Shown: positions 1 to 64,000 of the stretch, in pieces
How positions within the stretch are numbered: position 1 is the first letter of the stretch
How the letters are laid out: every line of letters starts with the position of its first letter
NCBI GenBank assembly: GCA_943787535.1
Contig: CALSMU010000008.1
Coordinates: forward strand, 1-64,000
DNA from: an uncultured Flavobacteriales bacterium
Lineage (GTDB): Bacteria; Bacteroidota; Bacteroidia; Flavobacteriales_D; Parvicellaceae
Direction of reading: 5' to 3'
Length of the DNA: 64,000 bases
Program-made: the position numbers and the translations under genes
The notes under the pieces: model-generated
Databases searched by the model: none
What the model was told of the DNA's origin: nothing
The model's input: the letters and a program-made list of their open reading frames with translations, nothing else

Positions 1-38
1 CAATTGAAAAAATTGAAAACCTTTTTAACTAAGAAAGA

Positions 39-335
39 ATGAAAAGGATTATAGAAAAGCCAATCTTAACGGAAAAAATGACTGCTCAAAGCGAAAAGTT
101 AAATCGCTACGGGTTTGTTGTTAGTAAAGACGCAAACAAGATTGAAATAAAAAACGCTGTCGAGAAGTTGTACGGGGTAGCAGTTGACTCCGTAAATACA
201 ATGAATTATGGTGGCGGTAAAAAGAAAATGAAGCATACGAACAAAGGTGTTATCTACCAAAGAAACAAGACTTACAAAAAAGCCATTGTTACTTTAGCTG
301 AAGGTGATACTATTGACTTGTATGAAAACATTTAA
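39..335 (+). CDS. rplW: 50S ribosomal protein L23
   Basis: ORF and family sequence (IIEKPILTEKMT...); operon position before L2. Confidence 0.97.
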   Translation: MKRIIEKPILTEKMTAQSEKLNRYGFVVSKDANKIEIKNAVEKLYGVAVDSVNTMNYGGGKKKMKHTNKGVIYQRNKTYKKAIVTLAEGDTIDLYENI

Positions 336-347
336 GAAAAACTGAAA

Positions 348-1178
348 ATGGGATTAAGAAAGTTAAAACCGACAACACCTGGACAACGTCACAAAATCGC
401 AAATGATTTTGCACCGTTGACAACTACTGCTAACAAGCCAGAGAAAAGCCTAGTAATAGGAAGGAAAAAGAACGGTGGTAGAAATAACACAGGTAAAATG
501 ACGATGCGTAATATAGGCGGTGGTCATAAGCAAAAAATTAGAATTGTTGATTTCAAAAGAAATAAACATGGAATTCCTGCCACTGTTAAAACATTGGAAT
601 ATGATCCAGGAAGAACTGCTTTTATTGCGCTGATAGTTTATGCAGATGGTGAAAAAAGATATATGTTGGCACCAGAAGGTTTGGAAGTTGGACAGAAAGT
701 ATTATCTGGTAAAGATGCAACTCCTGAAGTTGGAAATACAATGTTCTTGTCTGAAATTCCTTTAGGAACAATTATTCATAATATTGAAATGCAGCCTGGT
801 AAAGGTGGTGCAATTGCAAGAAGTGCTGGAGCTTATGCGCAGTTAAATGCAAGGGATGGTAAATATGCTATTATTAAACTTCCGTCAGGCGAAGTAAGAA
901 TGATATTGGTTACTTGTACTGCTACTATTGGTTCTGTATCTAATCAAGAGCATAGTCTTACTCGATCAGGGAAAGCTGGTCGCACAAGATGGCAAGGTAG
1001 AAGACCAAGAGTTAGAGGTGTTGCGATGAATCCAGTTGATCACCCAATGGGAGGTGGTGAAGGAAAATCATCAGGAGGTCACCCTAGATCAAGAACAGGA
1101 TTGGCTGCAAAAGGATTTAAAACTAGAAGTAAAACAAAAGCTTCAAATCGATTTATTATCGATAGAAGAAAGAAATAA
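348..1178 (+). CDS. rplB: 50S ribosomal protein L2
   Basis: [25 protein letters not shown] signature. Confidence 0.99.
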
Positions 1179-1185
1179 TTGACAA

Positions 1186-1461
1186 ATGGCTAGATCACTA
1201 AAAAAACCTCCATTTATTCATTACAAACTCCTGAAGAGAGTTGATGAAGCACAGGAAAAAGGTAACAAATCTGTAATCAAGACTTGGTCGAGAGCTTCGA
1301 CTATCACTCCTGATTTTGTTGGATTAACAATTGCAGTTTATAATGGGAAAAAATTTATTCCTGTTTATGTTACTGAAAACATGGTAGGACACAAGTTAGG
1401 TGAGTTTTCACCAACACGTAACTACAGAGGACATGGAGGTAAAAAAGATAAAAAACGCTAG
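1186..1461 (+). CDS. rpsS: 30S ribosomal protein S19
   Basis: [34 protein letters not shown]. Confidence 0.99.
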
Positions 1462-1485
1462 TAGTAGCGGTAAATAACTTTAGAC

Positions 1486-1881
1486 ATGGGCGCTAGAAAA
1501 AGAAATACAGCAGAAAAGAGAAATGAGGCTAAAAGTACAGTTGCAATTGCGAAACTGAACAATGTCCCGACATCTCCAAGAAAAATGAGATTACTTGCTG
1601 ATCTTGTTCGAGGTGAAAATATTTATTCTGCATTGAATATGTTGAAGTTTAATCCTAAGGAGGCTTCAAGGAATATGGAAAAGCTTTTGCTTTCAGCAAT
1701 TAATAACTGGGAACAAAAGAACGAAGGTAAAGATGCAACTTCTGCAGACTTAGTTGTTAAAGAAGTATTTGTTGATAGCGGTAGAGTTTTGAAAAGAATT
1801 CAGCCAGCTCCTCAAGGAAGAGCGCATAGAATTAAGAAAAGATCAAATCACGTTACTATCATTGTTGATAGTGCAAAATAG
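1486..1881 (+). CDS. rplV: 50S ribosomal protein L22
   Basis: family sequence and operon position. Confidence 0.97.
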
Positions 1882-1889
1882 TTGAGTAA

Positions 1890-2600
1890 ATGGGACAAAA
1901 AACAAACCCGATAGGAAACAGATTAGGATTCATTAAAGGATGGGATTCAAATTGGTTCGGTGGAAGAAATTACGCTGACAAGCTTGTTGAAGACGATAAA
2001 ATCAGAAAGTATTTGATGGCTCGTTTGAGAAAAGCAAGTGTGTCAAGAATTATAATCGAACGAACTTTAAAGTTGGTTACGATTACGATTAATACAGCTC
2101 GTCCAGGTGTTATCATCGGAAAAGGTGGTTCTGAAGTAGACAAATTGAAAGAGGAGTTGAAAAAGTTAACTAAGAAGGATGTTCAGATCAATATTTTTGA
2201 AATTAAACGCCCTGAACTAGATGCTCAATTGGTCGGAGACAGTATTGCTCGTCAAATTGAAGCAAGAATTTCTTTTAGAAGAGCTATAAAAATGGCTATT
2301 GCTTCTACGATGAGAATGGGGGCAGAGGGAATTAAAGTTAAAATATCTGGAAGGTTAAATGGAGCTGAAATGGCGAGAAGTGAGCAGTACAAAGATGGAC
2401 GAACTCCATTGCATACTTTTCGAGCAGATATAGATTATGCTTTGGCAGAAGCACAAACTACTTATGGTTTGATAGGTATTAAAGTGTGGATTTGCAAGGG
2501 TGAAGTATACGGTAAGAGAGATTTATCGCCAAATTTTGGTATGGCAAAAGGTGGAGCTAGAAAAGGTGGATCAGGAAACAAACAAAGAAAAAGAAATTAG
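1890..2600 (+). CDS. rpsC: 30S ribosomal protein S3
   Basis: [24 protein letters not shown] motif VIIGKGG. Confidence 0.99.
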
Positions 2601-2620
2601 TACTTTAAAGAGTTGATATC

Positions 2621-3037
2621 ATGTTACAACCAAAAAGAACAAAATATAGAAAACAGCAAAAAGGAAAAATGAAGGGGAATGCTCAAAGAGGAGCACAAAT
2701 CGCCTTTGGTTCTTTTGCAATCAAAACGTTAGACGAAGCATTTTTGACTTCTAGACAAATTGAATCTGCACGTATTGCTGTTACTAGATATATGAAAAGA
2801 GAAGGTCAGGTTTGGATTCGTGTTTTTCCAGATAAACCGATGACGGCAAAACCAGCTGAAGTAAGAATGGGTAAAGGTAAAGGGGCTCCAAGTCATTGGG
2901 TTGCACCTGTAAGACCAGGGCGAATTTTGTTCGAATGTGATGGAGTTCCTTTTGATGTAGCTAAAGAAGCAATGCGTTTGGCGTCTCAAAAGTTACCGGT
3001 AAAAACTAAATTTGTAGTTCGTAAGGATTACGCTTAA
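2621..3037 (+). CDS. rplP: 50S ribosomal protein L16
   Basis: [31 protein letters not shown]. Confidence 0.99.
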
Positions 3038-3048
3038 ATTGTCGAGAC

Positions 3049-3249
3049 ATGAAAGCATCAGAGATAAAAGAATTGACAAAAGAAGAGTTGATTGAGAACT
3101 TAGGAGATACACAAGCGTCTCTAAATAAGCTTAAAATTAACCATAAAATAGCAGAGCTTGAAAATCCAATTGAGGTGAGAGCGGTTCGTAGAACTATTGC
3201 TAGAATAAAGACTGAGTTAAGAAGTAGAGAACTTCAAGCGAATAAGTAA
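3049..3249 (+). CDS. rpmC: 50S ribosomal protein L29
   Basis: family sequence and operon position. Confidence 0.96.
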
Positions 3250-3254
3250 GAGCC

Positions 3255-3506
3255 ATGAGAAACTTAAGAAAAGAAAGAGTAGGTGTTGTTGCTAGCAGCA
3301 AAATGGAAAAGTCCATTACTGTTGTTATCGAAAGAAAGGTAAAACACCCAAAATACGGGAAGTTTGTTAAGAAAACTTCAAAACTTGTTGCTCATGATGA
3401 AAAGAATGAGTGTAATGAAGGAGATACCGTAAGAATAATGGAAACTCGTCCATTGAGTAAAAGAAAGAATTGGAGACTAGTTGAAATAGTTGAAAGAGCT
3501 AAATAA
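3255..3506 (+). CDS. rpsQ: 30S ribosomal protein S17
   Basis: [19 protein letters not shown]; operon position. Confidence 0.97.
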
Positions 3507-3514
3507 TAGTAGAA

Positions 3515-3883
3515 ATGGTACAACAGGAAAGTAGACTATTTGTTGCAGACAACAGCGGAGCGAAAGAAGTTCTTGTCATCCGAGTATTAGGAGGAACAGG
3601 AAGGCGTTACGCATCAGTAGGTGATAAAGTGGTAATTACAGTAAAAAATGCAATGCCTTCAGGAAATATTAAGAAAGGTGCGGTTTCTAAAGCTGTAGTT
3701 GTTAGAACAAAAAAAGAAGTTAGAAGAAACGATGGTTCTTACATCAGGTTTGATGATAATGCGGTTGTTCTTTTAGATGACGGTGGAGAAATGAGAGGTA
3801 CTCGTATTTTCGGCCCAGTTGCAAGAGAGTTAAGAGATAAGCAATTTATGAAAATTGTTTCTTTAGCTCCTGAAGTATTATAA
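3515..3883 (+). CDS. rplN: 50S ribosomal protein L14
   Basis: [26 protein letters not shown]. Confidence 0.99.
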
Positions 3884-3903
3884 ATTAGGCAATAAGAATT
3901 GTT

Positions 3904-4227
3904 ATGCAAACAAAATTAAAGATCAAAAAAGGAGACACGGTGAAAGTAATTGCTGGGGCTGCAGTCGGTCAAGAAGGAAGTGTTCTTGACATTGATCACA
4001 AAAACGAACGAGTATTCGTTGAGGGATTAACTGTTTTAAATAAGAAGCATGTTAAACCACAATCGGATAAAGCTAATCCGGATGGAGGAATCGTTGACAA
4101 CGACAGAAGTATTCACATTTCAAATGTGATGCTAGTTCAAAACGGTGAGCCAACAAGGGTAGGCAGAAAGTTAGATGAGAATAAGAAACTTGTTCGTTAC
4201 GGAAAAAAATCAGGAGAGGTAATATAA
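3904..4227 (+). CDS. rplX: 50S ribosomal protein L24
   Basis: [23 protein letters not shown] motif. Confidence 0.97.
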
Positions 4228-4228
4228 T

Positions 4229-4777
4229 ATGAGCTATCAACCAAGACTTAGAGAAACATATAGGAACGAAGTTGTTCCTGCTCTACAGAAAAAATTTGAG
4301 TACAAGTCGATTATGGAAGTTCCAAAAATCGAAAAGATTGTAATTAGCCAAGGAATCGGTGATGCAGTATCTGATAAAAAATTGGTGCAAACTGCAGCGG
4401 AGGAATTGATGGCAATTACTGGCCAAAAGGTGCTTGTTGTTAATTCAAAAAAGGATATTTCAAACTTTAAATTGCGTAAAGGAATGCCAATCGGTACTAA
4501 GGTTACGTTAAGAAGAACGAAAATGTATGAATTTTTGGACAGATTTATTGCTGTTGCTTTGCCAAGAACCAGAGACTTTAAAGGAGTAAATTCTAAAGGA
4601 GATGGGAGAGGAAACTTTACCGTTGGTATTACAGAACATATTATCTTTCCAGAAATTGATATAGATAAAGTTAATAAAATGTTAGGTATGGATGTTACAA
4701 TTGTAACTTCAGCTAAGACCAACGAAGAAGGGAGAGCCTTATTAGAAGAATTTGGATTTCCATTCGCAAAAAAATAA
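4229..4777 (+). CDS. rplE: 50S ribosomal protein L5
   Basis: family sequence; operon position. Confidence 0.98.
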
Positions 4778-4782
4778 AAAAG

Positions 4783-5070
4783 ATGGCTAAAGAATCAATG
4801 AAAGCAAGGGAAGTTAAGAGAGCAAAACTTACTGACCGATATGCAGCAAAAAGAGATGAGTTAAGAAAATTAGCTAACAAGGGAGATTGGGATGCAATGT
4901 TAGCATTACAAAAACTTCCAAAAAACTCAATGGCTATACGAAAGCATAATAGATGTCAACTGACGGGAAGACCTAGAGGTTATATGAGACAATTTGGAAT
5001 ATCTCGTGTTACTTTCAGAGAAATGGCTAACTCAGGGTTAATACCAGGAATTAGAAAAGCTAGTTGGTAA
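4783..5070 (+). CDS. rpsN: 30S ribosomal protein S14 (long, zinc-independent form)
   Basis: [38 protein letters not shown]. Confidence 0.98.
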
Positions 5071-5091
5071 AATAGATAATTAGAGAAAAGA

Positions 5092-5493
5092 ATGAAAGTT
5101 ACTGATCCAATAGCAGATTACTTAACCAGACTTAGAAATGCAATTTCTGCAGGACACAAAGTCGTAGAAGTACCTGCGTCGAACATGAAAAAAGAGATTA
5201 CTAAAATCCTTATGGATAAAGGGTATATTTTAAACTATAAGTTTATCGAAGATGATAAACAAGGGATTATTAAAATCGCTTTAAAATATCATGCGCAGAC
5301 AAAGAAAAATGCAATTACCGAATTGACAAGAGTTAGTAAACCCGGTTTAAGAGATTATAAAGGAGCTAATGAATTGCCAAGAGTTCTTAATGGGTTAGGA
5401 ATTGCAATTTTGTCTACTTCTAAAGGGGTTATCTCCAATAAAGAAGCAGCAACAGAGAATGTAGGTGGTGAAGTTTTGTGCTACGTTCATTAA
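5092..5493 (+). CDS. rpsH: 30S ribosomal protein S8
   Basis: family sequence; operon position. Confidence 0.98.
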
Positions 5494-5512
5494 TTAATTA
5501 GGAGGAAAGAAA

Positions 5513-6064
5513 ATGTCAAGAATTGGAAAAGCAATAATTGAGATTCCGGAAGGAGTTGAAATTAATATATCTGAAGGTAATATAGTTTCTGTAAAAGGAA
5601 AATTAGGTGAGTTATCACAAAAGATTTATGCAGATTTGGAAGTGTTGATTACTGAAGGAGTTTTGGAGGTCAAAAGACCTAGTGACTCTAAATTGCATAA
5701 GGCGCAACATGGTCTGTCTAGAGCTTTAATTGCAAATATGGTAGAAGGAGTTTCTAATGGTTATTCTATCGAGCAAGAGCTTGTTGGTGTTGGATATAGA
5801 GCAAAAAATTCAGGCCAGTTATTGGAGTTAGCTCTTGGATTTTCGCATCCAATTATTTTTGAAATTCCGTCGGAAGTTAAAGTTTCTACGGTTTCAGAAA
5901 AGGGTAAAAATCCTCAAATTAAATTAGAATCTATGGATAAGCAGCTTGTTGGACAGGTCGCTGCAAAGATTCGTTCTTTTAGAAAACCGGAACCATACAA
6001 AGGTAAAGGTGTTCGATTTAAAGGAGAAGAAGTAAGAAAGAAAGCAGGTAAAACTGCTGGATAA
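5513..6064 (+). CDS. rplF: 50S ribosomal protein L6
   Basis: RIGKAIIEIPEGVE; PEPYKGKGVRFKGE. Confidence 0.98.
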   Translation: MSRIGKAIIEIPEGVEINISEGNIVSVKGKLGELSQKIYADLEVLITEGVLEVKRPSDSKLHKAQHGLSRALIANMVEGVSNGYSIEQELVGVGYRAKNSGQLLELALGFSHPIIFEIPSEVKVSTVSEKGKNPQIKLESMDKQLVGQVAAKIRSFRKPEPYKGKGVRFKGEEVRKKAGKTAG

Positions 6065-6092
6065 TAAGATTTGAATAATAAAAGCAAGAGTT

Positions 6093-6446
6093 ATGGCTTT
6101 ATCAAGAGAAGATAGAAGAATCAGAATTAAAAGAAGAATCCGTAAAACGGTTACAGGAACATCTTCAAGACCAAGGTTGTCAGTATTTAGAAGTAATAAG
6201 CAAATTTATGCTCAATTAATTGACGATGTAGCTGGTGTAACTTTGGGATCAGCGTCTTCAATAAAGAATGATGCTGCTCAAAAAGGTAACAAAATTGAAC
6301 AAGCTAAATTGATAGGAAAAGAAATCGCAGGAATAGCAAAAAAGGCAGGATTAGAATCTGTAGTTTTTGATAGAAATGGTTACTTATATCATGGTAGAGT
6401 AAAAGCTTTAGCAGAAGCAGCTAGAGAAGAAGGTATTAAATTTTAA
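6093..6446 (+). CDS. rplR: 50S ribosomal protein L18
   Basis: [46 protein letters not shown]. Confidence 0.98.
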
Positions 6447-6452
6447 TAGGAA

Positions 6453-6971
6453 ATGGCACAATCAAAGATAAAAAACGTTAAGTCAGCAGACATTGAGTTG
6501 AAAGACAAGTTAGTTGCAATAAACCGTGTAACTAAAGTAACTAAGGGTGGTAGAACCTTCAGTTTTGCTGCAATTGTTGTCGTGGGAGACGAAAATGGTA
6601 CTGTAGGCCATGGTAAAGGTAAAGCAAAAGAGGTAGTAGAGGCAATTTCTAAAGCTATTGATAATGCAAAAAAGAACCTTATCAAAGTTCCGGTTATCAA
6701 TAATACTATTCCTCATACCCAAGTTGGTAAAGCTGATGGAGGTAGAGTGTTTTTAAAGCCAGCTTCTGAAGGTACCGGTGTTATTGCAGGTGGCGCGATG
6801 CGTGCAGTTTTGGAGAGTGCAGGTATACATAATGTACTAGCAAAATCACAAGGTTCTTCCAACCCTCACAATGTTGTGATGGCTACAATAGATGCTTTAT
6901 CTAAGATGCGTGATGCGAATGCAGTAGCTTATCAAAGAGGAGTTTCTTTAGATAAAGTATTTAACGGATAA
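6453..6971 (+). CDS. rpsE: 30S ribosomal protein S5
   Basis: [36 protein letters not shown]. Confidence 0.99.
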
Positions 6972-6985
6972 TAATAGTTAGAGCG

Positions 6986-7171
6986 ATGGCAAAGATTAAA
7001 GTAATACAATATAAAAGCGGAATCAATAGACCGATGCGACAAAAGCTTACACTGGAAGCTCTTGGTTTTACCAAAAAAGGTAGCATGCATAAAGTTATTG
7101 AACACGAGGCTACTCCACAGATTTTAGGAATGGTTAAGAAGATTGGACATTTAGTGAAAATTGTAGATTAA
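6986..7171 (+). CDS. rpmD: 50S ribosomal protein L30
   Basis: family sequence; operon position. Confidence 0.96.
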   Translation: MAKIKVIQYKSGINRPMRQKLTLEALGFTKKGSMHKVIEHEATPQILGMVKKIGHLVKIVD

Positions 7172-7192
7172 ACTACAAAAGAATTTATAGAA

Positions 7193-7639
7193 ATGAAATT
7201 ACATAATTTAAAACCTGCAGAAGGTTCCACAAAGAATAGAAAGAGAATTGCAAGAGGGCAAGGATCTGGACATGGCGGAACTGCAACGAGAGGACACAAA
7301 GGAGCTAAATCTAGATCAGGATATAGTAGCAAAATCGGATTTGAAGGTGGTCAAATGCCACTTCAGAAAAGAGTGCCTAAATTTGGATTCACAAATATTA
7401 ACCGTGTTGAATACAAGGGTATTAATTTGGATGCAATTCAGACCCTGATAGATTCTAAAAAGGTTAAGGAGATTACTCCGGAAATACTTATTGAAAATGG
7501 ACTTGTCAGTAAGAACGATTTAGTCAAAATTTTAGGAAGAGGAGAGCTGAAATCAAAAATTGGTATTAAGGCGAACGGATTTTCTGCTACTGCTAAAGCA
7601 GCTATTGAAGCAGCAGGAGGTACAGCAGAAGTAATATAA
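7193..7639 (+). CDS. rplO: 50S ribosomal protein L15
   Basis: [22 protein letters not shown]. Confidence 0.98.
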
Positions 7640-7655
7640 GTTATAGTTTACTTGG

Positions 7656-8981
7656 ATGAAAGGATTGATTACAACATTAAAGCACATTTGGGCAGTTGAA
7701 GAACTAAGGAAAAGAATTATTTATACTTTAGGGTTAATCCTAGTGTATAGAATAGGGTCTTTTATCGTTCTGCCTGGTGTTGATACGGCAGTACTTAATT
7801 CGCAAGCTGCGGATGGTGGAATCTTAAGTCTTATTAATATGTTTGCTGGTGGTGCATTTTCACGTGCATCAGTTATGGCTTTAGGGATCATGCCTTACAT
7901 ATCTGCTTCGATTGTTATGCAATTATTAGGGATGGCAGTTCCAGTAGTTCAGAAATTACAAAAAGACGGAGAAAGTGGAAGAAAGAAAATCAATCAATAT
8001 ACCCGTTATTTAACTATAGTTATTTGTTTGTTTCAAGCACCGGCTTATGTCTCTCAATTTGCTTTGGCAGGAGTAGCTGATCCATCTGTTTTATGGTGGA
8101 TACAAACATTAATGATTCTTACTGCTGGTACTATGTTCGTAACATGGTTAGGGGAAAGGATTACTGATAGAGGATTAGGAAACGGAATTTCACTGATAAT
8201 CACCATAGGTATTGTAGCTAATTTACCAGGGGCTTTCTTACAAGAATTAGGAGCGAAAGTAACTAACGGTGGTATGGTTATCTTGTTAGTTGAATTGGTC
8301 GTTTTATTGTTTGTGATATTGGCAACAGTTTTATTAGTGCAAGGCACACGTCGGATTCCTATTCAAACTGCAAAAAGAGTTATTGGTAGAGGGACAAGAC
8401 AAGCAGTTGCTGGTGGACAGAGAAGTTATATTCCTCTGAAAATAAACCAAGCGGGGGTAATGCCGATAATTTTTGCGCAAGCTTTAATGTTTTTGCCTTC
8501 AATGATTTTTCAAGGAACTGATCTAGGTGTGGAATTTGCAAATATGAAAGGGTTTTGGTACAACTTCACATTCTTTTTATTGATTGTTGTATTTACGTAT
8601 TTCTATACTGCAATGATGATGAATCCAAACCAAATGGCGGATGAATTAAAAAGAGGAGGATCATTTATTCCAGGTGTTAAACCAGGAAGAAAAACATCAG
8701 AGTTTATTGATTCATTATTGTCTAGATTGGTGTTACCTGGATCTATATTTTTAGGATTTATAGCTATATTGCCTGCTTTCGCTATGAACGCAGATATTAG
8801 CCAGTCATTTGCTTACTTCTTTGGAGGTACATCATTGTTAATTATGGTAGGTGTTGTTTTAGATACACTGCAGCAAATAGAAAGTCATTTATTAAACCGT
8901 CATTATGATGGGTTAATGAAAGGTGGGAGAATAAAAGGGCGTTCTACTTCATCGGCAGTGTCGATGCAGCAGTCGCTTTAA
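7656..8981 (+). CDS. secY: Preprotein translocase subunit SecY
   Basis: multi-TM SecY sequence (GLGNGISLIITIGI, NRHYDGLMKGGRIKGR). Confidence 0.99.
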   Translation: MKGLITTLKHIWAVEELRKRIIYTLGLILVYRIGSFIVLPGVDTAVLNSQAADGGILSLINMFAGGAFSRASVMALGIMPYISASIVMQLLGMAVPVVQKLQKDGESGRKKINQYTRYLTIVICLFQAPAYVSQFALAGVADPSVLWWIQTLMILTAGTMFVTWLGERITDRGLGNGISLIITIGIVANLPGAFLQELGAKVTNGGMVILLVELVVLLFVILATVLLVQGTRRIPIQTAKRVIGRGTRQAVAGGQRSYIPLKINQAGVMPIIFAQALMFLPSMIFQGTDLGVEFANMKGFWYNFTFFLLIVVFTYFYTAMMMNPNQMADELKRGGSFIPGVKPGRKTSEFIDSLLSRLVLPGSIFLGFIAILPAFAMNADISQSFAYFFGGTSLLIMVGVVLDTLQQIESHLLNRHYDGLMKGGRIKGRSTSSAVSMQQSL

Positions 8982-8992
8982 TTTTTAGTCGT

Positions 8993-9769
8993 ATGGTTTT
9001 CTATAAGACTAAAGAAGAAATTGAACTATTAAGAGAAAGTTCTTTACTTGTTGGAAAAACTTTAGCAGAAGTTGCTAAGCTCATTAAACCGGGTGTAACT
9101 ACTCTGCAATTAGATAAAATTGCAGAAGAGTTTATTCGAGATAATGGGGCTGAACCTGGATTCCTAGGATACGGTGGATTTCCGAATACTTTATGTACTT
9201 CGGTAAATGAAGCGGTTGTTCATGGAGTTCCAAATGACAAACCACTGATAGATGGAGACATAGTTTCTGTTGACTGCGGTACGCTGATGAATGGCTTTTA
9301 TGGAGATTCAGCTTACACCTTCGAAATCGGAGAGGTAACGCCAGAGATTCATAAACTACTTGAAGTAACCAAAGAATGTTTGAATAAAGCTGTAGAAGCA
9401 GCAGTATCAGGCAATAGAATAGGTGATATTGGGTATGCCGTACAAAAACACGCAGAGCATAATGGATATGGTGTAGTTAGAGAATTAGTAGGTCATGGAT
9501 TAGGGAGAGGATTGCACGAAAAACCAGAAGTGCCAAATTATGGTAGGAGAGGTAGAGGACTAAAAATGAAAGAAGGTTTAGTTATCGCTATCGAACCGAT
9601 GATTAATTTGGGAGTTAAGGAAGTGTCTCAATTAGAAGATGGATGGACAATCGTTACGAAAGATAGAAAACCATCAGCTCATTTTGAACACGATGTAGCA
9701 ATAGCAAAAGGTAAAGCAGAAGTTTTGTCAACATTTAAATATATTGAAGAAGTATTAAATAAGAATTAG
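8993..9769 (+). CDS. map: Type I methionine aminopeptidase
   Basis: [36 protein letters not shown] metal-site motifs. Confidence 0.98.
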
Positions 9770-9770
9770 A

Positions 9771-9989
9771 ATGGCTAAACAAGCGTCTATAGAACAAGAT
9801 GGAACAATTATCGAAGCGTTGTCAAATGCAATGTTTCGTGTAGAGTTGGAAAATGGACATATTCTTACGGCTCATATTTCAGGAAAGATGAGAATGCACT
9901 ATATTCGCATTCTTCCTGGAGATAAAGTAAAGGTAGAAATGTCGCCATATGATTTAACAAAAGGAAGAATTTCGTTCAGATATAAGTAA
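9771..9989 (+). CDS. infA: Translation initiation factor IF-1
   Basis: S1-like fold sequence [25 protein letters not shown]. Confidence 0.99.
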
Positions 9990-10022
9990 TCTGCGCGAAT
10001 CGGAATACATAAAACAAAAGAG

Positions 10023-10139
10023 ATGAAAGTAAGAGCATCAGTAAAGAAAAGATCATCCGACTGCAAAATTGTACGCAGAAAGGGTAGGTTGTACGTTATT
10101 AACAAAAAGAATCCTAAATTCAAACAACGTCAAGGATAG
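10023..10139 (+). CDS. rpmJ: 50S ribosomal protein L36 (not in supplied ORF track)
   Basis: Manual translation: [38 protein letters not shown]; located between infA and rpsM. Confidence 0.97.
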
Positions 10140-10154
10140 AAAACATTAAGTATT

Positions 10155-10532
10155 ATGGCAAGAATTGCAGGAATAGATGTACCAAACAATAAGAGAGGTG
10201 TAATAAGTTTAACTTACATCTACGGTATTGGTAGAAGTACAGCCGCTAAAATATTAGCTAAAGCGGGTGTAGACGAAAATATTAAGGTAGATGACTGGAA
10301 TGATGATCAGATCGGAGCAATCCGTAATGTGATATCTGAAGAGTATAAGGTTGAAGGATCTTTGCGCTCTGAAATACAGCTGAATATCAAGCGTTTAATG
10401 GATATTGGATGCCAAAGAGGGATACGTCATAGAAATGGCTTACCTTTGCGCGGCCAAAGAACAAAAAACAACGCGAGAACTAGAAAAGGAAAAAGAAAAA
10501 CTGTTGCTAATAAGAAAAAAGCAACGAAGTAA
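10155..10532 (+). CDS. rpsM: 30S ribosomal protein S13
   Basis: [27 protein letters not shown]. Confidence 0.99.
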
Positions 10533-10547
10533 TAAATAAGCTTAATT

Positions 10548-10931
10548 ATGGCTAAGTCAGTAAAAAAGAAGAAGAAAGTTAAAGTTGATCCTGTTGGAGA
10601 AGCGCACATTCAGGCTTCATTTAATAACGTTATCATATCATTATGTAACGCAAGCGGTCAGGTAATATCTTGGTCTTCTGCCGGTAAAATGGGGTTCAGA
10701 GGATCTAAAAAGAATACACCTTATGCTGCACAAGTAGCAGCTGAAGATTGTGCTAAGGAAGCATTTGATTTCGGATTACGTAAAGTTAAAGTTTATGTAA
10801 AAGGACCTGGATCTGGTAGAGAGTCTGCCATCCGTTCTCTTCATAACAATGGAATTGAGGTAACAGAGATTAATGATGTTACACCTCAACCGCATAATGG
10901 TTGTCGTCCACCGAAAAGACGTAGAGTTTAA
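10548..10931 (+). CDS. rpsK: 30S ribosomal protein S11
   Basis: [19 protein letters not shown]-terminus. Confidence 0.99.
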
Positions 10932-10952
10932 TTATTAGTAAATTATTATAAG

Positions 10953-11555
10953 ATGGCAAGGTACACAGGACCCAAATCGAAAATTGCAAGAAAATTCAAG
11001 GACCCTATTTTTGGTGCTGATAAAACTTTGGAGAAGAAAAATTATCCTCCAGGGATGCACGGACAAGGTAGAAGAAGAGGAAAACAATCTGAATATGCAG
11101 TTCAATTAGCTGAAAAGCAAAAAGCAAAATACACTTACGGTATATTAGAACGTCAATTTTCTAATCTATTTAAAAAAGCAAGTTCTAAATCTGGTATTAC
11201 AGGGGAACTTTTACTGCAATTGTGTGAAGCACGATTAGACAACATTGTATATAGATTAGGAATTGCTCCTACTCGTGATGCAGCTCGTCAATTTGTTTCT
11301 CATCGTCATATTACAGTGAATGGTCAGATTGTAAATATTCCTTCTTATTCAATTAAAGTAGGAGAAGTTATTGCAGTGCGTGAAAAATCTAAATCACTAG
11401 AAAAAGTAACTCTTTCATTGGCTAATAGAACTTCGTATGATTGGTTAGATTGGAATTCTAGTGAAATGTCAGGAGAGATGAAAATCACTCCTACAAGAGA
11501 TCAAATTCCAGAAAACATTAAAGAGCAACTTATCGTTGAATTATACTCTAAATAA
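10953..11555 (+). CDS. rpsD: 30S ribosomal protein S4
   Basis: S4 family sequence, [31 protein letters not shown]. Confidence 0.99.
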
Positions 11556-11584
11556 TAGAGGTTAACAAAATTAAAACTATAGAA

Positions 11585-12577
11585 ATGGCAATTTTAGATT
11601 TCCAAAAACCAGATAAAGTAATCATGATAGATTCTACAGACTATCATGGAAAATTTGAATTTCGTCCACTTGAACCAGGATATGGTATCACAGTAGGTAA
11701 CGCACTTCGAAGAATTCTTTTAAACTCTTTAGAAGGGTTTGCAATTGCTTCTGTTAAAATAGAAGGGGTTGATCATGAATTTGCAACTATTAAAGGTGTT
11801 GTTGAAGATGTAACTGAGATTATTTTGAATTTGAAACAAGTTCGTTTCAAAAGACAAATTGAGGATACTGATTATGAAAAAGTTGTTATTACATCATCAG
11901 GGCAAGAGACATTGACTGCTGGAGATATAGGGAAATTTACATCTGCATTTCAAGTACTAAACCCGGACCATGTCCTATGTCACATGGATTCTTCAGTGAA
12001 ATTGAATATTGAAATAACCATTAATAAGGGTAGAGGATATGTTCCTTCTGAAGAAAACAAATTGACGAATGCATCTGTTGGGACAATTTTTGTCGATTCT
12101 ATTTATACGCCAATTAAAAACGTTAAGTATTCTATTGAAAACTTTCGTGTTGAGCAAAAAACGGATTACGAAAAATTAGTAATGGAAATTGATACGGATG
12201 GATCAATAAACCCGAAAGATGCTTTAAAGGAATCAGCAAGAATCTTGATTCACCACTTCCAATTATTCTCAGATGAGAGAATCACATTGGATGATGATGA
12301 AAGAGCGGAATCTGAAGAGTTTGATGAAACGTCTTTACATATGCGCCAGTTACTTAAAACAAGATTGGTTGATATGGATTTATCTGTAAGAGCATTGAAT
12401 TGCTTAAAAGCTGCAGATGTTGAAACACTGGGAGAATTAGTTTCTTATAATAAAAATGATTTGTTGAAATTTAGAAACTTTGGTAAAAAGTCATTGACTG
12501 AGTTGGAAGACTTGATTGAATCAAAAGGACTTTCTTTTGGAATGGATGTTTCAAAATATAAGTTAGATAGAGAATAA
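11585..12577 (+). CDS. rpoA: DNA-directed RNA polymerase alpha subunit
   Basis: [25 protein letters not shown]; alpha[15 protein letters not shown]-like. Confidence 0.99.
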
Positions 12578-12637
12578 AAAAATACGTGTTTGATGGAGAG
12601 GTTAACCCTCATACCTAGAACATAAAATTGAATTGAA

Positions 12638-13282
12638 ATGAGACACGGTAAAAAAGTTAATCACTTAAGCAGAACAAGTTCGCACAGAAAAGCTATGTTA
12701 GCAAACATGGCGTGTTCACTTATTGAGCACAAAAGAATTAACACTACAATAGCGAAAGCAAAAGCACTTAAGAAGTTTGTTGAGCCTTTGATTACAAAAT
12801 CAAAGTCAGATACAACTCATTCGAGAAGGATGGTATTTAAAAGCTTAAGAAGTAAGCAAGGGGCTGCTGAATTATTCAGAGATGTTGCGCCAAAAATAGC
12901 GGATAGACCAGGAGGTTATACGAGAATAATCAAATTAGGAAGCAGATTGGGTGATAATGCTGAAATGGCGATGATCGAATTGGTTGACTTTAATGAGTTA
13001 TTACTTGAAAGCAAAGCTCCTAAGAAAAGATCTCGTAGAAGAGGTAAGAAGAAAACAGAAGCGGCTGTTGAAACTGCAGAAGTTATAGAAGAAGTGAAAA
13101 CTGAAGTAGTCGAAGAAGTAAAAGAAGAGACCAAAGCAGAAGAAGCTGTTGTAACTGAAGAAGTAGTAGCTGAAACGACTGAAGATGTTGTTGAAGAAAA
13201 AGCTCCAGAAGCTAAATCAGAAGACGCTGTTCCAGAAGAAGAAGAGAAGAAAGAAGAGGGTGACGATAAAAAAGAAGAATAG
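12638..13282 (+). CDS. rplQ: 50S ribosomal protein L17 with long acidic C-terminal extension
   Basis: [25 protein letters not shown] followed by a Glu/Lys/Val-rich tail. Confidence 0.98.
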
Positions 13283-13309
13283 GAATTTATGATTCTTAAT
13301 TTATATAAA

Positions 13310-13340
13310 AAGGACAACATTTATGTTGTCCTTTTTTTTG
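13310..13340 (+). terminator. Intrinsic terminator at end of ribosomal operon
   Basis: AAGGACAACAT-TT-ATGTTGTCCTT followed by T run. Confidence 0.92.
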
Positions 13341-13408
13341 TTAATAATTTTTAATTCTTGTTTATAGAAAAAGACAGATAAAATTAACAACATCACTATT
13401 TTTGTGCT

Positions 13409-15860
<2,452 letters not shown>

Positions 15861-15883
15861 TAGGATTTAAATATTAATTATTG

Positions 15884-15928
15884 AAAAAGGTTTCCATCCC
15901 GATAACTATCGGGAGGAAACCTTTTTTT
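15884..15928 (+). terminator. Long-stem intrinsic terminator after eno
   Basis: AAAGGTTTCC-a-TCCCGAT-AACT-ATCGGGA-GGAAACCTTT + T run. Confidence 0.9.
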
Positions 15929-16076
15929 ATGGAATAAAGAGCAATAAAAACGGACAAGACTTACTTTTTAAAGGATGAATGTGCAATAACTTGGTTTAAG
16001 TAAAAAAAATGTGATATTTAGGGCAACCTTTATTTAATTAGTCGTTTAAAAAAGTAACAACTTAATCAATAATACA

Positions 16077-16415
16077 ATGAAACAAGTTATTTATACTTTC
16101 GCATTTTTCCTGCTAATTCTTCCCACTTCTAGCTATAGTCAAAGTAATCTTACAGAAGAAGAAGCTACATCTTATGCTGAAAGGTTTAATCAAGCGGGAG
16201 GAACCTATCAAATTCAAATTATTGATTCAAGAGAAAAACCAGCAATAAATATTTCTTTAATAGATCAAATAGATGCTGTTAGAAAAGAAAATGATGTGGC
16301 ATATATTTCGGTTAATGACAATATTAGAATAAAGGTATTGCCAATTTCGGTAATTAATGCCCCTAATTTTACGGCTGTGGAAAGAGTTGTTTATTTGAAT
16401 TCATCTGATAAATAA
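16077..16415 (+). CDS. Secreted hypothetical protein (112 aa)
   Basis: N-terminal signal peptide; 10 bp upstream of the giant cell-surface ORF. Confidence 0.75.
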   Translation: MKQVIYTFAFFLLILPTSSYSQSNLTEEEATSYAERFNQAGGTYQIQIIDSREKPAINISLIDQIDAVRKENDVAYISVNDNIRIKVLPISVINAPNFTAVERVVYLNSSDK

Positions 16416-16424
16416 ATTTTAATA

Positions 16425-19400
16425 ATGAAAAAGGGTTTAATTTTTATAGTTTTTATCGTTTCAAGTTTTATTTTGTTTGGGCAATCAAATGATTGTGCAA
16501 CAGCAACAGTTATGGATTTGTCTTCAGGTAATGCCTGTGAAACAGGTACGACTTTGAATGCAACAAGTGCGAATGTATTATATGGGAATTGTAACCCGGT
16601 CTTTGGTGTAAATGAGGTGTGGTATACTTATGTTTCTAATGGTGCAGATAATTCATTTACACTAGATCCGCAAGGAATGACGGATGCTGAAATTGTAATT
16701 TACTCTGGAGGCTGTGGAGGTTTATTAGAACTTTGCGATATTGAAACAGGGGGTAATACTTTAACAGCTAATTGGGGTTTTCCTGCAGGTACCCAGGTAT
16801 GGATTGCGGTTGCATCTAATGGAGGTACTGAAGGCGCATTTGAATTATGTATTGAATCTGTAGAGCCCGATCCAACTGGAGGAAATGCTTGTTCAGGAGC
16901 TATACCAATTTGTGATCCTGCTGTTACTTTAAGCGTTGATATGGCAACAATGACTCCCTCTGGAATTTTTCCTAGTTGTTTTGTTGGAGCTGCTAATCAA
17001 GATGTTTGGTTTGAGTTTACGGTTCTAGAAACAGGTACTTTTGAGTGGGAGGCTATTCCAACAGCCGGAGTAGAGTTGGACTGGGCAATGTATGATATTA
17101 CTGGAGGAGGCTGCCCAGGAAATGAAATGGATTGTAATTATAATTGGGATGGGGCTAGTGGAGGAACTAATGGAGCTTCGTCTAACCCTCCAAATGGTCC
17201 ATCCGGTGATGAATACAACGCGCCGATGACTGTAACAGCAGGAAATACTTATGTTATTATTGTCGATTATTATACGCAAGCAACTACATCTTCTATCATG
17301 GATTTTAATGTTACTGGGGGATCGGCTGTTATTACACCTGTTGCCGATTTTACTATTAGTCCAACCACAGTGCAATGTGCTTCTTCGGTAGATATCACGA
17401 TAACAGATAATAGTATTGGAAACACTTCGTGGGTTTTTGGAAATGGTAATACTTACAATGGAAATAACCCGCCCGTTCAAACTTTTCCAGCTTCTGGAAC
17501 GTATGCTATAACTGCAACATCTACAGCAGGGGTGTGTACTTCCACAATGACAGAATTTGTTCAAGTATTTGGACCTTTGGTTAGTGTGCCTGATTTTACC
17601 GATGAAACATGCATTGGAGATTGCGATGGTAGTGCTTCTGTAGCTGTTACCGGTGGAAGCGGTACGTATGATTACTTTTGGACACCTAATGGAGAAACCA
17701 CGAACAATATTAACGGTTTATGCAGTGGACCTTTTTCGGTAACCGTTTCTGATGCGATTTGTGGAACGTCAATAACTGAAAATTATACTATTGGTGGAAC
17801 TAACTGCGCTACTTGTTTATTGACAAATATGACTTCGCTTACTTCTGCCTGTGATCCTGCTACTGATACATATACAACAAGTGGAATTGTGGAGTTTACG
17901 GACCCTCCAGTAACAGGAACACTTACAGTTTCCGACTGTAATGGAAACCAACAAGTTTTTAATGCTCCTTTTACAAGTCCTATCAATTATAACCTTACTG
18001 GTCAAACTGCGGATGGACTTGCTTGCGATATTACTGCAGTATTTTCAGATGATTTAACATGTACGCAAACATTAAATCCTACAGCACCGATCTGTCTATG
18101 CAATATGGATAACTTCTTTGCCTCAATTGGTTCTTGTGATGGTGTTCTGAATACATTTCAAGTTGCCGGTGATATGGCTTTTACATCTGCGCCCTCAAGT
18201 GGTGCATTAATTGTCGAAGTTGATAATGGAACAACTGTTTATGATACGATAATAAATCCTCCTTTTACTAGTCCTCAAACATATAGTATTTCTGGTATTC
18301 CAGCAGACGGTTCTGCTATTTCGGTTACGGTTTATTTTTCAGATAACCCTGCTTGTACTGCTACTTTAAATAGTAATGCGCCTGCGGACTGTTCTTGCGC
18401 TGCAGATGTTGGAACATTTACAACCAATAGTAATGTAATATGTTTTGGAGATCAAGTAGAAATAACAAGTAACTTGGACGGAACACCTCCAGGCGAGGCA
18501 ACGAATCCACCAGGACCAACCTATGATCCGGGAATAATTTATTTGGCATATACTTGCCCTCCTTCTGTCTTTCCACCAGATGATTTATGGGATGGAAATG
18601 GCGATCCAGTTGATCCTTGTTTAATAGGTGTTGTAAGTTTTGGAAATGATTATTCAGATCCAAATTCGAATGGAGCTCCGCCGAATTATGGTCTGCCATA
18701 TATTGATAACACCATCTACTATGTTCCAATTACCGGTTATAGTTTGGTGGATGGCTTTTATAGTTATACAAATACTAATGTAGCTTGTTATGATATGGGA
18801 GCTCCTATTGCAGTACAATATTTACCTGAAGTAATTGGAACACCAACAGAAGATTGTTTTGCAGGAACTGTAACTGTAGTAGTTAGTGGAGGTCTACCTG
18901 CTATTGATGGCTCACTATTTACGGGAACCAATCTTGTTCCTGGTACTGCTTCATTTACAAATGGAACTGCAGCAGATGGGGGAAGTATTTTGGTTTCAGG
19001 ATTGTTAGATGGCGATAATTATTCCTTTGATATTACTGATGCAAATGGATGTCCAATTACAATAACTGGAACATTTACAGGAGCTCCAGTTGCTGATGCT
19101 GGAACAGATGCTACAAGTTGTACTTTGTCTTATACTCTTAATCCAACGGTGAGTTTTGGAACAGGTACATGGACTGGTCCGGCAGGTGCTACTTTTGCAC
19201 CCAATGCGAATACTCCAAATGCAACAGTTACTGTTCCGGGAGAGGGGACATATTCATTTACTTGGACCGAAGATAATGGAGGAGGATGTTTATCTACCGA
19301 TGTAGTTTCTATCAACTTCTCTAATCTATCTCAATCATTTGTAGAAAACTGTCCTTCTACATTAACTTCAACAGTAACCGGAGGTTATATAGGTACAACG

Positions 19401-22400
19401 GGATTTAATACTGCTTCAAATTTAATTCCTGCCACAGCATTTTTTGTTAACACAACTGCTGCAAATGGCGGAACAATTGTGGTGGATGGATTGACAAATG
19501 GAGATATGTATTCGTTTGATATTACAGATGATAATGGATGCGTTGTAACTGTTTCTGGTGGTCCATATGTGGGGACACCTGTTGCAATTGCCGGCCCAGA
19601 TGATGTTAGTTGTGTCTTGAATTACACCTTAGCAGCAACGGCTAGTTTTGGAACAGGGACATGGACAGGCCCTGCTGGGGCAACATTTGCTCCAAATGCG
19701 AATACTGCTAATGCTGTTGTTACTGTACCTTCAGAAGGTTCTTATACTTTTACTTGGACCGAAGATGGTGGAGCAGGATGTATTAGTTCAGATGATGTGA
19801 TTATCGCTTTTTCAAATATGTCTCAAACATTTGTTGAGGATTGTCAAGGACCAACAGTGACAGCTACTATACAAGGAGCTTTTACTGGGACTTCAGGGGT
19901 TGTAACTGCTTCTAACTTGTTACCAGCAACTGCTTCATTTGCAAATAATACGGCACCAAATGGAGGTGATATTGTGGTTAACGGATTAGTAAACGGAGAT
20001 ATGTATTCGTTTGATGTAACAGATGACAACGGCTGTATTTTATCTATAACCGGCGGACCATTTTTAGGCGTGCCAATTGCTGATGCAGGAGCTGATGACG
20101 GTATTTGTGCTTTAGATTATGTGCTAGCGCCAAACGTGAGTTATGGAACAGGAACATGGACAGGGACTGGAGTAACTTTTGCTCCAAATGCAAATACTCC
20201 AGGTGCCACAGCTACTGTTGCAGCGGCAGGGGCATACACATTTACTTGGACCGAAGATAACGGAAATGGTTGTGTAAGTACTGATGATGTTGTAGTCCAA
20301 TTTTCAGACCTTAGTTATGTAGATGCCGTTGTTCAATCTACATGTGGAAATGCAGATGGTGAGATATTGTTAACTGCAAGTAATGGGATTGCACCTTATT
20401 CTTATTCTATTGATGGTGGAGCTACATTCACAAATACAACGGGGAGCTTTACCAGTTTATTAGCAGGAACCTACGATGTGGCTGTTCAAGATGCTTTGGG
20501 GTGTATTGTAACCGGAACAGTTTCTGTAACAGACCAAGGAGGTCCAATAATTAATACTGTTACTCCTATATCTCCATTGTGTAATGGTACATGTGATGGA
20601 TCTTTATCCATTGATGCTACTGGAGCAACGCAATTCAGTATCGATGGTGGAACAACATTTCAAGGTGTAAGTATATTTACTAATTTATGCGCTGGAAATT
20701 ACGATATAATGGTTGCGAATGCAATTGGTTGTCAAGCTTCAACAACAACAGTAATTTCAGAACCAGCTATTGTGTCTTATACGTTAGCAATTACAAATTT
20801 AGCATGCGCAAATCAATGTGATGGCATAATAGAAGTGATTGCTGCAGGCGGAACAGGAACTCTTGAGTACAGTATGGATAATGGAGGGACCAATCAATTG
20901 GGAAATACTTTTAATAACCTTTGCGCTGGAAACTATGATATATTGGTACAAGATGCAAATGGATGTCAAGCTGCTTCTGCGGAAATAGTTACCGAGCCTA
21001 TTGCTATGGCAATGACTTTGGGAATTACAGATCCTTTGTGTAATAATTCATGCGATGGTCTAATTAACTCAATTCCAACAGGTGGCGATGGGAACTATAC
21101 TTACACTTGGTCAAATGGTCAAAGTTTACCATTAATTCTTAACCTTTGTGCTGGAAGTTATTCATTAAATATTGAAGATGGAAACGGTTGTTTTATCGAT
21201 ACCACAGTCACTTTGGTTGGTCCTGCAGCTGCAGTGATTACTAATGTAATAGAGGTGGATGAATCTTGCCCAGGAATGTGCGATGGTTCTTTAGAGATTG
21301 TTGCTAGTAATGTTACCCAGTATAGTATAGATGGCGTTAATTTTGTAGCAGGTTCAATATTCACTAATTTATGTTCAGGGAGTTATACCGTATATGCCCA
21401 AGATGTTAATGGATGTTCAACAACTGCTCCAGCAGAGGTTTCAAGTCCAATAGTTGTTGGAGTATCTGTAACTGCTACTAGCCCAATTTGTATTGGCGGT
21501 TCCTCCTTCTTAGACGGAACGACCACAGGAGGTACTCAACCTTTTACTTATGCATGGTCTGACAATGCTGGATCAGTAGTTTTTGCTACTGAAGATGGAA
21601 ATGTTTCACCTGTTTTAGATGAGGTATATACATTTACTGCAACCGATGCAAATGGATGCTCTGCAGCAACGAATGTTTTAGTTCAAGTGAATGATCCTTT
21701 ATCCCTTTCAGTATTTGGAGATACTCCAATTTGTGATGGTTCAGCGTCAAGTCTTTCAGCACTGGCAAGTGGTGGTGATGGTGGTCCTTACACTTACACT
21801 TGGGATCAAGGTTTGGGTGTTGGGCAAAACCAAACAGTTTTTCCTACGCAAACAACAGTTTATACGGTAACAGTTACAGATGGATGTGAAACACCACCAA
21901 TTTCTGACCAAGTGACTGTAACGGTAAATACAGTTCCGGCAATTTCATTTACTGGCGATCAATTGTCTGGTTGCGTTCCAGTTACAACTAATTTTTCCGA
22001 TAACTTGGTTCCAGCTGGTTCATCTTGTTTATGGAATTTTGGTGATGGAGGAACAAGCACTCAATGTGGAAATCCTTCTTATGTTTTCACACAACCAGGT
22101 TGCTGGGATGTAACGCTTACCGTAACTACTGCAGAAGGATGTGTTGAAACGGTTACGATTCCAAATTATGTTTGTGTTTTTGAATACCCTACCGCTGACT
22201 TTACATTTGGACCGCAACCAACCACTGTAATGCATCCAACAATCGATTTCGATAATTTAAGCTCCAATGCGGATCTATATAATTGGACTTTTGATGTTGG
22301 GGGATTAGAAGACGAAAGCACTTTAGAAAATCCTCAGTATACTTTTCCGGGTGCAAACCCTGGAACTTATGAAGTGTGTTTAGAGGCTATTACGGTTGAA

Positions 22401-22730
22401 GGATGTGCTGATGCAATTTGTCAGAACGTTGCAATCGATGAGGAATTTCTTCTTTATGTTCCAAATGCTTTTACACCAGGCGGAGGCGATTTACTGAATA
22501 ACGAATTTAAACCCATTGTAAAAGGAGAAGATCCTTTGAAATATTCGTTTATGGTGTTTAACCGATGGGGAGAATTAATTTTTGAAACCTCTCACTCATC
22601 TGAAGGATGGGATGGCACCTATAAAGGGCTTATGTCTCAACAAGATGTTTATGTTTGGAAAGTAACTTGTACAGATGCTTCTTCGAAGGAGCCGCATGAA
22701 TATATTGGGCACGTAACGTTATTGAAATAG
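16425..22730 (+). CDS. Giant T9SS type-B sorting-domain cell-surface protein (PKD-like and SprB-like repeats)
   Basis: Signal peptide; PKD-like segments; repeated SprB-type blocks (PLCNGTCDGSLSI...TNLCAGNYDI); C-terminus LLYVPNAFTPGGGDLLNNEFKP...FMVFNRWGELIFET...GWDGTYKG...DVYVWKV matches the gliding-motility C-terminal (type B CTD) family. Confidence 0.93.
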   Translation: MKKGLIFIVFIVSSFILFGQSNDCATATVMDLSSGNACETGTTLNATSANVLYGNCNPVFGVNEVWYTYVSNGADNSFTLDPQGMTDAEIVIYSGGCGGLLELCDIETGGNTLTANWGFPAGTQVWIAVASNGGTEGAFELCIESVEPDPTGGNACSGAIPICDPAVTLSVDMATMTPSGIFPSCFVGAANQDVWFEFTVLETGTFEWEAIPTAGVELDWAMYDITGGGCPGNEMDCNYNWDGASGGTNGASSNPPNGPSGDEYNAPMTVTAGNTYVIIVDYYTQATTSSIMDFNVTGGSAVITPVADFTISPTTVQCASSVDITITDNSIGNTSWVFGNGNTYNGNNPPVQTFPASGTYAITATSTAGVCTSTMTEFVQVFGPLVSVPDFTDETCIGDCDGSASVAVTGGSGTYDYFWTPNGETTNNINGLCSGPFSVTVSDAICGTSITENYTIGGTNCATCLLTNMTSLTSACDPATDTYTTSGIVEFTDPPVTGTLTVSDCNGNQQVFNAPFTSPINYNLTGQTADGLACDITAVFSDDLTCTQTLNPTAPICLCNMDNFFASIGSCDGVLNTFQVAGDMAFTSAPSSGALIVEVDNGTTVYDTIINPPFTSPQTYSISGIPADGSAISVTVYFSDNPACTATLNSNAPADCSCAADVGTFTTNSNVICFGDQVEITSNLDGTPPGEATNPPGPTYDPGIIYLAYTCPPSVFPPDDLWDGNGDPVDPCLIGVVSFGNDYSDPNSNGAPPNYGLPYIDNTIYYVPITGYSLVDGFYSYTNTNVACYDMGAPIAVQYLPEVIGTPTEDCFAGTVTVVVSGGLPAIDGSLFTGTNLVPGTASFTNGTAADGGSILVSGLLDGDNYSFDITDANGCPITITGTFTGAPVADAGTDATSCTLSYTLNPTVSFGTGTWTGPAGATFAPNANTPNATVTVPGEGTYSFTWTEDNGGGCLSTDVVSINFSNLSQSFVENCPSTLTSTVTGGYIGTTGFNTASNLIPATAFFVNTTAANGGTIVVDGLTNGDMYSFDITDDNGCVVTVSGGPYVGTPVAIAGPDDVSCVLNYTLAATASFGTGTWTGPAGATFAPNANTANAVVTVPSEGSYTFTWTEDGGAGCISSDDVIIAFSNMSQTFVEDCQGPTVTATIQGAFTGTSGVVTASNLLPATASFANNTAPNGGDIVVNGLVNGDMYSFDVTDDNGCILSITGGPFLGVPIADAGADDGICALDYVLAPNVSYGTGTWTGTGVTFAPNANTPGATATVAAAGAYTFTWTEDNGNGCVSTDDVVVQFSDLSYVDAVVQSTCGNADGEILLTASNGIAPYSYSIDGGATFTNTTGSFTSLLAGTYDVAVQDALGCIVTGTVSVTDQGGPIINTVTPISPLCNGTCDGSLSIDATGATQFSIDGGTTFQGVSIFTNLCAGNYDIMVANAIGCQASTTTVISEPAIVSYTLAITNLACANQCDGIIEVIAAGGTGTLEYSMDNGGTNQLGNTFNNLCAGNYDILVQDANGCQAASAEIVTEPIAMAMTLGITDPLCNNSCDGLINSIPTGGDGNYTYTWSNGQSLPLILNLCAGSYSLNIEDGNGCFIDTTVTLVGPAAAVITNVIEVDESCPGMCDGSLEIVASNVTQYSIDGVNFVAGSIFTNLCSGSYTVYAQDVNGCSTTAPAEVSSPIVVGVSVTATSPICIGGSSFLDGTTTGGTQPFTYAWSDNAGSVVFATEDGNVSPVLDEVYTFTATDANGCSAATNVLVQVNDPLSLSVFGDTPICDGSASSLSALASGGDGGPYTYTWDQGLGVGQNQTVFPTQTTVYTVTVTDGCETPPISDQVTVTVNTVPAISFTGDQLSGCVPVTTNFSDNLVPAGSSCLWNFGDGGTSTQCGNPSYVFTQPGCWDVTLTVTTAEGCVETVTIPNYVCVFEYPTADFTFGPQPTTVMHPTIDFDNLSSNADLYNWTFDVGGLEDESTLENPQYTFPGANPGTYEVCLEAITVEGCADAICQNVAIDEEFLLYVPNAFTPGGGDLLNNEFKPIVKGEDPLKYSFMVFNRWGELIFETSHSSEGWDGTYKGLMSQQDVYVWKVTCTDASSKEPHEYIGHVTLLK
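19149..20300 (+). repeat. Tandem intragenic ~492-495 bp repeats (three copies of the FGTGTWTGPAGATFAPNANT module)
   Basis: Homologous codons begin at 19149, 19641 and 20136; first copy's upstream half starts near 18850. Confidence 0.85.
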
Positions 22731-22737
22731 TTATTAT

Positions 22738-23664
22738 TCAATAATGCCACATGTCGTGCTCTTTAATAAAGATTTCTTTCTTTATATCTTCAGCCTCTAA
22801 TAAAGCATCAATTCCATCTTTATAAGAGTTTATTGGTCGGTCACCCACGTTACTTTCTTTAGTTATATAACTTGAAAACTGTCTTTTCCAAAATAAATCG
22901 TCAAAACTCATACTCATAGCATCATTGCGTGAATTATATACTTTATGGTTTTGAAATATATACCTACACTCTGGAAAGTATAGCCAGAATAAGTTCTTCA
23001 ACCCCATAATATCTCCTGTTTCAGGATCTGTATAATATATTACTGGAGATATACCTATTATTCTTGTGTCTATTATAGATCTTTGCTTATCGAAAAAGCA
23101 ATCTTCTTTTATTTCGTATCGAATAATATCTCTAGCAGTAAATTCATTGAGGAATGTGTCTAATAAAACATCACCTGTTTCAGGATCAAACATTGGTTCG
23201 TCATTTTCATCCAAAACTTCAAATGTTTGCTCTTCTCCGAAGAAGGATAATAATTTCTTTCTAAAGATGGGGTCATTTGAGTTACCATTATCTGGTTTAA
23301 CAGGAAATCGAAATTGATCATCGAAATCATCACCTAACTCATAAATGGTTAGGCTTTGCTCTTGAAGTACGCTACATTTAATAATATCCCATAATGCGGC
23401 TCTATCAGATTGTGGTTCTTCCGGATAAAACAAAGGATGATTCATGCGTTCCCTCAAATCAATTGTTCTCCATACTCGTTTACTCCATAATACATCTCTT
23501 TCAGATAAATGGGCGTATGAAATAACCCGCTTGGTTAAGACATTTTCTTCAATATATCCCATATCTAATACACTACATGTAGCGTAGTTGTTATAACACG
23601 ATTGCGCATTGAAACGAGTTGATGAAATAAGTAAGATGAGTAGTGGAATGAATTTAATAACCAT
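22738..23664 (-). CDS. gldN: Gliding motility / T9SS protein GldN family
   Basis: NVLTKRVISYAHLSERDVLWSKRVWRTIDLRERMNHPLFYP; GLKNLFWLYFPECRYIFQNHKVYNSRNDAMSMSFDDLFWKRQFSSYI. Confidence 0.9.
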   Translation of the reverse strand: MVIKFIPLLILLISSTRFNAQSCYNNYATCSVLDMGYIEENVLTKRVISYAHLSERDVLWSKRVWRTIDLRERMNHPLFYPEEPQSDRAALWDIIKCSVLQEQSLTIYELGDDFDDQFRFPVKPDNGNSNDPIFRKKLLSFFGEEQTFEVLDENDEPMFDPETGDVLLDTFLNEFTARDIIRYEIKEDCFFDKQRSIIDTRIIGISPVIYYTDPETGDIMGLKNLFWLYFPECRYIFQNHKVYNSRNDAMSMSFDDLFWKRQFSSYITKESNVGDRPINSYKDGIDALLEAEDIKKEIFIKEHDMWHY

Positions 23665-23713
23665 AATTTACCGTTTCTTTTATAAGGGCAAAAAAACAGT
23701 TTGGTTACATACG

Positions 23714-25897
23714 CTAGAACTTAAACCTCACTTGTGCTCGAATTTCGGTCTTCGTATTTCCAACAATTTCACTCTGTCCACTACCAATTATATTTACATT
23801 GTTGAAATACCATTGGCTCCAACGTAACCAAACGTCTATACCTCTTCTAACCTTATACCGAGCCGTTAAATAAGTTCTAGTTCCTCTATTAGAATAAGCC
23901 GGAATGTTAAAGAAGTATAATACATCGTTTTCGTAACTATAGATTCTTGAATTATATGAATCTGTATCAAATAACGCATATCGAAAAGAAAAAGAAACAG
24001 GACTTGATTTAGGTTTATACATTACATCTTGATAAATTAAAAACCCTTGTTCTCTTTCGTTTTCCCCTCGTTTGTAAGTAGTGTATTCAATTCTATTTCG
24101 AAGTCGAACAGATTCAGATATTTTGTAAATGATATTGTATCGGATGTTCCACTGGTCAACCCTCACAGTATAATCGATATCATCCAAATCTTCGGTAGTG
24201 TTTTTTGGCTTGTTTCGATTTCTAACTCTAACATACATATCCAGATCTCTGCTAGGTTTGTACCTAGTTTGTAGAATGTAATCTGCTCCTCCAGTATTTG
24301 GTTGATCGGTTTGAAATCGCATCCAAGGAAAGGTAAATTGATCTGCATAAGCAGTTACTATCCAGTATTTTGAAGGTTTTGCTTCTAAGCCAATAAAAAC
24401 GCCTTTTTCATTTACATTTCTACTACTCTCTGCAAAGGCGGTGCTGAGTAATGATTGGTAATCCTTTTCATAATTTCGATACAATACAGATAATGCCAAT
24501 TTTGGATCTAAAGAGGCAAGCATACCATGTACTTGAGCCATCCCTCCATTTGCGCTTCTAGAAACTTCTCCAAAGAAATTAAAGTTTTGATGCAACAGAC
24601 TATAATCACCTCCCATAACAGTGTTTTGGTTGCTATTAAAATCAAATTGATTGTAGTATTGCAAAGTTCTTTCTAAATTTCCTCCATATACCGAATGCGC
24701 TCCGGTAACACCAATACTCAATTTTCTAGTGACAAAACGTGCATGGCCTCCCATGTGGGTTTCTTCAATGGCGTCTTTATCCTCTAATTCACCAACTGTA
24801 GAGTGAAGGCCTGTCGCTTGGAACGAAGTGAAATTAGGGCCATCAATAGTAGAAAGTGTATCCTCATTGTTGATGTTAGCATCAATCTTTTTTCTTGAGC
24901 CAAAGGCAGTAAATTCAAATTTCCCCAATCCAACGGTAGCAGCAGCACCTCTTAAAAACCGATTTTCATCTACTGAAGCATAGGGTCTAATTCCTAATGC
25001 ATTTCTTTTGGTTGACATAATATTCGTTGACTTTCCAAAAGCCAACCCAGACCAAAATGTTAATCCCTGACCAAATTGAACATGGTAGTCTCCAATTGCT
25101 AATCCTTTTATTTTTCCTATATTTTTGATATAAAAGTGAGCGGAATAATAGTCAAAACCTTTTTTCAATTTTATGCCAAATAATTCTTCTGCTTTCTTAT
25201 TGCCAAAAAATGATTCGCCAGCGTCTTTTTCCATGGTAAACCCAATACTTAAGTTGGTTAAGAACTTAAATCGATAACGCATGTATAATTTATCTTGAGA
25301 ACCTAATGTCCTTCTGTTGGGACTCGCTTTCCAAGCAGAGTCTGCAGCAGCATCAGAACTATATAGCTCTGTCAATCTATCTTGGTCGTAGAACCCCTCT
25401 TGATCTTCCAGAACGCGAGAATAACGAATAAAAGCTTCATTTGTAGCGCTTTTGAACATGTCGTCTATAGATATATGAGGGGAATAAAATTCGGTGTTAA
25501 CTGCAACAAAAGGCATAAGGTTCCTTATTGTTTGTGGATCAAACCCATCTATAGATTGCAGTTCGTAAATAGATATTAACTTACCGTTTTTCTTAACATG
25601 AGTTAATAAATTGTCGATTTGAAAATCGGATAATAATCTAATTTGCTGCAAGTCACTTTTAATTCCCTTGTGATTTAAGTTTATAGGTCTGTCATAGAAT
25701 ATACTGAGTAAGTCAAATAGTGTTGTATAGTCTGCATCCTCGGATTCAGAATTTTCAGCAATCATTTCGATACTCTGTTCGATTACAAAACTTTTTTGTG
25801 CTTCATATTCTAATTTGTGGTTTTTTTGAGAAAAGACATTGTTTCCAAAAAGACTACAAATACACAGGATCCATATTTTGAAAAAAGATTTCATCAA
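23714..25897 (-). CDS. Outer-membrane beta-barrel-like protein with N-terminal helix-hairpin-helix region
   Basis: Signal peptide; HhH-like LSDFQIDNLLTHVKKNGKLISIYELQSIDGFDPQTIRNLMPFV; long beta-rich region ending KTEIRAQVRFKF. Confidence 0.75.
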   Translation of the reverse strand: MMKSFFKIWILCICSLFGNNVFSQKNHKLEYEAQKSFVIEQSIEMIAENSESEDADYTTLFDLLSIFYDRPINLNHKGIKSDLQQIRLLSDFQIDNLLTHVKKNGKLISIYELQSIDGFDPQTIRNLMPFVAVNTEFYSPHISIDDMFKSATNEAFIRYSRVLEDQEGFYDQDRLTELYSSDAAADSAWKASPNRRTLGSQDKLYMRYRFKFLTNLSIGFTMEKDAGESFFGNKKAEELFGIKLKKGFDYYSAHFYIKNIGKIKGLAIGDYHVQFGQGLTFWSGLAFGKSTNIMSTKRNALGIRPYASVDENRFLRGAAATVGLGKFEFTAFGSRKKIDANINNEDTLSTIDGPNFTSFQATGLHSTVGELEDKDAIEETHMGGHARFVTRKLSIGVTGAHSVYGGNLERTLQYYNQFDFNSNQNTVMGGDYSLLHQNFNFFGEVSRSANGGMAQVHGMLASLDPKLALSVLYRNYEKDYQSLLSTAFAESSRNVNEKGVFIGLEAKPSKYWIVTAYADQFTFPWMRFQTDQPNTGGADYILQTRYKPSRDLDMYVRVRNRNKPKNTTEDLDDIDYTVRVDQWNIRYNIIYKISESVRLRNRIEYTTYKRGENEREQGFLIYQDVMYKPKSSPVSFSFRYALFDTDSYNSRIYSYENDVLYFFNIPAYSNRGTRTYLTARYKVRRGIDVWLRWSQWYFNNVNIIGSGQSEIVGNTKTEIRAQVRFKF

Positions 25898-26709
25898 TTT
25901 TTTTCAAATACATACGTCAAAGAAACTTCAGGGATAAATCCTAAAACTTGATGGTAGGAAGAAGCGAGGTCAAGTTTTAGCCCCTTGTGATAAACTCCGA
26001 CTCCAAAAGTAGCAGCAGTAGGAGCAGCTCCAATACCACCTCTTAAATATATCTTGCTATTAGCTTTGTATTCAATTCCTGCCTTAAAATTTGCAGGATA
26101 GTCAATGTCCTTTTCTGCCTCCAAAGTGACAAATACTTTATTTGAAAAAGTGTAAGCCATTCCTAGGCGCATAATTGTAGGAATTCTTTCATCATTAAAG
26201 TCGTTGAGTTTTGCTTGCGTTGGATTAAATAGGTGCATCCCTAACTCTAAGTTTGAGGTTATTTTTGCCTGCATTCCCATTTCGGTAGATAGCACCGAAG
26301 CTGATCCATAATTGTTTCCTATACGTGTATTGTGATAATTAATTTGAACACCACCTGTAATTCGGTTACTAAATTTTAATCCATATCCAAGGCCAAGTTT
26401 GCTTTCTCCATATTGTGAATAACCGAAATTGGTAAACGACAAAGCAAAAGCTCCTGACTTTACAGGGTGAGCATAAGCAAACCCCATATAATTCATTTCT
26501 CTTACGAGAAACCTGTTTTGGGCAAATACACCTGCTTCTGCTCTCTTTAGCCATCCCAGTCCAGCTTGGTTATGGTGAGAACTCCATACATCACTCAGTG
26601 TAATTGAAGCATGTCCCATTCCTGCTGATCTTCCTCCAAAGTGAATGTTGTCATTTCCAGCAAAAAAGAATGATGGAAAAAATAATGATAACAATAAAAG
26701 CTTTTTCAT
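25894..26709 (-). CDS. PorQ/PorV-like outer-membrane beta-barrel protein
   Basis: GGRSAGMGHASITLSDVWSSHHNQAGL motif typical of the PorV/PorQ family; 4-bp overlap with downstream gene. Confidence 0.72.
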   Translation of the reverse strand: MKKLLLLSLFFPSFFFAGNDNIHFGGRSAGMGHASITLSDVWSSHHNQAGLGWLKRAEAGVFAQNRFLVREMNYMGFAYAHPVKSGAFALSFTNFGYSQYGESKLGLGYGLKFSNRITGGVQINYHNTRIGNNYGSASVLSTEMGMQAKITSNLELGMHLFNPTQAKLNDFNDERIPTIMRLGMAYTFSNKVFVTLEAEKDIDYPANFKAGIEYKANSKIYLRGGIGAAPTAATFGVGVYHKGLKLDLASSYHQVLGFIPEVSLTYVFEKN

Positions 26710-26819
26710 GAATTACAATTGTTGTGTAATATTAGCTTCTAATGTAGTTAGAATTTTTTTAAAAACTGCATTGCAAGTGTATTGGCATTAAATGGATATG
26801 ATAAAATGACTATTTAAAC

Positions 26820-27497
26820 CTATGAAATAGTGAAACGACAATACTTAATGGTCTTTCCTTCTTTAAGCCATTTATTTTCGTAAAATGTGCGAATATTCAT
26901 TAAATCTTTTGTTGCTTGATCTGTTCGGTGTACAAATTCATTATATACATCCCAAGATTCCTCTTGTTTTTCATAATTGTTTTCCGCTATTTGTTCGAGC
27001 GTATATTCAAAAAGTAAATCACTGTCACATTTCAAATTGATGGTTCCTTTTGGTTTAAGAAGTTTTAAGTAACGCGCTATAAAAAGAGGTGATGTCAATC
27101 TTTTTCTAGCTTTTTTGGGTTGCGGATCTGAAAAGGTTAACCAGATTTCAGAAACTTCACCTTCTCCAAATAAGTTTTCTATAAAGTCAACTTTGGATCT
27201 TAAAAAAGCAGTATTGTTTATCCCTTCTATAATTGAAGTTTTAGCTCCCTTCCACATTCGAGAGCCTTTAATGTCTATTCCGATGAAGTTTTTATTAGGA
27301 AACATTTTAGCCATTCCAACTGTATATTCTCCCTTTCCACAGCCTAATTCTAAAACAATAGGGTTGTCATTTCTAAAATGGTCTTTATGCCAGTTCCCCT
27401 TTAGAGGAAACCCATTTAGCACTTCATCCATTGATGGTTGAATAACATTGTGAAATGTTTCGATTTCAGCGAATCGTTTTAGTTTATCTTTTCCCAT
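26820..27497 (-). CDS. trmB: tRNA (guanine-N7-)-methyltransferase
   Basis: LELGCGKGEYTVGMAKMFPNKNFIGIDIKGSRMWKG; WLTFSDPQPKKARKRLTSP. Confidence 0.97.
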   Translation of the reverse strand: MGKDKLKRFAEIETFHNVIQPSMDEVLNGFPLKGNWHKDHFRNDNPIVLELGCGKGEYTVGMAKMFPNKNFIGIDIKGSRMWKGAKTSIIEGINNTAFLRSKVDFIENLFGEGEVSEIWLTFSDPQPKKARKRLTSPLFIARYLKLLKPKGTINLKCDSDLLFEYTLEQIAENNYEKQEESWDVYNEFVHRTDQATKDLMNIRTFYENKWLKEGKTIKYCRFTIS

Positions 27498-27502
27498 TAG
27501 GA

Positions 27503-27850
27503 TTATTTGTCAAACTTACCAGTCGGTTGGATTACTTTCATTTTCTCTCCAAAAAATTCGGCAAAATCTCTCATAGCCATAGCCATTTGGTCTTCATTTG
27601 TTGCTTTTTCAAAAGTTTCAACCATCGTAATATATGTTTGAAAAAAGAATTTACTCATTTCCTCAACAGACATATCTTTGGTCCAAAGGTCGATGTTCAT
27701 AGTGTTCATTTCCTTGCTATCCCAGAGAGAAAGCAACATTGCTTTTGCATTTCTACTTCCATCTAGGTCGGTCGAATTCCATGTTATTTTTTCTGGAACT
27801 TTATTTGCATCTACCTCCACGGTGATGTTAATATTATTTTGTTTACTCAT
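27503..27850 (-). CDS. gldC: Gliding motility protein GldC
   Basis: ITWNSTDLDG...AKAMLLSLWDSKEMNTMNIDLWTKDMSVEEM; adjacent to gldB. Confidence 0.93.
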   Translation of the reverse strand: MSKQNNINITVEVDANKVPEKITWNSTDLDGSRNAKAMLLSLWDSKEMNTMNIDLWTKDMSVEEMSKFFFQTYITMVETFEKATNEDQMAMAMRDFAEFFGEKMKVIQPTGKFDK

Positions 27851-28850
27851 TTGGATCGTATGATTTTAATATTTTTCTATGATTTGTTTCAGCCAGCAAA
27901 TCTACTATACTTGCTCCAGTATCTTCTACATAATCTCTAACCATTTGCCAGCCTATCCATAGACCAACCATAGAAGGAGATTCTTCAGGGAGCCCTTTTG
28001 TGAAAGGCCCATTTGCAGTAAACTGAGCAATTTTCTTTTGATCTTTGGAATAAAGTAATTCTTCATTTATCAATATTTCCCAAATATTAATTTCATTACT
28101 TTCGCACCAGGTTAGTTCTGCTTCGGTATATCCTATTTTAATTGCATCGCTTTTATTAGGTAAAATAGCGTCCATTAAGTACATTATTTTTCCTGAAGAA
28201 ATTATTTCTGCTAAGAAATCGTGATTGTCTTCCTTGAAAAAACGATTAAAAAGCCAATATTTGACGCCATCTGCAACTAAAAATTTTGTTTCCATTTTAT
28301 CCTTAATAAATTGCGGTAACGAGGCAGTTGGAATGCTTTTTACAATTTCATTGTCAGCGCCCAGATACATGTCTAATCCTATTCCTAATTGGCTTCCAAG
28401 TGGAAATGCATTCGCATTAAAGTTAGAGTAAAATGTTACAATTTCTGGAATTGTACTATCTGGGAAATAGTATTTATAATGTTTAAAAGCATCTATAAAC
28501 TCACTTTCATATGCACTAAAGTCATTAAACTTTGTGTCAATTTCAAGATAAAAGTTTTGCATGTCTTTATTTCCAATAAACTTTGCTAAATAGGTTGATG
28601 CCATGGGGTCATGAACGGAACCTTCTCCTAACATACTTTCAAAAAACAATTGATACAGTGCTCCGTATTTTTTTAATAGGTAATTATGTGTTTCTATTAT
28701 GTTATCAGACTCGGGTTGGAATAGTTCTTGCTCCATTCTTTCCACCTTTATTTCTGCCTCAATTGAGGAAATGTCAATATCTAGAGGCTTTGGTCCACAG
28801 CTAAATAGGCTTATTGTTAGTAGTAGTATAATTAACTCTTTGTTTAACAT
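27843..28850 (-). CDS. gldB: Gliding motility lipoprotein GldB (ORF extends to 28871; start chosen at MLNKEL...)
   Basis: Lipobox LFSC; GldB-like sequence (FFESMLGEGSVHDP, LGIGLDMYLGAD); next to gldC. Confidence 0.9.
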   Translation of the reverse strand: MLNKELIILLLTISLFSCGPKPLDIDISSIEAEIKVERMEQELFQPESDNIIETHNYLLKKYGALYQLFFESMLGEGSVHDPMASTYLAKFIGNKDMQNFYLEIDTKFNDFSAYESEFIDAFKHYKYYFPDSTIPEIVTFYSNFNANAFPLGSQLGIGLDMYLGADNEIVKSIPTASLPQFIKDKMETKFLVADGVKYWLFNRFFKEDNHDFLAEIISSGKIMYLMDAILPNKSDAIKIGYTEAELTWCESNEINIWEILINEELLYSKDQKKIAQFTANGPFTKGLPEESPSMVGLWIGWQMVRDYVEDTGASIVDLLAETNHRKILKSYDPNE

Positions 28851-28972
28851 GTAGTTTTTTTTGTGGTGCAAATTAGTACAATTTATAATGATAGAAAGTA
28901 CTTCTACATCAATCTTACGTATATGAATTTAAAAATTGATTATGTTTGTAATAGGATAATTAAGAAATATTT

Positions 28973-29815
28973 ATGAAAAAGATAATAACAGCTGTCATAA
29001 TAGTAGCATTAGGGTTCAATTCAAATGCGCAAGGAAATGAAAAAGATTTTCGGTTTGGCTTAAAAATAGAGCCCTCTTTTAATTGGTTAAAACCGGATAA
29101 TGCAAAGGATTTTACTAATGGAGGCCTTCAGTTGGGATTTGGAGTTGGAGCTATTACCGACTTTAAGTTAGCTGAGAATATTTGGTTGTCCACTGGTTTT
29201 TCATTGGACTTTAGTGGTGCTAAGTTAAATTATTTGGATAATGGCAATGATAGAGATACCACTGGATATTATGTATATGATGATGCAATCGTTGAAATAA
29301 GTGATATGGAGGGAGTTGACTCAGCAAGGTATGCTGATTATTTGTTCTATCAACTAAATAAAAGAGCATACAAGGTTAATTATGTGAATATACCAATGAT
29401 GCTAAAAATGAAAACAAATGAAATAGGATATTTAACATACTACGGTCAATTTGGCTTATTGACCTCTATTATGACAAAAGCAAGATCTACTGATGATGTT
29501 ACATTGAGTGGTACAGCAAGTTCTTTAGAGGATTTAAATATTGATTCTGAAGTTTCCTTAATGAAAGCATCCTTGTCAATTGGAGGTGGTTTTGAATATG
29601 CAATTTCTGAATCGACTTCAGCTTTTGTTACCGTTGCGTATAATTATGGTTTTACTAGTATTACAAAAAAGGAATCTAAACATGTTGTAGATTTTGATGA
29701 GTCCGATGTGCTAGACGCGGCCGGAAGTTTAGTCGATAATCCGACTTTCAATGGTTATACTCCTCAAAAAAATATACCGCATGCGGTAAGGTTAACCGTT
29801 GGAATCCTTTTTTAA
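28973..29815 (+). CDS. PorT-like outer-membrane beta-barrel protein
   Basis: Signal peptide, FGLKIEPSFNWL start and VRLTVGILF terminal strand; context with gldB/C. Confidence 0.65.
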   Translation: MKKIITAVIIVALGFNSNAQGNEKDFRFGLKIEPSFNWLKPDNAKDFTNGGLQLGFGVGAITDFKLAENIWLSTGFSLDFSGAKLNYLDNGNDRDTTGYYVYDDAIVEISDMEGVDSARYADYLFYQLNKRAYKVNYVNIPMMLKMKTNEIGYLTYYGQFGLLTSIMTKARSTDDVTLSGTASSLEDLNIDSEVSLMKASLSIGGGFEYAISESTSAFVTVAYNYGFTSITKKESKHVVDFDESDVLDAAGSLVDNPTFNGYTPQKNIPHAVRLTVGILF

Positions 29816-29840
29816 ATCAGCACTAAGTAATCTGTATTTT

Positions 29841-29875
29841 GTCCTGACTTGAAATTTAAGTCAGGACTTTTTTTT
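29841..29875 (+). terminator. Intrinsic terminator
   Basis: GTCCTGACTT-gaaattt-AAGTCAGGAC + T run. Confidence 0.9.
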
Positions 29876-29880
29876 GAAAG

Positions 29881-30651
29881 ATGAAGACAGCAACTGTTAT
29901 TAAACATATAGTCGATTGGTTAACGAATTATAGCAAAACCTCTTTTACCAAAGGATTTGTTGTTGGTGTTTCGGGAGGAGTAGATTCAGCGGTTACTTCT
30001 ACATTGTGCGCTTTAACTGGGAAAAATGTAATTGTGGTAAATATGCCAATATTACAACCTCCATCTCAATATCAGAGAAGTAATGAACATATCGAATGGC
30101 TTAAGGTTAAGTTTAAAAATGTAACTTCTTTCAATGTCGATTTAACATCCTCTTTTGAGCAAATTTCAGTTGATTTATCAAATGACATTCAAGACGACTT
30201 AACAATGGCGAATGTTCGAGCAAGATTGCGAATGACGACTTTATATGCATATGCAGGGCATTATGGCTATTTAGTTGCTGGTACTGGAAATAAAGTAGAA
30301 GATTTTGGTGTAGGTTTCTACACAAAATATGGAGATGGCGGTGTTGATATTTCGCCTATTGCTGACTTAATGAAGACTGAGGTGTTTGCCTTAGCCAAAG
30401 AATTGAATATAATTCAGTCGATTCAAGCAGCTAAACCTACGGATGGTTTATGGGACGATGATCGAAGCGATGAAGATCAAATAGGGGCAACCTATCCTGA
30501 ACTTGAATGGGCAATGACATTCGAAGGAGATGAGGGTGCTATTTCTAATCGAAAACAGGAGGTTTTGGCGATTTATCGAAAGCTACATAAAGCGAATCAG
30601 CATAAGATGATGCCAATCCCAGTATGTGTTGTCCCAGAAAGCTTAAAGTAA
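29881..30651 (+). CDS. nadE: NAD+ synthase
   Basis: GVSGGVDSAVTSTLCA P-loop; GTGNKVEDFGVGFYTKYGDGGVDISPIADLMKTEV. Confidence 0.97.
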   Translation: MKTATVIKHIVDWLTNYSKTSFTKGFVVGVSGGVDSAVTSTLCALTGKNVIVVNMPILQPPSQYQRSNEHIEWLKVKFKNVTSFNVDLTSSFEQISVDLSNDIQDDLTMANVRARLRMTTLYAYAGHYGYLVAGTGNKVEDFGVGFYTKYGDGGVDISPIADLMKTEVFALAKELNIIQSIQAAKPTDGLWDDDRSDEDQIGATYPELEWAMTFEGDEGAISNRKQEVLAIYRKLHKANQHKMMPIPVCVVPESLK

Positions 30652-30652
30652 T

Positions 30653-31000
30653 CTACCAATCATCATCTGAGTCTTCTTCAACATAGGGAGCTAATTGCAC
30701 TTTAAGGCCTTCTAGTTCATTCGTTAGCTTTATTTGACAACCAAGTCTACTATTGTCCTCGACATTCCATGCCTCGTCAAGCATCGCTTGTTCATCATCA
30801 CTGCGCTCAATCGGAACATGGCCTGTTAAAATATACATTTGACATGATGCACACATAGCCATGCCTCCACAGGTTCCAGCAACCGGAAGTTCGTAGCTTT
30901 TACATAACTCCATCATGTTCATATTCATGTCAGTTGGAGCTTCTAATATATGTTCTTTACCTTCACGGTCGACGACAGTTATATTAATTATGTTCTCCAT
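30653..31000 (-). CDS. 2Fe-2S ferredoxin (adrenodoxin-like)
   Basis: GTCGGMAMCASCQMYIL [2Fe-2S] motif; RLGCQIKL. Confidence 0.95.
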   Translation of the reverse strand: MENIINITVVDREGKEHILEAPTDMNMNMMELCKSYELPVAGTCGGMAMCASCQMYILTGHVPIERSDDEQAMLDEAWNVEDNSRLGCQIKLTNELEGLKVQLAPYVEEDSDDDW

Positions 31001-32013
31001 TATTCAAATCCGTTTACCCCACTTACCGTAGTATATTTTAATACATTCTTTTTGTTTGGGTAAATTCTTTTAAATGCGGATTGAACCATCAGTGTAGCTT
31101 CATGAAACCCACATAGAATTAATTTTAATTTTCCGGGATAAGTATTCACATCGCCAATGGCATAAATACCCTCTCTATTTGTAGAATAATCTGTTGAATT
31201 GTCTACTTTAATTGCGTTTTTTTCAATCAAAAGTCCCCAATTTGCAATTGGACCTAGTTTGGGAGTTAGCCCAAATAGAGGTAGCCAGTTGTCAGCATTT
31301 AAGGTAATAGGTCCGTCGGCTTTTGTTGTTAGATGAATGTCTGAAAGTTCTCCGTTACCTCCTATAGATTTGACTTCAGCGTCAAGCAGCATCGTTATTT
31401 TACCCGATTTAGCCATGTCCATTGCCTTTTGTACGGAGTCTGGATGCGCTCTAAAACTTTGACTTCTATGAATTAAAGTTACTTTTTCCGCAACCCCCTC
31501 AGCTAAAAAAATAGCCCAGTCTAAAGCACTATCGCCACCACCACTAATTACAACATTCTTGCCTCTATAATCTTCAGGGTCTTTAATTATGTATTCTACC
31601 CCCTTACCCTCGAATTCTTTCAACTCAGGTACAGGCGGTTTTCTGGGAATAAAAACACCTAAACCACCTGCTATGGCAATGTTGGGAGCTTGATGCTTAA
31701 TTCCTTCTCTGGTAGTAACAATAAATTGATTATCTGCAGTTTCCTCTATGTCAATTGCTGGATCTCCTAATGTAAATCCGGGCTTAAAGGGTTCAATTTG
31801 CTTCAATAGGTCATTTACCAAGTCACCAGCTAATATTTCAGGAATACCAGGAATATCATAAATGGGTTTTTTCGGGTAGATTTCAGAGCATTGACCACCT
31901 GGCTGAGGCAGAGCATCAATTAGATGACACCGCAATTTTAATAAACCTGCTTCAAAAACGGTAAATAACCCTACCGGTCCGGCTCCAATTATTATTATAT
32001 CTGTTTCAATCAT
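31000..32013 (-). CDS. Ferredoxin-NADP reductase, thioredoxin reductase-like type
   Basis: IIGAGPVGLFTVFEAGLLKLRCHLIDALPQPGGQC; GGGDSALDWA; YAIGDVNTYPGKLKLILCGFHE. Confidence 0.93.
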   Translation of the reverse strand: MIETDIIIIGAGPVGLFTVFEAGLLKLRCHLIDALPQPGGQCSEIYPKKPIYDIPGIPEILAGDLVNDLLKQIEPFKPGFTLGDPAIDIEETADNQFIVTTREGIKHQAPNIAIAGGLGVFIPRKPPVPELKEFEGKGVEYIIKDPEDYRGKNVVISGGGDSALDWAIFLAEGVAEKVTLIHRSQSFRAHPDSVQKAMDMAKSGKITMLLDAEVKSIGGNGELSDIHLTTKADGPITLNADNWLPLFGLTPKLGPIANWGLLIEKNAIKVDNSTDYSTNREGIYAIGDVNTYPGKLKLILCGFHEATLMVQSAFKRIYPNKKNVLKYTTVSGVNGFE

Positions 32014-32443
32014 TAGTCTGAAATTTCCACAAAAATAACGTATATTTTAACGTTAAAAATAGGATATACATCATAAAAATATATTAATCGTTTTGTTGCT
32101 GCTTCGCTTTTAGGTTTTTGCCCGGGATAAAAGTTGAATTTTCAAGGTAGTCGTCAATTAGGAATCAAGATTGTGGACTTGTTCCTAGGCTCTTCCTGAG
32201 CGTTCTTTAATCCAGGGGGCTCTTTTGGTAAAGAATGCGTTTTCTATTGGCGCCTATAAAGGCAATACCGATTTTAAAGTTGCTTTCTGTTTGGTGGAAC
32301 ATGTAAAAGTAGTACGAACATAGTTAGATTAATGGTAGAACAATGATTTTAATGGATGAGTGCTCGGTAGGTCCTGTTTTAAATGTTGGTAAATTAATTG
32401 CTTAATTTAACGATTTTTATATTTTTTGTTATAAATTGGACGC

Positions 32444-34006
32444 ATGAATACAAAAATATATTTCACTTTAGCGCTAATAAGTCTCTTTGTTTTACCGCAA
32501 ACTTTTTCTGCACAATCTAAACGATACAACAAAAACCATAAAAAGATATGGTCCAAAGCTAATTGTTTTTACAAAGCTCAAGAATATGAAAAGGCTTTAC
32601 TTTTATATACCAATATTTACTCGTTAGACGAGAATTACGATGAAATTAACTATCGAATCGGTACGTGTTATTTCAATATTCCAGGAGAGAAAAAAAATTC
32701 TATTTCATATTTTAATAAGTCGAAAGCAGCTGGTAACACTGAAGCTTGTTTTTGGTTGGCAAGAGCATACCATGTTGAGAAAAAATTCTCGGAGGAAATA
32801 GAGAATTATCAAATTTATAAGGGAAAAGGTGATAAGTTGAAAGGCGAAAAAGAGATTAATCGATACGTTAATATTGCAAAAAGAGCCGAAAGGGCAATTG
32901 ACAATCCAGTTTTTGTGAAAATTGATAACTTAGGAGCTTCTATCAATACTGAATACTCTGAAGTTATACCCTTTATCACAGCAGATGAATCTAAATTAGT
33001 TTTTTCTTCAAAAAGACCAAGAAGTTATGGTGCAGAAAATATTCACAACAAGATTAGCGATATTTACATATCTGATAAAGAAGGGAATACCTGGATCAAT
33101 ACACACAAAATCGGTTTTGAAATTAATTCTGAAATGAATGATGTTGTAGTTGGTATGAATGATTTAGGAACTATCTTGTTAGTTAATCGAACGGAAATCG
33201 GTAACGATTATGGCAACTTATTTCTTTGCGAAAACAAAGGAGGTGAATGGTTGAAGCCATTAATGCTTAGTGAGAATATAAATTCCCAGCACAAAGAATC
33301 TAGTGCTTGCATAACTGCTGATGGCAAGTTTATTTATTTTTCATCTAATCGCCCAGGTGGATTTGGAGGAAAGGATATTTGGGGAGTTAAACAGCTTCCT
33401 AATGGAAAATGGGCTAAACCAGCTAATATAGGTGGGGTAATAAATTCATCATATGATGAAGAAGCTCCTTTTATTAGCCCAAATGGTCAAACCTTGTACT
33501 TTTCATCCAACGGTCACGAAACAATTGGAGGTTATGATGTTCATAATGCTGAGGCACAGACTGATGGAGGTTGGGAGGTTCCTAAGAATCTTGGTTACCC
33601 TATTAATAGTGTTGATGATGATATTTATTTTTCTGTAGGAGAGAATGATAAAAGGGCTTATTATTCGAGGTATGATGGTAATGGCTTTGGAGGAAGTGAT
33701 ATTTATGAAGTACATTTATTATACAAAGAAAATTACCTAACGCCAGTAAAGTTTATGGTGATAAACCCGAAAACGAAAGAACCAATTGAGGCAATGATTA
33801 AATTGTATGTTGAAGAAACGGGAGAGATTTATGGTGATTATTTGCCAAACGAAAAGGGTGAGTTTTTGTTTATAGTTAAGCCTGAAATAAAATTTAATAT
33901 GGAGATTTCTGCTGATGGTTTTACCACAAATAATGCAGCATTTCACATAACCACAGATGATGTTTCTGATGATTTATTGTTGCGAGAGATCATAATGTCA
34001 AATTAG
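32444..34006 (+). CDS. TPR plus PD40 (WD40-like) repeat exported protein, PorE-like but without an evident OmpA domain
   Basis: Signal peptide; TPR-like N-term; KLVFSSKRP, FIYFSSNRPGGFGGKDIW, TLYFSSNGHETIGGYDV PD40 repeats; CarboxypepD_reg-like tail. Confidence 0.8.
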   Translation: MNTKIYFTLALISLFVLPQTFSAQSKRYNKNHKKIWSKANCFYKAQEYEKALLLYTNIYSLDENYDEINYRIGTCYFNIPGEKKNSISYFNKSKAAGNTEACFWLARAYHVEKKFSEEIENYQIYKGKGDKLKGEKEINRYVNIAKRAERAIDNPVFVKIDNLGASINTEYSEVIPFITADESKLVFSSKRPRSYGAENIHNKISDIYISDKEGNTWINTHKIGFEINSEMNDVVVGMNDLGTILLVNRTEIGNDYGNLFLCENKGGEWLKPLMLSENINSQHKESSACITADGKFIYFSSNRPGGFGGKDIWGVKQLPNGKWAKPANIGGVINSSYDEEAPFISPNGQTLYFSSNGHETIGGYDVHNAEAQTDGGWEVPKNLGYPINSVDDDIYFSVGENDKRAYYSRYDGNGFGGSDIYEVHLLYKENYLTPVKFMVINPKTKEPIEAMIKLYVEETGEIYGDYLPNEKGEFLFIVKPEIKFNMEISADGFTTNNAAFHITTDDVSDDLLLREIIMSN

Positions 34007-34090
34007 ATTCTTTATTAATCTTCTCTTTTAAAATTGTCTGTTGTACATTTGCGCGCTCTAATAATAATTAAGAAAGTAATTCTTGCGTAA

Positions 34091-35317
34091 ATGAAAACCT
34101 ATATTCTTTCAAATGGAATAAAAATAGTGCACAAGTACATGCCAGGAGTGGCTGTTTCTCATTGTGGATTAATCTTAAAGTTTGGTTCTCGCAATGAAAA
34201 AAAAACTGAGCATGGGATAGCTCATCTTATCGAACATTGTTTGTTTAAGGGAACAGAGAAAAGGAAGGCATTTCATATTTTGAGCAGATTGGATGCTGTT
34301 GGAGGAGAGTTGAATGCGTATACCACAAAAGAAGAGCTCTGTGTATATGCTTCTTATATTAACCAATATTACGAGAGAGCGATTGAGCTAATTTGTGATA
34401 TCACTTTTCATTCAACCTTTTTAGATAAAGAAATTGACAAAGAGAAAGAGGTGATCACGGATGAAATTCACTCCTATGCAGATAACCCTTCAGAAACAAT
34501 TTTTGAAGATTTTGAAACTATATTATACCCCAATCATGCTTTGGGTAGAACAATTTTAGGCACTGAAAAAAGTATAAAAAAATTCTCACAAAAAGACATT
34601 CAGCGTTTTCTAAATAGAATGATGGATACTTCTCAAATTGTATTTAGTTCTGTTGGAAACATTCCGTATGTTAAATTTGAAAAGTTAATTGAAAAGTATC
34701 TAGCTATTATCCCCGAGATATCTTCAAGTGATAAATTGAATACAGTTTCAAAATTTAAGCGCGACAACGTGGAGTTGAAAAAAGATTTGGTTCAAGCTCA
34801 CTGCATTATGGGATTGCCTTCTTATCCTCTAAAAAATGAAAAAAGAAAAGTACTTGTCTTGCTTGCAAATATTTTAGGAGGAAGTGGAATGAATAACCGA
34901 TTGAATTTAAATATTCGTGAAAAATATGGTTATACCTATAGCATTGAGTCCAATTATCAATCCTTTATCGATACAGGAAATTTTAATATTTACTTTAGTT
35001 CGGAGACGAAGAATTTTGATAAAATAATGAAGTTGATTAAGAAGGAATTAAATATTTTAAAAAGTAAGAAAATTGGTGCAACGCAGCTTTCTTTGGCAAA
35101 AAAACAATTGAAAGGACATATAGCTATTGGACATGATAATAATTCTAATTTGATGCTGTCAATAGGCAAAAGCATGTTGTATTTTGATGAGGTTGAAAGC
35201 ATTGAAGGTGTTTATGATAAAATCGATAGTATTAGTGCAGCATCATTATTAGAAGTAGCTAATGAGATGTTGGATATTGACAAGTTTTCAAGCCTTTCAT
35301 TTATTCCTAAAAAATAA
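34091..35317 (+). CDS. M16 family zinc peptidase
   Basis: HLIEHCLFKGT (HxxEH) and downstream E; NIREKYGYTYSIES. Confidence 0.95.
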   Translation: MKTYILSNGIKIVHKYMPGVAVSHCGLILKFGSRNEKKTEHGIAHLIEHCLFKGTEKRKAFHILSRLDAVGGELNAYTTKEELCVYASYINQYYERAIELICDITFHSTFLDKEIDKEKEVITDEIHSYADNPSETIFEDFETILYPNHALGRTILGTEKSIKKFSQKDIQRFLNRMMDTSQIVFSSVGNIPYVKFEKLIEKYLAIIPEISSSDKLNTVSKFKRDNVELKKDLVQAHCIMGLPSYPLKNEKRKVLVLLANILGGSGMNNRLNLNIREKYGYTYSIESNYQSFIDTGNFNIYFSSETKNFDKIMKLIKKELNILKSKKIGATQLSLAKKQLKGHIAIGHDNNSNLMLSIGKSMLYFDEVESIEGVYDKIDSISAASLLEVANEMLDIDKFSSLSFIPKK

Positions 35318-35325
35318 ATTAGCAG

Positions 35326-35967
35326 ATGGATTTTTTACCAAAAGAAATAGATGCTTATAGTGTCTCTCATACTACATCAGAAACGGAAGTTTTAAATGAT
35401 TTGAATAGGCAGACGAATATTCAAATATTGCAACCAAGAATGCTTTCAGGACATTTGCAAGGAAGGGTTTTAAGCATGTTTAGTAATATGATTCAACCGA
35501 CCAATATTCTTGAAATAGGCACATACACTGGTTACAGTGCAATCTGTTTGGCGGAGGGATTAAAGAAAGGCGGAAAAGTTGTTACAATTGATAGAAATGC
35601 TGAATTAGAAGATTTTGCATCTTCTTATTTTGAAATGGCAAATGTTTCCAAAAATATTGATTTTAGAATTGGAAATGCAATTGAAATTATTCCTACTCTA
35701 AAAGAAAAATTTGATTTGGTTTTTATTGATGCTGATAAGAGAAATTATTCAAATTATTTCGATTTGGTAATTGATAACCTCCCCACAGGTGCTTATATAA
35801 TTGCAGATAATGTATTGTGGAGTGGAAAAGTAGTTCAGAAAGTTGAAGAACTCGATATGGAAACAAAAGCAATCATAGAATACAATGAAAAAATTCATAA
35901 TGACCCTAGAGTGGAGAACATTCTATTCCCAATAAGAGATGGCTTAATGATAGCCAGAAAGTTGTAA
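35326..35967 (+). CDS. SAM-dependent O-methyltransferase
   Basis: ILEIGTYTGYSAICLAEGL; FDLVFIDADKRNYSNYFD; ADNVLWSGKV. Confidence 0.95.
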   Translation: MDFLPKEIDAYSVSHTTSETEVLNDLNRQTNIQILQPRMLSGHLQGRVLSMFSNMIQPTNILEIGTYTGYSAICLAEGLKKGGKVVTIDRNAELEDFASSYFEMANVSKNIDFRIGNAIEIIPTLKEKFDLVFIDADKRNYSNYFDLVIDNLPTGAYIIADNVLWSGKVVQKVEELDMETKAIIEYNEKIHNDPRVENILFPIRDGLMIARKL

Positions 35968-36035
35968 TCTTCCCTATTGTATTATTGAAAGCAAAGTGCA
36001 TTAACTTCTCTAAATGCATTAATAATCAACAGAGC

Positions 36036-37664
36036 TTACTCAAACTTTATTGCTTTAATAGGACTAATTCGCGTTATCATATAAGATGGCAAAACTAAGG
36101 CTATAAAGCAGGTTACAAATGCACAAGCATCTACCAAAATAAGCGTAGTAACTGGAAATCCCATTGGCACTATGCTCACATAGTAATTGGCTTGTGGTAA
36201 GGTAAGAATGTGAAATTGGTTTTGAAGAACAATCATTCCTATTGCTAAAATATTCCCATATAACATTCCTTTGGTAATGAGGTAACCACCATTGTATAAA
36301 AATATTTTTCGGATGCTCCAATTTCCTTGTCCCAAAGCTTTTAGAATACCTATCATTTGAGTTCTTTCTAAAATGATAACTAATAGGGCTGAAGTCATAT
36401 TGATGATTGCAACTAAAATCATTAACCCAATTATTATGTAAACATTTAGATCCAGCATATTAAGCCAATTAAAGATTTCTTCATTTCGCTCAGTGATTGC
36501 TGATGCACTAAATTCTCTTGTAGTATGTTTTTTAATTAAATCTTTTGCAACAAACAAATCATTATAGTCTTTTAGTAAAATTTCAAATCCACCTGTATAA
36601 TATTTTGCACTTCCACCTGATGTTTTTAATGCTGTGGTAATCCTATTTCCGTTAAAGTTATATTCAAGTGTGTTATCATCAACCATGTCAAAATCAATTC
36701 TCATATCAGAAGATGAACAATCGCAAGAAAAGGTGCTATCCACTTTGATTGATAGCCAAGCAGTATCCGGTACAGACTTTTGCTCAGGTTCATCTAAGTA
36801 ACTGTAAGATTGAAAATCAGTCGCTATTAACTGAATTGTGGTGTCTCTTATAGGGCAAAGAATAATCTCGTATTCATCAGAATAGCTGCTTCCATTCCAA
36901 CTGTATCTGTAGTTTTCATTGCCTCCAATGACTTGCGCTTCAATTACAGGAAAGCCATTTTTACATTCATCTTTTAAAAATAAATTTGCAGTAATTCCCC
37001 AGTTATTTAATTTTCGAATATGATTGATGTCAATAATGGCAAATTGCTTATCGAAATCTTCCATTCCCGTTTCGTATATCCCTGCAATAATAAGATTGCG
37101 TTGTTTGGGTCCAGCCTCTTTTACGAAATAGATAGTTACTTTCTCATTGAGTTCAAGTTTTAATTTTTTTGCAACATAACTAGATATTAAAATACTATCA
37201 TTGATTGCTTCGTTTGTGTAAATTGGTATTTTACCGGTTACTAAATTTTTCTGAAAAAATGAAGGATCAAAATCTTGGGTAATTCCTTTAAAAATAACTC
37301 CTTGAATTTCTTTTTTCTTATCTCCACGCGTTTGAATTATGGCAGGTTTGTAGGCAAAGTTTTGAATGTGCTTCACCTTTTCTTCATTATAAATGTCTTT
37401 CAAAAAAGGTTGGTCCGCAATCATTGGAGTAGATTCAAAAGAAAGATTACCAAATTCCGGAGTGATTTGAATATGCGAACCAAAACCAATAACTTTATCC
37501 CGAATCTCTTTTTGGAAACCGGTCGCGATGGAAACCGACAAGAGCATGACCGCTATGCCTAAAGTAATGCCTATTATTGCAAGAGATACAATAGGACGTG
37601 AAATTTTCTTATTAGAAGATTTCCCTTTTAGCATGCGTTTTGCAATATATAGCTCAGTGTTCAA
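36036..37664 (-). CDS. FtsX/LolE-type ABC transporter permease with a PKD-like insertion (ORF opens at 37688 with TTG; a TTG at 37664 giving M-NTELYIAKRML is a plausible start)
   Basis: N-term YIAKRMLKGKSSNKKISRPIVSLAIIGITLGIAVMLLSVSIATGFQKEIRDKV; C-term TM block ILKALGQGNWSIRKIFLYNGGYLI. Confidence 0.85.
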   Translation of the reverse strand: MNTELYIAKRMLKGKSSNKKISRPIVSLAIIGITLGIAVMLLSVSIATGFQKEIRDKVIGFGSHIQITPEFGNLSFESTPMIADQPFLKDIYNEEKVKHIQNFAYKPAIIQTRGDKKKEIQGVIFKGITQDFDPSFFQKNLVTGKIPIYTNEAINDSILISSYVAKKLKLELNEKVTIYFVKEAGPKQRNLIIAGIYETGMEDFDKQFAIIDINHIRKLNNWGITANLFLKDECKNGFPVIEAQVIGGNENYRYSWNGSSYSDEYEIILCPIRDTTIQLIATDFQSYSYLDEPEQKSVPDTAWLSIKVDSTFSCDCSSSDMRIDFDMVDDNTLEYNFNGNRITTALKTSGGSAKYYTGGFEILLKDYNDLFVAKDLIKKHTTREFSASAITERNEEIFNWLNMLDLNVYIIIGLMILVAIINMTSALLVIILERTQMIGILKALGQGNWSIRKIFLYNGGYLITKGMLYGNILAIGMIVLQNQFHILTLPQANYYVSIVPMGFPVTTLILVDACAFVTCFIALVLPSYMITRISPIKAIKFE

Positions 37665-37677
37665 ATAAAATGAATTA

Positions 37678-38898
37678 ATGAAGTACAAGTTTAATAAAGT
37701 TTTTGGTCTACTGCTAGTACTAGCAGTAATGAATTCATTTCAATTAATAGCCCAGTATAAAACTACCATTAAAGTAGGAAGTGAAATGTTTGATCAATAT
37801 TTACCAATTATTAAAGAAAAACGCGTTGCTATTATTGGAAATCAAACTTCAACGGTTGGTTCAATTCACTTGGTAGATACCTTATTGTCATTAGGAATAG
37901 ATGTGAAAAAAGTTTTTGCTCCTGAGCATGGTTTTCGAGGAAATGCTGATGCAGGCGAAAAAGTTACAGATGGAAAAGATAGCAAAACAGGCTTACCTAT
38001 TTTGTCTCTTTATGGCAGAAAAAACAGAAAACCAAGTGTCGAAAAATTATTGGATGTAGATGTTGTAATATTCGATATTCAAGATGTAGGTGCGCGTTTT
38101 TACACCTATATAAGTACAATGCATTATGTAATGGAGGCATGTGCTGAACAGCATAAAAAAATGATTATTCTGGATCGACCCAATCCAAATGGTTTTTATG
38201 TAGATGGACCAATTCTTAAAAACGGAAATGAATCTTTTGTTGGAATGCACCCAGTGCCAATTGTACATGGGATGACGATTGGAGAATATGGGCAAATGAT
38301 TAATGGAGAAAAATGGTTAGCAAATGGTGTTCAATGTGACTTGCTTGTTGTTGAATGTCAGAACTATGAACATTCCGACTTTTACGAATTACCAATAAAA
38401 CCTTCTCCCAACTTACCAAACATGGCAAGTATTTATTTGTATCCTTCTTTATGTTTGTTTGAAGGAACGAATGTAAGCATAGGAAGAGGCACGCAGAAAC
38501 CGTTTCAGATGATAGGCTCACCCTTAATAGTGGAAACGGGTTTTTCGTTTACTCCGAAACCAACACCCGGAGCAAAGCACCCAAAATTGGATGGCGAAAA
38601 ATGCAACGGTTATGATTTGGAAGACTTTGGAGAGCACTACTTACGGAGCCTTGGAAAATTATATTTACATTGGGTAGTAGCAATTTATCAGGAATCATCG
38701 AATAAAACAGATTTTTTCAGAAAAGACGGCTTTTTTAAACTATTGACTGGAGATAAAAAAATTCGGGAAATGATTGAAACTGGAAAAGATGCAAATGAAA
38801 TTTGGGAAAGCTTCCAAGATGAGGTTAAGCTTTTTAAAATTACGCGAAAGAAGTATCTGCTCTATCCGGATTTTGAATGTATCGACATAAATTATTAG
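37678..38898 (+). CDS. DUF1343 (NamZ/YbbC-like exo-N-acetylmuramidase) family protein
   Basis: VAIIGNQTSTV, FAPEHGFRGNADAGEKV, FDIQDVGARFYTYISTMHYVMEAC, LDRPNPNG. Confidence 0.93.
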   Translation: MKYKFNKVFGLLLVLAVMNSFQLIAQYKTTIKVGSEMFDQYLPIIKEKRVAIIGNQTSTVGSIHLVDTLLSLGIDVKKVFAPEHGFRGNADAGEKVTDGKDSKTGLPILSLYGRKNRKPSVEKLLDVDVVIFDIQDVGARFYTYISTMHYVMEACAEQHKKMIILDRPNPNGFYVDGPILKNGNESFVGMHPVPIVHGMTIGEYGQMINGEKWLANGVQCDLLVVECQNYEHSDFYELPIKPSPNLPNMASIYLYPSLCLFEGTNVSIGRGTQKPFQMIGSPLIVETGFSFTPKPTPGAKHPKLDGEKCNGYDLEDFGEHYLRSLGKLYLHWVVAIYQESSNKTDFFRKDGFFKLLTGDKKIREMIETGKDANEIWESFQDEVKLFKITRKKYLLYPDFECIDINY

Positions 38899-38975
38899 AA
38901 TATTCTGTTGTCCGTTTCCTTTCCATAATGAACAGCTAATTCAGATGTGTCTGTTGGTTGATTTGAATTTATTAT

Positions 38976-39824
38976 CTAGGTCCTTCCAAACTCCTTGTGC
39001 TGACTTTTCAGTTTTTTTCCAACTTCCGAAATCTCCATTGTTTTTTCAAATTCAACCATTAAACTATGGTCTGTAAGAATTTTAAAACTTGTATTTAGTT
39101 TGAATATTTCTTTATATACTTCCTTTTTAGTATTCAAGTCGTAGTCTTTGTTTTTTCGTAACCGTTTTTTATATGCTCGCCAATTGGAAAAATATATGAA
39201 AGGGTAAAAGATGAACAATAGAAAAAAGGAAGTTGATTTCATTCTTGTAAAATGAACCTCTTTAATTTTGAATCCAGAAAGCCGACCAAGAACCCGTAGT
39301 TTTTGAATTCCAACTAAAAAAATATGTCCATAATAGACTTCGCTGGTAATATCTTGCTTAGACATCCATACACTGTCCAATTCATTCGGTGCCATCATCG
39401 ATCCAAACCTTTCTGATTCTCCCGATAGATAACTCAATTTTGCTTTTAAATTAGAATAGTTAGGTGTTGTAATTAATAAGTTTCCACCTTTTTTTAATAC
39501 ACGGTTAAAGTTTTTAAAAGCTAATAACTGATCTGAAAAATGTTCGATACCTTCCTGACAAATAAGTATATCAGCGAATTCATCACCCAATGGAATTCCT
39601 TCATTAATATTTGCTCGATTGCAAGTTAATCCATCTATATTAAAGTATTCTGGGAATAAATCAAATGGGTATGGATCTGCCCCAAATTCTTTTATGATTC
39701 TTGATGTTACTCCATTGCCTGCAGGAAAATCGATAACTTTTTTATTCTTAAAGCGCTCTTGATTTTTACTTAAGAACTTTTTCACATGGAACTTGATGCT
39801 TTTAGGGTTGTCTTCAAAATTCAT
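38976..39824 (-). CDS. Class I SAM-dependent methyltransferase
   Basis: IDFPAGNGVTSRIIKEFGADPYPFDL; ILICQEGIEHFSDQLLAFKNFNRVLKKGGNLLITTPN. Confidence 0.88.
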   Translation of the reverse strand: MNFEDNPKSIKFHVKKFLSKNQERFKNKKVIDFPAGNGVTSRIIKEFGADPYPFDLFPEYFNIDGLTCNRANINEGIPLGDEFADILICQEGIEHFSDQLLAFKNFNRVLKKGGNLLITTPNYSNLKAKLSYLSGESERFGSMMAPNELDSVWMSKQDITSEVYYGHIFLVGIQKLRVLGRLSGFKIKEVHFTRMKSTSFFLLFIFYPFIYFSNWRAYKKRLRKNKDYDLNTKKEVYKEIFKLNTSFKILTDHSLMVEFEKTMEISEVGKKLKSQHKEFGRT

Positions 39825-39900
39825 TTAACGCGTTTAAAATTTTTGACAAAGATATCTTATTAAATGTCCCTTTTTCCTGTTTTTCTGTTATAATAGCAAA

Positions 39901-40434
39901 GTGAAACCAATCAAAACATATTTACTATTTTTACCATTGTCTATCTCACATTTTTTTTTGGGTCAAAATAGTATGCTTACCCCAGAAGAGAAAGCAATTT
40001 TACACCACGTGGTAATTAAAAGTCCTGCACTAAACAGAAACCTTGGTGAATACTTTAAATACGCGGGTGATACAGTTTATTTCTTGTATAAAAGTAAAGG
40101 AGAGCAGCTGCGAGATTCAATAATTGATTATGATTCTATAGAGCAGGTTATCGTTTATGAACCTTCGTTGTTAGAGGTGAATTTTAATGAACTTAAAAAA
40201 GCTTCTCAAGGACTACTTTCTGAAGTAGCAACAAAAATGGCTTTACAAACTACTTATCGAGAGCTTAACAGGAGAGATGAAATAAAAAAAGAGGGAATAT
40301 CGGATAGCGTATATGTCAATTTTTTAAGAGAATTATCTACTAGTCTGCCGGATAAAGCAGTTCGAATAAAAAATGGTCAGCGTGATACCAATTTCGACGA
40401 TAATGAATGTTCTGGATCCAAATATTATTTTTAA
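39901..40434 (+). CDS. Exported hypothetical protein; probable N-terminal part of a frame-split gene
   Basis: GTG start; signal peptide (TYLLFLPLSISHFFLGQ); overlaps next ORF. Confidence 0.6.
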   Translation: MKPIKTYLLFLPLSISHFFLGQNSMLTPEEKAILHHVVIKSPALNRNLGEYFKYAGDTVYFLYKSKGEQLRDSIIDYDSIEQVIVYEPSLLEVNFNELKKASQGLLSEVATKMALQTTYRELNRRDEIKKEGISDSVYVNFLRELSTSLPDKAVRIKNGQRDTNFDDNECSGSKYYF

Positions 40435-42217
40435 TAATAGAGTGAAGGAATTAAATGAATTAAAGAATTTCAAGTTGGTTGAGCAACAAGAAATAGTCAA
40501 CGTTATTTCCGAATCAATACGAAAATTTATTCAGAACAAGTCGTATGAGTATTTTTTGAAAATAGGAGGTAAAAGTGGTTTTTACAAAAGTATTTTGTTA
40601 GCAGCCGGTGATGGAAGTGGAACAGCAGGTTTGCTGCATGAAAAAGAATTAATTAGGGGTAGAAGAAATAGTTTAGGGGTACCAAAAGGTGTGGGGTTAT
40701 TCACTTATGACACTAAAATAGTTTCTGGATATGAAAATATGCAGTCTATTGTGGCAAATCAGACTGCGGTAAGGGAGTTTGAAGCCATGAAAAATGGCTA
40801 TACAAATATTCACTTTAGCATTTGGGGTTTTAATTCTCGGCAGCAATCTACAGTGGTTGTAACTAGAGAAGGGCAGTCATATTTATTATATGCGTCGAAG
40901 CTTTCGAAAGAACTATCCCCTGATTCTGCGTTTGGAAATGGTCAAACTTTGCATACAAATATCAAAAGGTTGGAGTTTAAAAGTATTCCATTTGTAGACA
41001 ATGAAATTAATGGAGAGGAAGGATTAAAATACTGGGTAGAACACTATACAAAAGCATTGGACGAGAATCTATTGAAAATAAAGGAAACAGAATTTGAATT
41101 AGATAAAAATCGATATTCACAAAATAAAACCCAAAAGAAAACCACTTTGTTACAAGAAAGACTTTCGGCGTTGTATAATCGTAAACCCCAAATTGTAAAA
41201 CAATTGAAAAAAGCCAAAAAGGGATTAGCAATTGAAGAAGAGAGGTTGAAGCGATTTAGGTTTAGGCTTACAGAATTGAAAATGTTCAGGGGAGATTTTC
41301 AGGTAAAATATTCAAACTTTGGCTATGTTTACACGTATACGGATGGCTGTACTTTTAATGCATTTACGCAAAATTTTGTAATTCCCGATTCATTAAAATC
41401 TGAGGACTTTAAGGTACGGGTGATTACGATTGGCCCAGATGCTACTAGTGAACATGTAGATGAAGTGCAGTTACAAGTTGGTGTTACAACAGGGAAACCA
41501 GAAGATAAGTTGCCGAATGACTTTTATTTAGAATTTGAGGATGCATTTACTTCAGATCAATTTGAATTGGGTAGTTTTTCATTGAACCCCGTTGAATTGT
41601 ATGAAGTGAGTAAACAATTACACAGTAGTTATCTTCATGGAGGAGATGTTTATTTAGAGTTACTTGCAAACGGAATAGGTCAGGTAAGAGGAGGAGAACT
41701 AATTTCATCTTCGGCAAAGCAGCTAGATAATTATCCAGGGGATACCGATGAAGAAAAGATGGCCTCAAGAGAGTCACAAGAGTTTACCGAGCTCAGACGT
41801 GCATCCCTATCATTTAGAATGGAAAAAAATGATTTAGCCTTAACGATTAGCTCTTTTACTGATCCTGTCAAATCAAACTTTTCCAAAAAAAATATAGTGG
41901 CTAAACCTTTAAAAGAGAAATATTCTACACTATCAGAAAATGATTTATTGAGTGCGTTTCGAACTTTTTATATATGTGAAAGGTTTATGGGAGAATTATT
42001 ACGTGCTGTTTATTTTAATTTTGAAGGGAAAACGAAAACAAAAATGATGTCCTTGTTGAAACGTAAATTGGATAAGTCTGTAGTCAATGTTAAAAGCATA
42101 ACCATTGATTATGCCGAGTATTCAGACGTTGTTCATAATGATGTAGATTTTTTTTCTCATCTCTTAGAAAAGTTTAAAAAACAAAAGGAGCTAGAAAGTG
42201 CTATAATGGGAATTTAA
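40403..42217 (+). CDS. Hypothetical protein (ORF opens at 40373); probable C-terminal part of the same gene
   Basis: Long ORF without its own signal peptide; overlaps previous ORF in another frame. Confidence 0.6.
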   Translation: MNVLDPNIIFNNRVKELNELKNFKLVEQQEIVNVISESIRKFIQNKSYEYFLKIGGKSGFYKSILLAAGDGSGTAGLLHEKELIRGRRNSLGVPKGVGLFTYDTKIVSGYENMQSIVANQTAVREFEAMKNGYTNIHFSIWGFNSRQQSTVVVTREGQSYLLYASKLSKELSPDSAFGNGQTLHTNIKRLEFKSIPFVDNEINGEEGLKYWVEHYTKALDENLLKIKETEFELDKNRYSQNKTQKKTTLLQERLSALYNRKPQIVKQLKKAKKGLAIEEERLKRFRFRLTELKMFRGDFQVKYSNFGYVYTYTDGCTFNAFTQNFVIPDSLKSEDFKVRVITIGPDATSEHVDEVQLQVGVTTGKPEDKLPNDFYLEFEDAFTSDQFELGSFSLNPVELYEVSKQLHSSYLHGGDVYLELLANGIGQVRGGELISSSAKQLDNYPGDTDEEKMASRESQEFTELRRASLSFRMEKNDLALTISSFTDPVKSNFSKKNIVAKPLKEKYSTLSENDLLSAFRTFYICERFMGELLRAVYFNFEGKTKTKMMSLLKRKLDKSVVNVKSITIDYAEYSDVVHNDVDFFSHLLEKFKKQKELESAIMGI

Positions 42218-42285
42218 AAATAGCTTCTTTTTTTTGGGGATTGTAAAAATAACTAATCAGACTTTTTATTTTTTAAAATAATTAG

Positions 42286-42318
42286 TTGGGGAAAATGCTT
42301 ACATAGGAGTTAAATTTG
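42286..42318 (+). promoter_or_regulatory. Candidate Bacteroidota promoter of the ilv operon (TTG-N22-TAAATTTG)
   Basis: TTG at 42286-42288 and TAAATTTG at 42311-42318, within the known TTG-N17-23-TAnnTTTG pattern. Confidence 0.55.
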
Positions 42319-42327
42319 TGCTTTGAA

Positions 42328-42390
42328 ATGAAACAAAAAATAAACATATCACTACTTACAGTCATTATTATTTCTTCGCCATGTTGGTGA
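42328..42390 (+). CDS. ilv operon leader peptide MKQKINISLLTVIIISSPCW
   Basis: 20-codon ORF with 8 Ile/Leu/Val codons (ATA, ATA, CTA, CTT, GTC, ATT, ATT, ATT) directly upstream of a terminator and ilvE. Confidence 0.85.
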   Translation: MKQKINISLLTVIIISSPCW

Positions 42391-42449
42391 GATAGGAAGA
42401 ATATTGCATTAATATTTAAAGCCTTTCTCAACAGAAAGGCTTTTTTTTT
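42383..42449 (+). promoter_or_regulatory. Transcription attenuator: antiterminator arm 42383-42396 versus terminator stem 42418-42443
   Basis: GTTGGTGAGATAGG is near-complementary to CCTTTCTCAAC (42422-42432), the 5' arm and loop of the terminator. Confidence 0.75.
42418..42449 (+). terminator. Attenuator terminator upstream of ilvE
   Basis: AAAGCCTTTCT-caac-AGAAAGGCTTT followed by T run. Confidence 0.92.
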
Positions 42450-42478
42450 GAAAAAATAAATTACTAAACAATAACAAA

Positions 42479-43369
42479 ATGTATTACAACGACGAAACAA
42501 TAATCTATTTGGATGGTGAATGGTTAAAAGCCAAAGAAACATCTACGAGCCTTTATTCACAAACTTTACACTATGGGTCTGGAGTTTTTGAAGGCATTAG
42601 GTCGTATAAAACAGAAGATGGTGCGAAAGTTTTTAAAGCCAAAGAGCATTACGAAAGATTGCTCTATTCAGCTGAGAAAATGCATATCCAATTGCAATAT
42701 TCAGTGGAGGAATTAACAGCCCTTACCTATCAATTATTAGAAAAAAACAACTTGGAGAATGCTTATATCAGACCATTAGTTTACCTCGGTGAAAACATGG
42801 CCTTGCAGCCAACCGATGAGGTGCATGTAATGCTATCCGCTTGGGAATGGGGTAAATACTTAGGTGATTCTCAATTGCGTTTAATGACTTCTTCTTTTCA
42901 AAGACCAAACCCGAAATCATGTTTTGTTGAGGCAAAAGTAACGGGTCACTACACAAATTCGATTTTAGCAACCACTGAAGCAAAACAAAAAGGGTTCGAT
43001 GAAGCTTTGTTATTAGATATGCATGAAAACGTTGCTGAAGGTCCAGGAGCAAATTTCTTTTATGAAAAAGAGGGCAAGCTTTTTACCGCTCCAGTAGGAA
43101 ATATATTAAATGGAGTAACTAGACAAACTATATTTGAGCTAGCTGATGAGTTAGGTTTTGAATTGGAAGAGAAGTTTTTCACTCCCGAAGAAGTCTATGA
43201 TGCTGATGGTGCTTTCTTTACGGGTACTGCCGCAGAAGTTGCAGGTGTGGAAAGTTTAGATGGTCATAAATTTAATTTTAGTTGGGAAGACACGATGGGA
43301 TTCGATTTGGCAAATGCTTATCAAAATCGTGTAAGAAAGAAGGAATACAAACAATTTGAATTAGTCTAA
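42479..43369 (+). CDS. ilvE: Branched-chain amino acid aminotransferase
   Basis: [44 protein letters not shown]. Confidence 0.97.
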
Positions 43370-43370
43370 A

Positions 43371-45041
43371 ATGAACAGATTTAGCAAAAGAGTAACACAA
43401 GACGATTCCCAGCCAGCAGCTCAAGCTATGTTGCATGCAATAGGACTGACTGAAGAAGATTTTTCGAAAGCTTTTGTTGGGATTGCAAGCACTGGATATG
43501 AAGGAAATCCATGTAATATGCATTTAAATGATCTCGCCCAAAAGGTTAAGCAAGGCACGAAAAATGCAAATTTAGTAGGTTTGGTGTTTAATACAATTGG
43601 TGTTAGTGATGGAATTTCTATGGGAACCCCAGGTATGCGGTTTTCTCTTCCATCTAGAGATGTTATAGCAGATTCGATGGAGACAGTTGTTGAAGGAATG
43701 TCTTACGATGGTTTGGTAACGGTTGTTGGGTGTGATAAAAATATGCCGGGAGCATTAATGGCAATGATACGTTTAAATAGACCAAGTATATTGGTGTACG
43801 GTGGAACAATTGCTTCAGGTTGTCATAACGACAAGCCGCTAGATGTGGTTTCAGCATTTGAAGCATGGGGTCAAAAGGTTGCAGGAACGATTGATGATAA
43901 GGAATACAAAGAGGTGATTAAAAAAGCTTGTCCTGGCGCTGGTGCTTGCGGAGGAATGTACACTGCAAATACAATGGCATCAGCTATAGAAGCGCTTGGA
44001 ATGTCATTGCCTTATAATTCTTCTAATCCAGCTTTGAGTGCTGAAAAGAAAATGGAAAGTGTAAAGGCTGGAGAAGCTATGCGCTTGTTGTTAGAGAAAG
44101 ACATTAAGCCAAGTGATATAGTAACAAGGAAATCATTGGAAAATGCAATAAGACTTGTGACAGTTTTAGGTGGATCAACAAATGCTGTTTTACACTTCCT
44201 CGCTATTGCTAAAGCCGCTGACATAGAATTTGAATTGGATGATTTTCAAAGAATATCTAATACTACGCCCTTTTTAGCAGACTTAAAACCAAGTGGTGAA
44301 TTTTTAATGGAGAATGTTCATCAAGTCGGAGGAATTCCTGCGGTATTAAAGTTCTTGTTGGAAAAAGGGATGTTGCATGGTGATTGTTTAACGGTAACAG
44401 GGAAAACATTAGCAGAAAACCTTGATGCTGTTCCTGGTTTGCTGGATGGTCAAAAAGTAATACGACCAATAGAAAATCCAATAAAACCAACAGGTCATTT
44501 ACGTGTATTAAAAGGAAATATTTCTCCTAAAGGAGCTGTAGCAAAAATAACAGGAAAAGAAGGGTTGGAGTTCACAGGAGCAGCGCGAGTTTTTAATTCC
44601 GAGTATGAAGCTACCGATGGAATTCGAAACGGTGAGGTTCAAAAAGGAGATGTTGTTGTGATTCGTTATGAAGGTCCCAAAGGTGGACCTGGAATGCCGG
44701 AAATGTTAAAGCCAACTGCTGCTATAATAGGCGCTGGTTTAGGTAATCATGTTGCATTGATAACGGATGGTAGGTTTTCTGGTGGTTCTCACGGGTTTGT
44801 CGTTGGGCATGTATCTCCAGAAGCGCAAGATGGAGGTCCTATTGCATTGCTCGAAAATGGAGATATTATTACCATAAATGCGGTTGAAAACACAATAAAT
44901 ATGGATGTTTCTGATGAAGAATTAACAACAAGAAAGGGTAAATGGAAAGCTCCCCAATTAAAGTTTAAAAAAGGAGTTATGTATAAATATGCTAAAACCG
45001 TTTCTTGTGCTTCAGAAGGTTGCGTTACAGATGAATTTTAA
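43371..45041 (+). CDS. ilvD: Dihydroxy-acid dehydratase
   Basis: [41 protein letters not shown]. Confidence 0.99.
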
Positions 45042-45042
45042 A

Positions 45043-46776
45043 ATGAATGACATGGATACTATTGAAGTTAAAGATACAATGCCGAAACAAGGTTTAATGA
45101 CTGGTTCACAAGCAGTAGTTCAATCAATAATTGCTGAAGGTGTGAATTTAATGTTTGGATATCCAGGTGGTGCTATTATGCCAGTTTATGATGCATTATA
45201 TGATGTTGAACAGGAACTAACACATGTGTTAGCAAGACATGAACAAGGTGCGGTGCATGCAGCTCAAGGATATGCCAGAGCAACAGGAAAGGTTGGTGTT
45301 TGTATTGCAACTTCGGGTCCAGGAGCAACCAATTTGATAACCGGAATAGCGGATGCGCAAATTGATTCAACTCCTTTGGTTTGCATAACAGGTCAAGTTG
45401 CGAGTCATTTATTAGGGACAGACGCTTTTCAAGAAACGGATGTTGTTGGGATTTCAATGCCCGTGACCAAATGGAATTTTCAAGTTACTAGGGCAGAAGA
45501 AATACCAATGGCAATAGCGAAGGCATTTTACATAGCACGTTCTGGAAAACCAGGTCCAGTATTGGTCGATATAACGAAAGATGCGCAGTTTGAAGAGGTA
45601 GATTTTAACTATGTTCCATTCACTGGTATGAGAAGCTACCGCCCTAAACCAAAATTAGACTTGGATTCGGTAAAAGCAGCAGCGAATTTAATCAATAGTG
45701 CTAAACGTCCATTTATATTATTTGGTCAAGGAATAATCTTATCCAAAGCTGAGAAAGAATTTAAATCTTTTATCGAAAAAACTGGGATACCTTCTGCTTG
45801 GACAATACTAGGACTATCCGCACTTGAATCGGATCACTATTTAAATGTTGGAATGTTAGGAATGCATGGAAACTATGCGCCCAATAAACTCACCAACGAA
45901 TGTGACGTTTTGATAGCGATTGGGATGCGTTTCGATGATAGAATAACAGGTGATTTAAGCCGGTATGCAAAGCAAGCAAAAGTTGTACATATAGAAATAG
46001 ATCCGTCAGAGGTTAGTAAAAATGTGCATGCAAATATCCCTGTTATTGCGGATGCCAAAGAAGCATTGTTGGAATTATCTAAAATAGTAGATGAAAAAAC
46101 ACATCCAGATTGGCTGCAGAAATTTAGAGATTTAGAAATGGAAGAGTATGAATTGGTAATAGGAAATGAGCTTTACCCATCAACAGAAAAACTTACGATG
46201 GGTGAAGTGATAAATGAAATAAATATTCAGTCCGATCATAATAATATTATAGTAACAGACGTAGGGCAGCATCAAATGATGTCTTGCAGATATTTTAAAT
46301 TCCAACAAACCAAATCGATGATAACTTCCGGCGGTTTAGGTACTATGGGGTTTTGTTTGCCAGCTGCGATTGGAGCAAAAATGGGACAACCAAATAAACA
46401 GGTGATTGCTGTTATTGGTGATGGTGGTTTTCAGATGACGCTTCAGGAATTAGGAACCATGTTTCAATATGGTGTTGATGTCAAAATAGTAGTTCTGAAT
46501 AATGAGTTTCTGGGAATGGTTAGGCAATGGCAAGAGATGTTTTTTGAAAAGCGATATGCATCAACAACTATGGTTAATCCTGATTTTCAGAGGATTGTTT
46601 CGGGATATGGTATAGCAACTAAAAAGGTAGTAAAACGAGAGGAATTAGCTGATGCAATTAAGGAAATGTTAAATCATAAAGGAGCCTATTTTTTAGAGGC
46701 AATAGTTGGCAAAGAGAATAATGTTTTTCCAATGGTGCCAACGGGAGCTTCAGTGAGCGAGATAAGACTAAAGTAA
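45043..46776 (+). CDS. ilvB: Acetolactate synthase large subunit (ORF opens at 44989; start chosen at MNDMDT)
   Basis: FGYPGGAIMPVYDALYD; GDGGFQMTLQELGTMFQYGVDVKIVVLNN TPP motif. Confidence 0.97.
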   Translation: MNDMDTIEVKDTMPKQGLMTGSQAVVQSIIAEGVNLMFGYPGGAIMPVYDALYDVEQELTHVLARHEQGAVHAAQGYARATGKVGVCIATSGPGATNLITGIADAQIDSTPLVCITGQVASHLLGTDAFQETDVVGISMPVTKWNFQVTRAEEIPMAIAKAFYIARSGKPGPVLVDITKDAQFEEVDFNYVPFTGMRSYRPKPKLDLDSVKAAANLINSAKRPFILFGQGIILSKAEKEFKSFIEKTGIPSAWTILGLSALESDHYLNVGMLGMHGNYAPNKLTNECDVLIAIGMRFDDRITGDLSRYAKQAKVVHIEIDPSEVSKNVHANIPVIADAKEALLELSKIVDEKTHPDWLQKFRDLEMEEYELVIGNELYPSTEKLTMGEVINEINIQSDHNNIIVTDVGQHQMMSCRYFKFQQTKSMITSGGLGTMGFCLPAAIGAKMGQPNKQVIAVIGDGGFQMTLQELGTMFQYGVDVKIVVLNNEFLGMVRQWQEMFFEKRYASTTMVNPDFQRIVSGYGIATKKVVKREELADAIKEMLNHKGAYFLEAIVGKENNVFPMVPTGASVSEIRLK

Positions 46777-46777
46777 A

Positions 46778-47311
46778 ATGAAAAAAGAAAGATATACAAT
46801 ATCGGTTTTTACCGAAGATATTGTCGGTATGCTTAACAGAGTAACAATAATATTTACTCGAAGGAAAATAAATATTGATAGTATTGCAGCATCAGAAAGT
46901 GAAATAGCTAATATTCATCGCTATACACTTGTAATAAGTGAAGCTGAAGACATGGTTAAGAAGGTTGTTCTTCAACTTGAAAAACAAGTTGAGGTTGTTA
47001 AGGCGGTTTATCACAAAGATTCCGAGGTGGTTTATCAGGAAATAGCCTTATACAAAGTGCCTACTGAAGTGCTTTTATCGGGTGGCGAGGCTGAGAAAAT
47101 AGTGAGAGCGCATCATGCTAGAGTTTTGTCGGTTGAACCTGCATTTACGGTTATTGAAAAAACGGGACACAAGGAGGAAACACAAGCACTATTTAATCAG
47201 TTAGAGCCCTATGGAATGCTGGAGTTTGTTAGGTCAGGAAGAGTGGCTATTACCAAGCCAATGAAAACGTTGAAGTCAATAGTTGAAGAATTAGAAAAAG
47301 TACAATATTAA
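46778..47311 (+). CDS. ilvN: Acetolactate synthase small subunit
   Basis: ACT domain YTISVFTEDIVGMLNRVTIIFTRRKINIDSI. Confidence 0.95.
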   Translation: MKKERYTISVFTEDIVGMLNRVTIIFTRRKINIDSIAASESEIANIHRYTLVISEAEDMVKKVVLQLEKQVEVVKAVYHKDSEVVYQEIALYKVPTEVLLSGGEAEKIVRAHHARVLSVEPAFTVIEKTGHKEETQALFNQLEPYGMLEFVRSGRVAITKPMKTLKSIVEELEKVQY

Positions 47312-47323
47312 AAAATACAAGCA

Positions 47324-48799
47324 ATGGAAAATTATTACAATTCGCTATCACGAGAAGACCAACTTTTGCAGCTTGGAAAATGTGATTTTATGGACAGTGC
47401 CGACTTTGTTAATGGAGTTGAAAAACTTAAAAACAAAAATGTGGTCATAGTTGGATGTGGAGCGCAGGGATTAAATCAGGGGTTAAACATGAGAGATTCA
47501 GGATTAAAAGTTTCTTATGCATTGAGAAAAGAGGCAATTGAAACCAAGAGACAATCATACTTGAATGCGGTTAATAATGAATTTGAACTTGGTACTTACC
47601 AAGAAATGATTCCAACTGCGGATTTGGTAATTAATTTAACCCCGGATAAACAACACACCGATGTGGTCAAAAATATAATGCCATTCATGAAATTTGGAGC
47701 TACTTTATCCTATTCTCATGGGTTTAATATTGTTGAAGAAGGAATGAAGATTCGTAAAGATCTAACGGTTATCATGATGGCACCTAAATCTCCCGGTTCG
47801 GAGGTCAGAGAAGAGTATAAAAGAGGGTTTGGTGTTCCTACTTTAATAGCAGTTCACCCAGAAAACAATCCAAATGGCGATGGTTTGGAAATTGCAAAAG
47901 CTTATGCCGTTGCGACTGGAGGACATATGGCAGGAGTTTTAAACTCATCGTTTGTAGCTGAGGTTAAATCTGATTTAATGGGTGAGCAGACTATACTTTG
48001 TGGTGTCCTTCAAACAGGTTCAATTCTTTATTTTGATAAAATGATTGAAAATGGGATAGATCCGGGATATGCGGCCAAATTAGTTCAATATGGATGGGAA
48101 GCTATAACGGAAGAATTGAAGCATGGTGGTTTAACACAAATGATGAATAGATTGAATGGGGCTTCGAAAGTAAAAACCAATGAGTTGGCAAATGAATTAA
48201 AGACCCTGATGAAGCCTTTGTTTGAAAAACATATGAAAGATATTTTATCAGGAGATTTCTCTTTAATGATGATGAAAGATTGGAAGAATAATGACGCCGA
48301 ATTATTAACCTGGAGGAGGGAAACGGGAGAAACAGCATTTGAAAAAGCCGTTGAAACCAACGAAAATATTGCTAATCAGGAGTTTTTTGATAAAGGTTTA
48401 TTAATGGTTGCATTTACCAAAGCAGGAGTTGAATTGGCATTCGAAACAATGATAGAAAATGGAATAAAGGCGGAGTCTGCATATTATGAATCTTTGCACG
48501 AGGCGCCTTTAATTGCAAATACAATAGCCCGTAAAAAATTGTATGAAATGAATCGGGTAATATCCGATACTGCAGAATATGGTTGTTATCTTTTTAATCA
48601 TGCGTGTAAACCTTTACTAAAAGATTTTATGTCATCCGTGGATTTAGGCCTAATCGGTCAGCCATTTTTTGATTCAAAATACAATGATCCCGTTAAAATA
48701 AATGAATTAGACAATGAGTTAAAAAACCATCCAATAGAAAAAGTTGGCGCTTTACTCAGGTTGTCAATGACGGAAATGAAAAAATTGGAATTAAATTAG
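47324..48799 (+). CDS. ilvC: Ketol-acid reductoisomerase (long form)
   Basis: [62 protein letters not shown]. Confidence 0.98.
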
Positions 48800-48803
48800 T
48801 AGA

Positions 48804-50054
48804 ATGAGGGCACAAGTTAGGTTAGAAAATGTAAAAAAAGCAGCATTGCTTTTAAATGATGTTGCCTTGAAAACACCTTTAATGCGGAATGAAAATTTAG
48901 CGCAACAATTTGAATCTAATATTGTATTAAAACGAGAAGATTTACAGCAAGTTAGGTCCTATAAAATAAGAGGGGCCTATAACAAAATTGCTTCTTTAAC
49001 AGAGAGTGAACTAAAGCAAGGAGTTGTTTGTGCAAGTGCTGGTAATCATGCGCAAGGGGTTGCTTTTTCTTGCTTTAAGCTAAAAGTAAAAGGGGTTGTT
49101 TTCATGCCGACTCCGACACCAAAACAGAAGATTGAACAAGTGAAAATGTTTGGTGGTGCGTTTATAGAAATAGTAATAGTAGGTGATACGTTTGACGATG
49201 CTTACGTTTGTGCAAATCAATATTGCGCAGATAATAAGATGACATTTGTACATCCGTTTGATGATGAAAAGGTAATTGAAGGTCAAGCGACAATTGCTTT
49301 GGAGATTTTAGAGCAATCCAAAAATGAGATTGATTATTTATTTGTGCCTGTTGGAGGTGGGGGAGTTGCTTCTGGCATCTCCTCTATATTTAATGAGCTA
49401 TCGCCAAATACAAAAGTTATAGGAGTTGAACCGTATGGTGCTCCCTCCATGTCCACTTCTTTGGAAAAGGGGGTTAATATTAAATTAGATTACATTGATA
49501 AATTTATTGATGGAGCCTCAGTTCAAAGAGTAGGAGATTTGAATTTTGATCTTTGTCAGCAGTATTTGTCTAGTATGTCTTGTGTAAAGGAAGGAGAGGT
49601 GTGTCAAACGATACTAGACTTATATAATAAAGAAGCAATTGTTGTGGAGCCAGCAGGAGCCCTTTCAATAGCTGTTTTGAATCAGTTTAAAGATGAAATA
49701 CGCGGAAAGAATGTTGTTTGCTTAGTTAGTGGAAGTAATAACGATATTACGCGAACCGAGGAGATAAAAGAAAGAGCTCTTTTGCATGCAAATTTGAAAC
49801 ACTATTTCATAATCAGTTTTCCACAAAGAGCGGGAGCATTGAAAGAATTTGTGGCAGATATATTAGGACCAAATGATGATATTACACATTTTGAGTATAC
49901 AAAAAAACATAACCGTAATATGGGTCCAGCTGTGGTTGGGGTTGAACTTCAAAATCCTTCAACACTTAAAGCGCTGGAGAAAAGAATGAAAGACAGAGGC
50001 TTTTTTGGAGAATACTTGAATGATAACCCAGATTTATTTCAGTTTTTGGTTTAG
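48804..50054 (+). CDS. ilvA: Threonine ammonia-lyase
   Basis: REDLQQVRSYKIRGAYNKI PLP lysine motif; CASAGNHAQGVAFSC; ACT-like C-term. Confidence 0.97.
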   Translation: MRAQVRLENVKKAALLLNDVALKTPLMRNENLAQQFESNIVLKREDLQQVRSYKIRGAYNKIASLTESELKQGVVCASAGNHAQGVAFSCFKLKVKGVVFMPTPTPKQKIEQVKMFGGAFIEIVIVGDTFDDAYVCANQYCADNKMTFVHPFDDEKVIEGQATIALEILEQSKNEIDYLFVPVGGGGVASGISSIFNELSPNTKVIGVEPYGAPSMSTSLEKGVNIKLDYIDKFIDGASVQRVGDLNFDLCQQYLSSMSCVKEGEVCQTILDLYNKEAIVVEPAGALSIAVLNQFKDEIRGKNVVCLVSGSNNDITRTEEIKERALLHANLKHYFIISFPQRAGALKEFVADILGPNDDITHFEYTKKHNRNMGPAVVGVELQNPSTLKALEKRMKDRGFFGEYLNDNPDLFQFLV

Positions 50055-50055
50055 G

Positions 50056-50250
50056 TTATTTAATTTTATTACGCAATTGCTTGACGCGTATCATTGCGTC
50101 TTTTTTTGACTTATATTTTTCTTTCCCAACGAGAGATAATTTGGTTTTAAACTTTTTTTCAAGTTGTTTATGCGTTTCAATTAGGTCTTTGGTAAATCCA
50201 ATTTGAGTGACACCTATTTTTTTATTTTGAAAGATGTAAACTAAAAACAT
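50056..50250 (-). CDS. Small degenerate GIY-YIG-like domain protein
   Basis: VYIFQNKKIGVTQIGFTKDLIETHKQLEKKF...KEKYKSKKDAMIRVKQLRNKIK follows GIY-YIG spacing but lacks the catalytic R/E. Confidence 0.5.
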   Translation of the reverse strand: MFLVYIFQNKKIGVTQIGFTKDLIETHKQLEKKFKTKLSLVGKEKYKSKKDAMIRVKQLRNKIK

Positions 50251-50277
50251 GTAACCCTTTTTTTGAGCAAAACTGTA

Positions 50278-50412
50278 TTAACACCAATTATATGGACAGT
50301 TTTTGCAAGCCTTTTTCTTTTTCTTTTTGAATTTTTCGCAACACTTATCTTTCTTTTTCAAGAAGACAGGTTTAGGGTTGTTGTGAGATATTATTTGTGT
50401 CTGGCGTTGCAT
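50278..50412 (-). CDS. Small Cys/Lys-rich protein (44 aa, not in ORF track)
   Basis: Manual translation MQRQTQIISHNNPKPVFLKKKDKCCEKFKKKKKKACKNCPYNWC*; CC...C..CP pattern. Confidence 0.6.
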   Translation of the reverse strand: MQRQTQIISHNNPKPVFLKKKDKCCEKFKKKKKKACKNCPYNWC

Positions 50413-50481
50413 GATTCGAGTCCAAAAATAAATATTTGATGTATCTAGTGCAATACCGTAAAAAGGGTAAAATCGAATAGG

Positions 50482-51441
50482 CTATAAAGCCGTGCAAAAC
50501 ACCCAATAGTATCCGTATAAACTATCCTTGTCATAGTAGAGTCCTATCCCTACTTTTTTACTTTTTCGGTTAAACATATTTTTATAATGACCGGGGCTGT
50601 TATACCACTGCGTATAAGTTCCATCAGGGGTAGAACTTCCTGCAGCTATATTTTCGGAATTAACGAATGTCTTGGAATAGAATCTATGAATTCGCGCAAA
50701 GGTTCCTCCAACTTTAATTAATTTACCATTTTTTCTGTCATAAGAGTTGTGGTTAAAATATTTTTGTGTTGCCAAATCATAGGCGTGATAACGCGCAGCT
50801 CGTGCTAAATCTTCTTCCCATATTAATTCTTGCATCCCTTGTTTTTTTCTTTCGGAATTAATAATGGCTAGTATTTCTTTTTCGTCTGTACGGCTAGCTG
50901 ATTTGATTTGTTCATTTCCACTAGGAAGTCCATAGTATATAATATTATTGTCTTCCGCAGCTAATTCATCTTTCAGGGGTTCCTTTTTTGGAGTTACTTT
51001 CTTTTTTGGAGAAGAATACTCAAGGCGGTTTAATTTTTTGGAAAGCTTTTCTGCTTTGTCTCCAAAATCAGCATTATTTAGGTCAGATATTAATGCTAAA
51101 GATTTATTTATAATCTCTTTTCTTTGCGACTTCCAATCTACCTTAGATTCTAATGCGTCATCATTTAGTTTGTCTAATTTGGTTCCATAAAAAATGCTGC
51201 GGCTCATTAAACTATATTTTTGCGATAATTTTGAGCTCTTATTGAACTTGTCTAAATAGATTTTGGAAGCAAAATAATAAGGAACACTTTTTTCGGGATG
51301 TTTAGTTATGTGTTTTTTGGAAACCTTTAAACATTTTTCAGTATTGGAAGTGTAGAGCTTTAATAAATGATTGTAACTTCTATCGCCGGCAATACTTTTT
51401 GAAGTAATCAAAACAACGAGAATAAAAGCTACGATTTTCAT
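50482..51441 (-). CDS. CAP (SCP/PR1) domain exported protein
   Basis: Signal peptide; ILAIINSERKKQGMQELIWEEDLARAARYHAYDLATQKYFNHNSYD...ENIAAGSSTPDGTYTQWYNSPGHYKNMFN. Confidence 0.93.
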   Translation of the reverse strand: MKIVAFILVVLITSKSIAGDRSYNHLLKLYTSNTEKCLKVSKKHITKHPEKSVPYYFASKIYLDKFNKSSKLSQKYSLMSRSIFYGTKLDKLNDDALESKVDWKSQRKEIINKSLALISDLNNADFGDKAEKLSKKLNRLEYSSPKKKVTPKKEPLKDELAAEDNNIIYYGLPSGNEQIKSASRTDEKEILAIINSERKKQGMQELIWEEDLARAARYHAYDLATQKYFNHNSYDRKNGKLIKVGGTFARIHRFYSKTFVNSENIAAGSSTPDGTYTQWYNSPGHYKNMFNRKSKKVGIGLYYDKDSLYGYYWVFCTAL

Positions 51442-51510
51442 AAGTAGGGTTTTAGAAACACTACTTGTATAATTCTAGAAACAGAAAAAGGTACAAAACG
51501 GTTTTTACAC

Positions 51511-51987
51511 TTACTCCAACCCTAAGTGTTCTTCAACAAACTCTCTTAAGCAAGCATCTCCGCCTTTTCTTTCAAGAATGATATCTGCTGTATTCAATAT
51601 TCTTTTGCTAGAATCACTTGGGCATACTGAAACACCAACATGTTCCATAACGTTATTGTCGTTATTATCGTCTCCCAAAAAGGCTACTTCTTCCAAAGAG
51701 ATTCCCAGTTCAGATATCCATTTTTTAAGAATAGTAAGCTTGTCATCGCTTCCAACATAACAATGCTTAATGTTAAGCATATTCGCTCTTTCAGTAACCA
51801 TTTCAGTAGTCTTACTGTGACTGATTAACCCAACGTGATATCCATTTTGATAAAGCATTTTAACTGCCATACCATCCTTGGTATTGAAACGTTTGAAATG
51901 AGTGCCTTCTGATGTGATGTACATGCCACCATCGGTTAATGTTCCATCAACATCACAAACAACAAATTTTATATTACTTAATGCCAT
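51511..51987 (-). CDS. KdsC-like HAD phosphatase
   Basis: VVCDVDGTLTDGGMYI; FNTKDGMAVKML; FLGDDNNDNNVMEHVGVSVCPSDS. Confidence 0.88.
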   Translation of the reverse strand: MALSNIKFVVCDVDGTLTDGGMYITSEGTHFKRFNTKDGMAVKMLYQNGYHVGLISHSKTTEMVTERANMLNIKHCYVGSDDKLTILKKWISELGISLEEVAFLGDDNNDNNVMEHVGVSVCPSDSSKRILNTADIILERKGGDACLREFVEEHLGLE

Positions 51988-52985
51988 TATATGATTGTTT
52001 TTCCAACTGCATTAGCGATTGGGGCAAGAGAATTCTTCATTGCTTTAAACTCTTCAAAGTTCAATTGTTGACTTGCGTCTGATTTTGCCACTTTTGGATT
52101 TGGATGCATTTCAACTAATAGCCCGTCTATGTTCATTGCTGCACAAGCTCTAGCTAAATCAGGAACTCCAAAGGCATGCCCCATAGCATGACTAGGATCT
52201 AATATGAGTGGCAAGTTTGTTTTTTCTTTTAACCATGCAACGCCACAAAGGTCCAATGTAAATCTTGTCTTTGTTTCGAAAGTTCTCAGGCCTCTTTCAC
52301 AAAGAATAACATTTGGATTTCCAGATGATAATATAAATTCAGCACATTGAACAAACTCTTGAATAGTTGTTCCAAAACCCCTTTTTAAAAGAACAGGTTT
52401 GTTTTGTTTTCCACAAGCTTTTAAAATACCATGGTCATACATTGATTTTGCTCCGATTTGGATTACATCACTGTGTTCGATTATTGCATCTACATGCGTA
52501 GAGTCTCGAACCTCAGTAACGATTTTAAGCCCGTGTTTTTCTCTCATTTTCACCAACAGCATTAAACCCTCCATTCCTAAACCTTGAAATGAATAAGGAG
52601 TAGTTCTTGGTTTAAAACAGCCAGCTCTTAGTGTCTTTAATCCCATTGAGATTAAATGTTCAGCACTTGCATTTATTTGTTCTTCGGACTCTACAGAACA
52701 AGGTCCGCCAATCAAAACAGTGTTATTAGTGGTTCCTCCAATTTTAAATGTGTCGAAATCTATTTCTTTAATATCGCTTCTGTAATCTTTACTAGCTAAT
52801 TGAATATCTGAAGCCATCGTAAAGAACTCGTCGGTATAATCATCTAAAAAAGAAGGAAGTTCTTTAATGCTCGAAGAAGTTATTAAACGAGTATAGCTGC
52901 CTGTTTTTAACGCTATAGATTTGCTTTTTGCAGCAAGTTCTTCCACTTTATTTGCGTCAATATTTTCTTTTAAATGTATGATCAT
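51987..52985 (-). CDS. 3-deoxy-7-phosphoheptulonate synthase (type I-beta, with N-terminal regulatory domain)
   Basis: VLIGGPCSVESEEQI; LRAGCFKPRTTPYSFQGLG; LKRGFGTTIQEF; LPLILDPSHAMGHAFGVPDLARA. Confidence 0.92.
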   Translation of the reverse strand: MIIHLKENIDANKVEELAAKSKSIALKTGSYTRLITSSSIKELPSFLDDYTDEFFTMASDIQLASKDYRSDIKEIDFDTFKIGGTTNNTVLIGGPCSVESEEQINASAEHLISMGLKTLRAGCFKPRTTPYSFQGLGMEGLMLLVKMREKHGLKIVTEVRDSTHVDAIIEHSDVIQIGAKSMYDHGILKACGKQNKPVLLKRGFGTTIQEFVQCAEFILSSGNPNVILCERGLRTFETKTRFTLDLCGVAWLKEKTNLPLILDPSHAMGHAFGVPDLARACAAMNIDGLLVEMHPNPKVAKSDASQQLNFEEFKAMKNSLAPIANAVGKTII

Positions 52986-53992
52986 AATTCTCCTTTGATT
53001 AGGTTGAGGAAACTAACTATTCCTACTGTTTTGTTATGGTTATTGACTACCGGTAAATAGATTACGGGTTTAGTTTGTTTTTTGATAAATTGAAGCATTT
53101 GATGCACATTAATATTCTCATTAATCACTAAAGGATTAGGGTTTATCAGTTCTTGCATGTTCAAACTATTCAAATCATTTACATGTTTTAATAAGCCGTT
53201 TCGTAAATCTGCGTTTCCGATTATTCCTGCAAATTTGTCATTTTCATCATTAATTATTGCAAAACCTAAAGCTCCTTTTTTGAAAGTAAGTAATAAGCTT
53301 TCTAAGGTTAAATCCTTGCTATTGATAACAGGGGAAGAATCCGTTTTCTGCATGAAATCTTTCACTAAAAAATGTGATTCAATTTCATTTAGTTTTAAGT
53401 TCAACAATGCAGATCCAATAGAGACCGAGTTGAACAAATAAGATCCAGAAACAGAAAGGTAAACCCCCATGTTTCTGAGAATAAAGGAAACTTCTGCGTT
53501 TACACCTCCATCAACATGAATTTTTTTCTCAGGATATTGCTGACTGAATTCACGAATTTTGGTAAAATTCGATTTATCGAACTTTCCTCCACTCTCACCT
53601 GGAATAGTTGCCATCATCAAGATGAAATCGAATGAATCTTTATAGTTCTCAAATACAGAGATATCCGTAAAGGTGGTTATGCCTATTCCTAACTTGCCTC
53701 TGTATTCAGTTGGAATTGTAAGCTTCTTTTCTATTAAATCCTCGTATTGAAACGTTACATAATCAATGTTGTGTTCAATAATTCCAGGGTAATATGCTTC
53801 CGGATTGTCTGTAATGATATGTAAATCAATCGGTAAATTAGAATTCTCACGAATAACTTTAATATCATCAAAAATAGATAGCCTGTTTTTACAGTCTACA
53901 TGGATTACATCCACATGATAGCTATTTAAGTTATCAATGGTAGTAAGAATGTTTTTCTCACTATCAGAAAAAATGGATGCTGAAATTTTCAT
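52982..53992 (-). CDS. Ribulose-phosphate 3-epimerase-like domain fused to a CBS pair (ORF opens at 54037)
   Basis: KISASIFSD, DVIHVDC, LPIDLHIITDNPEAYY, MATIPGESGGKFD, KIHVDGGVN retain RPE-type positions; C-terminal ~130 aa CBS-like. Confidence 0.82.
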   Translation of the reverse strand: MKISASIFSDSEKNILTTIDNLNSYHVDVIHVDCKNRLSIFDDIKVIRENSNLPIDLHIITDNPEAYYPGIIEHNIDYVTFQYEDLIEKKLTIPTEYRGKLGIGITTFTDISVFENYKDSFDFILMMATIPGESGGKFDKSNFTKIREFSQQYPEKKIHVDGGVNAEVSFILRNMGVYLSVSGSYLFNSVSIGSALLNLKLNEIESHFLVKDFMQKTDSSPVINSKDLTLESLLLTFKKGALGFAIINDENDKFAGIIGNADLRNGLLKHVNDLNSLNMQELINPNPLVINENINVHQMLQFIKKQTKPVIYLPVVNNHNKTVGIVSFLNLIKGEL

Positions 53993-54078
53993 GTTGCAAA
54001 GTAAGTTAGAAAAGAGGATTTTGCCAATGAAACACAAGTTTATTATCCTGATTTTCTATCTTCACAAAAAAATACAGA

Positions 54079-55236
54079 ATGATAAAAGTTGGAGTTATAG
54101 GATCTGGATCGATGGGAAGTGGAATTGCGCAAGTTGCTGCTACTGCCGGACATGAAGTTGTGCTATTCGATACCAATCAAGATGCGTTGGAGAAAGCAAT
54201 GAATAAATTGCAAAAGATTTTAGCTCGTTTGGTTGAAAAAGGAAGAATAGATGCGTCTACTTCTACTGAAATATTTGATAGAATTACTCCTGCATCCAAC
54301 TTAAACGAAATGCAAGGGTCTGGGATTGTTATTGAAGCAATTATCGAGAACTTGGAAATAAAGAAATCAGTATTTAGTCGGTTGGAAGAGATTTGTGGAG
54401 ATGATTGTGTTCTAGCCACTAATACTTCATCACTATCTGTTGCTGCAATTGCAGCAGCTTGTAAAAATCCAAATAGAGTAATAGGTGTTCACTTTTTTAA
54501 TCCTGCTCCTTTGATGCCATTGGTAGAAATTATTCCAGCCATTCAAACTAAAGAAGCGATTACATCAGCAACAAGAGAATTGGTAGGTAGCTGGAAAAAA
54601 GTAACTGTATTAGCAAAAGATACTCCTGGTTTTATTGTAAATAGAGTTGCCCGACCTTTTTACGGAGAAGCATTGCGAATTTATGAAGAGGGAATTGCGG
54701 ATTTTGCTACAATTGATTGGGCAATGAAAGAAATTGCAGGGTTTAGAATGGGCCCATTTACGCTAATGGATTTTATTGGTAATGATATAAACTATACGGT
54801 TACTGAGACTGTGTTTGCGGCGTTTTATTATGATCAACGATACAAACCTTCATTTACGCAAAAAAGACATTCAGAGGCTGGATGGTACGGTCGTAAATCG
54901 GGTAGGGGATACTATGATTATGCAGAAGGAGGAGAAATGCCTATTGCAAATGAAAATAAAGAGTTAGGAGATCAAATTGTATGGAGAGTACTAGTGATGT
55001 TGATTAACGAGGCAGCTGATGCTTTGTTCCTGAATGTAGCTTCCAAAGAAGATATAGATTTAGCAATGACAAAAGGAGTGAATTATCCTAAAGGGTTATT
55101 AGCTTGGGCAGATGAAATAGGAATTCAGAAATGTGTAGATGGCTTGGATGATTTGTACAATGAATATTTAGAAGATCGTTATAGGTGTAGTCCAATGCTT
55201 CGAAGAATGGCAAAATCTGGCAACACATTTTATTGA
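54079..55236 (+). CDS. 3-hydroxyacyl-CoA (3-hydroxybutyryl-CoA) dehydrogenase
   Basis: VGVIGSGSMGSGIAQVAATAGHEVVLFD; HFFNPAPLMPLVEII; KDTPGFIVNRV. Confidence 0.95.
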   Translation: MIKVGVIGSGSMGSGIAQVAATAGHEVVLFDTNQDALEKAMNKLQKILARLVEKGRIDASTSTEIFDRITPASNLNEMQGSGIVIEAIIENLEIKKSVFSRLEEICGDDCVLATNTSSLSVAAIAAACKNPNRVIGVHFFNPAPLMPLVEIIPAIQTKEAITSATRELVGSWKKVTVLAKDTPGFIVNRVARPFYGEALRIYEEGIADFATIDWAMKEIAGFRMGPFTLMDFIGNDINYTVTETVFAAFYYDQRYKPSFTQKRHSEAGWYGRKSGRGYYDYAEGGEMPIANENKELGDQIVWRVLVMLINEAADALFLNVASKEDIDLAMTKGVNYPKGLLAWADEIGIQKCVDGLDDLYNEYLEDRYRCSPMLRRMAKSGNTFY

Positions 55237-55257
55237 TAGATAAGAATTATTAGACAT

Positions 55258-55287
55258 AAAAAAGCTCGGTATTTACCGAGCTTTTTT
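55258..55287 (+). terminator. Intrinsic terminator (bidirectional potential)
   Basis: AAAAAGCTCGGT-attt-ACCGAGCTTTTTT between convergent genes. Confidence 0.9.
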
Positions 55288-55306
55288 ATAATAAATCTAA
55301 AGTAGT

Positions 55307-55669
55307 TTATTCAACTTCTTCGGTTCCTTCTTCTTCTGTGTCACCTTCTTCACTCCCGTGCCCACATTTTCCTTCTCCACATTTCATGTCCGAACATTTA
55401 TGTTCCGCTTCCTGATTACAAGCAGCTTTACAAGCAGCTTTGCATTCGTCCGAACATTCTTCGTCAGTGCAATCAGCTGTACAGTTTTTTTTACATGTTT
55501 CTTTACATTCTTTAGAACATTCTTTGTCTTTAGAACAGCACTTTTCTGCGTCTTCACCTTCTTTCAATTCTGTTTTTTCATCTGTAGATTCAGCCTCTCC
55601 ACAAGAAGAAATTGTTGCAGTAGCAAATAACATTGCTAATATTCCGAATCCGAATAATATTTTTTTCAT
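55307..55669 (-). CDS. Cys-rich acidic lipoprotein
   Basis: Lipobox TISSC; CCSKDKECSKECKETCKKNCTADCTDEECSDECKAACKAAC CxxxC pattern. Confidence 0.8.
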   Translation of the reverse strand: MKKILFGFGILAMLFATATISSCGEAESTDEKTELKEGEDAEKCCSKDKECSKECKETCKKNCTADCTDEECSDECKAACKAACNQEAEHKCSDMKCGEGKCGHGSEEGDTEEEGTEEVE

Positions 55670-55702
55670 TTTTTTATTAGTTTAATAGTTGTATTTATAA
55701 TT

Positions 55703-55730
55703 AAAAAAAGCCAAGTTTTAGCTTGGCTTT
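55703..55730 (-). terminator. Intrinsic terminator, minus strand
   Basis: On minus strand AAAGCCAAG-ctaaaa-CTTGGCTTT followed by T run. Confidence 0.85.
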
Positions 55731-55744
55731 AATATCGTTTGTAA

Positions 55745-55982
55745 TTATTTAGAACTAGTTTCAGTCTTTTTAGCACAAGATTTTGCACCTTTCTTTTTAC
55801 AACATTTTTTTGTTGTAGTAGCGGCAGTTCCATTAGTAGCAGCTTTCTTCTTGCAACAAGATTTTTTAGCACAAGACTTTTTTCGTTTCTGTTTTTGTCA
55901 CTTCAGTAGTAGAAGTAGTTTGAGCAGAAACCCCAATTGCCATAAATGCAACAAGTCCGAATGATAAGATTACTTTTTTCAT
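55745..55982 (-). pseudogene. Frame-split small exported Lys/Cys-rich protein
   Basis: Frame 1: MKKVILSFGLVAFMAIGVSAQTTSTTEVTKTETKKVLC*; shifting at an A6 run (55878-55883) gives ...TETKKSCAKKSCCKKKAATNGTAATTTKKCCKKKGAKSCAKKTETSSK*. Confidence 0.7.
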
Positions 55983-56034
55983 ATATATTAGGTTTCAATT
56001 TTTTGAAATAATTATTTCTCAAATATACATTAAA

Positions 56035-56691
56035 TTAATCAAAAGTTGCCAGCACAGTTTGACTACCAACGACATTTTGATTTATTTTAACACTTATTGT
56101 GCTTTTTAAAGGGATGAAAACGTCTATTCTAGAACCAAACTTTATAAATCCAGCTTCTTTATCTTGCCGAGCTTCTTCTCCTTCTTTTCCAAAATAAACA
56201 ATCCTTCTAGCTACTGCTCCTGCAATCTGCCTGAATAAAATTTTTCTGCCTTCGGTGTCTTCAACAACTATAGTGGTTCTTTCATTTTCTGTAGATGATT
56301 TGGGGTGCCATGCGACTAAATACTTCCCGGGATGATATTTGAAATATTTTACAATTCCATTTATTGGGTACCACTGGCAATGGACATTTAAAGGGGACAT
56401 AAATATACTAATCTGTGTATATTTGTCATTTAAATATTCAGTTTCCATTACCTCTTCTATAACAACTACTTTTCCATCTGAGGGGGCAAGTATTTTATTG
56501 CCATCAATTGTTACACCTCTTTTTGGGACTCGAAAAAAGGATACTATAAGAAAAAAGAAAATAATAGATGCACCTACTAATATTGACCATATCCATACTA
56601 TAGGGATAAAATAGATAAGTGCACAATCTATTGCTGCTAGAAGTAAGAAAAATAGTGTGATAATTTTAAAACCTTCGTTATGTATTTTCAT
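56035..56691 (-). CDS. psd: Phosphatidylserine decarboxylase
   Basis: FFRVPKRGV; ILAPSDGKVVVIEEV; GFIKFGSRIDVFIP. Confidence 0.95.
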   Translation of the reverse strand: MKIHNEGFKIITLFFLLLAAIDCALIYFIPIVWIWSILVGASIIFFFLIVSFFRVPKRGVTIDGNKILAPSDGKVVVIEEVMETEYLNDKYTQISIFMSPLNVHCQWYPINGIVKYFKYHPGKYLVAWHPKSSTENERTTIVVEDTEGRKILFRQIAGAVARRIVYFGKEGEEARQDKEAGFIKFGSRIDVFIPLKSTISVKINQNVVGSQTVLATFD

Positions 56692-56707
56692 GGATGTATT
56701 TAATAAC

Positions 56708-57547
56708 TTATATCAAATCTACAAAATGTAAATATGCTAATACGAATGGTGCGGAAAATAATACTCCGTCAAATCTATCTAGTATCCCTCCGTGTCCTGG
56801 TAGAATATTCCCTGAATCTTTTACGCCAGTGCTTCTTTTTATCTGGGACTCGGTTAAGTCTCCCAATGTTCCAAACACTACAATTAACAATGAGCAAGTC
56901 ATCCAATGCAAAATAGAACTTTCGGTAAAGAAGGCAAATAAAAATCCTGTAGCTAATGCAACAACAGCTCCGCCTATTGCCCCTTCCCATGTTTTGTTAG
57001 GTGAAATACGTTCGAATAATTTTGTTTTACCAAAAGCAGAGCCGGCTAAATACGCTCCCGTATCATTTGCCCATTGTATTACAAAGAATCCTAATAAAAA
57101 AACGTAATCATACCTATCATTGATTTCCAAAACTTCTTCATAGGGAGAACTATAAGCGAAAAAATTTAGTATGGAAAAAGGAATTACCACGTACATTACC
57201 CCCATTACAGAAAAGGCAAAGTTTGATACTGGTGTTTCACTCTTTCGAAAGAGTTCAATTACTACTAATAAGACTAACAAAGGAAAGATAAACAGTAAGT
57301 AAGAGAAATCTCCATATCCAAAACTAAAATAAACGATGATTCCATAAATTAGTCCGCCAACAACAGAGGAGATGCTCTTTTTTGGCTTAAAACCACCTTT
57401 TTCCATGAGTTTGAAAAACTCAAGCAAGCCAAGTATAGAAATAACGAAAAAGAGTCCCGCCACGGAATATTTATTCCAGACAATGGCACCAATCAATACC
57501 GCGACAAATACGGCTCCGGTGATTGCTCTTGTGAGTAATTCTTTCAA
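56708..57547 (-). CDS. cdsA: Phosphatidate cytidylyltransferase
   Basis: FFVIQWANDTGAYLAGSAFGKTKLFERISPNKTWEGAIGG; KDSGNILPGHGGILDRFDGVLFSAP. Confidence 0.97.
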   Translation of the reverse strand: MKELLTRAITGAVFVAVLIGAIVWNKYSVAGLFFVISILGLLEFFKLMEKGGFKPKKSISSVVGGLIYGIIVYFSFGYGDFSYLLFIFPLLVLLVVIELFRKSETPVSNFAFSVMGVMYVVIPFSILNFFAYSSPYEEVLEINDRYDYVFLLGFFVIQWANDTGAYLAGSAFGKTKLFERISPNKTWEGAIGGAVVALATGFLFAFFTESSILHWMTCSLLIVVFGTLGDLTESQIKRSTGVKDSGNILPGHGGILDRFDGVLFSAPFVLAYLHFVDLI

Positions 57548-57553
57548 ACTTGA

Positions 57554-59626
57554 TTAATTCGTTTTTTCTTCAGGTTTAAATTCATTATTATCATTTGAAT
57601 CAACTCCTTCTGGTTTTCCTTCCTTACTATCTTCGCTTTTTTCTATTGGATTTACTTCTGGTGCTTTGGGTATTTTAACTTTAGATTCTGCTTGTACTTC
57701 TTCGGTTTTTTCTTTTTCTACCCAAGCCCTTTTCCCAAAGACAGCTTCCAAGTCGTCTTTAAAGATAACCTCTTTTTCTAATAGTTTATCTGCTAATAGA
57801 GTTAGTTTGTCCTTGTTCTTTTCCAAGAGTTTTATTGCTCTTTGATATTGCTCTTCAATCATGTTTTTTACTTCATCATCAATTAGCTTTGCAGTGTCAT
57901 CGCTATAAGGTTTAGAAAACCCATAACCATCACCTTGAGAATTATAATAGGAAACGTTTCCAACTTTTTCATTTAAGCCATAAATACTAACCATTGCTGT
58001 AGCTGTTTTGGTTACTTTTTCCAAATCGCTTAATGCTCCTGTGGAAATTTTTCCAAAAGTTACTAATTCCGCTGCTCTACCTCCTAAAGCAGCACACATT
58101 TCATCCAGTAGTTGCTCAGTAGTGGTAATTTGTCTCTCTTCTGGCAAATACCATGCAGCACCTAAACTTTTTCCTCTTGGAACTATAGTTACCTTCACAA
58201 GAGGGTTTGCATGTTCAACCATCCAACTAACTGTAGCATGTCCAGCTTCGTGTATTGCAATTGCTTTCTTTTCTTCTTTGGAAATGATTTTATTTTTCTT
58301 TTCTAATCCACCAATAATTCGATCAACTGCATCTAAAAAGTCTTGTTTTTCGACTTGTTTCTTATCAAATCTTGCAGCAATCAGAGCTGCCTCGTTACAA
58401 ATGTTTGCAATATCTGCTCCACTAAAACCTGGTGTTTGTTTCGCCAAAAAGTCAATGTCAAGATCTGTTACTTTTTTCAGCGGCTTTAAATGAACGTCGA
58501 ATATTGCTCTTCGCTCATTTAAATCTGGCATATCAACATAAATTTGCCTGTCAAAACGCCCAGCTCTCAATAATGCTTTATCCAAAACATCAGCTCTGTT
58601 TGTAGCCGCAAGAATAATTACACCATTGTTCGTTCCAAAACCGTCCATTTCAGTTAAAAGTTGATTCAATGTGTTTTCTCTCTCATCATTCGATCCCATA
58701 TTAGGGTTCTTTCCTCTAGCGCGACCAATTGCATCAATTTCATCAATAAAGATTATGCTTGGCGCTTTTTCCTTGGCTTGTTTGAATAAATCCCTAACTC
58801 TGGATGCTCCAACTCCAACAAACATTTCGACGAAATCTGATCCAGAAAGAGAGAAGAAAGGGACCTCAGCTTCTCCGGCAACAGCTTTTGCAAGTAATGT
58901 TTTTCCTGTTCCAGGAGGTCCTACTAGTAATGCGCCTTTTGGAATTTTTGCTCCTAAATCAGTATATTTTTTAGGTTTTTTTAGAAATTCCACAATCTCT
59001 TGCACCTCTTCTTTTGCTTCTTCCAATCCCGCTACATCTTTAAAGCTGACATTGGTGCTTTTTCCTTTTCCAAATACTTGAGCTTTCGATTTTCCAATGT
59101 TAAAGATTTGACTTCCGCCTCCTCCAGCGCCTCCTCCAACACGTTTCATGATAAACACCCATACTGCAATCATGATTACAATAAAGATTAACCAGCTAAA
59201 AAGTTCTCTTCCATAGTTTTCTTCAGTAGTTCCTTTGACCTCTATTCCATATTGATTTTCCCAAATTGTAATATCATCCTTTAATTTCTCATCATTTAAA
59301 ATAGTAAAAAAGTAATGTGGACCCCTGTTACTGCCGCCAAATAAACTCTTTTCATCAAGGGTTTTATGCGTGTCATTACTCAATGATTCTTGCTTTATGT
59401 AAATCCGCACAATTTCCTTGTTGACAATCTCAAGTTTTGCAACTTGATCTTTTTCCAGCATTTCAGTCCGAAATTTTTGAGGAGTTATTTCTCTTACTCC
59501 TCCATCCCAATTGAACAGGTTGATTGAAATAAGAATAACGGCTATAATAGCATAAATCCAGTAAAAGTTAAATGCTGGTTTTTTTCCTTTACTATTTGTA
59601 GTTTTTTTTGGTTGCTTATTCGCCAT
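57554..59626 (-). CDS. ftsH: ATP-dependent zinc metalloprotease FtsH
   Basis: [35 protein letters not shown] motif [19 protein letters not shown]. Confidence 0.99.
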
Positions 59627-59684
59627 TTTAATGTTTTTTCAATGATATTGTTTCGTCTGATTATTTAGGACGAATCAAACCAAA

Positions 59685-60089
59685 TTATATTGTAATGTCT
59701 TCAATCTTTTCTATTTGAGCATCTCCCCAAAGACCTTCGATATTGTAAAATTCTCTAGCGTCACTGTAAAAGACATGGGCAACTACATCCACATAGTCCA
59801 ATAATATCCACTCCGCATTTGTTTTACCTTCTTGATGCCAAGGCTTCTGATTAATATCTGTTAGTGTGGTTTCAGCTATTGATTTTGATATTGCTTCAAC
59901 TTGTGTTGAAGAATTACCATGACAAATAACAAAAAAATCGGTTACTGCGCTCGGTATTTTACGTAAGTCAATACATACAATGTCGTGCGCATTTACCTCC
60001 TGCATTCCTTTTATAATCGCTTCTTTAAGCGCTTTAGAACTTATTTTTTTAGTTACTTTCATTAAGAAAATTAATTTTTTGTGCGGCAA
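59685..60089 (-). CDS. rsfS: Ribosome silencing factor
   Basis: DIVCIDLRKIPSAVTDFFVICHGNSSTQVEAI; EWILLDYVDVVAHVF. Confidence 0.95.
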   Translation of the reverse strand: MPHKKLIFLMKVTKKISSKALKEAIIKGMQEVNAHDIVCIDLRKIPSAVTDFFVICHGNSSTQVEAISKSIAETTLTDINQKPWHQEGKTNAEWILLDYVDVVAHVFYSDAREFYNIEGLWGDAQIEKIEDITI

Positions 60090-60148
60090 AAGTAAATAAT
60101 TCTTGATTAGAAACCCTTATTTTCGACAATTATCAACACCTTTTAGAA

Positions 60149-60901
60149 TTGCCAGAAACATTGTACATAGGGAAAAATATCATTGAATTAGATGTAGTTG
60201 ATTCAACAAATAATTACGCTTCTAAATTAGTCGCAAATCAGGAGGCTTTGGATGGTACAGTTGTCGTGGCTCATTTTCAAGGAGAAGGAAAGGGGCAAAG
60301 AGGTAATGTGTGGAGTTCTGAACCGGGTAAAAACCTTACCTTTTCATTGGTGCTTAATCCAAAAAGAGTCGCACCAAGCGAAGCATTTGTAATTAGCAAA
60401 ATAGTTTCATTAGCAATATGTAAATATTTAGAATCGGTTATAGATGAGGATGTTTTTATAAAATGGCCCAATGATATTTATGTCGGTGAAAAGAAAATTT
60501 GCGGAATTTTAATTGAAAACCAATTTAAAGGTAACAATTTCGAATACGCAATAATTGGAATTGGATTAAATGTGAATCAAACTAATTTCCAAAATTTGCC
60601 TCGAGTGACAAGCTTATTCCTTGAATCGAAAAAAGAATTAGATTTAAAATCGGTGTTAAACGAACTTTTAAAAAGTATCGAAATATTTTATTTACGGTTT
60701 CAAAGGGAAGGTGTTTCTTCGATACATGAAGAATATCTTGCCAATCTATTGTTCGTTGATGAAATGCGCAGATACAAAACCTCGCAAGGAGATATTACAG
60801 GGAAAATTGTAAACGTACTTTCAAGCGGTCAATTAGAAATTAAAACAAAAGAGGGGCAGTTATTTAATTTCGACATCAAGGAATTAGAGTTTGTGTTTTA
60901 A
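60149..60901 (+). CDS. birA: Biotin--[acetyl-CoA-carboxylase] ligase (TTG start)
   Basis: DVVDSTNNYASKL; GEGKGQRGNVWSSEPGKNL; IKWPNDIYVGEKKICGILIE. Confidence 0.95.
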   Translation: MPETLYIGKNIIELDVVDSTNNYASKLVANQEALDGTVVVAHFQGEGKGQRGNVWSSEPGKNLTFSLVLNPKRVAPSEAFVISKIVSLAICKYLESVIDEDVFIKWPNDIYVGEKKICGILIENQFKGNNFEYAIIGIGLNVNQTNFQNLPRVTSLFLESKKELDLKSVLNELLKSIEIFYLRFQREGVSSIHEEYLANLLFVDEMRRYKTSQGDITGKIVNVLSSGQLEIKTKEGQLFNFDIKELEFVF

Positions 60902-61306
60902 ACTCCTTCTTTTACTTTAACCAACCTATCAGCCATATAGTCAAATAGGTTGTTTAGAGGTTTTTCAACCATCATTTTTAAGAATGGGTTGATGTCTGCT
61001 TCACATAATAGTTGTGCATCACAAGTAGCACCGGATTCTGTTAGGACAACGTTTAAGGAAAACGAAAATGGAGAATTTTCGCCACTTACCAAATGGATTT
61101 CATTGTGCGGTAACCCATTTTTGTAAACTAAGAGTTAGTTTATACGTCTTTTGAATTTTGAACGAACACTTTTTCTCGTCAGACTCCCAACTAGAAATTT
61201 TATCTTTTGGTAAAAGTAATTCGTAGTTATTTAAATCGGTTAGAAAAGTATAGCATTCTTCTGCACTACAAGCTACATTTACTTTTTTACTTTCTATTTT
61301 GGTCAT
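60898..61306 (-). pseudogene. SRPBCC-family protein split by a frameshift
   Basis: ORFs 61100-61360 (MTKIESKKVNVACSAEECYTFLTDLNNYELLLP...KTYKLTL) and 60898-61092 join via VYKNGLPHNEIHLVSGENSPFSF after removing one nt near 61129. Confidence 0.75.
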
Positions 61307-61323
61307 ACTATAAAGTTCTAAAT

Positions 61324-61968
61324 TTAATTCTGTTTCCAAGAAGATGGACTTGTTCTCCATTCTTTAAGAGATGAAATGTCTTTTTCATTGATGTAATTGG
61401 AAGCTGTAGCTTGTTTTAATAAGCAAGTATAGTCACTCAAAGTAGTTAATTTGCAGTTAGCCCCTTTAAAATTTTCCTGAGCAATGCCAAACCCATAAGT
61501 AAAGATAGCAGCCATTCCTTTAACCTTACATCCAATTTCTCTAATTGCTTCCAAAGCATCTAGGCTGCTTTTGCCAGAAGAAACTAAATCTTCAACGATT
61601 ACAACATTTTGACTAGAATCTAAAACCCCTTCAACTTTATTTTGAAGACCATGGCCTTTGGTGGACGACCGAACATATACAAAAGGAATCCCCATTTCTT
61701 CAGCTACCAATGCCCCAATTGCAATGCCTCCAGTAGCAACTCCTGCTATTACATCCGGCTTTCCATAAGTATCTAAAATCATCTCGACAAATTGCTGCCT
61801 TATGTAGGTTCTTATTTTTGGATAAGACAATATTTTTCTATTATCGCAATATATTGGTGAGTTCCATCCAGATGCCCACGTAAAAGGTTTGTTAGGCTGT
61901 AATTTAATCGCCTTGATTTGTAACAAAAATTCTGCTACTTTTAACCCGCATTCTTTATTATTAAACAT
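61324..61968 (-). CDS. pyrE: Orotate phosphoribosyltransferase
   Basis: FTWASGWNSPIYCDNRKILSYP; GVATGGIAIGALVAEEMGIPFVYVRSSTKGHG; VVIVEDLVSSGKSSLDA. Confidence 0.97.
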   Translation of the reverse strand: MFNNKECGLKVAEFLLQIKAIKLQPNKPFTWASGWNSPIYCDNRKILSYPKIRTYIRQQFVEMILDTYGKPDVIAGVATGGIAIGALVAEEMGIPFVYVRSSTKGHGLQNKVEGVLDSSQNVVIVEDLVSSGKSSLDALEAIREIGCKVKGMAAIFTYGFGIAQENFKGANCKLTTLSDYTCLLKQATASNYINEKDISSLKEWRTSPSSWKQN

Positions 61969-61976
61969 GACTGCAA

Positions 61977-62591
61977 ATGTATAAAGTTTTTATTAAGAAT
62001 AAGCCACTATTCTTCATCGAAAATGATGAAGATATTTCAATATTAGACGCTAAATTAGTTTATTCGATTAATAATGATGATGATAAAGAAATGTTATTGG
62101 ATAAGCATGCCTCTTCGGAGGACTCTATATACATACGAGGAAGCAGTTTTGATGTGCTGTGGAAATTATTTTTTGGTAAATATAAAACAGTTCAGGCTGC
62201 CGGTGGAGTGGTCATTAATAATAAAAATCAACTTCTTTTTATCTTTAGAAATGGTTTTTGGGATTTGCCAAAAGGAAAAGTGGAGGATGAGGAAGCAATT
62301 GAAGTTGCAGCTATCCGAGAAGTAGAGGAGGAATGTGGGATTAGAAAACCAACATTAATAAGCAAGCTATTAGTGACGTATCACACATATGATACTTACG
62401 GAGAAAATTGTATAAAGCCAACCCATTGGTATTTAATGAAATATGATGGTGATGAAGATTTATTGCCGCAAGAAGAAGAAGGTATAACAAACGTACAGTG
62501 GGTAAATCGAGAAGATATAGCGTCCAAGATGTTAAATACTTATGGCTCTATCATCGATGTGATAGAAGCTTTTAAGAATAATAAAGAGTAA
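61977..62591 (+). CDS. NUDIX hydrolase
   Basis: GKVEDEEAIEVAAIREVEEECGI NUDIX box. Confidence 0.95.
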   Translation: MYKVFIKNKPLFFIENDEDISILDAKLVYSINNDDDKEMLLDKHASSEDSIYIRGSSFDVLWKLFFGKYKTVQAAGGVVINNKNQLLFIFRNGFWDLPKGKVEDEEAIEVAAIREVEEECGIRKPTLISKLLVTYHTYDTYGENCIKPTHWYLMKYDGDEDLLPQEEEGITNVQWVNREDIASKMLNTYGSIIDVIEAFKNNKE

Positions 62592-62614
62592 TTTTATAGA
62601 CCAATTTAGTAATA

Positions 62615-62968
62615 ATGTACATTAAAGTTATCAGTTGTCTTAAAGCTCCAAGTGGAGGTGTTGTTGCAGAATTGCAAATAGATCAAGAAGGTTTAAAGGC
62701 AAATAGCGTTTTATATTCTGCTAATTCAGGTAAAAGATGGAAAGTAGAGAGCAGGGTACTATACAGCTCTTTTAGAGAAGTTCAAAAGAGGTTTCCCTTT
62801 GAAAAAATACAAGTTATCCGGACCGAACTTTCAGATAAAAATAAAGAGAAATTGAAATTGGAAATGTGTGCAAAGGAAAATAAAAAAATATTCCAATATT
62901 ATATTAAAGCTGTTGGGCATAAACAAATCCCAGAGATTAATGAAAGTCTTATTTGCGCAGGGTATTAG
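62615..62968 (+). CDS. Hypothetical protein (117 aa)
   Basis: ORF 23 bp after the NUDIX gene, same strand. Confidence 0.6.
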   Translation: MYIKVISCLKAPSGGVVAELQIDQEGLKANSVLYSANSGKRWKVESRVLYSSFREVQKRFPFEKIQVIRTELSDKNKEKLKLEMCAKENKKIFQYYIKAVGHKQIPEINESLICAGY

Positions 62969-63185
62969 CTGTTTTTTTTTCTTTCCTGAATCATAAGCTG
63001 AATAATAGGTAGATGATAATTGTTTAAAGTCTATTTTTAGATTGTTTATTGTATAGAGTAATGAATTCATTTTCATATTCTGATTACTAAGACGCAGTCA
63101 TAATCTGTTTCCAAAAACATTTTTCAAAATACTGAATACTACCTTTTTGAAAATTTTACCTTTGTTGCATATTATCAAAAAGAGT

Positions 63186-64000
63186 ATGGGATTTATAGAA
63201 GAAATGAAATGGAGGGGTATGATTCATGATATGATGCCAGGAACTGACGAAGCGTTGAATAAAGAAATGACAGCAGCCTATATTGGTTTTGATCCAACAG
63301 CCGACTCGTTGCATATCGGTAGCTTGGTTCAAATTATGACATTGGTTCATTTCCAGCGTTCTGGTCACAAGCCTTTTGCTTTAGTTGGTGGTGCAACGGG
63401 TATGGTTGGAGATCCATCTGGAAAGTCACAAGAAAGGAATTTGCTAGATAGTAATACTTTGGACCATAACGTAGCTTGTGTCAAAAAGCAATTGGAGCAG
63501 TTTTTGGATTTTGATTGTGGAGATAATTCTGCAGAAATGGTGAATAATTATGATTGGTTTAAGGAGATGAATTTATTAGAATTTATCCGTGACATTGGTA
63601 AGCACATTACTGTCAATTATATGATGGCAAAAGACTCTGTTAAGTCTCGACTCGAGAGCGGGCTATCATTTACAGAGTTTTCATACCAGTTGGTTCAGGG
63701 GTATGATTTTTATTATTTGAACAAGAATAAAGGTTGTAAAGTTCAGTTAGGTGGTTCAGATCAGTGGGGTAACATTGTCACAGGAACCGAACTAATCCGA
63801 AGAAAAGGTGGTGGGGAAGCCTATGGCGTTACTACACCTTTGATTAAAAAGGCAGATGGTAGTAAATTTGGTAAAACAGAAGGAGGAAATGTTTGGTTAG
63901 ATAAAAATAGAACATCGCCTTATAAGTTTTACCAATATTGGATCAATTCAAGTGATGAAGATTCGGCTAAATATATTCGAATATTTACTTTGAAAACCAA
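63186..64000 (+). CDS. tyrS: Tyrosyl-tRNA synthetase, 5' part (truncated by window end)
   Basis: Manual translation: [51 protein letters not shown]...[12 protein letters not shown]...[12 protein letters not shown] (KMSKS-like KFGKT). Confidence 0.97.

Follow-up and report, generated by a model that had tools for sequence, protein, structure and literature searches.

The window, a 64,000-nucleotide stretch of DNA from an uncultured Flavobacteriales bacterium, carries an operon with the gene order ilvE-ilvD-ilvB-ilvN-ilvC-ilvA. All six genes scored above an NCBIfam cut-off:

42479–43369, + strand: ilvE, branched-chain aminotransferase, first gene of the operon (TIGR01122)
43371–45041, + strand: ilvD, dihydroxy-acid dehydratase (TIGR00110)
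44989–46776, + strand: ilvB, acetolactate synthase large subunit (TIGR00118)
46778–47311, + strand: ilvN, acetolactate synthase small subunit (TIGR00119)
47324–48799, + strand: ilvC, ketol-acid reductoisomerase, 491 aa form (NF003557)
48804–50054, + strand: ilvA, threonine ammonia-lyase (TIGR02079)

The true start of ilvB is probably later than the start of the listed open reading frame, which overlaps ilvD. The window's genome yielded no leuA that passed the cut-off, and the operon therefore probably serves isoleucine and valine. Upstream of the operon there are a 177-aa ORF (39901–40434) and a 614-aa ORF (40373–42217), both without an NCBIfam match. The following features lie between the 614-aa ORF and ilvE:

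42257–42274, + strand: TCAGACTTTTTATTTTTT element, about 40–60 nt 5′ of the −7 box, shared by members of the window's genus and family
42286–42288, + strand: −33-like TTG, a weak motif
42311–42318, + strand: −7 box TAAATTTG, matching the TAnnTTTG sigma-A promoter of Bacteroidota
42323–42324, + strand: predicted transcription start, placed 4–5 nt after the −7 box by the spacing of PMC6847099
42328–42390, + strand: leader peptide ORF of 20 codons, with its TGA stop at 42388–42390
42375–42391, + strand: protector (1:2) hairpin, −6.9 kcal/mol
42388–42396, + strand: region 2, the antiterminator 5′ arm, which includes the UGA stop (pairing tests)
42399–42417, + strand: small AATATT hairpin, inside the antiterminator
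42422–42430, + strand: region 3, terminator 5′ arm and loop and antiterminator 3′ arm
42418–42449, + strand: intrinsic terminator, 11-bp stem and T9 (fold and compensatory changes)

The leader translates as MKQKINISLLTVIIISSPCW, with the residues PCW directly before the UGA. The terminator stem is formed by 42418–42428 and 42433–42443 around a CAAC loop, the T-run occupies 42441–42449, and the ilvE ATG (42479) lies 29 nt past the end of the T-run. The best antiterminator pairing joins UGAGA-u-AGG (42388–42396) to CCU-u-UCUCA (42422–42430) at −10.4 kcal/mol, with region 2 starting exactly at the leader UGA. An earlier note on this DNA had described the 20-residue leader, the terminator and its T9 run, and a small AATATT hairpin enclosed by the antiterminator. 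Each of these was recovered, the hairpin when the 3′ terminator arm was withheld in folding, and the positions given there for the leader ORF, the terminator and the promoter elements agree with the sequence. The protector hairpin had been missed at that first reading.

Among near relatives, a leader in the form of an ILV-rich micro-ORF and a terminator were found at all nine of the full-length IlvE orthologs. In one close relative (L048, G002:C7), ilvE is split over two frames, possibly by a frameshift or an assembly error. When GTDB genomes were scanned more widely, 80 named loci were obtained, almost all of them from Bacteroidota, and the addition of the window brought the set to 81 ilvE loci. 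At least one leader-terminator unit, chained next to ilvE, was present in 74 of these; no unit was found at the other seven, some of which are truncated or start at another gene. An ILV-rich ORF ended within 75 nt upstream of 80 of the 108 terminators located no more than 300 nt from ilvE, compared with a baseline of 9 of 123 for the other terminators of the same loci. Relatives conserve the codons of the leader, both the terminator and the antiterminator, the spacing of the promoter and the position of the element, so the main refuting condition of the earlier note, a lack of conservation, did not hold.

The codon content of the leaders is dominated by isoleucine. When the final 18 residues are counted in 117 leaders, 31% are Ile, 12% Val and 7% Leu, and the dominant codon is ATT, which suggests that the attenuator signal is mainly isoleucine. 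Leucine was rejected as the main signal, given the few Leu codons and the lack of a leuA above cut-off in the window's genome. The earlier note had drawn attention to branched-chain codons that included ATA and CTA; the richness in Ile and Val codons is kept across the family, whereas ATA and CTA are not part of what is conserved. The C-terminal leader residues vary (PCW, SLW, SLE, PME, PHG, PPG, PLRL and others).

The median distance from the leader stop to the hairpin is 26 nt, and in 90% of units region 2 falls within about −18 to +15 of the stop codon. Two or more Ile, Leu or Val codons lie at least 13 nt upstream of region 2 in each of the units tested. Judged from these sequence positions and an assumed ribosome footprint, region 2 would be clear during a stall at the control codons and covered by a ribosome at the stop. 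The overlap between antiterminator and leader stop that the earlier note had singled out is thus present, but it is not unusual, as the classical trp/ilv mechanism needs it.

We examined each of the helices separately. The fold of 42376–42452, taken from the window alone, beat 200 of 200 shuffles (z −3.3). For the window antiterminator alone, the stop region was shuffled 2000 times with its dinucleotides preserved, and 159 of these shuffles paired as well (p about 0.08), so the window is by itself no proof of an antiterminator and the proof is supplied by the comparative tests. For the terminator (3:4), there were 34 compensatory cells against 7.6 in shuffles, with none of 500 shuffles reaching as high. 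For the antiterminator (2:3), region 2 paired with its own arm at −12.6 kcal/mol and with permuted arms at −8.3 kcal/mol over 72 non-redundant units, a difference not matched in any of 5000 permutations, while two control segments (the leader codons and the stretch past the T-run) showed no preference for their own arm in the same test. At tandem loci, the cognate antiterminator beat the swapped one 40 times, lost twice and tied once. The protector (1:2) gave −4.8 kcal/mol for cognate and −3.1 kcal/mol for permuted pairings (66 units; 0/5000). In a fixed alignment register, the antiterminator showed no covariation excess (paired 65%, against 62% in shuffles) because the positions of mismatches and bulges shift between lineages; its support comes from the register-free cognate and permuted tests with their two negative control segments. 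These tests point to a mutually exclusive antiterminator that shares the terminator 5′ arm, and the pairing at the leader stop region proposed in the earlier note is upheld by the comparison.

The candidate promoter that the earlier note had placed just before the leader (TTG-N22-TAAATTTG) lies at the stated position. The TTG and TAAATTTG are separated by 22 nt, and TAAATTTG ends 9 nt before the leader ATG. A full TAnnTTTG box lies no more than 45 nt from the ATG in 43 of 73 first leaders, compared with 1 of 43 downstream leaders, and the 29 nt between the window's terminator and ilvE contain no TAHHTTTG. In Flavobacterium johnsoniae, the last G of the −7 box is at −5 and the start site is 4 or 5 nt further on (PMC6847099). 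From this published spacing, the 5′ UTR in the window is predicted to be 4–5 nt. The gap between box and ATG is 4 nt in nine first leaders, all from Chryseobacterium, for which the same spacing predicts a 5′ UTR of 0 nt. First leaders of this kind are unusually close to the 5′ end, since 87% of mRNA leaders in F. johnsoniae are longer than 10 nt (PMC6847099) and 5.5% of mRNAs in F. psychrophilum are leaderless (PMC9723704). A near-leaderless start is not obligatory in the family: gaps between box and ATG are longer at other loci, and the predicted 5′ UTR of a hisG leader in the window's genome is about 11 nt. The nearly leaderless mRNA of the earlier note is supported for the window by the published −7 box spacing, but it is not a family-wide rule.

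Upstream of the promoter, the TCAGACYTTTTATTTTTT element (42257–42274) is also found in L008, L012, L013, L014, L035, L036 and L048. It is restricted to the window's genus and family and is a possible activator site. As a genome-wide site, TCAGACYTTTTA was rejected: there are five exact copies, two of which are one duplicated sequence, and counts with up to one mismatch were not in excess (57, against 76 in a reversed control).

Further leaders were sought with a covariance model built on the attenuator unit (R1). In the window's genome, R1 recovered the window element at 1.3e-11 together with two other leaders. One is a His-codon leader, MNLKKLHHHHFYNCSQASGK, with a terminator before hisG (G000:C21:85712-85827, L154); the other is a Phe/Tyr-codon leader, MKKFTIYTERFYFNY, with a terminator before pheA (G000:C2:130890-130996, L156). 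In both cases the leader codons fit the operon, hisG and pheA having been named by eye from sequence. Across 299 genomes of the phylum, 81 had a match at E 0.01. Among the best 29 loci in other genomes, 23 were positioned before ilvE (9), ilvD (10) or an ilvN-type gene (4), where one of the ilvD loci has about 800 nt between match and gene and two of the ilvN-type genes were judged by eye. The matches include ilvD-first operons, which were outside the training set. Two near relatives (L127 and L136) have such an operon, and the L127 leader, MKIRKNIIIIISNIIINGSN, starts 7 nt past TAGATTTG. In three genomes of the same class (L163, L166 and L168), a separate ilvN-type gene, accompanied by ilvA in L168, has its own Ile-rich attenuator, some of these being tandem. 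A leader at about 1482–1535 of the reversed locus L188, MNPTPRTYIHHSHYYLQ, is followed by a terminator before a phenylalanine 4-hydroxylase-like gene and may sense tyrosine. Weak R1 matches at L155, L157, L158, L175, L176, L180, L186 and L187 had no matching leader and were treated as chance.

No Rfam family (Rfam 15) matched the window element at its gathering threshold. This includes the Leu, His, Trp, Thr and Phe leader families, with Phe_leader reaching 31 bits where 55 are needed, as well as T-box and riboswitch families with a specifier or aptamer domain. The best sub-threshold matches were to sRNA and leader models and reflect mainly the common terminator shape.

Taken together, these comparisons make it very probable that the window element is a classical ribosome-mediated attenuator through which ilvEDBNCA responds to charged tRNA-Ile (and tRNA-Val). 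A simpler account would make the hairpin a mere terminator of the 614-aa gene and the ILV-rich ORF a chance product of AT-rich DNA, in which many Ile codons of the form ATT are indeed expected; the gene is on the same strand and ends 200 nt upstream. Chance of this kind does not predict the concentration of ILV-rich ORFs at the terminators near ilvE relative to those elsewhere in the same loci, nor the helix-specific pairing of antiterminator and protector, nor the occurrence of His codons in the leader of hisG and of Phe/Tyr codons in that of pheA. In addition, a promoter stands between the upstream gene and the leader. We regard this account as refuted by the conservation and as very unlikely to be correct.

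The location of region 2 at the stop, and the PCW with which the window leader ends, would also suit a TnaC-like nascent-peptide arrest, in which the leader sequence stalls the ribosome for a free small molecule rather than an uncharged tRNA. We rejected this, with a probability that we judge to be equally slight, because the C-terminal residues of the leaders vary whereas the Ile and Val codons are conserved; a stall at the stop would, moreover, hide region 2. Control of the terminator by a ligand-binding riboswitch or a tRNA-binding T-box, with the ORF incidental, is slightly less probable again. The leader is structured and has a terminator, but no such family appeared at gathering threshold in Rfam, the approximately 26 nt between stop and hairpin are too short for a known aptamer, and what is conserved are codons and arms positioned relative to the stop.

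The ribosome-mediated attenuation proposed in the earlier note is thus supported by conserved anatomy and helix-specific pairing, and from the comparison we infer its function: the start site, leader translation, stalling and termination. The transcript would start only some nucleotides ahead of the leader AUG. Under shortage of Ile or Val, the leading ribosome would stall at the VIII codons, 13 nt or more short of region 2, leaving region 2 to pair with region 3 as the antiterminator and RNA polymerase to read into ilvE. When both are plentiful, a ribosome at the UGA would cover region 2, and regions 3 and 4 would form the terminator. If the leader is untranslated, the protector hairpin would hide region 2 and the terminator would form too.

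In at least 42 of the 81 loci, two or more complete units are arranged in series before ilvE (e.g. L076, L080, L041, L040, L047, L062, L070, L082, L088 and others), with three units in L076 and L080. The distance from a hairpin to the next leader ATG has a median of 30 nt, and no TAHHTTTG box was found between serial units in 43 pairs. With gaps this short and no strict box between them, the tandem units look like checkpoints on one transcript. In L036, TAGATTTG occurs just before the second leader, a form outside the strict TAHHTTTG pattern. The last two units of L076 and L080 are near-copies, pointing to recent duplication. In L083, the leader of the last copy is without its usual stop codon. 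These arrays lie in relatives and were thus outside the view of the earlier note, which was based on the window's letters.

Two members of the window's genus, L035 and L036, have an extra upstream unit (leaders MKNANIISIINHRQ and MRKTNSISIFKVFIISPSF). A TAAATTTT or TAAATTTG box stands in front of it, and the second units retain a promoter of their own. In both loci, the homologue of the 614-aa gene ends a short way ahead of this upstream attenuator. The upstream unit is missing from the window and L048, and the breakpoint falls between AATAACT and AATCAGACT. Two units are present in the more distant relatives L038–L041 and L047, so it is simpler to assume a loss in the lineage of the window, whose one unit appears to be what is left of a pair still present in close relatives, the upstream unit having been deleted. 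On balance, we lean towards the view that Ile/Val control in Bacteroidota is commonly exerted by serial ribosome-mediated attenuators, two or three of them, each complete and self-consistent, on a single leaderless or near-leaderless transcript. Their read-through probabilities would multiply to give a steeper response to Ile/Val shortage than a lone attenuator could, and the window would be a one-unit remnant after deletion.

Ribosome-mediated attenuation of ilv operons is textbook knowledge, and Bacteroidetes/Chlorobi are said to be mentioned in the comparative study of Vitreschak and colleagues from 2004. The Escherichia coli ilvGMEDA, ilvBN and trp attenuators resemble the window element in having a leader of product codons, a 1:2 protector, a 2:3 antiterminator and a 3:4 terminator, in the covering of region 2 by a ribosome at the leader stop, and in an Ile/Val run followed by Pro/Cys codons. 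They differ in that the window's leader start is without a Shine-Dalgarno sequence, lies nearly at the 5′ end and is served by a Bacteroidota-type promoter; Bacteroidota leaders are also Ile-dominated, with Leu minor, and have the stop inside or beside region 2. Tandem T-boxes, such as those of Bacillus subtilis thrZ, likewise place several terminators that answer to one signal ahead of a single gene, but there the tRNA is sensed directly without a ribosome.

In F. psychrophilum, leader-peptide attenuation was suspected in 2021, on strong clues, before amino-acid operons, with structured 5′ elements at pheA and hisG (PMC9723704), the same two genes at which the window's genome has leaders. The main text of that paper names no ilv element, antiterminator test or tandem units. 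In Salmonella mgtCBR, called a singular example in 2012, a single mRNA also carries a pair of leader ORFs and a pair of serial attenuators (PMC3641672), but these respond to two different signals, ATP and proline, whereas the Bacteroidota arrays carry Ile/Val codons in all units. A branched-chain leader before an ilv operon outside Proteobacteria is described for Corynebacterium (the ilvBNC uORF attenuator or ilvB-II motif; PMC10272879, PMC11857589), in a different phylum from the window's. Our search, which covered mainly open-access literature, found no paper on branched-chain or tandem same-signal attenuators in Bacteroidota. Thus the kind of system is known and flavobacterial attenuation was already suspected; what is new is a family with leaderless or near-leaderless first leaders and serial arrays.

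The comparative tests therefore indicate a textbook four-segment attenuator in a phylum without Shine-Dalgarno use. As the first leader often has little or no 5′ UTR, ribosome loading would be timed differently from that in E. coli. Micro-ORFs that stand unlabelled in front of ilv, his and phe operons can also be annotated on this basis. Finally, the relatives have one, two or three attenuators for the same signal in front of this operon, a natural series in which the benefit of repeated termination checkpoints (gain, tightness or Ile/Val AND-logic) can be tested directly.
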